Assembly (NCBI GenBank): GCA_000697355.1
Contig: JNEN01001212.1
Coordinates: 248,001 to 312,000 of the forward strand
Direction: 5' to 3'
Origin: Syncephalastrum monosporum B8922
Lineage: Eukaryota; Mucoromycota; Mucoromycetes; Mucorales; Syncephalastraceae
Length of the DNA stretch: 64,000 nt
Made by a program: the position numbers and the translations under genes
Shown: piece by piece, positions 1-64,000 of the stretch
Layout: each line of letters opens with the position of its first letter
Numbering within the stretch: the first letter of the stretch is position 1
Notes under the pieces: model-generated
What the model saw: only the letters and a program-made list of their open reading frames with translations
What the model was told of the DNA's origin: nothing
Databases searched by the model: none

Positions 1-260
1 CGGCTGTTATGTCATGCTCACTTTTATGTCTACTCTTATCATAGATTAAATATGCAGAAGACTCACGGGGTTCACCTTACTATGCCGGCGACCGTATCAC
101 GGCCCGTGAAGCGATCGACGGGTACCATGGCGCGTACAGCCAACTCATGACCCACAGCGCCGATAACCCTAGCTTGCGTTCTGAACTTGAGATCACCGTA
201 GCTCCCCGCTTGACTGAACTCCAAACTAAATACGAAGCATTGCCATCCTTGGAAGATTAG
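1..260 (+). CDS. 3' end of an unidentified gene (5' truncated)
   Basis: An open frame runs to a TAG at about 258-260 and encodes roughly the last 65 residues of a protein that begins outside the window. The frame is closed upstream near base 48, so an intron probably ends at the CAG around base 57. The visible tail contains YYAGDRITAREAIDGYHGAY and ends in SLED. It is hydrophilic and alpha-helical in character, with no membrane segment. I do not recognise the family. The call rests on the intron-like pyrimidine-rich sequence before the AG and on protein-like composition. The overlapping minus-strand ORF in the same stretch is taken as a shadow. Confidence 0.4.
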
Positions 261-1385
261 CCAAATCCGTCGGCCCGCAAAACTGCCTCTCAACTTTTTT
301 TTTATGTACTTTCTGTTCTTTTTACTTCAAAAACTCTTCCCGACCCTTGTCTGAACTCTCGATCGGTTGTATATACAGTATCTCTCTCTCTCTCTCTCTC
401 TTCACACGCTGTCCCTCTTCCTCCCGTCTTGCATCCCACACACAAAGAAAAAAACAAATGTGATTTACCTTTCCAATGAGCGTTCTATTTATAAGCTTGT
501 CTCCCCCTGCAGCATATGCAAAAGTGTGAGGGCCTATATTATGCTGTGTGATTATGAACCACAGACGAAAAATAATTATGTTGGGCTCTCCTTGCTTGCA
601 TCATTGTTTCGGCATTCAAGCCAATCAGCCGCCCGCTTGGCTGCCCCCGGTTCAGAAAGAGGGGCATCTGGAGGCTTTGTCCCTTTTTTTTTGTTCCTTC
701 ACTTGTTAAGTAAATATAGTTTGACTCATAAAACACACCCCACTTATCGCACGGCCCTGACCGAACAAAAGTACGGATGGAAATTTTGCTATTGAATGCC
801 CCACAATATCAAGCAAAAGATAGATTTTGTTTTAGAATCCTTCTGCTCTAAATTTTTTTTTCTGTAGAACGTTAAACGCCAAATGCAAAAAATAAAGGAC
901 GTTACTCTTACGAGCAAGTGGCCGTATATAAATTATACAATAAGATTTTCTGAATGTACTTTTGTCCTTCCAGTCACTATACAGTGTTGATAATATAAGA
1001 GCACATGCTGTATACTTGCTTGTTTTCACAATTGAGACGGCCTTAATAACTTCTCGCATGGTCCGTATTTTAAGATCGCTTGGCAAAAATGGAAGACGAA
1101 AGAGTTGAATGGCAGCAACGTAAAAGCACACCACGTTAGAATCCTTGTCAGGATCTGCTTTGATGTGCAGACTTTACGGGCTTTTGTGTGGGTAAACTGC
1201 GCGTGGCGTCGCCAGAGGAACCAGAGGAATTTGCTGGTGGGACGTGACACCAGATCTTGAATAGGATTGCCGTGATCAGTTGAGCCCAAATGTGATCATG
1301 CATATCCACAGACACACACTCACACACAGACAGACAAAGTATAAGTAAAGTTCATTTTTTTACACCTGTTTTCCTTCTTTTTATC
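261..1385. other. Intergenic stretch with a (TC)n microsatellite
   Basis: No supported gene is seen. A short TC-dinucleotide run lies at about 380-402. The later part (about 1290-1385) is CA/GA-rich with T tracts just before the F-box/RCC1 start codon and is probably its promoter and 5' leader. ORFs here on both strands are short and look random. Confidence 0.5.
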
Positions 1386-3060
1386 ATGACATTGTGCCAA
1401 CTACCGCTTGATATACTCCTTCATCATATATTACCGGAGCTAGACGCCGATACCCTCGCCCACCTTTCCGGGACTTCACGCTTCCTCCAGAGACTATGCA
1501 GCGATGAGCTGTTATGGCAACGCCTCGTCATGGCTGATTTCGGCGCGGTGTTGCAAGTAAAGCGCGGCTGGAAGATATTGTACGGCCTTCTTGATCGATC
1601 TCGCGTGTACACTTGGGGGAACAACAGCGACAAACGACTCGGCTTCAACGATCAGGACGACGACAAGCGCGATACGTAAGTACTGTCTCACCCCTTTTTC
1701 TTTTTCTTTTTTTTTTTTCTCTCGCGTGCCTGATCTTGATTTCATTAAACAACACTTCTCACATACAAACAAACAACACGCATCTTAGCTTTATGCGCGA
1801 AATCACGCTACCGCGTGAGCTGCGCTCATTACGCGCCAAGGGGATCGTTGATATTGTTGCAGGCGGCTGGTCCTTCCATGCACTGGACCGGCGGGGCCGT
1901 GTCTGGATGTGGGGTTGGGTAATGTCTCTTTATTTGGTTTGCTTCGCTCTCTGTGGAACGGGTCACTTATGCAGCCGTAGATGCAGCCAAAGCATCCCTT
2001 CACCACCAACGGATTTGCTAATCAGACGCTGGTGCGTGAACCCACGCCAGTGCAACTCCCAGCCCAAGTGCGGATACGGTCGATCGCCAGTGGACGGTCA
2101 CATGCGATCGCCTTGGACTCCCAAGGTCAGGTATGGCACTGGGCCAATTGTTGGCAACCGCCCCGTGTCCCCCTGCCACAAGCGTCGTCATCTGTTGTGC
2201 AAGTCTCGGCCAACTGGAACTATTCGAGTGTGCTTACCCGGAGTGGTGAGCTCTTTGTCATACCCTTCCCATCCACACTGGCCTCGACGACCCTCACAGA
2301 CAGACCCGTCACTCTGAGTCTCGTGCTCAACGACCTCGAACAATGCCGACAACAGCAACAACTGCAACAACATGATATCCATCGCACGCTGTCTTCTCCT
2401 ACTTCCATCTCGCACAGTTCTCTCCCTAACCGATCCCAGTCCTTACAACAAGAAGACGACGCTTTTGTTCAGGTGGCCGGCATGGAAAAGTACACGCTTG
2501 TACTGGCCCGATCGGGCCGTATATTCAAGTTTCGCACAGAAATGCGTGAATGGTTCAATATGTCCCCTGCCGCTCTCACCGAGGAACTCACACCCTTCTT
2601 CACGCCTGATACCCGCTTCATTTCGTCCCAATTCCGCACTTTTGCTGTCTGTACCTCGTCGGGCAAAGTCATGCTCGGTGCACAGGATGCTGCCCCCGAC
2701 GAGGAGCCCAAGCTGCTCGATGAACTCACCACAGACGTCTGTGCCGTTACCCTCGGCGAGTAAGTAGTCCTTCAAAAAAACACCCCTACCTGCTCCGCTA
2801 GTTGTATCTCATTCTCATTGGGGTTTAGTCACCACTATGGCGCACTGACCACCCAGGGCCGCATGTTGACCTGGGGTCGGTATAGTTCAGGCGCACTCGG
2901 CCGCGGCTATCAAGATCAACATCAGCTGGAGAGCAAACCACCGGACTGGGTGGAAACGCTGGATGAGATGCATGTCTTTGCGGCCGGATTTGGCGGGGTC
3001 CATTCAGGTTGCCTAGCGATTCCACGCCAAATGATACCAAGCACTGTTGTTTTCTGCTGA
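1386..3060 (+). CDS. F-box protein with RCC1-type repeats (Saf1-like)
   Basis: Likely a substrate-recognition subunit of an SCF ubiquitin ligase. The first exon begins MTLCQLPLDILLHHILPEL, an F-box opening, continues into the F-box core DTLAHLSGTSRFLQRLC, and then enters RCC1-style blades (VYTWGNNSDKRLG, VWMWGW, VWHWANCW, MLTWGRYSSGALGRGY). I infer four exons: 1386-1675, 1789-1918, 1987-2759 and 2829-3060. All junctions are GT-AG and keep frame; the last junction restores GDHHYGALT, typical of an RCC1 blade. The order F-box then RCC1 repeats matches SCF-associated factor 1 type proteins; the exact orthologue is inference. It is convergent with SDE2, the stops lying about 40 bp apart. Confidence 0.82.
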
Positions 3061-3101
3061 TTAAATATCACACTGCTTTTTGTTTTGCTTTTATTTTCGC
3101 T

Positions 3102-4249
3102 TTAATTGGCCCGTCTACGCTTGCCCGTAGTTTTGCTTTGGCTCGAAGAGGATGCCGAGGATGCGGTGTTCTTGGCTGGGACTTGTACTTCTTCATCGTT
3201 TTCCTCTTCGACGAGACCTTCGTCGTCGTCGTCGTCCTCGCTCGAATCGTCGTCGCCTTGGTCCTCAAAATCCTCATCCTCCTCACTGTCGTAATCTTCA
3301 TCGTAATTGGTTTCCAAAAAGTCCGAGAGCACCTTTTTTGAGTTCTCCTTGTCGTCGCCTTCATCATCGTCGCCGTCGTCGGCTCCTCCGGTGGGTGTGC
3401 CTGAGCCGCCGTTTGTTGTGCTTTCGGTGGTATTGGTATTACTCGCGACGGCTTTGCCCTTGCCTTTGTCTTTCTTTGTCTCCTGCGCTGGCTCTTGTTT
3501 CTGTTTCTTTGGCTCGGGTTCACCATCCATGGCCTCGTCCTCGTCCTCCTCATCCTCGTCTTCGTCTTCGTCGTCGTCATCATCGTACATGGAGGCCAGC
3601 ATTGCTGCAGCAGCAGCTGACTTTTCCGTCTTCTGTTTCTTAAACAGGCTTCCTACGGCACTCTTGACACTGTCAATCATCTCTTCACGATCTTCCAGGA
3701 ACTGGTTGTCATCGAAGAGATGTTTCGGCTGTTCTGGCTCGCGCAAGGCCTTTTCGATCTTCTTTTGGATACGTTCGCGTCGCTCTTTCTCGCGTTCAGG
3801 TATCTTTTCCAGTTCTTCTTGAAGTCTGAACCGTCTAAATGAGTACTCTGCGCTTTTTCATACTATGCCGTGTCTTACTTTTTGGCTTCGTTCACGGTAC
3901 GAATACGACGACCTTGGAGATCACGGCATGCTTCATAATTGGTCGTCTTTTGCGCATTCATACGACCACCCTGAGCACGCAGCATCGAGCCAAAACCGCC
4001 CTTGCCACCATGGAGGCGCAAGGACATGGATAGCATGAGAGGCCCTTCAGAGTGATCGAAGAGCTCTCTCGAGTTGTCCATCGGAAGACCTCCCACCGTT
4101 GTGATGCGCTGATCCTCTTCGCCAATGGACGTTAAACTGGCAAGACGGTGCTTGAGATCCATCACGGTGGGCATGTCATCGCCGTCAAAAGTAACGCAGA
4201 CTGGTTTCAGGCCACCAAATAAGCTGACAATCGCTTGGTTGTAATGCAT
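3102..4249 (-). CDS. SDE2: Sde2-type ubiquitin-like splicing/genome-maintenance factor
   Basis: The N-terminal ubiquitin-like fold ends in [19 protein letters not shown], which holds the Sde2 signature GG^KGGFGS. In characterised Sde2 proteins processing after GG releases a lysine-starting C-terminal fragment that joins the spliceosome and can enter N-end-rule degradation. After it comes the conserved [16 protein letters not shown] segment, then a charged helical region ([18 protein letters not shown]) and a long Asp/Glu-rich and Lys-rich disordered tail ending KRRRAN. One 44-bp GT-AG intron (about 3835-3878) joins the two reading frames. The start at 4249 is my choice; an upstream ATG near 4330 is in frame but adds a sequence that does not look like ubiquitin. 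Orthology is strong from the motif and layout. Confidence 0.85.
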
Positions 4250-4711
4250 GTTTGTAAAGAATGAAGGAATCAAAGAAAGGAGAGAGAGGTATCGACCACT
4301 TTGGAAACTTGTGTAGCATCCATGGTCCAATCAAATTCCATTATTTTGTGGGGTGTCCTTTCGCCAGAACACGCCGTCTTTCATACAAATGCTTTCTCAA
4401 CCCGCGTTCAAGCCCATCGATCCCAACACCAACCTCGTGAGCGCGTCGAAATACCTATCGAGTCTTGTACTTTCAGTGATTCAAATGTCTTCTACTACTT
4501 GAGAGCGAACAAGTCTGAGAAAATGGGAAACCTCATAGGTATACAAAAAGTTTACGGCATAATGGGCATAGTGGTGATGTGAGGAGTAGCAAAACACGAT
4601 AGATTCTCTAGACAAGCAGCTCTATGAAAGCTTGCAAGTATAGTAACACCTTAGAGCGGGCGTATGGCTGTTGTCAGAAACTGCAATGACTGGTATGAGC
4701 CGGTTCAGGAG

Positions 4712-5457
4712 TCAAACCGGGCGTGCGGCTATCGGGACGTGTATCACGTGAGTCAGGTACAGAGTCTGACATGGGCAATCCTTGCTCGAGAGATCTTTCA
4801 TGAGTAAGTTTGTTGGGGTGAACACTCGTATAGTTCGCTTTCTTGTGCCTTTCTTATTTGCAGCAGTTGCAGTGCAGGGGAAAAGTGGTTCATACAAGGC
4901 GGTCACATGCTTGTATCTCATGGGTAAGAGGCAGATAATCGGTCTGGTCTTTGTATAGGGAGTATTGATGCAGGGCCAAGAAAGAGTCCGTTTATCCTCA
5001 GCAAACGCTGTCGTTCGCATCTTCGTCATACTGAGCAGCATCAGTACGGAACATGCTGGCCAAAAGATCAGGCCCGCATAATTTCAGGCCAGAAGAATTC
5101 ACTCGAACCACACGACTCGCCTTGGATAGACGACCGCGTTCATTATAGCGCAATTTCTCACTCACACACCTTCCATACAGGCGTGAGTCATAGCTTCTTT
5201 GGCATCAAAAGTGAAAATAACAACAGTGTCAGAGCCAATAGTTGTAAGTCTGTATCGAATATAAATTGGTAGGTCTTTTTTAGACAGGAAATCAGCTCGC
5301 TCGTCCAATCATGAGCTCCCCCTTTGCTTTCATTGTCCATAGTCGATGAACGCAGGAGCCGAAATATAAGGATGAATTTGCAACTCACTTTCACCACTGC
5401 TACTTTCCTCTCTTTTACAAACCTCAATCTTCCCAAGGATAACGACAATTTCTCCAA
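4712..5457 (-). pseudogene. Decayed ORF of unknown function in repeat copy A
   Basis: Reading leftwards from the F-box gene, the minus strand holds conserved peptide stretches shared with copy B: one frame reads SDTVVIFTFDAKEAMTHACM, the next reads NSSGLKLCGPDLLASMFRTD. The copies conserve residues across several frames, and the frames are broken by stops or frameshifts in both. The first stretch vaguely resembles the strand-helix part of an RNA-recognition fold or a retroelement gag/ORF1 protein, but that is a guess. It lies divergently from the F-box pseudogene with about 50 bp between. Confidence 0.35.
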
Positions 5458-6633
5458 TCTTCTTGGACGCCTTCCGGAGGAGCTTTTGGTACGCTTGTTG
5501 AGCTGTGTGTGAAAAGCGGTGATCCAGGTTGTTAACGGTTATGATAGTATACAATCCTGACAATGCTCACATCAGTTGACCTGTGGGAGCTTGAACGTGT
5601 GTGTCGCGGGTTTCGAGATCTCCTGAACTGGAGAAATCCGATGACAGGCGCTTGCGGATGCTTATGACAATACAGTTGCGCTGCAGAACGTACCTCTCTA
5701 CTGCGTTGAAAACACGAAGATAAGGCCTAACGAGTCAAGGATGATGACTCTCCAACTGTACCTGTGGTGGCCGACCGCTGCGGTATACCCTTGCCGCGTC
5801 CATTTACGTATCGTCCCGTATTTCGTCTGTTGGCCGGTCTGCATTGCGAGTTTTGCGGCCGGTCGTCCAACAACGTCCAACAAAAGGGATATCCTGATTT
5901 ATTGGATGTTCGGCATCCTTTGCAGCCGCTCGTGCTTTGGCCAACGCACCACCCACACGAACAATCTAACTGAAGAACAGATCACCCAGCTTATACCAGC
6001 GCAAACACTGTACCCCTCACATCGAAGACGGCGGCTTCCCTCTCGAGTCAGGACCACCTCCACCAGGCTCAACACCATCTGACTTACTCTCCAAATGCAT
6101 CCATAATGGTTGCAACGCGTTCATCTATGTTGTCCGCATCCGCCCTGCTCATACATTGATTCTGTTGCTCTTTCAGATCATAATTATCCTCCCTCTTATC
6201 GCGACATCACAGCATACAACGAGTTGTCAGACATTCGCCCTTTCCTCTGTGATACTTTTAAGGCCCTAATGATGGTTTCTGTGGGTTCACAGCCCTTTCT
6301 TACGCTGCCACCGGTAACGATAACCCTGCAGGCGGTATCCCGTCCGACCAGTGACTAGCCGCTTCGTTTGGAATCGGCATGTAGAGGGGCACTTGGCAGC
6401 TAGTACCCTGCAGGAAAAAAAAATAAGTTACCCGAAAAACCTCAACCAACAAAAAAATATTGCCCCTCCAACATCCATTGGCCTAACAATTCAACGAGAA
6501 GAGCGTTTAGTACAGCTGCGAAACCTCCAGACCACGATGGAGTACCGTATACAAAATGATCCCTGTTCTGAGGTCTTTCGACAAAGACAAACCCTGCAGC
6601 GCCACCCGCCTCGTCTGTCCTACCGCCTACTGA
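5446..6633 (+). pseudogene. F-box-like gene, copy A (frameshifted)
   Basis: The 5' part encodes LLGRLPEELLVRLLS and, after a likely intron, VDLWELERVCRGFRDLL, together an F-box. Downstream is the cysteine cluster seen in many fungal F-box proteins: CEFCGRSS followed, one frame over, by IYWMFGILCSRSCFGQRTT and LTEEQITQLI. The shift comes from a 10-bp tandem duplication near 5866-5885 (GTCCAACAACGTCCAAC), which copy B lacks. About 300 bp (6030-6330) absent from copy B still reads as protein here (SDLLSKCIHNGCNAFIYV, then DHNYPPSYRDITAYNELSD after a possible intron). The matching end of copy B is a TGA, here at 6631-6633. Probably non-functional. Confidence 0.6.
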
Positions 6634-6784
6634 CAGTAAAGGCGGTATATTTTCTATTTTCTTTTTCTTATTTCTTTGCCCACAATAAAGGACCCGTATG
6701 TGTATAGCCAAGTTGCTTAATACAAAAATAATTTACATTACGCGTCTTGTGTGTATAAAGGAGAATTCTACCTGTTGCTATTGC

Positions 6785-7174
6785 CAAACCTGAGCATGCA
6801 GGAAGGATGAATACCGAAAGCGAGTCAGAGACTCTCGAGGTGATGTCAGCAACTCTTGGAGGACACTCTGATGATCAGTATCCAAGCGGTAAAACAGATA
6901 GTTCTACGCAAGGCCTCTATTTAATGTGCGGAGTCGAGCACGTTCAACTTCCCACAACTCTGGATGCTATCGTGCCTTACTTATTACCATTGGACAAAAT
7001 CTTGGCTATTATGTCAAACTTCACGCAAGTTGTCCGTCGTCAAACTCATGATTATGACCACCACCCGCATACGCTTTCCAACGGACAGCTACGCAGTATC
7101 ATTGATCCCAGGACATGCCACAAACGAAGATCAACTATGAGTCATGGTGGAGTGTGTTTACCTTTCGATGAATA
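6785..7174 (+). pseudogene. Fragment of the C2H2-finger gene family (copy A)
   Basis: An open frame from ATG 6807 gives 122 residues. Its second half (LYLMCGVEHVQLPTTLDAIV ... LDKILAIMSNFTQVVR ... YDHHPHTLSNGQLRSIIDP) aligns with the C-terminus of the intact relative at 31825-33515 (LYLMCEVAQLRFPSVLEEIV ... LDTVMAIMTSFEQAAR). The first half corresponds to an internal exon of that gene read in another frame, and the zinc fingers are missing. The junction near 6900 looks like an internal deletion. It directly follows the F-box pseudogene, as in copy B. Confidence 0.6.
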
Positions 7175-7185
7175 AAGACGTTTCG

Positions 7186-8880
7186 CTATAATTCTTTCTT
7201 GTTCAGGAGAATGGTAAAGGGACGCATTAATAATCGCACCGCAAATAGCCTGTAATAATTCGCACTACCCAAGGAGGCTGCAGAAATATCTGCAAAAAAG
7301 AAGGGATTCGAAAGCGAACTACCGATGCGCGAGTGGCTGAGAGTGTGGTGCGTGGAGTAATAGTTTAAAAGAGGAGGAAGCAAAAGAGGACAGACAGGGC
7401 AGGTCAAGACAGGAACCCGACTGAGCGGACGGAACGCGGAGCGATGGAATGTTAAGGATTCAAACAGAGAAGGCAAGGATGCTGCACAACACATGCACAC
7501 AAGGTTAGCACATCCATAACTGGGGGATAAGGACTGAACGGAATACTGAACAAAAGAGATGGGATCAAGCAAACCAGACAGGATTTGAGAAAGGGCTACT
7601 ACCTAAATCTAGAGACAAAAAGGCTGATACATGGATCTTGATATAGGCGGTATGAGTTAGGCAAGGCCCCTTGTAGAGGGCGCACTCTGAAATAAACATT
7701 CGAGATAAGCATAAAGAATGGACAGATAGTACGATCAGAGGTGAAGAAAAAAGATAGGTGTGTTTAGGAGTATATGATACAAACTGACCCACAAGCAGAT
7801 GAAGATACAGTAAAATCAAGCAAGCAGCTACGAACATCATCTCAGTTGCGGATTATGGTGTTAGTGACCTTATCAAATGTTTGACGGGACTGATCAACTT
7901 CCAGAGCAACCGGCCGTTAATCATTTTCCCTTTCTTGTTTAAAGAAATACTCCTCGACGTCGATAACGTGACAGGCCGGCATAAAGGATGAGCAAATGAT
8001 GAAGCATTTTTTTCCCAGGGCATGCAGTGTTCCCCATAATCGATGAGGAAAGGGCTACGTGGTGAAAGACTGAGCCTCTGTCGCAAAGTCCTGTTGAAGC
8101 AGACAAAGGTCTTGATCATTGGACGGCTCTGGGCCATTTATTTTTCTGTTGAAAAAATTCAAGCTGGCTAACTTTGTCTGACAGGCGATTTTAGAACTTT
8201 CCAAACTGGCTCTGCTGTTGCGCGTTGTGGAGCCTTCGGAAGAAGCTGTGTCAAGTTTTCCCTCGATAAGAAAAGAAAAAAAAAAAAAAGAGACGTACTC
8301 GATAGTTGGTTTAGACGTGAGGACTATATATAGTCTCAGGCGACGAGTGTGCTAGACTCTAGAAATGAATATAAAGGAGACGGACTGAAATTTGTGCAAT
8401 GATCTTGGAAGCAGTTCTGGAGAGTAGTCCACCGGAACTTTTACGCATCCTCGATGGACATGCGACCGGGTGCAGCACGCTGCGAATAATTTTCAGGTAT
8501 GGAGTGTGCCTTTGCGAAGTTTTAACGTAGAGTTCGAAACTGAAGAAGCATTTTAAGATGCAAGGGTCGTGGATTGTCGTACACATGATTATTTATAAAT
8601 TGGTTGTTTCCCATGGTACGATACTGTATGCATGAAGCTGTACGTATCGGACTGAGTAAAATTTGTGGTTTGCAGGCTTATCTCAGGCGAGAGCTTCTAT
8701 TACTGTACTTGTAATCGGCTTATATCAATGTACAGTAACCGTAGTATCTAAAATACAAAGTGGGAGACGGTAATTAGGGAGTTGAGAGGGTAAGTGGCGA
8801 AGCATAATTCCTTCGCAAGCTGCCGCAGTACACAAAGGGATAAGCGTGAAATCGCAGTGCTGCGGCAGTACGCCTCTTCC
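7186..8880. other. Intergenic stretch without a supported gene
   Basis: Only short ORFs occur, mostly pyrimidine-rich on the minus strand. A small plus-strand frame at 8399 (MILEAVLESSPPELLRILDG) has an F-box-like PPELLRIL and a following donor-like GTATGG, but nothing continues it; it could be a relic. An A tract lies at about 8277-8290. Two palindromic sites just upstream of the orphan gene are listed separately. Confidence 0.4.
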
Positions 8881-8890
8881 CAATATAAAT
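8820..8890 (+). promoter_or_regulatory. Paired 9-bp palindromic sites and TATA box of the orphan gene
   Basis: CTGCCGCAGTAC (about 8820) and CTGCGGCAGTAC (about 8861) lie about 40 bp apart, each centred on a near-palindrome; CTGCCGCAG is the reverse complement of CTGCGGCAG. A TATAAAT at 8884-8890 follows and the start codon is 62 bp further on. This arrangement fits a regulated core promoter with two factor-binding sites; the factor is unknown. Confidence 0.45.
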
Positions 8891-8951
8891 ACCGGAGCAG
8901 GCGAAACCTTTATCTTTACTTTACTACACCCTTTCTATTCAGTCAAAGGCC

Positions 8952-10019
8952 ATGTTAGACCTTGCTACAACAAATCTCGCTTTTGGTGAAACGGTGCTGG
9001 CGGACGAGGTCGACTACCTCAAGGCCATTTCTCTGCTCACTGACGAGGCACAATTCCCGTCCCTTGGGAGCCCGTGCAAGAGTACCAGCAAGAGCACCGG
9101 CAAGAGTACCAGCAATAGTAATAGCAAGAGCAGCAGCAGCGCGAACAGTAACCGTTCTCAAAAGTACGAAAACGAGCCGACATGGGAGTTCTTGGGCGAC
9201 AGCAAAACAGATGACGTCAAGAGCTTGGACAGCGTACAGCTTTGGAGCGAATCCTTTTCTGAGGTGGCCGAACGCAACGTCGACCATGCGACAGACCACA
9301 ACGTCCCCGAGCCTATCGGCTATTTCCAAACCATCCCCTCCCGGCCGAAGCGGACCACGAGCGAGCTGCCGCAGCGCCGCCCAGCCGAGGAAGAGGAAGA
9401 TTCAATGGATGATATCGACATATTCTTGCAACGCAAGGTATCTGGACCTGCCTCCAACGTGATGCACAAGTACCATGCGAAACACAAGGCCCGGTGGGCA
9501 CAGCAGATAATCATCAAAGAATACAAGCGCGAGAGCCGACAGCAAGCCAAGGCCAAATCCAATGCAGCATTGGCAGGCTGTTTTGAAGACGAGCAGCCAT
9601 CCCCGAAAGCACTGCGCCTCCTCGAGAGACGGCACCCACGCGACTTTACGCTCAAGCCGTCCGAGTTCGTCTCTGCTCGCAGTCCGACAAGATACCTGTG
9701 GCAGACAGGAGACAAAGAATTCTTTTACACCTGCTTATGGCACGCGATGCGCAAGGGTCAAGAAAGCTACGTGGATTTCCTGCTTTCCCCAGATGTGCCT
9801 AAAGCCTTCCGGGAGTTTTACGCCTACGACTGTTATTTCCCAACCACGAGCTCCTCGGTGTGGATCATTGAGCTGATTCGCCTTATGTTTGATACCACCG
9901 TGAAGGGGTACTCCTTCAAACTTTTCCTGAACGGCTCTTACTGTGGTCCACGGAACGCCCCTCGTGGAAAGGCGCGTACAAACTTTATAAAATATTACGA
10001 AGAAAGCGTAGCGACTTAA
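8952..10019 (+). CDS. Orphan 355-aa protein, single exon
   Basis: One uninterrupted frame from ATG 8952 to TAA, preceded by a good TATA box. I do not recognise the family. Residues about 35-75 are a Ser/Lys/Thr low-complexity stretch built from SKST/GKST-like units. An acidic middle (EEEEDSMDDIDIF) is followed by a basic helix (KYHAKHKARWAQQ, KEYKRESRQQAKAKS) that could be a nuclear localisation signal. The C-terminal 130 residues are aromatic and look folded (ARSPTRYLWQTGDKEFFYTC, VWIIELIRLMF, YSFKLFLNGSYCGPRN). No signal peptide or membrane segment is seen. It converges on RPS15 with a 91-bp gap. Expression is plausible from promoter, length and composition. Confidence 0.7.
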   Translation: MLDLATTNLAFGETVLADEVDYLKAISLLTDEAQFPSLGSPCKSTSKSTGKSTSNSNSKSSSSANSNRSQKYENEPTWEFLGDSKTDDVKSLDSVQLWSESFSEVAERNVDHATDHNVPEPIGYFQTIPSRPKRTTSELPQRRPAEEEEDSMDDIDIFLQRKVSGPASNVMHKYHAKHKARWAQQIIIKEYKRESRQQAKAKSNAALAGCFEDEQPSPKALRLLERRHPRDFTLKPSEFVSARSPTRYLWQTGDKEFFYTCLWHAMRKGQESYVDFLLSPDVPKAFREFYAYDCYFPTTSSSVWIIELIRLMFDTTVKGYSFKLFLNGSYCGPRNAPRGKARTNFIKYYEESVAT

Positions 10020-10110
10020 ATAAAGCAGTAGCATGTCTCGTATAATATATATAACTTGTTCTTTTTTTTTGTGAAAGTGGTCGTGCTTTATTCCCAGGAT
10101 AACAATAGAA

Positions 10111-10793
10111 TTATTTGAGAGGGACGAAACGCGACGAGTGGGTGGCACCGATACCAGGGCGACCGTGGCGAACGGGCTTGTAGGAGATGGAGAACTCGGC
10201 GAGGTAGTGACCAACCATCTCGGGGCGGATTTCAACCTGGTTGAAGACCTTGCCGTTGTAGATGCCGACAACCGAGCCAATCATCTCGGGGACGATGATC
10301 ATGTTACGGAGGTGGGTCTTGACGGTGGCGGGCTTCTCGTCGGAAGCAGCCTCCTTCTTCGCCTTACGGAGCTTCTTGATGAGACCCATAGGCTTGCGCT
10401 TCAGACCGCGCTGGAACCGTCTGCGGGCACGGCAGTGGACGAGCTCCATGAACTGCTCAGACGAGAGGTCAAGAAGCTGGTCGAGGTCGACGCCACGGTA
10501 GGTGAACTTGCGAAAAGTGCGCTTTCGCTGGGTTTGCTGATCGGCCTACATATCATTACAAGAGTCCATTCAGTTCCCAATGTCATTCAATGCATCCATG
10601 ATTATTTGTATATGTGTGCATGTGTCATATCGTGCTGTCATCGTTGGAATCGTTCATGAATCAATCGATCCATCCGGTCGTTCGTGCATCCATCCATCCA
10701 TCCATCCGTTCATTCATTCATCCATCCGTCGATTGACCTAGACATTACATACACACATATACGCATAGTCATAGTGTTGGCAGTACTCACCAT
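10111..10793 (-). CDS. RPS15: 40S ribosomal protein S15 (uS19)
   Basis: Small-subunit protein of the head near the decoding site. Exon 2 reads [20 protein letters not shown], continues [20 protein letters not shown], then [34 protein letters not shown] and ends [14 protein letters not shown], matching eukaryotic uS19 from end to end. The start codon is alone in exon 1: CAATATG is followed directly by GTGAGT (donor at 10790) and the acceptor TAG lies at 10546-10548, so a 245-bp intron sits right after ATG. Codon use is strongly C/G-ending, as expected for a highly expressed gene. The 5' flank at 10890-10945 is T-rich. Confidence 0.95.
10684..10738. repeat. CATC/CATT short tandem repeat inside the RPS15 intron
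   Basis: CATCCATCCATCCATCCGTT followed by CATTCATTCATCCATCC forms an imperfect 4-bp microsatellite within the intron that follows the RPS15 start codon. Confidence 0.8.
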
Positions 10794-10799
10794 ATTGAT

Positions 10800-11519
10800 G
10801 AAAAGGAAGGTTCAATTGAGTGCCAGGCTGAGTCCACTTTTGCTTGCCCGATCGTTACTCTCCATACACGCTCCGCTCTGGCAATAATATTTTTTTGCTG
10901 TGTCTTTTTTTTGATTTCCTCGTTTCTACCTTTTCTTTTTATTTTCGTTTACCTTCCGGGTATCTTCACTTGGTATGTATCAAGGACGCAGCTTCAAACG
11001 GAACAACACAACACGAGCTGGTGGTCTTTCAGGCACTGTGATACTCCATGACCAAATGCCTTCGCACCGGCTCTAGATTAAATAGTTCTCTTTGAAGTTG
11101 CGGTCTTCATCCTGTGGCTGTAGCTCAAGCAAGTCCTGACATCTCTTTTTCTTTCTTTTTTTTTTCTACAGTGTATAAGCTCCACTTCTTATCTTTCAGT
11201 ATCTTGCATTTAAATATATGAATAAAACGTGTCACGTCCTATGTAGCCTCTGTCTTTTATGGGGTAACCTCCTGTATCGCGGGCCAAAATACCATCTCGT
11301 AATAATCGCGCGTCATGATTATGAATAGTTTTCGTTTTAGTCCACGAGAACCGCTTCGGATCGAAATTCCGTAGGCTAGTTATATAGATAATGGGAAAGT
11401 ATATAAAATCAATTTACATGGAGAAGGAAAAAGGGGCAATATACATCGTGTTCACGGCTGGGGTCGCTATGCAAGTATAGATCACACAGTTCTTTTTTTT
11501 TCTTTTTTGTCTGTGTGGA
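10800..11519. other. RPS15 promoter and intergenic region
   Basis: The first 150 bp upstream of RPS15 hold T tracts on the plus strand. The remainder to the flippase stop codon is AT-rich with T-rich runs near 11150 and 11490. No gene is supported. Confidence 0.5.
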
Positions 11520-14500
11520 TTAACCAGATGGCTTTTGTTGCGTTGTATCGTACATTCGGATGATCTTGCTCTGGTCTGTATCGCTTTGAGAGAAGGCATA
11601 GCCGCGCGATTGTTTGAGTCGCTGGATCTTTCGCACCTTGTTGACCGCTTGTCTGAACCGGTCCATGCGTGGTCGATAGTCCGGCAAGTTCAGCTTCTGG
11701 ATCTCTTGCACATAATGATAGCTCTGAGTCCGATACATGCGTTTAAAGCTAAAGCGTCTTCTCGTGAGCACAAAGAGATCCAAACACAATCCTAACCATA
11801 ACTTACTATTTCCAAACGTAATCACGCAAGTTGCAAACAAGAGGCACCAGGATCAGGAAAAGCCAGTAGTTTACGTTGCCAAACAGATTCGGGAGAATAC
11901 CGACGTACTCGGGAAAGATGCCCCACGGCAGCATCGGACCCACGTAAGAGACCAAGGGCAGATAGACGAACCAAATTAACAATGAACCACCGATAGCAAT
12001 CAGGGCATATTTGGTCCACATGCTATAGGAAATGACACGTAAGAAACTTGGCGTCTCGAAAGCTCAATTCACGTACTCTGTGATCAAGGCACCCTTGTAC
12101 AAGATCGTCGTCAGCGTGGTGCTAAAGATGATGGTGCCAGCCCACCAGTGTCCGCCTGCCCATCCATTCTGGAAACCCCCATCGTCTCTGAACGCAGCCA
12201 TACCGAGGAAAAACAAAATCTACACGTGGAGGCGTCAAGCGAAATCCAAAGAGAATCAATCTTTCACTTACTGCAGAGTGATAGATGGCATTGAGGATCC
12301 AACCCCAGAACCGCTTTTGGTTGAAGAATTCATTTCTTTGACCGAGCATATACATTTGTGGGTACTTGTCAAGCAAACGGGCTGCGGCAAACTGGTCAAA
12401 GATACCAATCACCATCGGCGGAAGAATGGTAAAAATGACGTTGAAGCACGACATAGTCCAAGACTCGTACAGGGTCTGTCCTGAGAAACCGTTGAAGATA
12501 GCATACTATGAAGCTTGTCAGCCTTTCCCCCGCGGTACAGCGAACGCGTTCTACTTACCCAAAACTGTGTCAGATAAAGAGCGACATTCTTGTAAAAGTA
12601 GTAAAATATCATCTTGCTGAGGCGTTGGTAGGCCCAGGCGCCATGGACAAGGAGCAGTTTCCGCAAGAAACGGAACTGGGCGATACTAAAGTCAGCGCTG
12701 CGTGCCGCTTGCAGGCCCTCGACGCCGCTGATACCCACCCCAACATGGGCGGCCTGGATCATCGAAACGTCGTTGGCGCCGTCGCCGATGGCAAGCAGAA
12801 TGGATCGCGAGAACTTTTTCACGAGCTTGACCACGAGCGCCTTTTGGAGGGGTGAGACACGGCAGCACACGACTGCTCTGCACTGAATGGCCAGTTCATA
12901 GAATGTCTTTTCAATGTCCTTCTCCAGAGCATAGGTCAGGGATTTGCCGTCAATGACCAGCGCCAGTGGCTATCAACAACGTCAGTCAGTCTATCTGCGT
13001 CCTCACCATTCCTTGTTTTCCCTTTTTGAGTTGTTATATTTACCTCGTTGCTCGTCATTGCATTTGCATCCGCGAGTTTCTTCTCCAAAAACGCGGCCGT
13101 GGCCTCATGGGTTTCTTCCGTGCAGATGATTAAATCCATCTCTTCTGTCAGAAGCTTGCAACTGTAGCCGATGTTGATGGCCGTTTCCTGCCGATCCCCT
13201 GTGAGCACCCACACCTTGATGTTGGCCTCGTGCAGGGTATGGATCGTATCGGGCACACCGTCCTGGAGCTTGTCCTCGATCGCAGTCGCGCCCAGGAGAA
13301 ACATGTTTTGCTCAATCACCTCGGCCGCCTTGTCGAGCTCCTCCGCACGATTCACGAGGGTCGTTGCGGCCTTGTCGTACATTTGCGCCCAGCGTTGGTA
13401 CTCATCCTCGGGTATCTCACGCATGGCGTAGCACAGCGTGCGCAGACCCTCGGATGCAAACTCTTCGAGATGATGCAAGGTCGGCTCAACGAACGGGTTG
13501 TTCTTGGCGAGGCGCTCAAGAATGACAGTGTCCGCGCCCTTGCAGTAGAGCTTGACCTTGCCTTCCGGATCGCGGAGCACGACCGACATGCGCTTGCGCG
13601 TCGAGTTGAACTCGCACACGTTCAAGATTTCGTACTCGGCCTCCTGGCCCTTGATCCGGCAGGTGATCGAGTGCGGCCGGCGCGCATAAAAGTCATAGCC
13701 AAAGACGTCACGCGCACCCTTAACGAGCGCACCCTCGTCCGGGGATGAGGCCTGGTAGACAATCTCGTCCGAGTCCTCGCTCGTCTCCGGGATCACGGTC
13801 TGGCAGGTCATCAGCGCTTGCAGGAACTCGTGGATGATGTTGGCGTGCATGGACTGCGTCAGGTGGTCCTCGAGTTGGCGGAAGGAGTACTGGCCTTGTG
13901 GGTCGTATTCCGACTTGGGCGCACGGTCAGGATCGGCCTGCATGGCGTAAGACAGGCCGGCCATCGAGCATTCGCGGAACTCCATCTGGTTGCAGGTCAA
14001 CGTGCCTGTCTTGTCGGAAAAGACGTACTCGACCTGACCGAGTTCCTCGATCAGACCACTGCTGCGCGCCACAGCCGGCATGTCGGTTTTGTCGTAGTAG
14101 ATATCCAGATCGCTGCCGATCAGGGTCGCCTGTACGACCTTGACGATCTCCATGGTGACCATCAAACTATGCATCGCGTGGTGAGCTTAAAAGCGCCCGG
14201 AAGAAAACAAAAAACGTACCTGATGGGAATGAAACTGTTGAACAGGATCATGAACGTCAAAATATTGAGACCAAATTCCCGACCACGCTGGGATGCCACC
14301 AAGGCCAAGTAGCCCAATTGATCGTAATACCGTGACTAGATTATAACCTTTCAGCGCACCCGCGTAATCAACATCCTCGAGACTTACTGTGATGGCAAAG
14401 TAGCCAACCGAGCACATGATACTCATGATGACCAACATGGTAAATAGGTACCAAATGTTACGGTTCGTAATGCGTGTCACGTTGGAGGCTTTGGTCGGCT

Positions 14501-16093
14501 TTTTGCTGTATATGCATGGTTCGTGATGAGCAAACCATGGGTTATCCACACTTTATATAGTTTCTTTACCTCGAATTCAGCATGAGTTTTGTTTCGTGTC
14601 CTGTGAAAACGACGACAGCGTAGATCCAGCTCGTATTGCGCAGCTGTGCGCCTCGGAGCAAAAGCTGATTTGGGTCGACAGGGAAATCACGGGTCTTGCC
14701 GTCGGCCATCACCAGTGATAAAGTGCCATCATAATTGTAGAGTCGATTGTTTGGCTGTTCTGATTTGATCGTGCCGTGTATCCGTGCCAGATCAGGCGCG
14801 GATATATACTTGGCGGTTTCGGGTAAAGCCTGCTTGATCTTGAGATTGACCTCGCTAAGATAGACACGCGTAATGTGAGCTCCACCGCGCCTCCATAAAA
14901 AAAAAGACAGACAGAGAGACAGACAGAGAGAAAGCCTACCCATCGAGGTTGCTGGTTTCAATGTAGCAGAGACCTTCCGGCTCAGAGCTACTCAGGAGCA
15001 GGAGATCGGCAGGAAAGAATTCCGAGCTTTCGACGCGACAGATATCGCCTACGCAGATATCTCGCCAACGCTTCTCGACGAACCCCTGGCCATCGTAGAC
15101 TTTACACTTTCGAGCGTTCAGCTCCCAATCCGATCGATGCACGCCCTAGGACATTATATCCATGAGTGTGAGTGAGCATGTATGCATGGCGTATGTACGA
15201 GGGGAAGCGGATGTGTTTGGGATCAGTGCTTCTGGCCCCTGAAATGCCCTTTTTTTCTTCTCTTTTCTTCTCTCTTTCTGTGATGAAACTTACATAGTCC
15301 TCAATGACTTCCTTGACGGCGGTGATGACAAGCACAATGACGAGAGGTACCAGCGTGGTATAGCGTGATGTGGGTGACACGTCCGGGATTTGCTGCGTAG
15401 AAAAGTGAGAGCCAGGACAAGCAAAGGCGACGTGCTGCATACCTGGATGCATGAGATGAATAAGAAGAAGATGTTGGCGGCTTTGCTAAACTCGACGTAA
15501 AGGAAGATAGGAAGGAAGGTGATGACGTTGTATTTGGCGGTAGAGACGCGGTTGGTGATGAATTTCTGTTGTGCGTTCTTTTCAGGGTCGTTGAGGTGGA
15601 TGAGGCGGGGCGAGAGGTCGGTTTGTTTTTTCCTGCGGAAGAGGTCGGTCGGACGAAAAGACGGAAATGAAAAGCGGCGTTTCTTGGGCGAGCGGTTGGT
15701 GGGGAGTTGTGCGTAGGGCGAGTGGTGCTCTTTGTCGTAGGTGAGAGGAAACTGGGTATGGCTGTCGTAAGGTTTGGCGAGCATCTCGGTCGACTCGTTG
15801 TCGTAGGGCATGTGTGGGGGTGGCGCACCAATCGAAGAAAAAGAGGAAAAGGCGGGCATAAGGGAAGGTCGTCGGATGGAAGGAGGGTGAACGAGCAGTT
15901 GGAGTTCATCGTCCTCTGATCCACGCCGGATATCCTCTAGAGTAACGAATCATGTTGTTATTATTATTATTTTTGCAATCAGCACAAAAGGGGTTATATC
16001 CAAATGAGGGGCTTTTGTAAAAGGAGACACCCTCTCTTCTTCTCTTTCTCTTCTCTTTTTTTCCTTCTTCTTCTTACCCTGCCTGCCGCTCAT
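11520..16093 (-). CDS. P4-type ATPase, aminophospholipid flippase (Drs2/ATP8A-like)
   Basis: Moves aminophospholipids to the cytosolic leaflet of Golgi, endosomal or plasma membranes. Visible in order: a Pro/Ser/basic cytosolic N-terminus; membrane helix 1 with the P4 glutamine pair ([17 protein letters not shown]); actuator region; [12 protein letters not shown] (family NLDGETNLK); [14 protein letters not shown] with the PISL motif; phosphorylation site [11 protein letters not shown]; nucleotide-domain [29 protein letters not shown]; hinge [20 protein letters not shown]; then six membrane helices and a basic tail ending in KPSG. About 13 exons with GT-AG junctions. The first exon is inferred from ATG 16093 ([18 protein letters not shown]); an ATG at 15859 in the same frame is the alternative. 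A CDC50-type partner is expected but not in the window. Confidence 0.9.
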
Positions 16094-17666
16094 CGAGTGG
16101 AGATCAAGACTGTCACTGCGTCGGTGCCACCCTGTCATTCTGTTGCAATGAGACACGTCGGTGCTATCGTACTCGTTGGGCGATTGTCTCCTTTGTAACT
16201 TAAGGTACAGACACACGCGTTTATAATGTGGGTGTGTCGCTGTTCAGCGTATGACAACCAGAGGGAAAAAAAAGGGGGGGCGAGGAACGACCCGTGTATG
16301 AATATACAGGAATAGGATCAATATATATATAAATATGTATGTATGACGAGGACGAGAGCGAAAGCCAGCACGTATTAAGGGTTGGAGAAAAGAGAGTGCT
16401 TGCTTGCAAAATAAATAAAAAGTGTATAAAGAGAGAAAAAGAAAGGAGGATGACCAGCCCAGAGTGGATTCGGGGGGTGGAAGCCCAAGTGGTCGACGAC
16501 TGGACCCGGTGGCACCAATTGCCAATATATATAACTTCCCACCTTGGCATTCAGACTAACATACGAAGACTCACAGGACGGACACAGTCCATCCACATAC
16601 TGAGGCAACAGTAGCTACTCTTCGAAAACGATTGATCTGCTATGCCCGAGAATGCTTTGTTTTTCTCCCTTCTGCCATCTGGCAATAGATAGGCTTTGTA
16701 TTCTTGCTACAGGAAGGGATCGGTTCCCCCTCGAAAATGGCTATTTTAAACTTGTGTAACTTGTCGCATTTGATTGATTTTCCTCCAGTCCCGGATTCCA
16801 GCCTCTTCCTTTTTTTTTTTTTTTTTTTACCCAAATGGCGTTGCGTGGCTTCGTCCGTGCCACCTATGTTTCTTGCCCTATTTTTTCACAAGTGCTTGCG
16901 CCACTTCTTCGTTTTTCTGCTTGACTCCTTTTGGGTGAACCTCTTGCAGAGAGGGGCTCATACCATGTCTCAGCCCAAATAAATGCCTGTGTGTGCCAGA
17001 CGAAAAGAAGGAATGTAAGACATAAAGATCAATTTGCCCAGATCATCCCCGCCCTGGCGAAAGCAAACCCGGAGTTCTGTGCGACTCATATCATGCCAGC
17101 CCAGCGAAACAAGCGGCGATCCATAAATACCTTCAATGCTAACCGATCCTATTTAGCAGAGGCGATTCAAAAGCCAGAGTAGGCTCATGATAGACACTTG
17201 CAAACGGAGACTGACAACAGACAACAGAACATGTCTCGTCTTTTCTCCACACTTTCAGCCGCATGTGGATAAAATAAAATGCGTCAGGAAAACATGTTCC
17301 AGAGGTTCATTTATTCCTCGGCGAGCGCTTTTAGTCACCGTGGTGATTACCTGATCTAGATTTATGCTTGTGCCTCGATCTGGACAGCACACGAGCCGCT
17401 GCTGCTGCCATGGTGACTCAAAAAGTGCCTCTTCCTGTCATGGTTACCATATTCGTTTGACAAACTTATAAGTTGTGTTGTGGGGCGTGTGTGTCTCACA
17501 ACCATAGGACCCAAATGTATACATTACTTCAAAAAAGGATATCCATTTACTGAGATGTAAAGCGTATAAAGTCGATTCTAAACGGAGAGAGCGAGAGCGA
17601 GAAAGCGAGAGAAGATAGAGGAAGAGGGTGAATTATGAAAAAGGGAAACGAAGCAACAAGGACCAC
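16094..17666. other. Intergenic region between flippase and septin
   Basis: No convincing gene. The 5' flank of the flippase has pyrimidine-rich and AT-rich runs (TATATATATAAATA near 16321). A T tract lies at 16810-16829. A 29-codon frame at about 16834 and an 83-codon frame at 16931-17182 are short and unsupported. Confidence 0.4.
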
Positions 17667-19209
17667 TTATCGGCGCATGGCACCTGGTCGACCATGCATG
17701 TGGTAGATGCCTTCGAGCTCGTTCTCCATGGCCTTGATCTTGGCATGCTGTGCTTCCAGGTCCTTGTTGAGACGGTCGCGCTCGCTGACAAGCTAGAAAA
17801 GAAAAAAGGTATTTGAGTGAGTATACACTGCCATGACTGATCCCGCGGTGAGTATGTAGATGTAAAATGTATATGTACCTGAGTCTCCCACTGACGGAAA
17901 CGGGCCTCTTCCTTCTTGACCTGCTCGGTAAAGGCCAGACGCAAACGTTCCTCCTGCTCCTTGTGCTTCGGGTTCTCGTACTTCTTCTGCTTTGCCTCGC
18001 CAAACTTGCGGGTCTCCATCTGGATCTGGCGGTAGTTTTCGTAGTGCAGGTCTTCGGTGGTGTAGATCAGGTCGTGCATATGCGAGCGAATCAAGAGGTT
18101 GCGGAGCTTCTTAAAGTCACAGTGGTCTTCATTTTCGACCTCGGCACAGCCCCAGGCGTACTGACGGCCCTTGACGCGGCGTTGGTCAGCTGTGACAACA
18201 TCTTCGGTCGAGCCAATCACGGAGAAGGGCATCGCACTCATAATGTCACGGTTGCTCGCGGTCACGCTCTCGTCCTCGCTCTCAATAGGGCATGAGTACA
18301 CTCGAATCTGTTGAGCATCAATGACATCGAGAATCTAATGAAGAGAAAAAGGATGAGAAGGTCAGAGCAGAGAATGAGGAAAAAAGACGTACGTTGCGCT
18401 TGAACTTGGCGAGGTCCTGAGGCGTCAGTGTGTCGGCCTTGGCGATCACAGGGATGAGGTTGACGCGAGAGCCGAGGTGCTTCATAATCTCAATGTCCAA
18501 AGGCTTGAGACTATTTTGCATACGATACGTAGAGTGATCAGCAACGGCTGTATCCAAAGAGAAGATGCATATGTGCAGTGTACATACGTGTGTCCATTCG
18601 GCCGGATAAAGTACAAGCAGGCATGGACTCTCATGTCAATCATACCGACACGTGTGGGTTGCTGTTCCTGGGCCATGAACGCCTCGTGTTGGTCGTCGAG
18701 GAACTCGACAATGGGCATCCAGCTATCGCGGTTGTTCACGTAGTCGCCAAAGCCAGGTGTATCGATGATCGTCAGCTTCACATTAAAGTTCTTCTCTTCG
18801 AGTTCTATTGTGGCACGCACAGCATCATGTGCGTCGTGTAAGTGAAACAAATAAAATGCATCGGCCTGCATACGTACCGGCTTTGGTGATTTCGATCTCT
18901 ACTGTCTTTTCAATCTGCTTTTGGTGACGCAGCGAGTGCTTCTTCATATCCTTGATGGCCGTCGTAAACAGCGTATTGACAAACGTGGACTTGCCCACAC
19001 CCGACTCACCTGTGACGAAACCCCGGGGTTTAATATCTCATGTCTGCGCTTGACAGGTCCTTTTGTACTGAAGATGAAGATGAAGACTTACCGCACACCA
19101 TCAGAGTAAAGTTGGCACCACGCTTGGAGACGATCTTGTGACGTTGATTGGGGAGGTGAGCGACGCCGACACCGGACGTAGTGCTCGTAGTGGTAGCTGC
19201 AGGCGCCAT
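17667..19209 (-). CDS. Septin GTPase
   Basis: Filament-forming GTPase of septin rings and collars at growth and septation sites. Seen in order: an Ala/Thr/Ser-rich N-terminus; RHKIVSKRGANFTLMVC just before the P-loop GESGVGKSTFVNTLF (G1); DTPGFGDYVNNRDSW (G3); IPVIAKADTLTPQDL (G4); the septin-unique region with GRQYAWGCAEVENEDHCDFK and the RNLLIRSHMHDLIYTT segment; and a short C-terminal coiled coil (KKEEARFRQWETQ, LVSERDRLNKDLEAQHAK) ending in MRR. About six exons, GT-AG throughout. ATG 19209 is the first in frame. Which septin subgroup (Cdc3, Cdc12 or other) cannot be settled by eye. Divergent from RAD5 across 873 bp. Confidence 0.92.
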
Positions 19210-20082
19210 GATATGATAGAGGGAAAACGAGAAAAGTAAGAGGAAAAGAGAGCGAAAGGGGGGGATGCCCAACTTGAGGTTGTCTACTCGTTGGAAATTA
19301 ACTATTCAGCTCAGACCCGAATGCGTGTAACCGCACCTTGCCTTTTCTCGCTTGCTGCCATCACTTTATTCTCCTCGTGCAGAAAATGCCACTCGCTCAC
19401 TTGTTTATCTCCTCTCTTCTCATCGCTTGTCAACTCGCGTTGCTTCATCTCTCTCATCTGTCTCCCTCTCTTTATTTGCGCAGTGCCATCCTCATCGTCA
19501 TCATCCTTCATTTCTATTCCCTGCAATAGTGTTGTCTTTAGAAGTTGAGTCTTGATCCGGTAACGCCGACCTCCTGGACACACGTTGGGCGTACAGTCAC
19601 GGACACGGTGAAGGGCTCGTTTCTGTTTGGGCCCATCCAAAGTACCGGCTGATCCCGTTGCGGTGGCGATAGCCTTCGTTGGGTGGGGGCGGGCGTACTG
19701 CTTATCAGGAGAAAAGCTGCTGCTGCTATGCTACGGCAAGCATAAACGGGTATTGCGTGCTAAAACCAGAAAAAAAGGGAAAAAGAGGCATAGAGAGAGA
19801 GAGGCACAGAAAGTATGGGGTGACGGCATGTATATTTCATGCTGGCTATATTTTCGAGGATGATCCTCCCTGCATGTCTTTTCTGTCGGGTGCAAAGCAT
19901 ATTTATTTACCAAAGACGCCCAGATGCATTGGAGCTGTTCAAGCGTCCATTCATTTTATCCAGGAGAGTTGCCAGAAATAATAAAAAAAAAAAGGTGTCC
20001 GATAATTCGCGTCGCGATCTTTTGCACGCGTATCGAAAATTTGACGCGGTCTGGGTTCGATCCTCTTTCTTTTTCCTACGTA
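19210..20082. promoter_or_regulatory. Divergent promoter region, septin / RAD5
   Basis: An 873-bp interval between the start codons of two divergent genes, with pyrimidine-rich runs. The ORFs at 19291-19981 lack family features. GGGTTCGATCC near 20053 resembles a tRNA T-loop but has no tRNA around it. Confidence 0.5.
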
Positions 20083-23000
20083 ATGTCGGCCCCATTTGCA
20101 AGGAAACGGCCATTTGAAGAGGCAGATCGGCTTGATCCTAGTCTTCAGGAAGGTCTTGCGTTGCTCAAATCGGTGGTGGGCCAAGACGTGTCTGATTCCC
20201 GGCTCTTGCAACTCCTGAAAGGCTGCAAGGGCGATGTCCAACTCGCGGCCAACGCTTACTTCAGCTCACAGACATCCGCAGGTGCTGCTGCTGGCCAGCC
20301 CGCACCACCCACCGCGAGTCGAGCCATGAAATACATTGGCAATGTTCTTTTGAGTGGTAAGCCACAGCCTCATTCGCAACGCCATGCTATGCCATGCTAT
20401 GCCATGCCATAGTCATGTCATTGTCATACTTGGACAACACACCAATAACAACGATGCAAGGATGGTTTACTTCAAGCAGCCAAACGCTACTGCGGGAAGG
20501 CGACCGTGTGGTATTTCATGTCCAGGAGAACGACTCGTCCCGGCGTATCCGAGGCCAGCGAGAAAAGGTCAATCTCGTGCGGGTCTACAGCAAACGCACG
20601 AGCAACTTTGAATTTGGTCGCCTGAACGTCGAGGAGGCTAAAATTGTGAGCGATCTGATGGACCTCGGGCTGTGCACCTTTGACCCCTGGATCAGCTTTG
20701 CGCCTGCCACCGTCCGCACAGGCGCAGAGTTTCTCTTGGAGGCGCGTGTCTACGTTTATACCAAAGTCTTTGCCCCGCCCAACCCGCCCTTGCCTTCCAC
20801 GCGCGAGAACATGTATGCCTTCCGCGACGGCACCACCGACGACCGTCGCCTGTCGCGTGCGCGCACGGTCGCCTTGATCCGCATCCTTGCACGCATCGGC
20901 AAGAAACCCTCGCGCTCGATCGTGCACCGCATGCATCTCGAGGTCGGTGCCGACGACGATCATATCCGCAAGATGATTGCTGAGTCCGTCGCGACCGACG
21001 CACCGCCTGCCAACACCGAAACCAGCAGTGAATACCGTGAAGAGCTAGACGAAACAGACGATGCGCGCGAAGTGTCGGACGATCAGCTCAATGATATCTA
21101 CTCGCGCGCGCACCTCGACGACAATGCCATTCCGCCTACGCCCGATCCTCCCGAGCTCAATATCAAACTCAAGCCGTATCAACAGATCGTAAGTGCTTTA
21201 TCTGTCTGTCTTGAGCATGGATGGGGTGCATGGGCTGACTTTGTATCTGCTTAGGCGTTAACATGGATGGCCAACAAAGAAACCATTGACGAGGGCGATG
21301 GCGATACGACTCTGAAGAGTATGCATCCTTTATGGGAAGAATATGCCTTTACGTCCGTAGTGGAGGGCGATATCCTACCACCCGATGAGCCTCAGTTCTT
21401 CTACTTCAATCCTTACACCGGCGAGCTCTCCCTCGATTTTCCAGAGATCAACTCCCTGTCCCGGGGTGGTATTCTAGCCGATGGTAAGTTTTTGGTTCAG
21501 CGTGTCATTAGAAGGGCTCACATGTCTTGTCGGTCGACAGAGATGGGTCTGGGAAAAACGATCGAAGTCCTGAGTTTAATACACCATAACAAAGGGCGGA
21601 GAGCCATCCGACAAGGCAATCTTCAAGGCGTATCACCCACCACACTGGTCGTGTGTCCCACCACGCTCCTTAGTCAATGGCACGACGAGCTCGTTTGCAA
21701 TTCTTTCCCCGAGTCTCTGCAGGTCATGGTCTACTATGGCGACACCGCACAGAGCGGCGCCATCCACCAGAAACTGAATAACCCCAAAACTGCCCCCGAC
21801 GTGCTTATCACCACCTATGGCTCCGTTGTGTCTGACTTTAAGCGGTCACGCTACCTATTTGGCACGAACTTTTACCGTATCGTGCTCGACGAGGCCCATC
21901 ATATCAAAAACCGCCACAGCCAGACGTCTATCGCCTGTACCGCCCTCCAGTCCAGCCGGCGATGGGCTGTCACGGGTACCCCCATTCAGAACAAGCTGGA
22001 AGATCTGTATTCTCTGGTGCGGTTCATTTGCCACGAACCTTGGTAAGTGGAAGGATACGTAAAAGAAGGTGTGCTGACATCCCTTTAGGTCCAACTACAC
22101 GTTTTGGCGGACGTTTATCACAATACCCTTTGAGAAGAAAGATCCCAAGGCGCTCAACGCGGTCAAAACCGTCCTCGAGCCGCTGGTGCTGCGACGCACC
22201 AAGAACATGCGCAACCGCAACGGCGAACTGCTTGTACCCCTACCTAAAAAGACGATCAATGTTGCTTACCTCCGATTCTCGCCCGCCGAACAAGACATCT
22301 ACGATAGCTTGTATACGGACTCCAAGGTCAAGTTCAACCATTTCTGCGCAGCCGGCAAAGCCTTGAGCAATTATGCAGGCATCTTTCAACTCTTGATGCG
22401 CCTCCGCCAGGTCGCATGCCATCCATACCTGGTCTTGGGCAAGGAGGCGGCCGCCAAGCAGGAGATCCAAAAGAAAGGCGGCGGCATGATCTCGCTCGAG
22501 AACCTGGTCAAGACGTACGAAAACTCCAATTACGCCTCCAATATCCTGCAGCAGCTGCTGCAGCAGGGCGAATCCGACAAGAGCGAGTTCCCCGACGAGT
22601 GTCCCATTTGCTATGAGCCGGCCGATACCATGATGCTCTTGCCATGCGCTCACATGATTTGCCGTCCATGTGTGATGGACTACCTTCAGGTAAGCGAATC
22701 GTCCTGAGCCGCAGTTCTCCTTTACTGACTTTATTTTTTCCAGAAAAAAGACGACGAGGGTGAAGAAGGCGACTGCCCCTTTTGCCGGCAAGGTCCGATT
22801 GATCCTGAAAAGCTGTACGAGTGCCGCCGTAGCAAAGACAAGAGCGACAGCAAAAAGCACAAGATCGATATCCGGCGGGCCATCGACGATTTCCGTGCCT
22901 CGACCAAGATTGACAAACTCGTCGAGTTGCTCCACCAATACCGGAACGAAGGCCGCAAAACCGTCGTCTTTTCCCAGTTTACCAGTTTTCTCGACATTAT

Positions 23001-23531
23001 CGAGATTGCCATGCAACGTGAACAGTTCAAATATACCCGACTCGACGGTGCATTGCGCCAGACCGAACGTGAAAAGGTGCTGACCGCTTTCAAGAGCACC
23101 CAAGATGTAAATATCCTATTGATCAGTTTGCGCGCGGGCGGCGTCGGTCTCAACCTCACATGCGCAAGTCGTGTCATCATGCTGGTACGGGGGAAAAAAA
23201 AAAGAGAAAAGAAACGAAAAGGGGGTGAAATCGAAACTCATTGGCCTCTTAGGATCCATGGTGGAACTTTGCAGTAGAAGCGCAAGCCATTGACCGTATC
23301 CATCGGCTGGGTCAAGAACAGGATGTGGTGGTAACACGGTTCATTGTCAAAGACACGGTGGAAGAGCGTATTCTGGAAATCCAGAATAACAAGCACGTAA
23401 GTCCAAACAGAATCTATGCTGTGTAACAGCGTTCTCAGACAAATATCTAGGCATTGGTCACCGAGCTGTATTTGACCAAAGACGAAGCAAGGACATCTAA
23501 ACTGCAAGACCTGAATCTACTGTTTCAATAA
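20083..23531 (+). CDS. RAD5: Rad5-type SNF2 helicase / RING E3 ligase
   Basis: Acts in post-replication repair: the RING promotes PCNA polyubiquitination and the SNF2 motor remodels stalled forks. Seen in order: N-terminal [13 protein letters not shown] and a UBA-like helix set ([20 protein letters not shown]); HIRAN domain ([15 protein letters not shown] ... [17 protein letters not shown]); SNF2 motifs [14 protein letters not shown] (Walker A, intron inside ILAD|EMG), [28 protein letters not shown] (DEAH box), [40 protein letters not shown] and, after an intron, GDCPFCRQG; helicase [35 protein letters not shown]. The RING sits inside the helicase, diagnostic of the Rad5/HLTF group. Eight or so exons; stop about 100 bp from the convergent URC1 stop. 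Confidence 0.93.
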
Positions 23532-23633
23532 AAGGTGTTTATATGATCGTCTGCAGATATGTAGAAGAAAAGGAAAGAAAAAAAAAAAGAAAATAACAAA
23601 AAAGAAAAACTATGAGCTATGCGACAAAACAAA

Positions 23634-25829
23634 CTAGTGCTCAATATCTTCCCACGCGTTCAAGTCCCAATTCCGGCCCTTGACATCGGCCAGCTCCTTC
23701 TCGGTCATCACAGACCCAGTCGTGAAGTAGCCAGATGCGACCTTGGCGTCGATTTCGACTCTACATGGGGAATATTTAGCATGGACACGCCAGGCTGGGA
23801 TACAAATGCCAAACGTACCGAGAGTCCTCAGGGATCATTTCTTCCGGAATAGGCACGCGCTCCAGAATAGGAATACCTGCACCCACGATAGCGTCATGTT
23901 TCTACATAGGATCAATTCCAGCGTGTGAGCCATGGCATCATCATGGATTAGATAAGCGAGGTCAGAGATAGACTTACCATATTGGACATGGACTAGAGTC
24001 GCGTAAGGAAAGAAGTGGAAGTTAGAAGCTGCATTGCGGCCGGACATGGGTGGATAGAGCTGAGCTTACCATCATACGATCAATCTTTTGGATACCGAGC
24101 CAGTGCAAGACATCAGGCATCAAGGCTTGGAAGCGCATGTCCTTGACACCAGCAATGCATTCGGTGCGCAGGAAGTAATGGGCAGCCGTGTCACCGCCCG
24201 CCTGTCGTTTCCCTGGCAAAACGCGTTAAACCCGTCTCGTTGCATTCTAAACAGACACACTTACGAGCGTTGTAGACGAGGTACTTTGTCACCTCACCCA
24301 GCGCACGACCTTCTTTGCGGACTACAAATCATTCTCGAGACATCAGTCCATTCATCCTTATAATGTTTCTTTGCGATGGAACTCACAGTAAACGATAACG
24401 CCAACGCCGCCCTGCTGGGCTTGCTTGACGCATTCCTCGATACCATAAATGAGGTAGGGGCGGCAGGTACAGATATCACTGCCAAACACGTCCGAGCCGT
24501 TGCACTCGTCGTGGACACGCAAGGTGAGTTTCTTGGAGGGATCTAAAAATGGATCGTCAGAGACATGATATTACTCGGGCTGGCTTTCATTACCTGAAAT
24601 GTAGGCAGGATTGCCAAAGACATACACGCTGATACCACCAATGGGCGGCAGATAGACTTTCAGATCGGGCCGAGTGATAAGCTCGGGATACATTCCTCCG
24701 GTGTCCTCGAAAAGAGCGCGGCGCAAGAGACCTTCATCGATGCCGAAGCGCTCAGCGACGCCGGGCAGATACCACACCGGCTCGACGGCTGCCTTGCTCA
24801 CCGACAGATCGCCTCGATCATTGACGACAATCTTGCCATCCACTTGGAGTGTGCCCTTCTTGACCGACATTTCCATCTCGGCCATGGTCATGTGGGCCTT
24901 GGTCACAGCAATGGTGGGTCTGATCAAATGTATCATCATATCTGTGTAAGCCTCGGCAGCACGATACTCCCTAGCTCTTGCTCTTGCTCTTCCTCTTATT
25001 TTGTAAATTACCTGACATCCAGGCCTCGATCGAATTCTTCCTTGTACAGCTGAGGAGCCATGTGACCAAACGGGTCGAGCGAGACAATCTTGGCCGGGTC
25101 AAACCAGGACGGGTGAGGACCGATTTTAAAGGCGGGCTCGGTCATATCAAAGTTGGGCCGGTGGTTGCTGGGCAGGTCGCCAATCGCGGTTGCCAACGCA
25201 CGGTACACGCAGTACGAACCACCATAGGCGCCAATCGCGTTCCTGGCATAGACGCGATCGGCATGAGTATTTTGCATTTCACATTCGAGTCACACAGCAG
25301 CTGCCACCCGCCTTACCTCTTTTTGATGCTATCCGGGTGACGCGAGGCCACGACAGGGCCGCGTGTTTTATGGTCGCTCGCGCCCCATTGGAGGTCCACA
25401 GGCTGGATACCGTGCTGCCCAGGGTAGGCTAGTCATGCGAAAAAAGAAAAAAAAATAATCAGGCACGAACCGTACGCTTAGGATGCATCCGCACTTACTA
25501 GTAAGGATAACACGGTGAGGGTATACGGCGCCATTGGCCATGGCGCTGGCCGGCGTCGCCATGGGTGAGATCTTGGGTGGGGACTCAGAGGGGGTCTGGG
25601 CAACCGCAGGTGGCAGAGCGGTGAGAGCGCTCTTGGGAGAAATAGGCTTTTGGGCTTGTGTAAGCTGCTCGACCTGTTGAAACAAACAAACAGAAGAGGG
25701 TTCAGCTCTCTTAGAAATGGAAAAAGGGCACAGAAGACGTACCTGAGCACTCAGACGCTGCTGGTCATGGTGCATGGCTTCCACCGTCTCTAGAAGCTGC
25801 TTGAGGATAGGCTCGTCCGCGAATGTCAT
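23634..25829 (-). CDS. URC1: GTP cyclohydrolase II-like uracil catabolism protein Urc1
   Basis: In the fungal URC route (defined in Lachancea kluyveri) Urc1 is a GTP cyclohydrolase II relative needed to use uracil as nitrogen source, distinct from riboflavin synthesis. The protein begins MTFADEPILKQLLETVEAMH (short coiled coil) and a Pro/Ser linker, then RGPVVASRHPDSIKKR, NAIGAYGGSYCVYRALATAI, KIGPHPSWFDPAKIVSLDPF, and the cyclohydrolase core RVHDECNGSDVFGSDICTCR with the three cysteines that bind zinc in this family, followed by QQGGVGVIVY, RKEGRALGEVTKYLVYN, RQAGGDTAAHYF and MPDVLHWLGIQKIDR. The long N-terminal domain and the C-terminal TGSVMTEKELADVKGRNWDL fit Urc1 rather than Rib1. About nine short exons. 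Divergent from the UPRT gene. Confidence 0.85.
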
Positions 25830-26215
25830 CCAGAAAAAAAGAGGAAAAGAGAAAGAGAGAAAGAGAAAAAGAAAAGAAAGAGAAACAAGTGATGGAAGGA
25901 GGGGTGTAAGACGGAAAGGTGCTCCATTTTTAAAGGGTTTTTTCTCTCTCTCTTTTTTTTTTTTTTATTTTTCTCCTTGGTATACGTCAATCCAGTTGGT
26001 ATAACTCTTATGCACACATTGGTCCCGTGTGACCCAAACACCTGATAACGCTGTACCCTCTACTTTCAATCCTCAAACGATCCAAAACACACAACCACGG
26101 CTCTATCTTTCGCTTGTTATAAAGCCAACTGTTTTTATTTCTTTCTATCTCTTCTCTTCTATCTCTTTCCCTCTCTCTCTTTTCCTTCTTTTTCATCGTT
26201 TACCTATTCAGTATC
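25830..26215. promoter_or_regulatory. Shared divergent promoter, URC1 / UPRT
   Basis: A 386-bp interval between two start codons, with A/G- and T-rich runs (about 25826-25890 and 25935-25975) and a long TC-rich leader before the UPRT start. Sharing one promoter between two uracil genes suggests joint control; no specific factor site is recognised. Confidence 0.6.
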
Positions 26216-27225
26216 ATGACAGCGACACTCCACCCAAGCACTCATCCCTTGGTCGCAATCAAGCTTTCGCAATTACGCGATGCCGCGAATGGACCCAAGG
26301 TGGTACGCGAGCTGGTGCGCGACTTGGCTGGCATGCTTGCCTATGAAGCCTCGGCGGACATGACCGTCGTGAATGATAAGATAGTGCGTGACATTTGATG
26401 AGAATGCGGGAACTCCACGTGCCGGATAGTCATTGACCTTCTTCACTCTTCTTAGGCAAAGACGCAGTACGAAGAGTACACCACGACAGAGCTCAAGGAT
26501 CGTGTTGCGCTCGTGCCTGTCTTGCGATCGGGTTTGGGCCTCGTGGATGGTAAGAATGAAACGGAGGGAATATACCTTGTATTTTATCCTTCGTGGGTAG
26601 CGTGATGGCTCACCTGCATGCATATGCCTCTGATTTCCATTCCAATTCCATAGGGTTCTTGAACTTGTTCCCTGACGCGCATGTCCACCACCTCGGCATT
26701 TACCGTGAGAAGGTATGTCTGCATAATGCATGAGGCCTGTCCTCGCCTCTTCATTGGTGGATATAAACCCTTCATATTTGCATTAGTCCACATACATGCC
26801 TGTCGAGTATTACAACAAGCTGCCCGCCCGCCCCAATGTTGATACCTGCTTTGTACTGGATCCCATGGTCGCTACAGGTAAAAGAGAAAATATACCGGGG
26901 CCATTTGTTATTTACTGACAATCATGCATGCGCTATTTAAGGCAACACGGCAGTCGCCGCCATCAGCATGGTCAAAGACTGGGGTATGCCAGGCGATCAA
27001 ATCAAATTTATTGCTGTGCTTGGCGTAAGTAGTAGACACGTACCATTCTGGCTCTCTTACTGACTGTTGACAAACTCCTAGTCTGAACAAGGCCTCCGGC
27101 ATGTGGCAGAAGAGCACCCGGATGTCCATATTTACGTAGCCGGTGTCGATAAGGAGCTGGATGACAATGGTTATATTCGACCGGGTCTTGGCGACTCGGG
27201 CGACAGACTTTTCAACACTTTCTGA
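26216..27225 (+). CDS. FUR1: Uracil phosphoribosyltransferase
   Basis: Converts uracil plus PRPP to UMP; UPRT is also a component of the URC uracil pathway in yeasts. The protein starts [20 protein letters not shown] and shows [39 protein letters not shown], the PRPP-binding loop [60 protein letters not shown] and the terminal [11 protein letters not shown], the classic UPRT end. Five exons with short introns (about 26382-26456, 26549-26653, 26714-26786, 26877-26939 and 27027-27080). Length near 210 aa is normal. The head-to-head neighbour is URC1 and the STRA6-like gene follows on the same strand. Confidence 0.92.
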
Positions 27226-27519
27226 AAAGAGGGCCATCGTCTGGTTTGGGGTTCAGGGAATGAGAATTCCTTTTGATCATGATGATTTTCTGGGTGCTCC
27301 TTATTTTACATCTTCAATTTCCCTTTGCGATACACCTTTAGCGTTCATATATACACACACAACATACTTGTTCCTTTTCTTACTCTCTTTTCTTTTTGCG
27401 TACATAAAGACCTATGCTTGACATACCAATTTTTTTATTGCTTGTGCTGAAAGTATACAGTGTCACTGCGGGTAAAACACAAATAAAGATAAAAGAGGAA
27501 GGTTGCCTGATATGCTGAT

Positions 27520-30500
27520 GTGAACGTTACACAACCGTTATCATTATCATTATCAGACGCGTTCGCGACACAGTGTTGGGAAACGCTCAATGGGTATTGC
27601 CATGCCTGTTTTCGCTATCCAGTCACTCACAATTCACATATACATGTGCACAGGAAGCAAAATCTTCTGACCGACGGTCTCTGCCAACAGATAAACCAAG
27701 TGTCGGGCGGGTGGCAAACGTATCAGACTGATGACTGGGTCTACTACGAACAGCAATATGGTATAATGAGCTATAATAATCCAAACTCGTGAAACCTTAA
27801 TTCTCTCTTCTGCCCAGTGAACGTATCTATGACCGAGCACGTATTTTCGTTTGCCACAGGTAAGGGTTTCGAGTAGCCCTTACATTACATACTCTTATCT
27901 AATCCTAGCTCCTGTTTTTTCTTGCCCTGCTTTTCGCATCATATCATGTATCTTCGCACAGTCGGCGGTTGCTGTGCTCCGAACCGGTGGAAGCCGACCA
28001 CGAGCGTGTATCAGGATGATGGCCGGACTTTTGCTGATACGGGCAACAAGGTCGTGGGTATCGCCGATGCACCACTCCTCCAAACTATATCCATTGAAAC
28101 ACGATATATGCGCTACTTTGTGGATGACCACGCCATGGTAACCTATCAAAAAATATAACGGAATTGGGTCTCGGCACTTGTCACAGAAAATTCACACGGT
28201 ACTGTACGATAGAACCTGACCCTGATTCCATCGGTACAGTTTGCCGACAAACAAGCCCTCCTATACAGTTTGGGCTATGATCGTGCTGCCATCATCAATT
28301 ATGTCTTTTACGACGAATTTCATCGAATTCTCGCGAACCAATCCACGGGTGTGACCCGACACGCCCCTGGCATTGCCGACACCACTCTACCACCCAAAAC
28401 GCGTTTTATTGTAAGCTCTTAAAAAGTATTCACCCACCGCCACTGAGGAGTTGTATTCACCAATTTTCCAAAAGCGGCTTTCATTCTACGGGTCGCGCGC
28501 CAACCCGATATGCTTCACATACATCTATGCAGGCATCTACGTGGACCGTGATGCGGCCACAGTGACCAAGGTGTGCTCGACGCGTAAGTGAATGGCAGAC
28601 GGCTTTCCAGGACAGCACACGCTTATTCCTTTTGTATGCCAGTGGCAAGCATCTTTCAGTATCTTGCCCTTTTCAATTTCATTCTTGTGCCTGTTATTTT
28701 TGGCGCCATGACTCTGCTCTTTAAATCATTTCACTTCCCTCCGCAAGTGTCAAAAGTCATATCTGTGTTCTATTCAAAACACTAACCTGCTTCTATGCCA
28801 TGTAGACCTCTCCGCTTTTTATGCAGACAGCCATCGCACCCGATGCTGCTGTGTATTTTTGTCATGATGGGGTCCTTTATCTTCAGCCAGGCTTGGAATT
28901 TGATAAATTCCCAAGAAAGCATTTTTGATGAGTGGCTGCCACGGGCTGTCAAAATCATTGGTTAGTGAAATCCACGCGCACATGTACCTTTATGCTCATG
29001 CATATTTCGTTATTTGAAGAGCTTTTCGTGTCCTTCTTCTTATATGCGGTCTATTTTTATCCTGTAAGCATAAACTTACCGACTTGGACGATATCCTGAC
29101 GCATTATTATGGAATTAGGTCTTTCTCTGTTTTCAGGCAAGCTACCGATCGCGGCTCGCCAATATCCTCGGTAAGCAGTCGATACTTTTCTACCGCATGA
29201 TAAGACGAAGATAGCTCATGTGTCTCCTTATAGGTTGCTACTCCACGGCCGTTCTCTTTGGTCTTCGCGTTGTCGTTGACCTTCCCGCATTTGTCATCAC
29301 CTATGCGCGCGACGTGCCCTTTTTGGTGCTCTCTGTCGCCGCATCTGTGCCCGCCATCCTCGCCTACTTTGCTGTGCTCTTGTTCTTTTTGATCCGTGTC
29401 TTCACCTATCAGAACTGCGACCTATGTCATATGGAGAACCAGGAGGTACGCGACATTGAAGAACAATATGTTCGGCATCTCTTCTCCATCCGCGAATCCA
29501 ATTACAAGGTCAGCCAAAAAAAAATCTTGTGGTCTCCGTTCGAGTAGCTCATATCATGATGTTCCTTATCGTGCAGCGTAAGCTCTGGCAATCATGGACA
29601 CGGCGCATTTGGGCCTGGGTGACAAAAGACATTTGGCGCTTCTCCTTCAAGCAGGCCTTCACGAAAGCGTCTCTCAAAACAGGTGTCTATCGTATCTTCG
29701 GTACCCATCCTCTTGTGCGGTAGGTGGATGATCGTAGCTTGTATTATTCCCCCCCCCCAATGCCTACGTGCACACTGACGTGTCTGGTTTACCTGCAGAA
29801 TTCCTTTTATCGTTAAGGCCGCCCTGACGCTTTTGATTTACTGCTTGATCCAGCTTGCAAGTATATGGCTTTTTCCTCGATGTAGCCCTGTCCTTAATAA
29901 TGACTTTTATTTTGATATGTAGATTCCAGTTCTGCTTGTGGAGTTCATTGGCGTCGGTGGCATTGTGCCGACACATATCTGTGCTTGGTCTCCATACTTG
30001 TCACTGCTTCAGTATACACCCAACCCTATGGCCTTTGCGAAGAAATCCATGATACTCATGCAGATAGCCACGTGCTTTGCTACTGTTGGCGGTGGTGTAT
30101 GTGAGTACATATCAGTGGCTGAGAAGGCGAGAGGCTTTCATGCATTAAATATACTTTAGTCTGCCTGATCTACTCCTTGGGTATTTTGCGGCGCGTTACA
30201 AAGGATATCCGGCGTCTGCGTCGAGGCGACTATGTGCTTTTCAAAGGAAAGAAGGAGAACAGGTGTGTACGCTTATGAAGGAGGTCGATCGGCTCACTTC
30301 GCATTATGATAGCATTGATTTAGACGACGCAATCCGGTTTCTCGGTGTCTGTGTTGGCTTTGGTAAGATCAATACGTGTTGTAGATGATATAAAAGCGCT
30401 AAAACGAATACTATAGGTTTTACAGGCACTCTGTATTCGATGGTGGAAATCAGTCTAATTGGGACGGCCATTGCCATGCTGATTCAGCTCGATTTGCTTC

Positions 30501-31353
30501 GTGAGGCTCTTATTCAACATGTGGGATATGGTAAATAGGTCAGAAAGCACGACAGAATACACTAAATAATCTGGCTTCATAGGTATCTTTTTCATGAGTT
30601 TCTTCATTGCTTTACTGGTTCAACTGGTTCAAAAGCGTATCACGGGCCTTATTTTCATCAAATCCAACTCGCGCCTCAGCATTCAGAACCGTGCACCGCT
30701 CTTGCATTACTGGTTCTTTATGATGTTCACGTCCATGACGCGTGCCTTGACGTCCTATATTATCCGTACCCTAAAGCTTCTGCTGCGATACCCATTCTTC
30801 AGCTTGCGCGTGGATCGGAATGCCGAGACGTGGTCTGTCCGGCGCGGTGATGGCGGTAAGCTCTCGTTCAGTGCATCGCACCCTTTTGTATGCCATATGC
30901 TGACAAGGACCTCTTTCTTTCAGGCTTTGTTGGTTACTGTGGCATGGTGGGTCTCGAATCGGTATCCCACTATCATAAACTCACTTTTGGAAGTCAGCTT
31001 CTCGCAGAGCATGAGTACAACAATCCCGTCATGCTAGTCTTCCTAGAATGTATCCTCCACTGTTGGAAGAAACGCCCACCTACGGGCGTCGTCCGTTCCT
31101 CCTCAAATCGGCTCTGCCGTCACCATTCGGAAAAGGACGACACCGAAAGTCACTGGGGTTTTACGCAGGTTTTTCCACGCGATGTGTCATCTCAGCGAGC
31201 AAGAACGCGATGGTTTTTGGCATACACGCTCATACAAAATCCGATGGTAACTACGCCTGCCCATCGAAATAGTAGTTTCTCATTGAAATTTCATAGCTGC
31301 GTAAGTGGCGGAAACATGCCATCGAAGCTAGAAAGGAAAGAAATAAGAAATGA
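27520..31353 (+). CDS. STRA6-like multi-pass membrane protein
   Basis: STRA6 is the vertebrate cell-surface receptor that moves retinol across membranes. The C-terminal part matches it: NRAPLLHYWFFMMFTSMTRA, GYCGMVGLESVSHYHKL and the terminal TRWFLAYTLIQNPM then LRKWRKHAI, parallel to the RWGLAYTLLHNP type end of STRA6. About 15 short exons restore one frame (e.g. ENS|IDLDDAIRFLGVCVGFGFTG across the intron at about 30262-30310). The protein has a Cys-containing N-terminal extracellular-like region of about 200 residues (GGCCAPNRW, ICFTYIYAGIYVD), then about nine membrane segments (SIFQYLALFNFILVPVIFG, LLCIFVMMGSFIFSQAWNL, ILAYFAVLLFFLIRVF and others). The exact start is uncertain; 27520 is the first in-frame ATG. 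Function in a fungus is inferred, perhaps apocarotenoid uptake. Confidence 0.72.
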
Positions 31354-31379
31354 ACAGGAATAAAGCCATTTCTTTATAT

Positions 31380-31700
31380 GCAGTAATTGTGAGACGAAGC
31401 CTGGCTAAACCAGCTGAGCCAGCTGAAGCGCTGACTGGACCAGAACAGCTTTTGCCGAAAACATGAGCTTAGATTTTGCTATAAGTGAGCTGATAACTGA
31501 ACCAAACCAACCCAAGGTGAAGCAGCTGAAACAGCTGATTGTTATCGACGACGTTGAGACGAGGCTGACAATGCTGACGACGTTGGGACGTCGCGTAAAC
31601 AGATAAAACTTTCGCCGAAAATATGAGCTAGAAACTCCACCACGTCAGCTTTTGCTTAGAGCTGAAGGCTGAAAGTTGAATCAGATCAAGCTTTGATGAG
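31380..31700. repeat. AGCTGA-rich degenerate repeat, left block
   Basis: CAGCTGA/AGCTGAA words recur many times (about 31405-31560) together with CTTTTGCCGAAAACATGAGCT-like words. A similar block lies at about 35515-35640, on the other side of the C2H2 locus. Confidence 0.5.
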
Positions 31701-31824
31701 ATATGACCTGGACCTGGCAGCGCGAATTATGCAGATCATTTGTGGCGCTGTTATGTATTTGACGCGACCCGAAACCTCTTTATTAATGGAAAGGTAATTT
31801 GCGCGTGTAACCGCTCGTACTTGT

Positions 31825-33515
31825 TCATTGTCTTCTCCATGCATCAGGATCAATCATCCTGCGTAGCTGTCGGTCGGTGAGCGTTTGAGAGTGGCGGTCA
31901 TAACCGTGATCCTCTTGGCGGGCAGCTTGCTCGAAACTTGTCATAATGGCCATCACCGTGTCCAATTCTCCCAAAAATGGCACGATTTCCTCTAGGACTG
32001 AGGGGAAGCGGAGTTGCGCGACCTCGCACATTAGGTACAGGTCTGGTTGGGCGCGAACGAGAATGTAAAAGGTCCCGGTGGTTCCTATATCAGAAAGTAA
32101 ATTGTTGGGATACTGCCATTGCTCTTGACCATCAAACGCACGAACTACTAACCTACTACAGTAAACCCTATTGCTAATCTGGCTCTGTTGCGGTCCGAGG
32201 CATCTTTTGCCGTAAGTCCGACCTGGATGAGGTCCCTGGCAATCAATGCATGGTTCGGCGCCAGGTGGTGTGCTTTGACGGCTCCACATCCAATACATGC
32301 GCCAAGTGCTGCTCCATGAACAATGTCCAGAGATGCAAGATGCCTTGCGGTGTCATCATCGCCGGCATTAGTCCTATGGAAGCCATATCATATTGGATCG
32401 TAAATACTAAAGTCAACTCGAATTTGGCGGGTTTGATTCACGTTACCACCGCAAAAGGAAGCCGGCGTCCAAATCCTCAAACAGAGGCTGAAAGATTGAC
32501 TGCACAATTCTTGTGATCAACTCCACCTTTAAGAGCTCATCCCAGATGGCATATCGAGGTAAATGCTCTAGTCTATTGATTTCAATAATGAATTAGTAAC
32601 ACTGTATGACTCTCACTATCTTCCCCAGTCACCCTCCCCCCAGGGGAAATTCAGTTATCCGAAACTCACATATTCCTGATGACGAACAGCACTCTGTTGG
32701 TTGGTGTCCAAGTGGAGCCTTCCATCAATGCCGTGATCTCCCTGGAGGCATACACACGCGTGTACGGTCCTTCGTAGTTGGGTGTATCCTAGTACAACAG
32801 AACGAGTTCGTTCGTCAGTTGATTTCTTTGAATCAAGGGCGGCATGTATCTCACCAAAGGCTCTAAGCGGATAAAACGCTCTAGAATTTGTCTCACTGAA
32901 TCAAGGATATTATTCGGGAATTGATGGCGACGCGGAACGATATTGGCTGTCAGAGTAGCATCCAAGAGCTGCTCACATATCTCAAGGTCAATGTATTCAT
33001 GGAGATCTGCATGAGTGCGGCCGCGTTGCAGAAGCAGGACACCCGATAGCGCCAAGATATGCTGAACGTGCCCCTCCAATGTCAACACCTTTGGAACTTG
33101 CTCGGCTCTTGCTTTGGCCGCAAGCTGGAAGCGGTAAAACGGCTCAGAAACGTCCACACCTCGGAATATGAGTCGATCATTAGCGGCTGGCGGTGGAGGA
33201 AAATCAGTGGGAAAAATATTGATTGGATCACGAATAGGTTCGCAGACAAGGCCATGCTCGCCCTTGACGTGTCTGGTAAAGTCCCAGGCGTTCTCAAGCG
33301 TCGAAATGCATATAAAACAAAGAAAGCCTGCTTCTGTTTGCTCGGTTAGAACATTGCCTATGTTATCAATTCGACGTTAGAAGTGTAAAAAAAGCTATGC
33401 TGATATGAGACTCACCGACAGCGACAACAGACACATGTTCTTCCACTGTGTGCTTGTTGTCTTGATATCTGGTCCGGAAATATCTACCGCAATATCTGCA
33501 ACCAGTGTACTCCAT
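31825..33515 (-). CDS. Two-C2H2-finger protein of an expanded local family
   Basis: An apparently intact gene; function unknown. It begins MEYTGCRYCGRYFRTRYQDN with a first C-X2-C-X12-H-X4-H finger, and after a 58-bp intron a second finger CFICISTLENAWDFTRHVKG (C-X2-C-X12-H). It continues with LTLEGHVQHILALSGVLLLQ, IVPRRHQFPNNILDSVRQIL, RNILEHLPRYAIWDELLKVE, LLRWTNAGDDDTARHLASLD, ARDLIQVGLTAKDASDRNRA and ends DRQLRRMIDPDAWRRQ. Five exons; every GT-AG junction keeps the frame, a sign of selection. ATG 33617 is an in-frame alternative start. Broken relatives occur at 6785-7174 and 42160-42922. Tandem, unusually spaced fingers suggest nucleic-acid binding, but a TE-derived or immunity-like role cannot be excluded. 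Confidence 0.65.
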
Positions 33516-33740
33516 TTGGGTAGAGTAAAGCAAAGAAGAACGGGAAAAATAAGATACCGTCTTATATAGAGGTCTTTTAAGCAGCGTCCTATTCATTTCA
33601 TTGTTCATCAACTGCATGACTACTTTTTCATCATTTCACAAATTTCTCAAGCGCGTGTTTAGAGCAAACGCATTATCGTTCATTCATTGTTCCAGCCTGC
33701 ACTTATTCGTCCATGAAGCAACTTCCTTCTTTTTATTTTT

Positions 33741-34216
33741 TCATTGACTGACCATTTTCAGCAGCAAATTGATTTCTTTACTGGATAAACCCCTCTTGTC
33801 TTTATTCATTACTTCCAGTAAGCATAACACCATTAGAGAATATTTAAGATATGTTATAAGCCCCATGCCCTCATTCACCTTTTCACTTGATGCAGTAATC
33901 AATGCCTGATGTCCAATCCAATGCAACTCTTCAAAACACATATCTTCAGACTCATATCGCGAGGTTATGGCATTGATGAAATATGCCACTTTTGGATTTG
34001 GGTGACGGGGAATGGAGCACGGTGATACGCTCACTCCCTCTCGAACCCTGCACTCACCCCTTGTTTCTAAATAAGAATCGTTTCAAACAAGAGCTTTCTC
34101 GTGTAACTGTCTCTTCCTTTCTTTATACTGATTACACTGCTCTTCTGGATGCCTTCACCGAGGGCGAATTGAAGTATAAAAAGATGTCAAGGGTAGAATA
34201 TAATTTGGTCAATTGA
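33741..34216. other. Doubtful ORFs of unknown origin
   Basis: A plus-strand frame 33983-34216 (77 aa, ... LPLEPCTHPLFLNKNRFKQE ...) and an overlapping minus-strand frame 33741-34034 (97 aa) occur. The plus-strand peptide has protein-like composition and stop codons just upstream, so it may be a relic of a longer gene. No family recognised. Confidence 0.25.
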
Positions 34217-35010
34217 CAATGACGCAACGTGCTGCACATGGCCAGTAACCAGCTTTTGGAACCATGCAAAGAAGTGTCGTCCTTTATCCGCAAGGCTAAA
34301 GCGTTGAAGGCCGTGGATGTACCTAAACTAATGCGTCTGTATGGGTTTTTTACTTTTTGTGCTATGGGAAAATGAGGGCCTTACATAGCTATTCAGCTCT
34401 CATCATCTGTCTAATTTTCACATTTGATATACTACGTCGTTATTAAGGTGCGAAGTGAAGCAAGTCAATCTTATACCGAGATGTTTAGGAATACCTCCCC
34501 CTCCGGGGACAAGCACTTAGAGGAATGAAGTAGTCTGTAGAGAGGTAGCGACAAAGCTACCCAAAAACGATGATGTGAGATGTGACAGCTTGCTATTGTT
34601 CAAATCGCCCTTAATTTAGAAGCGAGGGTGAGCGCGAGAGACACGGAGGGATGAGCGTATCCATTACCATGGAGGAGGGTTAGACACGTGTTACTAATGC
34701 AGCGCCAATGTTAATACAATGGAATGTTTATCTCGGTATAAGCTCAGGAACGAACAAGCTAGACCTTTCTATTATATTCCCTCCCCCTGTTTTACACATA
34801 TATTCTACACAAATAGTTTGTGTGTATAGCGTATTCAAGTATTCAAGTGCCTGTACATACGTACATTTTCTAGCGCGACTGCATCCTAGCATCAGATGCA
34901 TTGTTAGTACGGCTCACGTGCTTATAAAACCCAAAGGAATGACGAAGCTCATGTGATTGTCGGTACTGCCTTGGGGAATTGTTTTCCAGTAAGCTTTCGC
35001 GTTCCTCTGA
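34217..35010. other. Intergenic stretch without a supported gene
   Basis: AT-rich sequence with only short ORFs and no recognisable repeat or RNA gene. Confidence 0.4.
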
Positions 35011-35403
35011 CTATAATCCATCCTTCTTACCTACTGGATATGTACTGTTAGCTGCCAGCAATTCATAATTTGAGACGTAGGCCTCGGGCTGTGCACGCTT
35101 GAGCTGAGCAGAAATACACAAGCCATCGGCAAAGAGATACTCAGCCTCCCTCCTCTTCAAATCCGGTCTTACAGAACATTTGGAGACCAGACAGCACGCA
35201 AAAATATGTCGTCCGTATGCGCCCCGAAAGAGAGGTTGATGTAGGTTCGTGCTTGCACGAGTCATGTCTGCGACAACGGACCCTATCCCTGGCGAGTAGT
35301 ATGTTCCGCCCGAAAAAGCAGATGCGCCGTGCAAGCGCTTCAGCAATGATGCCGTAGACTTAGTCGAGTGGCAAGGTGAATATTTTGCGCGCATATTATT
35401 CAA
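35011..35403 (-). CDS. Hypothetical 130-aa ORF
   Basis: One open frame from an ATG at 35403 containing CHSTKSTASLLKRLHGASAF, PGIGSVVADMTRASTN and FACCLVSKCSVRPDLKRREA. No signal peptide or membrane segment. The composition is protein-like but no family is recognised, and it lies among degenerate repeats, so it may be a remnant of a larger or mobile gene. Confidence 0.3.
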   Translation of the reverse strand: MNNMRAKYSPCHSTKSTASLLKRLHGASAFSGGTYYSPGIGSVVADMTRASTNLHQPLFRGAYGRHIFACCLVSKCSVRPDLKRREAEYLFADGLCISAQLKRAQPEAYVSNYELLAANSTYPVGKKDGL

Positions 35404-35514
35404 GGTAAACTTTGATTGTTACTTGCGAATCATTGTGCTACAGGCTGGTCCCTGTGCCTTGAAGCAGCTTGCGCGCATCAAGTAATGGGTTGTAAAATAA
35501 GCTCATTAAATTGA

Positions 35515-35640
35515 ATCCGACCAGCTTTTGGCTGAAAATATCGGCTCGAGCTGATTCAGTTCAGCTTTTGCCGGTAGCTGAAAGCCGAAAGCTGACCACA
35601 AGCTAAGGAAGTCAGAAGTATCAAGTCAGCTACATACCTG
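35515..35640. repeat. AGCTGA-rich degenerate repeat, right block
   Basis: Words such as CAGCTTTTGGCTGAAAATAT, CAGCTTTTGCCGGTAGCTGA and GCCGAAAGCTGACC echo the block at 31380-31700. Possible partner of that block. Confidence 0.5.
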
Positions 35641-35832
35641 TGCATAACCTCATATTTTCTTAGGAACTCAAGTAGGGTACCATGTCGTTGTAGCCCATGG
35701 AGAAACATTTCGGGAAGGATAGAACCAATTACTGACGTTCACAAAATATATACGCTACGTTATATGTACAATTTCACTACTACAGCTACGCGACCTGACA
35801 GATAGTAAGGGTCTTTCCTACTTATACAATGG

Positions 35833-38800
35833 TCATGACTCCACTGCTGTCGGGGAGGCGCGAATGGCCACGAGGTGGACCTCCCAGCCACTATACCAGG
35901 GTATACTGCCCAGACGACGCACCTGAAAGCCCACCCAGGATGGGCTGAGCTGCTCCGTTGGGCTTTGTTGGAATAGATACCATATCGCCACCGTGGCAAA
36001 AATAAGAGCGATCAAAGCGAAGCGTAGCAGTCGGACAAACTCGCTTGTGCGTCGTCGTCGAACTTCCGACATGCTTCGGTTCCGTCGCCGTACGGCTGAT
36101 ACAGGCACATTGATCGTGGACAAAGGTTTCGTCATGACTGTCGAGGAAGTCGCCGTGGTGGTGGCGGTGGTGACAGTGCCGGCGGTAGTGATGCGCGATG
36201 ATAGGATGTCTTTCTCGTCAGAGGCCTCGCTTCCACTCGACAGAGATGTATATTGCTCATCCTCGTCGTCCAAGGCGGGGGGTGCGAGGAAGGAAGAGGA
36301 TGCACGGAACGGAAGGAGCATTCGCGCTCGGAAATCCTATACAAGAGTGGCTCTTTAGGGTACATCTCTACGCATCTGGTTAGACTTACGTTGACGCCAG
36401 CGGACATGCCTTCCAGGGCGGCAGCCATCACGCCCGTGCCTCCGCCGCCACCACTGACCCCGCCGTTACCGCCCGCGCGCAATGGAGGGGATGCTTGGCT
36501 TTGCGACGGCACGGGGCTCTCAGGTACCTGTGGATCTTCGTCGTCTTCCGAGGGTGGCGAATGGAACGAGACGTCCTCCTCGTCCGAGCCGGGCGTCGTG
36601 CTCTTACTGGGCGCGATGCCCACCTGAGAACCAATGCTCATCTCCTGGCCGTTTACCATGACCATACCCTTCCATGCGTCATCGTCCTCGCCGAGCACCC
36701 CCGAGACAGTCAGTCGCGTGCCGCGCTTGACAAGGCATTCCTCCGTGGTGGGCGTTAGCCGCATGGACAGCTTGTGGTGGAGGTACCGCCCTGACTTCTC
36801 GCGCGACGGGCGCATCAATGAGACTGACTTGGCATAGATGCGCACGGTATGTTTGCGCGGTCGCTTTTTGCCGGCGCTCACAATCAGATGGGACGGCTCG
36901 GGCGCGACTTCATCGACCTGGACCGACAGGATGTTCGACACGTCCTTGGTCTCTTCGGTGTCGGGTTGGAAAGGATGCGTCAAGAAGCGCGTCAGCGTGA
37001 TGGATACGTCGTAGCCCTTGTCAAACTTGCACAGGTCCACCACGGCATGCAAAAGCAACGTCTGATGATCCTCGTCCTCTTTCATAGGACCGCCGCCGTG
37101 CGTGGTCGGGCTGCTGTTGGACGCAGTGGGTTTAGGTTTGTTCACCGTGCTTTCCAGAGAAGAGGGCACGAGTGATCCCTTGCGTGTCGGTGTAAAGCTG
37201 CTTGAAGCCACAGACGACGTCGAAAGCGATGCCCGACGGGGCGACGCCTGCTTTGTGTCTGAAGAGGGCGTAAGCTGCTGTGCTTTTTTGAGCCGCAAGC
37301 TCAGATTGGATTTGGGGCTCGGCTCGGGCGCTTTGGCGTACTCTGCGCGGAGGGTGCAGTCCACCACATAGTGGTGCATGGTCTCATCGTACGTGTTGTG
37401 CACCGACTGCCACTTGACCGTGCCTGCCTCGCTCTCTTGCATGATGTCAACCGAAAGACGCCCATTGAAGAAGGAGGCGGCACTGCGTGGGTAGCACAGA
37501 TAAGGCGGCGGCCCTTGGGACTTGAGGTAGTTCTCCACAAGATGGATACGTTTGGTCAAATTGGACGTCACGAGATTACTCATATAGGCGGGCACGCCCG
37601 TGCCGAGGTCGACGGTGGCGAGGTAGGTCGCGCGCATGGAGGGTATCGGATGATTTGTCGTCGTTGTGTATGGATCAATGGCTTCCAGGATCCAACCCGA
37701 CAAAAAGTACTGTGCGCGTGGGCGCTTCTCGTTCTTGGCGGCGGGATAGTCAGGTATGTGGGTCTCCACGTAGAAGATGCGCTCTGCCGATGGATTGGTG
37801 GTCGAGGGCACCTTTTCTTGAGCCGTCGCAGCACAGAGGTAGATTTCGCGGGATCTAGCCGTATACGCATGTTAGCAAATGGTATCGGGTACATGGGGGG
37901 AAGCGTAAATGGTGCCTTACTTTAGAGGAAACACAGATTTCATGACCTGATAGGTAATCTCGCAGCCAAGATCGGCATAGCGGATCCGTTTGACTTGCTC
38001 GATCGTCTCATCATACTGTTTGCGTAAGTTACTATTACTCGTCACGACCGAGGCCACTTCTTCCAAGGAAAACCCTTCAATGACACGACTCGCACGAACG
38101 GTCATGAAAGGCTCGTAAATCTCTTCGAGGGAGGAGCTAGTGTTATCGCTCGATTTGCTCTTCTTGGCACCGGGTCGCTTGCTGATGCGCAAGCCATTCT
38201 TTTCTGAAACAGAATCCCAACCAAACTGTTGCTCATCGAGACGGCGTATTAGTTTCAGCACAGCCGCAGCAAACGGGATCGGCTCAATGGAGAGCGGGGG
38301 AGGCGGCTGTCGGATGACACGCGACAAAAGGTCTACGCTCGTTTGTTGACCAGTCTTGGTGGTGGTGGTCGTCGTCATCGTGGCGGATGTGCTAGGTGTT
38401 ATGGACTTGCTCGTTGCCGCTTCGGGAGGTTCGGCAGGAAGGGCGGGTTTAGTTGGATCGTACACGTCGGTCGCGACGCCATTGATGAGCAGGCCGGCGG
38501 CCTTGTCCGAGCCCGGTTTGATGAGCACGAGGATACGCGCGCTTTGCGGGATAATAAACGCTTCGTCGTGCTCAATGTCAAGCCATAAGCCGTAGGCATC
38601 GGTTTCTCGCAGGGAGGCCCCAACGCGTGTCGGAGGCGGATCGACCACGACGCTGCACCCATGCTCGCGCCAGTACCGGCTTCCAATGCGGATCGTGGCG
38701 ACGGTGCTCGGCGCGTTCGCAGGTCGCAGTCCCTTGGCGATGAGTTCGGTCGCTCGCACGTACTCTGCGCGCCAACTGGGGCGGGCCTGATCGAGCGACA

Positions 38801-41680
38801 CTGTAACGAGTTTGCCAAAGCCGAGCCGGACCAAGTCGGGTGGTGCATCGTGTTTTTCAAAGTACTGTCGGGCGCGTTGAACAATGTCCGGGTTGTGGCC
38901 CGAGAAGCTGTTGGGTATGTAGGAGGGGATCCAGCCTTGCGGGTTGGCCTGGCTAATAAATTTGACGGAGGTGGTGTGGTCATCCACGCGTTCCAGGCGC
39001 CAGCCCCAGAGATCGAGGAGAGCTCGGATATGACCGCTGTCGGGTTCGGGTATCGGATGGTGATCAAACGTCGTCTCGAGACAGGAGGTCGCACAGACGT
39101 CAATGCGGGATGCTGAGGAGTAGGAAGCTTGGTAGGCTACATAGTCGCGCGGGCTAAGAAAAAAAAAGATGGTCCATGAGGACCAGCACAGATAAAGCAT
39201 AGCCTGTATCGTACCTGAAGGGCCAAAAGCCTTTGATCTTAACATGCCATAGTGTACATGTAGGCGAGATCTGCCCAAGCAAGGTGGCATCGTTGAAAGT
39301 AGTATCCCCTAAGAAGCATAGGTCGTATCAGCACTTCTGTTCAATCCGCTGTATCTTTCCTTACACAGCTTGCGAGCACCGATCGACGAGATGACCGCTT
39401 TGACATCCCATATGCTGCAATCCTTCCAGAGCGCTCTGCTCATGAAGGCGCCCGTCGGGTGCTCGGCGATGGGGAGCTTTTCGATCGTGACGAACCGGTT
39501 GCTTGCTTCAGGTTGCTGAACTGTTTCCCATCCTTCGGAGGCGGTCAGGGTCTGAAAGTACGATTCAGCCTGCTGGATTGACAGGGGATCCGTGGTGGAC
39601 ATGTTGGGTGTCTCTACTGGTGCATATTCAATCCGCTCTGCCGTCTTTTCAGGGATGTCTTCGTCTGAACGTGTATGCTCTGCACTTGTCCGTGGTTCGG
39701 AGGGTGGCAAGGAGGTTGGGGAGGGCGCTGTCGCGTCGCGCTTGCCTAACGTCAGGGTCAGAGCAGGTGGTGGACCTGAAGGTCTGGATGGTTTGCGGGC
39801 CGTTTCGTCCGTGTCATCCACTTCATCCATTTCATGAACAAATATCCCATGGTCCTCGTCCTTGCCAGACTCGTCGTGCGTGCCCAAGGAGCTATCGTCG
39901 TCAGAGGCCAGATAGTCGTTTTCTGAACCCGAGTCAACTGCGCCGTCGTCTGCGGTATCGTCTGACCAGGGCATGCTGCCGACCGAGCCTCGCACTGGCC
40001 ACGGTTTTCCATTCACGTACAGTCGGAACCGGTCCTGCTTTTCGGTAGCGTATTCGCGTGGCTGTAGGGTCAGGCTGACCTGGATGGCTGTATCTGGGCG
40101 GCGGGTACCTGCCTCTTCGTTTTCCTGGAGCAGGTATTGTATCAGTTGTGAGGGATGGTAGATGCCGATCAGGTGCTGTTGTCTCCCGTGACGACGACTC
40201 TCGAAACAACGGACACAGAGATAGGCGAATCGGTTGGCGGCTTCTTGTTCCGTCAGCGACAGTGTGTCGTTCATAAAGTCGACAACGATGGCCATGTCCA
40301 CTGCCTTGGTGCGCGTCCATGTGAGGTGGTCAATTTCAACGACAATGCAAGGTGCGTCGGCATGGTTTTCACCCGCTTTGAGGTAGGCGCTCATGAAGCG
40401 GCTTTCTGGGGACGACTTCCAGGAGGAAGAGCGAAATCGTGAGGCCAAGTCGGACTCATGGTCGTTGAGGGAGGTGGAGAGGATGGACGCGTTCATGGGC
40501 TTGGCTGGCTTGGGTCGGATGGCAGTCGAAGCGGTGCTCGGCGGAACAAGCAGGGAAGACGACATAAAGCTGGTCTTTCTGTGGCGAAGCGAAGAGGCGA
40601 GCTGGAGCGGCGAGGTCGTAGTAGCTTTATCGTAGTCCCACGAGGCATGACTCGATTCTGTGTCATGATCGGCGCGCGCGTTACGAATGTCAATACTGTC
40701 CACGAGGGAGGCGGATGCAGAAGCACTCGGGGAGGTTGATACTTTGGCATCCATCGCGTCGGGCTCGAGTTGGTAAACCAGGTTCCACTGCTTCTTCTCG
40801 GTATCGTAGGCGGTATCCACGATACGCACCTGCTCTCTCCGTCGACAGACAAGCGGGGGCGGGCCATGCAGGTTCATGAAGGAGAGTGGCCCGGTGACGA
40901 GCGAGAGAGCATATTCCTCAAGTTGGCTGCGCATGTGCTCGAGCGAGGTGATGTGCTGTGTAGGGCTGTAAAGCAGGGTGATGCGCGAGTCCAGTCCAGG
41001 ATCGTCCGACGGGTTCAATGCGATATCGTAAGCTGCCCAGCTGAGTAGGGTGTGCGCGTCCGGGTCGTGGATGGCGAGCGCGGCCAGATGGGTGAGACCG
41101 TCTTTCTTGCGGGAGGTCTTTTCGTAAAGAAAGGCATCTTTGAACCTAAACAACGGGGATGAGGATACACTCCAACGTAAAAACGGACCAAAAAGGGTCG
41201 TACTCAGAGTCCAAGCGTTCGCTGAGGATTGCCTGTGCTATGCACGTGTTCGGATCGGGACGCTGCCGTGCCCCAACATTATCAATCATTTGATCCCCTA
41301 CGTTGGCCATCGTATCAGTAAAAAGAAAAAAAAATGCTGCTCTGTTCGACGCATGTCCTTGTCCTTACACAGCCTTCGTGCACTTTTCGCCTCGAATACA
41401 GCGACCCAGTCCGACAGGAGCCACGTACGATCGCTTCGAGTCGGGCAGGACAAGATCACTTTGTAGACGAGTGACGCATTGTGCTGGTACAGGTCAATGT
41501 GGGAGGTCTTGGGTATTGTGTGTGTCTTGAGGTGTCTCCAACTCGCTGTGTCCTTTGACAATCGTTCCCGGTGAGTTTTGGCTGTCCGGAGAGCCTCTTT
41601 GCAGTTCTGTTGAGTCTCGGCGCTAATCGAGGATTAGGACCGGTAATCAGCTACAGAGTCGATGCTTACTTGAACGACAT
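35833..41680 (-). CDS. Giant multi-START-domain protein with C-terminal membrane anchor
   Basis: About 1,750 residues; START domains bind lipids and this one is probably a membrane-anchored lipid-transfer or sensor protein. ATG 41680 gives MSF|NAETQQNCKEAL, then START 1 (WRHLKTHTIPKTSHIDLYQH, WLLSDWVAVFEAKSARRL, FKDAFLYEKTSRKKDGLTHL, LYSPTQHITSLEHMRSQLEE). START 2 begins QAESYFQTLTASEGWETVQQ and continues YVAYQASYSSASRIDVCATS and DLWGWRLERVDDHTTSVKFI. START 3 begins LKLIRRLDEQQFGWDSVSEK and continues EIYLCAATAQEKV, AQYFLSGWILEAIDPYTTTT. Each START is followed by a beta-rich module (IDHLTWTRTKAVDMAIVVDF; SVVVDPPPTRVGASLRETDA; HAVVDLCKFDKGYDVSITLT) and long acidic/Ser-rich linkers. Near the C-terminus is one hydrophobic helix (LLRFALIALIFATVAIWYLF). 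About seven exons. Confidence 0.72.
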
Positions 41681-42159
41681 TAGCCCGAGCTCAAGCAAAG
41701 ACAAGAGCTTCTCCACAATACAATGATGATATAATGCGCGCTTTTTTGGAAGCAACTCCACAAAATCAGTCACATTTCATTCCTGCAACTGCGCATCCCT
41801 TTCGGACTTCAGTGCACAAGATACTTTTACGTAATCAACTCCATTAGAATACATGCATACTGAGAGGAAATAGTATCTACTATGGGTACACGGTAACCGC
41901 TGGCTTCTACACCAACTGCCTGCGTCCCTAATGGCATCATCATTGAAAGGATGCACGCCCTTCCTGGGACACACCCTCCCCACCACCATCTCATACTGTA
42001 AGGCAACCTTCCGGCCGTTTCAAACGCGTTTGAAGATAAAATTGCAGTCCGCATGTTTTCCTCTATATAGAACAGCATATATGTATATCTCAGTAGGATA
42101 AAGGTAGCGTTGAAAAGGGGCCGTCGCATGGCATGAGTCCTATGTAAATCAGATTGGAT
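41681..42159. other. Upstream region of the START gene
   Basis: Promoter-side sequence; only short ORFs, no recognisable gene. Confidence 0.4.
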
Positions 42160-42639
42160 CGTAAATACTAAACTTATCTCAAATGTTGGCGGTTTCGATT
42201 CACGCTACCAGTGGAAAAAGATGCCCTGAATGTCCATACTGTGCAAACGAGCTTACTGAGAAAAAGGGTCACGTCATTTCAGATGCCAGCGTTCAAATCC
42301 TGGAAAAGAGGTGCAAGGACTGATTGCAACTGCCTTGATATTAATTTCACATCTTGGGACCCATCCCCGATGGCATATCGAGGTAAATGCTCTAGTCTAT
42401 TGATTTCAATAAGGAATCAATAACACTGTATGAGTCTTTATCTCCCCCATTATTCCCCCCCCCCCCCGGGGGGAAATACAGTTATCCGAGACTTAACATA
42501 TTCCTGATGGTGAGCAGCACTCTGTTGGTTGGGGTTAAGATGGGGCCTTCTATCAACCCCCTAAATTCCTTTAGATACATACAGATGTGTGTAAGGTTCC
42601 CGGTAGTAGGGTAAATCCTAATGCAGCAGAACGAGTTCG

Positions 42640-42922
42640 CTGGTCATTCTCGGTTTTTATATTGCTTTAAGGGTGACATGCATCTGACCAAGGGATCTGA
42701 GTGGATCAGACGTAGAACTATCTGTTTTACCGCTTGGAAGACATCATTTGAAAATTGCTCGTGACGCGGAAAGATACTGGTCCTCAGAATGTCCTCTAAG
42801 AGTTGCTGACATCGCCTCGAGAGTCTCTGACTCGCTTTCGGCATACCTCCTTCCTGCATGCTCAGGTTTAGCAATAGCAACAGGTCGAATTCTGGTGCAT
42901 ACACACAAGACGCGTAATGCAA
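42640..42922 (-). pseudogene. Fragment of the C2H2-finger gene family (copy B)
   Basis: The frame contains RLSRRCQQLLEDILRTSIFP and RHEQFSNDVFQAVKQIVLRL, IHSDPLVRCMSPLKQ, matching the intact gene's LEICEQLLDATLTANIVPRR, HQFPNNILDSVRQILERFIR, LEPLVRYMPPLIQR. The zinc-finger exons are missing upstream and the downstream exons are degenerate at 42160-42440. Confidence 0.6.
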
Positions 42923-43021
42923 ATTATTTTTGTATTAAGCAACTTGGCTATACACATACGGGTCCTTTATTGTGGACAAAGAAATAAGAAAAAGAAAATA
43001 GAAAATTTACCGCCTTTACTG

Positions 43022-43640
43022 TCAGTAGGCGGTAGGACCGAGGAGGCTGGTGGCGCTGAAGATTTTGTCTTTGTCGAAAGACCTCAGAACGGGGATCATT
43101 TTTATACGGTACTCCATCGTGGTCTGGAGGTTTCGCAGCTGCACTAAACGCTTTTCTCGTTGCGGCAGGGTAGCAGCTGCCAAGTACCCCTCTAGATGCC
43201 GATTCCAAACGAAGCGGCCAGTCATTGGTCGGACGGGATACCGCCGTTTTCGATGTGAGCAGTACAGTGTTTGTACTGGTATAAGCTGGTTGATCTGTTC
43301 TTCAGTTAGATTGCCCGTGTGGGTGGTGCGTTGGCCAAAGCACGAGCGGCTGCAAAGGATGCCGAACATCCAATAAATCAGGATAGCCCTTTTGTTGGAC
43401 GACCGGCTGCAAAACTCCCAATGCAGACCGGCCAACAGACGAAATACGGGGCGATACGTAAATGGACGCGGCAAGGGTATACCGCATCGATCGGCCACCA
43501 CACGGTACACTTGCGGGGTCATCGGATTCCTCCAGTTCAGGAGATATCAAAACCCGCGCCACACGCGTTCAAGCTCCCACAGGTCAATCGGTGTGAGCAT
43601 TATCAAGTTTGTATACTATCATAACTGTTAATAACTTGGA
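43022..43640 (-). pseudogene. F-box-like gene, copy B (truncated)
   Basis: The longest frame (43022-43522, 166 aa) starts MTPQVYRVVADRCGIPLPRP and includes CSRSSNKRAILIYWMFGILC, SRSCFGQRTTHTGNLTEEQI and ends LLGPTAY. The F-box upstream (DLWELERVWRGF) is broken by TGA codons, the first cysteine of CEFCG is replaced (WEFCS), and about 300 bp of coding-like sequence present in copy A is deleted between two GGCGG motifs. Its lesions differ from those of copy A, so each decayed separately or by partial exchange. Confidence 0.55.
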
Positions 43641-43761
43641 TCATGCTGTCCACACACGACTCAACAAGCGTACCAAATGCTCCTACAGAGGCATCCAAAA
43701 AGATTGGAGAAGTTGTTGTTATCCTTGGGAAGATTGAGGTTTGTAAAAGAGAGAAAAAGTA

Positions 43762-44400
43762 ATGGTGGTTAAAGTGAGTCGCAAATTCATTCTTATATTT
43801 CGGCTCCTGCGTTCATCCACTATGGACAATGAAAGCAAAGGGAGAGCTCATGATTGGATGAGCGAGCTGATTTCCTGTCTTAAAAAGACCTACCAATTTA
43901 TATTCGATACAGACTTACAACTATTGGCTCTGACACTGTTGTTATTTTCACTTTTGATGCCAAAGAAGCTATGACTCACGCTTGTATGGAAGGTGTGCGA
44001 GTGAGAAATTGCGTTATGATGAACACGGCTGTCTCTCCAATGGGAGTCCTGCGGTTCGAGTGAATTCTTCTTGCCTGAAGTTATGCGGGCCGGATCTTTT
44101 GGCCAGCATTTTCCGTACTGATGCTGTTAAATATGGCGAAGATGCGAACGACAGCATTTGTTGAGAATGAAACGGACTCTTTTTTGGTCGTGCATCAATA
44201 CTCCCTATGATCGCACGGTGGAGAAAGGCCACATCGATTATCCGCCTCTTACCCATGAGATACAAGCACCTGGTGGCCGCCCCTCGCAACAACACGACGG
44301 TCCTGATTCTCAACAAACTTACCCAGTAAGAATCTCTCGAGCAAGGATTGCCCATGTCAATCACTGCAGACTCTGTACATGGCTCACGTGATACACGTCC
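43762..44400 (+). pseudogene. Decayed ORF of unknown function in repeat copy B
   Basis: Counterpart of the minus-strand ORF of copy A: MDNESKGRAHDWMSELISCL then, in another frame, SDTVVIFTFDAKEAMTHACM and EGVRVRNCVMMN, then NSSCLKLCGPDLLASIFRTD. The frame from SDTVV onward is longer than in copy A, where a TGA stops it. No family assigned. Confidence 0.35.
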
Positions 44401-44470
44401 GGACAGGCACACGCCCTATTCGGCTCCAGAACCCGCTCCTACCACTCATCGTAATTTCTGACGACAACTA

Positions 44471-45990
44471 TACGCCCGCTCTAAGGTGCTGACATGGTCA
44501 CCACATACGGCAACACTTACTCCCCAATCAACCGGGTCTTTTCCTGAGCAAAACCCTAAGCATTTGAGCACTGACCCGAGCATTCATACTCATACGATCA
44601 ACCTCTTCCGGCATATCCTATGTGACCATATCTTGTACCTTGTAGCAGCTAAAACAGATATACTTCATTTTGAAGACAATTTTCTTACCCTTCGACGCCA
44701 TAGAAGCCTATTTTATCATCTGTGACTGACACCCGTTGCCTATTTTTGAGACATAATCGAAAAAATCACAGTCTTACAACTCCATCCTAGCATTGTCAAC
44801 ATTCTCAGACGCCTTCTTTCGAATATCGAAGCTTCCAATCTCTTCTCGTAGTCTTCCTCTTTTCTTTACCTCTTTTACTCTTTTTATTTATTACTTTCTT
44901 TGCAAAGCTCAACCTACAAGCTTTGCTGGCACTCATATTTTCATATACAATAGTGTAAAAAAGTTCTATTTTACAAGTGCCCGCATTTATCCAATTCGCA
45001 CCTCGGACCTCCAAGTCCTTCGTCCATGCCACCTTAACCACTGATCAGTGCCAAGCGACGCAACACAAGCAGGGATGATCATTTCACGTGAATTGAGATG
45101 TGGCGGTTGAGCGATATTGTAACCGTCGTGATGGTTCCACACCGAAGAGTGGACCTGAAAGCGTTGCGAAATCCGATAATGTAATGGAGAGGTGCCCGTG
45201 TGTGTTTCTTGAAAAGGCAAGGATATCATATCCGATGTTACGTTGGTAGCGGGTGAACCGTACGTTTCATGTTGTCAGTTGTAGTTGATAACTGTCACCG
45301 ACCCCAATGAATTGAGGAGTAACTGAGACAGAGGAGACAAAGGGAGCAGATGGTTCCGTGCAGAGTATTGTTCAGGAACAACATTCATATTTTCCCAGTC
45401 CTGAATGGATGATGAACTACCCTATTCAGTACGTTCGAGCATACCAGATCTTATAGCCATTCGTGTGGACGATTTCATTGAATAGCACCGAGGGTCTGGT
45501 CGACGCATGACGGCCTCGAGCAGGGAACGGTTACCAAAAGGGGCGTGAGGTCTAGGTCGATCCCGCCCTCCCTGCCGATAACGATGACGATGCAAAGGAT
45601 GGTCTTTTCGTCAACTCGGTCTCCAGGTCCGTCCTCGATGGTATACTGAGGTAGACATCTCATCTTAACAACTTCAGAAGTACATTAGTAGTATGTCTCT
45701 CACTATCCCCTAGATTCCCCGCCACCCAAATTCAAAAGTGGTATCTTCCATCAGTGCCATAATCTCGCGAAATGTGTTTGAAAATATGAGCTTTCGACGA
45801 GTGGCATTAATTTGAACATCAGGTACTGATTATATATCGTATCAGATGAAAAGGTGAGAATAAATTAATATAGAGGTTTAGATACGCAGGTGGCACAAAA
45901 TGTCGTCTCTTCTGAATAACACACTCTACTACAACTCCGTGAGGAATGATTACAAGAAATTCATAAGAGGGGTGATGAATACATGTATAT
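44471..45990. other. Gene-poor stretch with a small C2H2-family relic
   Basis: No supported gene. At about 45590-45780 short words (TATGTCTCTCACTATCCCC, CTTCCATCAGTGCCATAATC) resemble the sequence around the second intron of the C2H2 gene (32580-32740), pointing to a third, strongly decayed relic. Confidence 0.35.
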
Positions 45991-47074
45991 TTAAGCATCG
46001 TTTTGCTCCAGCTTGGACTTGAAATCCTGGACAAAAGACTCCCACTGAGCCTTGATCTGGAAGTTGTCGACGGTGGTGGTCAAGCTCTGGATTTTGTCCT
46101 GTGCAGAAGGATACGCCTGCTCAAGACGCTTAGCAAAGGCATCCCACTTTTGCTTGATGGTCGAAAGGTCGTCGGTGGACGCAGTCTCCTGAGCCAGCGC
46201 ATCGATGGCCTGTTCCACATCCTGGGGCGAAGACAGGGAGGTCGAATCCGAGTCCGATGACGACGATGCAGCGTCCGCGTGGGTCGTCGTTTCATCGCTG
46301 TCGTCGGGGTTGATTTGATCGAGTTCAGCAAAAACGTTGTTCATGTGCGTGTTGCCAGAATAATCGCCAGGCACAACGCGCAGGCAGCCGTATTCCGAGC
46401 GACCGGTGTTGCAGTCCACCTTGGAATGGCAGCATCGAATGCAGAAACGCTTGTCAGCAGGCTCCACGAGGTTGACAAAGTACTTGTAGCCCTCGCATTG
46501 CGCGCCTGGCGGGTTGCCATTGCCGTGGTTATCGTACTATTTTAGTGTGTGCGTCAACCGAGTTAGCTCAGCTCACATCGCTATTTTGCTTGCGCGTGTT
46601 CAACACGTACCTGACCACCCTCGTCCTTGGCCATCAGACCGGCCTTGGTGGGGTTGATGTAACCAGTGACCTGGACGTAGCTCGAGGTTTTGTTGTAGTG
46701 GGCGACGGAGATGAAATTAGACGGGAAGACCTTGTTGCCCGGGACGACGGAGCTCTTGGTGCAGTACGGAACGCCTTGTGTCTGTTATGTATCGGTCAAT
46801 GGCGACGTATTCAAACGAAAAAACAAATAAGTTATCGCAATGGCACGCGAATTACCTCAGTGCTGGCCACATAGACGTTCTTCTTGGGAGGCAAGAAAAA
46901 GCAGAACGAGGAAGCGCTGTTCAGCTTGACGAGCTTGTTACTGCTGGAATTAGTCGAAGATGACTTGGAGGTGCTGGCAGCATCAGTGTGGCTGATAGGC
47001 TCAACCCATTCGGATTGTGCCAGGGCAAGGGATTGCAGGGCAAAGACGATAAGGCTTCCAAGGGCGAGCTTCAT
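45991..47074 (-). CDS. Secreted macrofage-activating-glycoprotein-type protein
   Basis: The protein starts with a signal peptide (MKLALGSLIVFALQSLALAQ). After a Ser/Thr/Asn-rich stretch come the cysteine-containing blocks of the fungal secreted family often annotated as macrofage activating glycoprotein: SASSFCFFLPPKKNVYVAST, GVPYCTKSSVVPG, VQVTGYINPTKAGLMAKDEG, GQYDNHGNGNPPGAQCEGYK, KRFCIRCCHSKVDCNTGRSE and YGCLRVVPGDYSGN. Three exons, with introns at about 46541-46610 and 46784-46855. Unlike the usual members it continues with an Asp/Ser-rich linker and about 75 residues of helical sequence (TIKQKWDAFAKRLEQAYPSA, QAQWESFVQDFKSKLEQNDA-like end). The biological role of the family is not settled. 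Presumably cell-wall or extracellular. Confidence 0.75.
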
Positions 47075-48469
47075 AATGAATGACACAGGAAAAGGGAGGG
47101 GAGGGAAGGAGGAACGGGAGAGAGAGGAGAGGTGAAGAGAAGAAAACAAAACAAATGGAAATATATATCTATCGAATGGGGCAAATCCTTCCCATCATCG
47201 GGGCGTTTGGCGGTCGATCAACCGTGCGCTGCACGAAGAATGGCAACAAAACTGCCATTTTTGTGCTTGCACGACAGGCAATGGATCGCTCTTCCCATGG
47301 TCTGGGCCGTGACCAAAATATATTACTGCTTCACTGTTCAACATGCATGTTTTCCGCCTCCCCAGGGGTTAGATATTTCATGCTGCTTTGTCGCCGGGCA
47401 TTTAAAGCGCGTGGTAAATGCTCTATTAGCATCTGGTGTGCTATGTATAACACCCTATTTTTTTATTTTAGTTCGATGTCAATGGATCGGAGTGCTTCTT
47501 GGCACAGGCTGGGCTGAGTTATGATCAATGGCAAAGGGGAAGGGAAAAAAAGAAAAAACCAAGAAGCGGGGAAAAAGGCCGGGATCTGGAAAATATGATC
47601 CCCTTTTAGACACCCAATGTACTGAAAACGGCTATTCTTCATTTCCACAGAGAAAGGTTATTTCGATACTCTTTATTTGATGGCCCTCGTCTGTGTGCAT
47701 GTATTCATATAAACATGTTTTCTTTGCACGGGTGATACTCAATCTGGCTCATTGCGGCATAGCAGGAAGCGGCTACTTCCTACAAGTTGACGCTTACGTT
47801 GATAAGAATAGCTCGCGAGCGGGAATCTTGTCCAAGGGACATACTTTCAGTTAATACACACGTGTAGGAGGGACAGTCTGTGAAACTTGGGCCGTTTTTT
47901 ATAGAGTCAACAAAAAAGATCTTCGTCATTCGACACTGATGGATTATTTACCGAAATTCGTCTGTGAGACTCACATCCCTAACTATGAATGTATTTTTAA
48001 ACTTGTGACAGGTCTGTAAAATGCCCAAATCATTTCACATTGAAAAATGAGTTTCCAGCACTCACGCAAAAACACATGCATAGCAACCTAATGGCCGACA
48101 ACGTGCCATGGAGACAAGGACGTGGAATGGCCCGTAAGCATGGTTACACTTTGAAGCATATATTTGCTTTTAAAATACATAACTTCGTTAAGACAAGCTC
48201 CTCAATATCTACCGATCTCTGAGACGCGGATGAATAGCAGAACATGCGTGTGTATGAGTACACTTACTGCTTTGACGCATCAGCAACGGTACCATATTCT
48301 TCAATGATGAAATAGAAAGAAAAGTAAAAGTAGGGCCAAAGAAATACAATGGATGCGAAGCGAGCGCATTTTGCCTCTTTCTGATTCAAACTCAAACGGG
48401 AACAAGAAGCGTCGCATAAATCAAACAAATTTTTTCTACTGTATTTTGTTTGATCACCCCATTCAGAAC
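47075..48469. promoter_or_regulatory. Divergent upstream region, secreted protein / zinc-knuckle gene
   Basis: A 1.4-kb interval between divergent genes. G/A-rich and T-rich runs lie near the ends. The plus-strand ORFs at 47080-47524 overlap each other in two frames and look like shadows. No RNA gene seen. Confidence 0.4.
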
Positions 48470-49545
48470 ATGACGAGGTACACCAACCTAGGCAAGAAAA
48501 AGTTTGTCAGCGCAGACGAGCGATTCGAAGTTACGCCTTTGCAACCTCAGAAGAAGGCAGGCGGCTCCCAGAATGACTCGGGATCAGGCGGATCCCCCGG
48601 TGAAGGATCCTCCGACGCTCGACGACACCAGCAGAACCATGGCAAGGGCAAGAACAATAGAAACTTTGACAGTGAGTTGCTCGATCTTGCTCGATCTTGA
48701 CTTGGTGGCCTGAACCACTCAACCCTCTCCTTGTTTACTAGACAAAGGCAAGGGCAAAGGGAAAGGTTTCGACAAGAACAAGAAATGTAAGGATACCAAG
48801 GACAAAGTGAGTGCTGTCTTACTCATGAGGTCGTGGTTTGATAGTCAAGGGCAACAAAAAGGGTGGCGAGGGCGAAAATAAGGGCCGGAGCAAGAGAACT
48901 GAGCGACAATCGGTAAGATATACACACACACCTATATACACAGACAATGGCATCGAGTGGACTCCTTCCTGACAGTTTATGATCTCGTTAGATTTGCTTT
49001 GCTTGTCGCAAGAAAGGTCACTCGGCTCAGAACTGTACCGAGGCAGAAAAGAAGGTGGAAGGCATCTGCTACAGCTGCGGCTCCACCGAGCATACCCTTA
49101 AAAACTGCCGTACCTACCAGAAGGATGGTAAGTCGTCATTGAACACTTTAGAAAGCTTCGGGCCCCGCTCAAGGTTATGCTAGGGAACCTGCCCTTCGCC
49201 AAGTGCTACGTGTGCGGCGAGGACGGCCATCTGGCATCCAAGTGTGCCAAGAATCCCAATGGACTGTATCCCAACGGCGGTTCATGCAAATACTGTGGCC
49301 AGGTGGACCATTTATGGCGCGAGTGCCCGGAGAATCCAATGACGGCCAAGCGCATGGAAGCCAAGAAGCGGGAAGAGGAGCGCAAGAAGCGTGATGAGGT
49401 GGAGGTCGGCAAGATTGATCTTGACCAAGGTGCCGACGACGACGACTACCACATCACGGTGACGGGCCACAAGCGGAAAGAGCCAGAAACGGTCCAGCCC
49501 ACGGTACCCCAGGCTCCCAAAAAGAAAAAGGTCGTCCGTTTTTAA
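48470..49545 (+). CDS. CCHC zinc-knuckle protein, ZCCHC9-like
   Basis: Human ZCCHC9 is a nucleolar/nuclear RNA-binding protein with four CCHC knuckles, and this protein has the same four: CFACRKKGHSAQNC, CYSCGSTEHTLKNC, CYVCGEDGHLASKC and CKYCGQVDHLWREC. The N-terminus (MTRYTNLGKKKFVSADERFE) leads into a Lys/Gly-rich basic region, and the C-terminus (ENPMTAKRMEAKKREEERKK ... KKKKVVRF) is charged with a terminal basic cluster. About five exons with GTGAGT/GTAAG donors; the last exon is the long frame from 49177. Its stop TAA (49543-49545) overlaps the stop of the convergent gene. The RNA-related role is from the family. Confidence 0.85.
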
Positions 49546-50606
49546 TGACGACGCTGGTCATCCATGTATTCCTCTTCTTCATCAAACCCTTCATCATCGT
49601 CTTCATACTGACTATCATAAATCGCACGATCAATGGAATCCTCGTCTTCACTGTCGCTTTCTTCTTCTTCCCCATCATCGTCTTGCGGTCGGTGCGGTCC
49701 TGTCTCGGGATTCAGCTTCATGCCCGCCACCGTAAGACTGCATGGAAAAGAGAATCGATCGTGTGAGTCCTTTTCCTGTTCTTCCTCCATTGTGATTAAT
49801 ACAAAGTACCTCAAATCATCTGCCAAACTCTCGGATGTCCGTCGCTTTGTCGGCTTGAGTGCTTCCATCTGTCGGCGTAGCTTCTCGTCCTGGGGTAGCA
49901 TAGATCTAATGAGTGTCTTGGATATGCTGCGGTGCATCGTGCCATACCTTGACAGCTTGCTGTTGTTCTTCCTGTAGCTTGACGGATTCCTCTAGACTCA
50001 GCATGCGGATTCTCGGCTGTAAAAGAAAAAAGAGACAAAAAAAAAGAGAAAGAAGGAAGAAACGGAAAGAAACAGGGAAAGGGTGAGTATGATGAGTATG
50101 ATGCAGGGATGCACACTGTAGCCGGCTTCAACGTACCGGAGCCTTGCTGAGCGGGTTCTCGCGGGAGCTCTCGTCTCTGGTATCAACCTGCATGCGGGAC
50201 ATGGCGTTGGCCACCTCCTCCAGGGAAGGTTGTTTCTTGGCGCTGTCTTTGGGCGGTGTATCTGTCACCATGGGTGACGTGGCTCGCTCCAGCTGTGCGT
50301 CGATCTGCGCGTTGCTTGTCCTTAATTTAGCTCCCTTGTCGGGCAATGTGTTGACAAGCGATCTACATGTATATAAGTCAGTGATCACACACAGAGACAA
50401 ACAAGGCAGACATACGTGTTTTGAAGCAGCTTGTCGTTTTTTGCGCGCAGTTCTTGCAGCTCGGATCGTGACAAAGTGTCCAGCTTGCGGGTCAATGACG
50501 TCGAGAGACCGTCCAGTAAGCGATTGTTGGGCGTCGTATGTGCTGTTGCATTTGCCTGCTTCGCTTGATTGAATGTTGCTAGTATGTCTCGGGTGTTGCT
50601 GTCCAT
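49542..50606 (-). CDS. Gdown1/POLR2M-like RNA polymerase II-associated protein
   Basis: Gdown1 (POLR2M/GRINL1A) in animals binds RNA polymerase II and makes it Mediator-dependent. The diagnostic stretch here is SRSELQELRAKNDKLLQN then SLVNTLPDKGAKL, matching the L(P)DKG-type segment of that family. The N-terminus MDSNTRDILATFNQAKQANA is followed by a helical region, SLEEVANAMSRMQVDTRDES, PPRIRMLSLEESVKLQEEQQ and a very acidic C-terminus (EEEESDSEDEDSIDRAIYDS, EEEEYMDDQRRH). Four to five exons, GT-AG. The assignment is by motif and layout only. It is convergent with the zinc-knuckle gene, the two stop codons overlapping in TTAA. Confidence 0.62.
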
Positions 50607-51607
50607 CGTATCGTGAAAAAATGAGTGAGCAAGAATAATTGCATATCAGTTGACACCTCGCCCGACTTTTTGTTCAAAAAAGGAAAGTCCGAGCTCTTGA
50701 GTTGCCGAAGGCTCCTGCGCCTATTGCTCAATGGGCAATCAGTCAATGAGTAAGGTCGATCTCGTGTCAGATCGATCTTCGATTCTAAAGAATAGACAGA
50801 GACAATATATGAGCTTATGCTGTTGAAGAGAGAAAGAGAGAGCAATCCGAACGGGTGAGGAAGAGAAGCAACCGTCTTTGTTCAAGGATACGATTATCAT
50901 ATATGTAAGATCCGAATAGATGTATATGTATATAATATACTGTGTATTTCTATTACTATAATCATAGGTCTGGAGTTTGAGTTTGAGTCTGTGTGTGCCT
51001 GCCGGCAGCTACACATGTCAAACGGCGTGGCGCGGCTTACAGATATGCACGCTGACGCTTGACATTGCGTACAGAAACCGGCTGTCAAACGGCGTGCTGC
51101 GGCTTATAGCTTCTGCAAAAGAAGTAGCGCAGTGCCGCTAAACCAGGATTCATAATATGACACAAGATCGACGGAAGGATCATGCTAAAAACAGGAGCGG
51201 TAGTGACCAAGACATTCTACATGCTTCTTTTCAATACAGTGTCAAGAGCATATCCAAGGAAACCAACCTTTCGGAACCTTCGCTTTTCCGTGGCGTTGCA
51301 AAGCACGAGAGCACTGTGCAGCCAGAGGATCTAGGAGGTCGATGATGCATCCCATCTCGTGTGAGCAAAACGTGAAAAGAATGGCAACGTGCACTACCTT
51401 TGATATAGCATTCGCGAATGCTGCGACGGCACCATTATAGCACACTCCTGGATACCAAACACCTTCGACACACCAATTCCATGCAAACAGAGCTCATCCT
51501 ACCTTTTCCAGTATATACTAACCTTTGTACGAGTCCCTCGGCATTTGCTTCGACACGCGTTTTAACTGAAACCCGGCGGTCAGACCAAATTGACTCATTG
51601 TAATCTC
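50607..51607. other. Upstream region of the Gdown1-like gene and AT-rich spacer
   Basis: No supported gene. CAAACGGCGTGGCGCGGCTTA (about 51018) and CAAACGGCGTGCTGCGGCTTA (about 51085) form a short direct repeat 67 bp apart. Confidence 0.4.
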
Positions 51608-51935
51608 CAAAGCAGACGTGAAGAGGGCTAATAAAAATGCATCGTATCAAATACCGTAATTGTAAGCGTTGCGTGCAGCATGCCACCAATAGCAGATGAG
51701 CGTGTGGACTACCAGGACTTGAGCAGCGTACACTGAACAGCGAGGAGTCTACAAAACAAACGTGAAGAGGCTCATAAAAATGCATCGTGTCAAATACCGC
51801 GTTCGTATGCGCTACGTGCATCTTGCCACCGATAGCAGACGAGCATGTGGATGACGAGGACCTGATAAGCGTGCACTGAAAAGCGTGGCATCTACAAAGC
51901 AGACGTGAAGAATGCCAGGATAGCTCATGGTATCG
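51608..51935. repeat. Tandem repeat of about 143 bp, two full units and a partial
   Basis: Units start at 51608 (CAAAGCAGACGTGAAGAGGG), 51752 (CAAAACAAACGTGAAGAGGC) and 51895 (CAAAGCAGACGTGAAGAATG). The two full units share most bases, including AAAAATGCATCGT and GCCACC, and end in TCTA. The third unit is only the first 40 bp. A 224-codon minus-strand ORF runs through them and is judged spurious. Confidence 0.8.
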
Positions 51936-53984
51936 AAATGTTTTCAATGCACCGTGGATGGACTTGGTTTGGAACCTGGAACTCGGGTGATCCGCGAACT
52001 GATTGGCTAAGAAATGAACACGAAAATTGCTTGGTATCGATGCACTGTGTTGTAGTGCTGGTACTTGCACAAGTCCGTTGTCACCGAAGAGAGAGGATGG
52101 CTGTAGCATGGAAAGGTAGTAAGAGGCCTGTCTGCAGTGCTGGCGGCTTGGCTGGGGATGATAAGCAGTGATGGATCAATTTCTGTGCTTGAATGGATGT
52201 GGTGAAATACGTGTTCTGATGTGTATATGCGTGAATGGTGGCATGGCCATCGCCAAGGAGTGCGTGCTGCTTTTTGGTCAGTGTGCTGTGCTGTGCGGTC
52301 TTGTGTTACGGACTCCAGGTGCAAGTGGGCATGTTTGAGTCTGTGCAACGCGTCATGCCGGTCGGCGTGCGGCAATTGGAATCTTGCATGATTATAACTC
52401 AGGGACGTACCTTTGCTGGTGCCCCTCAATGCTTGCTACCGTAACACCCCGTGGCAAGCGTACAGGAAAGGGAGCGTGTGAATGGAGACTAGAAAGAAGG
52501 AGAAACAAGAAGAAAAGATAAATCAGTGCAAGGTGGTGACCACCCAAGGCTATTTACGCGTGGTACTCGGCACCCATCGTCATCTTGGTTCAATGAGCGC
52601 CCAGCATGGCTTTCATTTCACCTTCAGCGGGGTGCAGAAGCAAGATCAGTCTGAGTGAATTGTGTTTGAAGAAGAAGATCCGGAATGATCGAGAGATTGG
52701 GGCACGTACCTTTTCTCCCAGAGTAAAGCGGTGATCGTGGTCTAATCTGACTGCGATGCAACGCGATTGGCCAAGTGATCCTTGCTCTGTCCACCGCAAT
52801 GAGCACACGCGTCAGGGATGGCAGACACAAGAGCAAAGCAGACGCCTGTCCATGGATTCTGACTTTGGCCGCGTAAGGCTGAGAGAACAGCAGCATCTGG
52901 TGTTGTCAATCGGGTCGGGACTGCTTAAATTCACAGGACTCGACCACCGTACACATGCCATAAGAAACGTTCAAGGGCCATTTAATACAAAATAATGTAT
53001 CAAAGGCCCATAGAAACAGTAGATAGCCCCAAGATAATGTGTATCACCCTGCTTGCCCGTCGATAGGATCATGTGGGAGCCAAAGAAATAGACCTTGATC
53101 GCCCCCAAAAGCCGGTTACATTTGTCCAGAAGGCTTACGGATGAGGAAATACGGAGCAGAGGGCAAAGAAAAGTGTAATGGAAGGAAACCACATCGGTGT
53201 ACGTAATCACTGAGCTTCTTCGACTATCTATCTTGACAAGCGTTGTATTCATCTCATATCATGTCATTCAAATCATAGCATATCATAGCATTACGTTCCG
53301 TTGCGTTATTTTTTCTGTATACATGAATCAATCGCCAAGGTAAACATTGTAGCCATGATGCGGGCTTGATCCGGGAGAATTTGGACAGCGAAACTTAATG
53401 TTCAGAACTGTGTGGTGTAATACTCTCTCGTTTTGAGAAAAGGTAATGTTACAATAGCTCTTGTCAGGCTATTCTTTTTCTTCCGGTGGATGGCATGACT
53501 CGTGATTGGTCAAGCGAAATCCTCGGTCGTCATCAAAAAGCAGCGCTAGTCCTATAATCTCATCTTCCATATATAATGTTTGTAGCCAATTCACTTCTGC
53601 GAAAGGGCCACAATACATACGCGACCGGGCGCATCGAGTTTGTAGAGGTAATGGCCAAAACCATACCAAGGCAACCAAGTCAATCTTCTGATTTCAAAGT
53701 CAAGCGGTGTCTCACTACAAGACAAGTACAAGCTAAGGAGTCCAAATACTCAGAATCATTATATACTTTGAACAAAAAAAAAATTATTTTTCAACAAACA
53801 AGTGCCCAAGGCAAATGCTTCATGGGGCATAGGGCGAAGGAGCGGAATGGGGAAGGAGCGGAAGGGGGCTGGGGAAGCACCTCTGTCAGCCCGCCGCGAC
53901 GGCTTCAGGCGGCCGCGCCTACCTGGCCGCGCCGATGCCTTTTGCCTTGCCCGCCATGGTTGTCCGTGGCTGGGGGAGAGCTCG
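51936..53984. other. Gene-poor stretch
   Basis: Several ORFs under 140 codons on both strands (e.g. 52007-52429 minus, 52590-52996 minus), none with a recognisable family. A minus-strand frame around 52740-52620 (RLDHDHRFTLGEK then a GTACGTG donor) could be the end of a small gene, but no upstream exons were convincing. Confidence 0.3.
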
Positions 53985-54290
53985 CCAAGTCGCTCATGAA
54001 ACCGCCGCCCCGCCGTCTTGAAGCGGGAGCCGCACGTCAGCCGCTTCCCGCAGAAATCACCACAGCCGCCCAGCACGCGCCGCCATCCTCATAGACAAGG
54101 ACAGGGTCACACCTGTGTGTGCGTGCTCTGCTTTTCTAGTCCTTGAATAATCCCGAACGCCAGGAACATCGATTCTCAAGCCTCCCGGTATCTCGCCGGA
54201 ACTGTGCCATCATCCCTCAGCGGGAGGGATAGTCCAATCGCTCCCGTCTCTTGATTCCGCCTCGCCGCCACCCGATCTTGGTGAAACTTG
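53985..54290 (+). repeat. Inverted repeat, left arm
   Basis: The reverse complement of about 55300-55560 matches this arm closely over about 260 bp (shared words ATAATCCCGAACGCCAGGAA, GCAGAAATCACCACAGCCGC, GTGCCATCATCCCTC). Looser similarity continues outwards (GATGCCTT...GCCCG...TGG, ...TCGC...) to about 53920 and 55640. Spacer about 1 kb. Confidence 0.8.
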
Positions 54291-55302
54291 AACCGGTCGA
54301 TATCAAGCGTTGCGGTCTGAACAAACGCCTGGCTGCCTGTGAATGATGACATTTAGTAGGACTACCATGTACAAGGCATGGCAACGGTTGGGAGTGTGTC
54401 GGTCTGCAGATATTGCCCTAGACAAGATGCACCGTCCCGAGAGCAGAAGGACGATGGAAGGAACCATACGGGTGTTAAGCAATGAGTTAGCCTTCCGTCT
54501 TCATCATGTTGTATACATTAATATGTACTTGCCTTCATAGAGACATACTCTGGCCATCAGTCATGCCCGGTAAAAAGTAAAATAAATAATCGGGACTGGC
54601 GAGCTTCAGGGTAGGCATCTGCAGTCGTCAAAGGGCTCGTCATGGCTTACGACCTCGGAAAAGAATGCACAACGAACGCTTGACGCTTGACTCTTGAGAC
54701 TGCACTCTCGACACCAAGATGACCGTCAACAGAACGCCAGTGTACAGCAAAGCCATACCCGTCGAACGGCGTGTCGCGTCTGACGACCCCAGGGAGGTTG
54801 CACGAGGAACGCTCAACTCTGACGTCCTCATGGCTAAAGATGCAGTGTAATGTAATTAACAACTTGAACAAAATCTGTATATGATTTCACTTACTCGTTA
54901 CCCGAGCTGCCAGCCACCCAGGGATGAATTAAAGTAAGATACCTATAGATAAACGGACGCTGGTAGTATCTGCCACGAAAGCACATTATCAATTCTTTTG
55001 AACTTGCCTTTGTGCCGGTGGACATCTTGACCCGGCCGAATCATTGTCAAAGAACCACAAATGCAGCAGCACACCCCCATTTTCGATACCATGTCTGTAC
55101 CAGGACTCCTACTAAAGGCACCACAACCACAGACTGGACATAAAGTTTTACCTTCGAGCCAGAGCGTCCATTCATAGGCTCCACCGTCAACCGAACAGAA
55201 CAAGACCACCCGTCCCAGGCAGTATTCTAAGTGATGTGATAAAGCAGCGATCAGCATCATCAATAAGAACTAAGAGATATATTCACTTACGATTAAGAAT
55301 CG
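54291..55302. other. Spacer between the inverted-repeat arms
   Basis: Holds only short ORFs, including the CxxC-rich frame described next. No transposase recognised. Confidence 0.4.
54943..55263 (-). CDS. Small cysteine-pair ORF inside the inverted-repeat spacer
   Basis: A 106-codon frame with two CxxC pairs in the middle (KTLCPVCGCGAFSRSP and GVCCCICGSLTMIRPGQDVH), a zinc-ribbon-like spacing of about 20 residues. Start and stop are ordinary, but the ORF is short and has no recognised family. It may be a fragment of a gene carried by the repeat. Confidence 0.3.
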   Translation of the reverse strand: MMMLIAALSHHLEYCLGRVVLFCSVDGGAYEWTLWLEGKTLCPVCGCGAFSRSPGTDMVSKMGVCCCICGSLTMIRPGQDVHRHKGKFKRIDNVLSWQILPASVYL

Positions 55303-55640
55303 CAATCGGGGACCGACCGGACTGTCCCTCCCGCGGAGGGATGATGGCACAGCTCCGGAGAGATATCGAGAGGCGAGAATCGATGTTCCTGGCGTTCGGG
55401 ATTATCCAAGGCCAGAACAGCAGAGCACACACACAGAGGTGTGACCCTATCCTTGTCTATGAGGATGGCGGCGCGTGCTGGGCGGCTGTGGTGATTTCTG
55501 CGGGAAGCGTCTGACGCGCGGACCCCGGCTTCAAGACGGCGGGGCGAGTCCCTGGGCATGGTCACCCAGGGACATAACGGTTCCAGAGCGACAAGGCAAG
55601 CTCAACCCCCGGGACACCACGAACGACCACGACGGGCAAG
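55303..55640 (-). repeat. Inverted repeat, right arm
   Basis: Partner of the arm at 53985-54290, in opposite orientation, ending near the CCCAGGGACTCGCCCCGCC boundary with degenerate continuation. Confidence 0.8.
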
Positions 55641-55734
55641 GCATCAAGCACCAGCACGACCAAGTAAACGCGACCACCATCCGCCGCCGCAGTAGACCGG
55701 CAGGGGCGCCTCCCCAACAGGCATAAGGACGGGA

Positions 55735-55830
55735 GGAAGAGGAAGAGGAGGGACGAGCAAGAAGACGAGGAGGGAGACGAGGACGAGCAGGAGGGCGGAG
55801 ACGAGGACGAGGACGAGAACAAAGGAAAGA
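55735..55830. repeat. GA-rich low-complexity tract
   Basis: Purine-rich GAGGA/GACGA-type simple sequence, about 95 bp, producing long pyrimidine-rich ORFs on the minus strand that are artefacts. Confidence 0.7.
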
Positions 55831-56276
55831 AAAAGAGTTGAAACAAACAGCCGCGTGGATGCGGCTGCTTTGGCGGATGCGAGTGGTGAGATGAGGCGGG
55901 CGGGAAAAAGATGACGATATGGAAAGGAGCGGAATGGGGGGTGCCGGTACGCCAATCCGTGCCGACATACAGCACCTGGTATTCCATTGGACGCACGAGC
56001 GCCGATTGATGGGATCGTCTCTTTGTCTCTGCCCCGACTAAGCCGGGAAGGGGCGTACATTTGCGTCCAGACTGGATGTTGGTCGCCAGAGAGTGAGGTG
56101 ACCTTTAGCTCCGAGCTCTATACAAGAGTGTGAGAAGTCAGTTTGGAAGATAAAAGACGCTTTTATACATACCTATGGTCTCTCTCCATAATGGCATTGG
56201 CCACAAAGATGCTTGTGTTTGACTACACGCCTCAAATATCTTGTTGGGTGTCATGCTGCAGTACGGTACGATGTCT

Positions 56277-56612
56277 CCAGCAGTGTCTCCTTTGGCGTCA
56301 TGGCTGTAACTCATCGAATTGGTCGTGGCGTTGTCATGGTCTTGCTCAAACGCCTTGTGCATATGTAGCTTGCGCGTGCCTGCCAAGGGTCCAGCAGTGT
56401 CTTCCTTGGTGCCCTGGTCGTCGCTTCCTCGAATTGATGGCGGTGCCGTCATGGTATTGCTCCAATGTCTTGCGCATATGTAGCTTGCGTTACAGTGCCG
56501 GATGTCCAGTAGTGTCTCCCTTGAGCCGTGTTTGTAGCTTATTGAATCGACGGTGGTGTCGGCATGGCTTTGCTCCGTACCTTGCGCATATATAGCTTGC
56601 GGCCTGTACTTT
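56277..56612. repeat. Tandem repeat of about 114 bp, three units
   Basis: Units start near 56277, 56391 and 56506 with CCAG(C/T)AGTGTCT and end with GCATATGTAGCTTGCG or GCATATATAGCTTGCG. The second and third units are about 114 and 107 bp. A 203-codon minus-strand frame (56138-56749) runs through all three units. Confidence 0.75.
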
Positions 56613-57292
56613 TTGATTTGTTGCAGCGATGTAGCTTGGCTTCGCGTCTTCCTGAATGTTGCGCTCCTCTTGCGTATGCTCCAATGGTTGCGGTCGATAC
56701 CTCGTCCAACAGATAGACTTTGCCTGCTCCCTGAAAAGTGCCTATGCATGGCTGACTTTCACCGTACAGTAGGAATGATCCAGTGCTTCTTATGCCTGTC
56801 TATATAATAAACCTTGCGTTAGCAATGAAGTCGATTAAAGTTTTTAACGAGGTACTTGCCTTGCAGACCTCGAATGTTTGTTTGCATGCTGGCAACAGCG
56901 ATAAAGAGGTGACTGCAGCTTGGAAGCATTTCTGGCTATGCACCAACAAGAGTGATATGGTGCCAGTGCTGCGTAGCGCGCAGATCAAAATCATGAAGCA
57001 TGGGGTATTGCTGATTTGAGAGCGCTTGACTGCAGAACCTTGGGCGTACCAATGTATGAATATGTGATATAGAGCCACAAGCTGTTTCCTTACCTGCTAC
57101 TGTGGTGGGGTTTTCGTTTCTGCATCAGGTCGGCAACGACGGAGAAAAAGGCGTATGCAGTTCCCCAGGACGCTACATAGAGAAGATGATTTGAGTACTC
57201 GGCGTATACAATAAGGGCTGCAATGCTTACCAGATAGTACGTGTATGTATCCTTCTTCTTCTTCGATCCTTTTCCTCTTCTTTTCCTCTTTT

Positions 57293-57340
57293 ATTCTTTT
57301 CTTTTCTTTTCTTTTCTTTTCTTTTCTTTTCTTTTTTTTT
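57293..57340. repeat. TTTTC microsatellite
   Basis: Eight or so CTTTT units in tandem, followed by an 11-base T tract. Confidence 0.9.
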
Positions 57341-57810
57341 TGAAATGTAGCTTGAGTGTGTGAGAATGCGTGTCAAATCCCATTGGGTAGGCGTTTGAAC
57401 AGTGTGGTCATAGGGTTGTGGCGTGCATCATGTGTCATGCTCTGTTATGGCATTGTCGTTGTTGTATTGCCGTGTTACACGGTGGTCTGGATCCCAGAAT
57501 GAGCGGGTCGGTCGATATCCAACTTGTGTCAAGATTACTTACTTTTTCTTTCTTTTTGCAGAAGTATTGCAGAGACCAGAATATAGGTATCGCCTTTTGC
57601 TAGGGCAGCAGGTGGAGTAGTGCGTTGTGTATCAGCCGCGGCCGTGTGATTGATGCTGGAGATAAGGTCGATGTCAATAACACGTCTGGGTGAGGCATAT
57701 GCTGCCATGCATGCAGGAGAACAATGAGAAAACTTACACGTTGAAGGAAGAATGAGTACTCTTTTTTGAGAGGCCTCAGATCATGATGGCCACCTTGAGT
57801 CCAGGTCGCC

Positions 57811-58113
57811 TTATTCGCCTCGTGCTTTCTGCTTGATGTATTTTGTTCTTGGCTTGTGCGATAAGAGTCGAATGACTTGCATGTTGTTTTGAGTCTTGAC
57901 AGCTGTCAGAGATCGACAATAGACTTGTGCGACGTGTCCTTGGGACGTGCGCATGGACGAGATCAAGGCCATGGCGTTGTCTGATTGCAAAAGAATGAGA
58001 TTCATAACCTGAGCTTCGTCATTTAAGGCACTTACTTCTGTGAGAAGGCTTTGAAGAGAGAGATGTTGGATGGTATCTTTTTTGCTGCGGTTTATATGTC
58101 GTTGCCAGTACAT
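57811..58113 (-). CDS. Hypothetical 100-aa ORF
   Basis: A single frame with protein-like composition (HLSLQSLLTEVSALNDEAQV, MNLILLQSDNAMALISSMRT) and a basic C-terminus. No family recognised, no neighbours that explain it. Confidence 0.25.
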   Translation of the reverse strand: MYWQRHINRSKKDTIQHLSLQSLLTEVSALNDEAQVMNLILLQSDNAMALISSMRTSQGHVAQVYCRSLTAVKTQNNMQVIRLLSHKPRTKYIKQKARGE

Positions 58114-58269
58114 CGGTTTTCATGCGTTGGTCTGATGATCATGTGCTGGCCCTTTCAACTGGCGACAAAACGTTGTTTTTCCAACCAAAAAGAAGACAAT
58201 GTTGTATAAGACTATGCTTTACATAGAGTATGCTACGTCTATCTCATATTGATAATGCTAATTTTTTTT

Positions 58270-59030
58270 TTTGGGTAAGATTGCCTTCTGCGTTATCTTT
58301 TCTTTTTCTTCTTCTTCGGTGGCAGGCGGGATCAAGGCTTCCGGACCGTCTGCCAAATCAGGTACAACCCAAAAAAGGCACCTTTACGCTCGTGTCTGGA
58401 GCCTTGCGATTTATTGCTTTGCGTTCAAAAGACCATTGATATACATACTGCTTCTCTCAGGTCTCTGTACAAATTTCAAGCGTCTCTCTACGATGTCATT
58501 ATCGTACTTTTCCTGCTGATATGAGGAGAAAGAGTGCAAAGAAGGTCATCATGGCGGAAAATGAACTCACAGAAAAATCAACCACAGGGATGGTAGCATA
58601 TAATAGTCGTTTCTTTTCTACTATAATGAAAAGTATAATCCAAATGTACGAATCCATATAATTTGACAGGTTGGGTGTGCTGGGTGCGTGGCGGCGACAG
58701 CGGCGACCGTGTGCTGGGTAAGTAAGTGTCCCTTTTTCTGTTTGGTGAATGGTGAGTGGTGAGTGGCCAGTAGTGAGTGGTGAGTGGCCAGTAGTGAGTG
58801 GTGAGTGGCCAGTAGTGAGTGGTGAGTGGCCAGTGGTAAGTGGTGAGTGGCCAGTGGTGATGCTCCAAAGCACGACGGCGACGAGCAGTCAGAGCTTCTA
58901 TGGCGTTCTTGAAAAATACGGTATGGGGTAAGCAAAATGAGGAAACAACGCGTAGTACCTTTGACGTACCATGCCCGATGGCCCCAGCGTCGTCATCATA
59001 TACAACACTTGCTTCAGAGCATTTTGACAA
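58270..59030 (-). CDS. Possible small multi-exon gene
   Basis: Joining minus-strand segments at GT-AG sites gives a coherent C-terminus: KKRLLYATIPVVDFS (GTGAGT donor, ATCAG acceptor) then QEKYDNDIVERRLKFVQRPE then (GTATGT donor) NGPEALIPPATEEEEKEKIT and a lysine-rich stop. Further left-in-transcript segments (VYDDDAGAIGHG; NAIEALTARRRRALEH) lie across the 21-bp minisatellite, which would be intronic. The family is unknown and all junctions are guesses. Confidence 0.3.
58748..58860. repeat. 21-bp minisatellite, about five copies
   Basis: Unit GTGAGTGGTGAGTGGCCAGTA repeated with slight changes in the last copies. Because 21 is a multiple of three, several frames stay open through it on both strands. 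Confidence 0.9.
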
Positions 59031-59848
59031 ATGCTTGACCTACAAACAGTGTATTAACTCATGTTCCATGATATACTGCCCTTGATACGCCCCCAGTCGC
59101 CGTTGTCTCCATAGAGCGCTTGTCTGCCACCCAACCAAGACATTACCATGCCCACTTTGACCGATAGCTATCTAAAAGTCAGACATGAAGAAAGCCCACA
59201 ATATGGATCGCATTAAATGCCTCTCTTTATCGAATACTCAAAGTTTTAAGTCTAGCCACTGTTGCTGCTGTTTGGGTGGATATCAGAGGGTCAGTGGAAT
59301 GAAAGGAAGATCATCGAGTATTGAAAGGGCGAACATTGATAAAGAATATGCCTCTGTCTGCTTATACCAGGAGAAAATACTTCCGCCTATATCTGTAGTG
59401 TGTTTATGATAGTACCAATGTTTCTCTGTGGTACCAATACCGACTGGTACATGCAAATCAACACCTTTGATAATATAGTGTGTTTTAGAGATACGCTAAA
59501 CACGTATTCCCGACAATTGGTAGTGATGTTGTACCATTGGTTCAATAAACTCCACTTTGCTGGACAGATGAATCTGTGTGATCCATGAGATCAGGCTCTA
59601 TCCTCCATTTCTTGGATATTCATAGGTATATCCCACTTGCTCATAAAGGATCCTGTCACCTGGTTTATGTGACGATAAAGCAAAATATGCAAGTTTTCAT
59701 ATTAGAGTAGCACGTGATGGATCCGCTTTCGTTTTGACAGATCCATCTGTGTGAAGAATCCATCAGGGCTGGATTTAAACTCTCTTTTTTTCATCAAGTA
59801 TACCCTTTCAACAGCTTCTCAACCGAGTCCCCCATTCAACTTGGTGAA
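59031..59848. other. Upstream region of metH
   Basis: No gene supported. A pyrimidine-rich leader occurs just before the metH start. Confidence 0.4.
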
Positions 59849-62800
59849 ATGGATACTGCCAACCCCATAGGTAAATCGAAGCATGCCGCTCACAGTGCAC
59901 CCACCACTCATGCCGTGCCGTACTAGATATCTTTGCGTATCTCGAAAAGACGCTCTCGGAGCGCATTATGGCCATTGACGGTGCGATGGGTACCATGGTC
60001 CAGCGTCTCAAGCTTGAAGAGAAGGACTTTCGCGGTAAGCTTTGGTGCACACCTTGTGAAGGCGGTGGCTCACGGCGTGAATAGGCGAGGAGTTCAAGAA
60101 CCACAGCAAGGACTTGCGCGGCAACAACGACTTGCTCACCTTGACCCTACCCGACGCCATTTACGACATTCACCGCATGTACCTCGAAGCCGGCTCGGAC
60201 ATGGTCGAGACCAATACCTTTAGTTCGACGACGATTGCCCAAGCGGATTATGCGCTTGAAGAGTATGCGTATCGCCTCAACAAGGAGGGCGCTGCTCTGG
60301 CCAAGCGCGCCTGCAACGATGTAAGCCGAACTTATCTCCGCGCATTTGCCAAACACGATGGATTGACCCCCCGATGAACATGCCATATTCTGCAGGTTTA
60401 CAAAGCAACGGGCATCCCGCGATTCGTCTGCGGTGCGATTGGCCCCACCAACCGCACGGCTTCCATCTCGCCCTCCGTCGAAAACCCGGCCTTCCGTAAC
60501 GTCACCTTTGACGAGCTCGTCACCGCTTATGCCGAGCAGATCCGCGGTCTCCTGGACGGCGGCGCCGACATCCTGCTTGTCGAGACCATTTTCGATACCC
60601 TGAACGCCAAGGCCGCCGTCTATGCGATCGATCTCGTCATGGACGAGGACAAGTAAGTGTCACTCGACCGTGTTCTGCGTCAACATCAGGCTCACCACGG
60701 TGCGACCAGGCGCCCGCGTGTGCCCGTGTTTATCTCGGGCACCATTGTCGATCAGAGTGGCCGTACCCTTTCCGGCCAGACCGGTGAGGCCTTTGTCACC
60801 TCGCTCAACCACGCCAAGCCGCTCGCCTTTGGTCTCAACTGTGCGCTCGGCGCCCCTCAGATGAAGCCTTTCATCCAAAACATCAGCCGTTTCACGGACG
60901 CCCACATCATCTGTTATCCCAACGCCGTACGTTTTCTTCTGCACGCCACACAACAAGTATAAAGTGCTTCATATCTCATTATGTGTCGATCTTAGGGTTT
61001 GCCCAATGCAATGGGTGAGTATGATGAGAGCCCGGAACAGATGGCGAAGAACGTCGAGCCCTTTGCCCAGGAAGGTCTCGTCACCATCGTCGGTGGCTGC
61101 TGTGGTACTACGCCCGAGCATATCAAGGTAATAACGCAGAGACCGAGAAAGAGCACCCAACTGACCGCGTTCTATCCTTTAGGCCGTCATGGATGTGTGC
61201 AAAAAATACAAGCCGCGCCCCAAGCCTGCGTACAACCAAGACGTCATGACCCTGTCCGGTCTCGAAGTCCTGCGCGTCGACGAAACCACCGGTTTTGTCA
61301 ACGTCGGTGAGCGCTGCAACGTGGCCGGCTCGCGCAAGTTCTGCCGCCACATTCTGAAGGGCGAGTTCGAAGAAGCGCTCGCCATTGCGCGTGCCCAGGT
61401 CGAGAACGGCGCCCAGGTCGTCGACTGCAATTTCGATGAGGGTCTCCTGGACGGTCACGCCGCGATGCACAAGTTTTTGAACCTGGTCGCTTCCGATCCG
61501 GACTGTGCGCGCGTGCCGCTCATGGTGGACTCGTCCAAGTTTTCCGTCATCGAGGCCGGTCTCAAGTGCGCTCAGGGCAAGTGCATTGTGAACTCGATCT
61601 CGCTCAAGGAGGGCGAGGAAGAGTTCATCAAGAAGGCCAAGATCATCAAACGCTTTGGTGCGGCCGTCGTCGTCATGGCTTTTGATGAAACCGGCCAGGC
61701 AGCTGAGAAGGACCGCAAGGTCGAGATCTGTACGCGTTCGTACCGCATCCTGGTCGACAAAGTCGGGTAAGTTTTACATGCTTCCAACGCAAAACGTCGT
61801 GCGCTGTTGCCAACACTTTTTTTTTCTTAGCTTCAACCCGTATGATATTATCTTTGATCCCAATATTTTGACCATCGCAACCGGCATGGGTACGTCCTTT
61901 TGTTGCGTGCGTTGACGCATATCTTACCGTTTCATAGAGGAGCACAACAACTATGGTGTCGAGTTCATTGAAGCCTGCCGCGAGATCAAGCGTACACTGC
62001 CGGGTGCCAAGATCAGCGGTGGTGTGTCTAACCTGTCGTTCGCTTTCCGTGGTATGGACAAGGTGCGTGAGGCGATGCACTCTGTCTTCCTCTTCCACGC
62101 CGTCAAGGCGGGTATGGACATGGGTATTGTCAACGCCGGTTTCTTGACCGTCTACGACGACATTCCCAAGGATCTCTTGGAACTCTGTGAGAACGCGGTT
62201 TGGAACAAGGATCCTGAAGTCACGGAGAAGCTTCTGGATTACGCCAAATCCCACTCCAAGGACGCCAAAAAGGACGAAGATCTCGAAGAATGGCGCACAT
62301 GGCCGGTGACGCAGCGTATCTCGCACTCGCTTGTGAAGGGTATCATGAAGCACATCATTGAGGATACCGAGGAGGCCCGTCAGGACAAGGAAAAGTACCC
62401 GCGTGCGCTGAACGTCATTGAAGGACCTCTTATGGATGGCATGAACGTCGTGGGTGATCTATTTGGTAAAGGCAAGATGTTCTTGCCCCAGGTCATTCGC
62501 TCGGCTCGGTAAGTTCCTCTCTTTGAAAACGAGAAACATGGACATGCATTCTGATTTTTGTTCTTTTCAGTGTCATGAAAAAGGCCGTTGCACATCTGGT
62601 GGAATTTATCAAGGTGGAGAAAGAAGAAGAGATGGCACGTACGGGCGAGACCGAGATGAAGGGCAACGGCACGATCATCATGGCCACCGTCAAGGGCGAC
62701 GTCCACGACATTGGCAAGAACATTTGCGGTGTTGTGCTTGGCTGCAACAACTACCGCGTCATTGATATGGGTGTCATGGTACCTGTCGATAAAATCATCG

Positions 62801-64000
62801 CCAAGGCGATCGAGGAGAAGGCCGACATCATTGGTCTGTCGGGCCTGATCACGCCCTCGCTTGAAGAGATGGTGATCGTCGCCAAGGAGTGCAAGAAGGC
62901 CGGTCTCAAGCTGCCCATCCTGATCGGTGGTGCCACGACGAGCAAGATGCACACCGCGGTCAAGATTGCACCCCAGTACGATGCGCCCGTCGTGTATGTC
63001 CTTGACGCGTCGCGCAGTGTGCCTGTGGCGGCGTCGCTCCTTGACGAAAATCTGCGAGAGGACTTTAGCGAGGACATTCGGGAAGAGTACGAAGAGCTCC
63101 GCGAAGAGTACTATGATGGTCTGGAGGAAAAGCATCTGCTCACGATTGGTGCCGCGCGCGAAAAGAAACTCAAGATCGACTGGTCGCTCAATCCGCCAGT
63201 GAACAAGCCTGCGTACCTCGGCACCAAGGTGTACGATAATTACCCGCTCGAGCAGCTGCTCGCCCACATTGACTGGAACCCCTTCTTCCAAGTCTTCCAG
63301 CTCCGCGGCCGGTACCCCAACCGTGGCTACCCCAAGATCTTTGACGATGAGCACGTCGGTGCGGAGGCCAAGCGTGTGTTTGAGGACGCACAGGTGATGC
63401 TCAAGGACATTGTGTCCAAGAAACAGCTCCGCGCGACCGGCATTGTCGGCTTCTATCCTGCGAACGCGGTTGGCGATGATATTCACGTTTACGAAGACGA
63501 GTCCCGCGACACTCCCAAGGCTGTCTTCTATGGTCTGCGCCAGCAGTCCGAGAAAGAAACGGATGAGCCATACTACTGTCTGTCCGACTTTGTCGCACCC
63601 AAGGAGACGGGCATGCAAGACTACATAGGTATGTTTGCGGTGAGCACCGGCTTTGGCTGCGATGAGCTCGTGGCGCAGTATGAGCAAGACCAGGACGACT
63701 ACTCGAGTATCATGGCCAAGGCGCTCGCGGATCGTTTGGCCGAAGCGTTTGCCGAGGTGCTTCACGAGGAGGTGCGCAAGACCGAGTGGGGCTACGTCCA
63801 GGACGAGACCCTGTCCGCGGCCGATATGTTCGCGGTGCGCTACCAGGGTATCCGTCCCGCGCCCGGCTATCCGTCCCAGCCGGACCATACCGAGAAGCTG
63901 ACGATGTGGGAGCTCGGCGATATCGAGGCCAAGACGGGCATGAAGCTGACCGACTCGCTCGCGATGGAGCCGGCTGCCAGTGTCAGTGGTTTGTACTTTG
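59849..64000 (+). CDS. metH: Cobalamin-dependent methionine synthase (3' end outside window)
   Basis: Transfers the methyl group of 5-methyltetrahydrofolate to homocysteine through bound methylcobalamin (EC 2.1.1.13). Starts [21 protein letters not shown]; homocysteine-binding domain with [18 protein letters not shown] and [11 protein letters not shown] carrying the zinc cysteines; pterin domain with [32 protein letters not shown] and [12 protein letters not shown]; cobalamin domain with [20 protein letters not shown] and the DxHxxG cobalt-ligand site [20 protein letters not shown]; activation domain with [20 protein letters not shown] near the right edge. Short N-terminal exon, then about ten exons with GT-AG junctions. 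The AdoMet domain is nearly complete when the window stops. Codon use is C/G-rich, suggesting good expression. Confidence 0.96.

Follow-up and report, generated by a model that had tools for sequence, protein, structure and literature searches.

The closest described systems are STRA6 and RBPR2, the family members of known transport activity, both of which carry retinol (PMC4584289, PMC9992173). Vertebrate STRA6 binds RBP at the position of its TM6-TM7 loop (PMC4584289), with Y336, G340 and G342 as the RBP-contact residues of the mammalian protein (PMC9992173). On the inner side of the system, a peptide of zebrafish STRA6, CaMBP2, binds Ca2+-calmodulin (PMC7154012; PDB 5K8Q). According to one review, STRA6 seemingly evolved "from scratch" alongside the vertebrate RBP system (PMC3546623), and another paper calls it animal-specific (PMC5977736). 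The mating signals of Mucorales provide the other point of comparison. Trisporoids derive from beta-carotene, as retinoids do (PMC5133782). Trisporic acids are synthesized cooperatively from the mating partner's intermediates, and class C GPCRs (TAR) that are upregulated in mating have been proposed as their receptors (PMC5705715). Here we describe a STRA6-like gene in a window of 64,000 nucleotides, the whole stretch analysed, from Syncephalastrum monosporum B8922.

Gene model and homology to STRA6

The STRA6-like gene occupies 27414..31353 on the + strand and encodes 866 amino acids in 22 exons. The exon borders are predicted from reading frame, GT/GC-AG consensus and homologous proteins: exons 1-6 lie at 27414-27471, 27557-27593, 27654-27760, 27818-27859, 27962-28137 and 28213-28410; exons 7-12 at 28475-28583, 28643-28742, 28806-28960, 29020-29063, 29119-29170 and 29234-29508; exons 13-18 at 29577-29719, 29799-29856, 29923-30100, 30160-30262, 30313-30362 and 30417-30530; and exons 19-22 at 30583-30855, 30924-30946, 30998-31246 and 31297-31353, all on the + strand. 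The original prediction had counted 15 exons and started the gene at 27520, missing a signal-peptide-like first exon. Its end at 31353 was exact (TGA stop, + strand), and the two motifs it had singled out, NRAPLLHYWFFMMFTSMTRA and RTRWFLAYTLIQNPM-LRKWRKHAI, are both encoded by the gene. Exon 1 (27414..27471, + strand) carries a hydrophobic N-terminus, MLDIPIFLLLVLKVYSVTA, predicted from hydropathy to be a signal peptide; a similar hydrophobic stretch opens the homologues P0001, P0006 and P0021. The introns are 50-102 nt long, 19 of the 21 being GT-AG and two GC-AG. Both GC-AG introns open with GCAAGT, at 28743-28748 and 29857-29862. A first splice model of 20 exons and 899 amino acids was discarded when comparison with homologues revealed two more introns as well as errors at two further borders; the score against PF14752 rose from 57.4 bits with that model to 93.9 bits with the final one. 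In the 27.5 Mb assembly (198 contigs) the gene is single copy: the protein query matched only its own exons, and PF14752 only this locus.

The final protein matched PF14752 (RBP_receptor) at E=1.4e-26, its residues 277-855 covering profile positions 50-605 of 605, against a curated cut-off of 25 bits. All 30 rows of the fungal alignment matched this family at E <= 0.1, the best at 8.5e-29. A comparison of the 30-homologue profile with the PDB recovered zebrafish STRA6 (5sy1_A, E=1.1e-7) and also the STRA6 peptide in complex with calmodulin (5k8q_B, E=0.022). Comparison of the fungal profile with 15 fish STRA6 proteins by hhalign gave E=5.2e-12 and a score of 102.5, while reversed profiles scored 17.9 and 27.7 and all 40 block-shuffled profiles at most 28.2. 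The C-terminal tail weighs heavily in this profile-profile score. Without it, the split profile gave E=0.06 for 501-845, 0.031 for 640-830 and 0.0032 for 236-500; with it, the part 501-878 reached E=5.3e-10. The ectodomain part of the split profile had no hhalign match to fish STRA6. By contrast, the window protein deprived of its last 71 residues still matched PF14752 with 50 bits (E=2.6e-13), and this match is better evidence for a STRA6-type core than the profile-profile comparison.

The fold points the same way. For a predicted model built from fungal sequences only, the solved receptor 5SY1 was the top match both in Foldseek and in structural alignment, and the predicted fold agrees with it. 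Residue identity between the fungal protein and the fish rows was about 20%. Across 50 fungal and 50 fish rows, 51 columns share one residue at >=80% in both groups; six of these lie in the ectodomain and were not trusted, the aligner having stretched the short fish N-terminus. Shared positions include P278/F281/L282, D376-P378, R508-P510, R737, R751-D753 and D765 (P0006 numbering). That mere coincidence among hydrophobic helices, together with a short basic motif, produced the likeness, as the low overall identity and the large share of the tail in the profile-profile score might suggest, is highly improbable given the bits that survive tail removal, the distance to the shuffled and reversed controls and the first rank of 5SY1 for the fungi-only model. 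Together, the Pfam profile, the PDB and profile-profile comparisons and the fold make the window protein almost certainly a real STRA6-family homologue. The proposed resemblance to STRA6 lies far above chance, in the family profile of the joined cDNA as well as in the profile-profile comparison with its controls, and the refutation test put forward with the original prediction failed to overturn it.

Helical core, ectodomain, TM6-TM7 loop and tail

By computation, a separate N-terminal jelly-roll precedes a core of STRA6 type, in which nine helices are predicted, and a CaMBP2-like segment lies near the C-terminus. The core is encoded at 28553..30629 (+ strand). Downstream of its signal peptide, the window protein showed nine strongly hydrophobic segments and one weak one by hydropathy. 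A second predicted model, of a homologue, has nine long membrane-region helices (237-270, 289-312, 321-349, 355-386, 388-418, 511-536, 562-607, 625-661 and 675-699) and a further helix at 716-755, so that the roughly nine membrane helices of the original prediction hold. Their order is that of STRA6 (5SY1). Lysine and arginine within 15 residues after the helices add up to 17 for TM1/3/5/7/9 and to 3 for TM2/4/6/8. With this charge bias an N-out, C-in orientation fits, as predicted from hydropathy, sequons and model helices as well. Behind the core, at 30696..30794 (+ strand), stands a hydrophobic helix, PLLHYWFFMMFTSMTRALTSYIIRTLKLLLRYP, in which 76% of the columns are >=90% conserved. From order alone, model confidence being low in this part, we infer that it takes about the same place as the horizontal intramembrane helix does in STRA6.

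The ectodomain (27471..28552, + strand; approximately residues 20-232) is predicted to be a jelly-roll beta-sandwich. Searched alone against Pfam, it matched no family. It sets the fungal protein apart from STRA6: some 210 residues are extra, and in carp STRA6 about 43 (counted by eye) precede the first helix. In the model, its fold resembles the sugar-recognising F-box domain of Fbs1/Fbs2 and carbohydrate-binding modules. The resemblance is one of fold only, identity being 8-10% in the Fbs rows, and the fungal domain is expected outside the cell whereas Fbs resides in the cytosol. We also considered whether the ectodomain might be lipocalin-like and serve as a built-in RBP; the fold matches listed for the models were mostly jelly-rolls or similar beta-sandwiches, with no lipocalin among them, and the idea was set aside as less likely.

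The TM6-TM7 loop, GVGGIVPTHICAWSPYLSLLQYTPNP (29950..30027, + strand), occupies the position of the vertebrate RBP site. Among fungi it is more conserved than the family at large (mean column conservation 0.78 vs 0.67). Nevertheless, it mostly differs from the fish loop, with which it shares only three residues at >=80% (P0006 537, 538 and 553). Lipocalin profiles (PF00061/PF08212) found nothing in the fungus's own genome in an unspliced six-frame search, which could miss an intron-rich gene, and matched in 2 and 4 of 14 control genomes. Because the loop is unlike that of fish and the genome gave no lipocalin match, the simplest reading is an outside partner other than RBP. The window protein is a variant of the STRA6 family with an ectodomain added and, as far as the unspliced search of the genome tells, apparently no RBP to go with it.

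The strongest hint to mechanism comes from the CaMBP2-like tail, as judged from sequence. The segment SQRARTRWFLAYTLIQNPM/LRKWRK (31190..31314, + strand), the part that matches 5k8q_B, lies on both sides of the last intron (31247-31296), which interrupts the RTRWFLAYTLIQNPM-LRKWRKHAI tail. Fungal SQRARTRWFLAYTLIQNPMLRKW aligns with zebrafish CaMBP2, a 17-letter stretch of the latter being aligned to QRARTRWFLAYTLIQNP. As a single sequence the fungal tail matched CaMBP2 weakly (E=0.64). Residues 831-850 averaged 74% identity with ten orthologues (chosen among the 52), whereas the linker just before them averaged 23%, and the segment holds 8 of the 45 trusted columns shared by fungi and fish. 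The peptide SQRARTRWFLAYTLIQNPMLRKWRK is a putative calmodulin-binding segment. Going by these alignments, calmodulin coupling may be as old as the common ancestor of the fungal and fish groups.

Distribution and descent of the family

In the homologue search, 52 proteins were listed; they span 32 genera, which we all take to belong to Mucorales or Umbelopsidales. Searching with the fungal alignment brought in two more, one from Umbelopsis and one unnamed; this second search scored only the 7997 candidates with most shared words and did not list fish STRA6 either. Among the matches listed, none was named from beyond Mucoromycotina, in a search equally blind to fish STRA6. As the searches from fungi did not reach fish, more remote homologues may exist in other fungi. 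The search from fish STRA6 gave 604 matches, and the best 120 were all fish where named. The nearest named protein is P0001 of Syncephalastrum racemosum, with 83% BLASTP identity to the first gene model and 90% identity to the corrected protein over 838 columns, in keeping with the assignment to Mucoromycota. Mucorales orthologues share both the ectodomain and the tail of the window protein.

A tree was built from 30 fungal and 3 fish rows chosen from the search matches; support was uneven, with 17 of 30 forks starred. The window gene grouped with S. racemosum (100/100) within a group of Lichtheimia, Circinella, Zychaea and Fennellomyces (97/94). Absidia, Halteromyces, Cunninghamella and Hesseltinella came together, as did Mucor and its kin; Umbelopsis fell inside rather than beside the Mucorales rows, and Phycomyces formed a long row. 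Descent within Mucorales fits this grouping. Matches of about 650-720 amino acids at about 41-47% identity had at first suggested two fungal paralogues. In residue-by-residue alignment most of these rows are about 50-58% identical to the window protein but lack segments, so the apparent split probably stems from incomplete gene models; the fungus's own genome shows one copy. The public model of P0001 lacks parts of two helices, and helices or the N-terminus are missing from many of P0029-P0050. The window gene offers a fuller exon plan than several public models of the family.

In NCBI and UniRef, Mucorales proteins are named "retinol binding protein receptor-domain-containing protein" or "Receptor for retinol uptake STRA6", the latter on homologues such as P0003, P0010 and P0041. 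These names look automatic. Among the titles listed from the 5.39 million papers searched, none has a fungal STRA6 as its subject, and the one paper that turned up for Mucor is a review of plant terpenoid purification. The family, though known to databases, thus appears to be undescribed in that literature. For a family listed across Mucorales that keeps the calmodulin-type segment intact, while a search for RBP came back empty, the core and its link to calmodulin would either predate the partnership with RBP or have crossed kingdoms.

Possible function and genomic context

By analogy with its homologues, the best-supported mechanism is a lipid conduit with calmodulin coupling, to which we give an even chance. 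The core would offer a carotene-derived or similar isoprenoid lipid a hydrophobic path for passive movement, linking the outside with the inner membrane or cytosol, and Ca2+/calmodulin on the cytosolic side would regulate or sense this passage. The ectodomain and the conserved TM6-TM7 loop would dock to a glycan of the wall or to a carrier of the ligand, in place of animal RBP. We place the window protein in membranes of the cell surface or the secretory pathway, as a STRA6 homologue working in this way, a proposition that as a whole could go either way. The likeliest ligands would be fungal apocarotenoids (trisporoids, cyclofarnesoids) or their precursors; an apocarotenoid ligand is a tentative assignment, somewhat likelier to fail than to hold. 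Alternatively, the protein could carry another hydrophobic molecule (ergosterol, a sterol ester or another membrane lipid) in the plasma membrane or secretory pathway, with no apocarotenoid link. We regard this as credible though short of probable, and it sits uneasily with the retinol carried by STRA6 and RBPR2 (PMC4584289, PMC9992173).

Matches to carotenoid-cleavage enzymes (CCD) lie at four loci of the genome, as one would expect of makers of apocarotenoids (PMC5133782). Three further contigs carry class C GPCR-like loci, two of them above the cut-off. No LRAT match was found in the fungus's own genome; a rhodopsin search gave 0 there and equally 0 in the control genomes. EF-hand profiles matched 42 times, all EF-hand proteins counted together.

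A more specific reading makes the protein a receptor or importer of trisporoid mating signals that takes up the partner's C18 precursors, mating then depending on it. Trisporoid weak acids may cross membranes unaided, which counts against this reading, and we consider it unlikely. It would draw on the beta-carotene origin common to trisporoids and retinoids (PMC5133782), on the CCD loci and on the listed homologues, which belong to lineages using trisporoid signals; moreover, since trisporic acid is made cooperatively between partners (PMC5705715), partner-made intermediates must somehow enter cells. However, the published candidates for perceiving these signals in the same fungi are the TAR class C GPCRs, seven-helix receptors of another family (PMC5705715), and such loci exist here. 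Trisporic-acid-mediated sex is also reported from Mortierellales (a title cited in PMC9233402), yet no Mortierella homologue was among the matches listed by searches of limited sensitivity. We likewise doubt that the protein is mainly a sensor, whose jelly-roll would bind a glycan of the cell wall or the partner while core and calmodulin convert binding into a Ca2+ signal, with no transport.

Returning to the lipid conduit, its fullest form, in which Mucorales take up apocarotenoid mating signals through a STRA6-type, calmodulin-gated conduit with a lectin-like ectodomain of its own, is improbable on present evidence. If it held, STRA6 would have transported apocarotenoids before there was an RBP carrier, and moulds would share with animals a route for carotene-derived hormones into cells. 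The locus in any case supplies a concrete single-copy gene for studying uptake or sensing of carotene-derived mating signals, the receptor candidates that we found in print (PMC5705715) being unproven.

The neighbourhood indicates no particular mating link. Directly upstream lies a uracil phosphoribosyltransferase (UPRT) gene at about 26300-27225 (+ strand), whose last exon (27082..27222, + strand) was identified by Pfam (PF14681, E=1.8e-17) and the rest by eye. An ORF with a GTP cyclohydrolase N-terminal domain lies further upstream (24571-25098, - strand); we presume that the two may form a uracil-catabolism (URC pathway) pair. In Apophysomyces, UPRT and the STRA6-like gene appear merged into one gene model (P0052), so their adjacency is shared. 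Elsewhere in the window, inverted pieces of about 1.9 and 1.4 kb at 4991-6882 and 42773-44171, 88-95% similar and 36-38 kb apart, are probably a repeat element. A 189 nt direct repeat occurs at 32458-32646 and 42282-42470, with 74% identity and 9.8 kb apart. At 61183-64000, a pterin-binding domain is followed by an ORF whose translation, read by eye, resembles cobalamin-dependent methionine synthase, an enzyme that is, to our knowledge, unusual for fungi.
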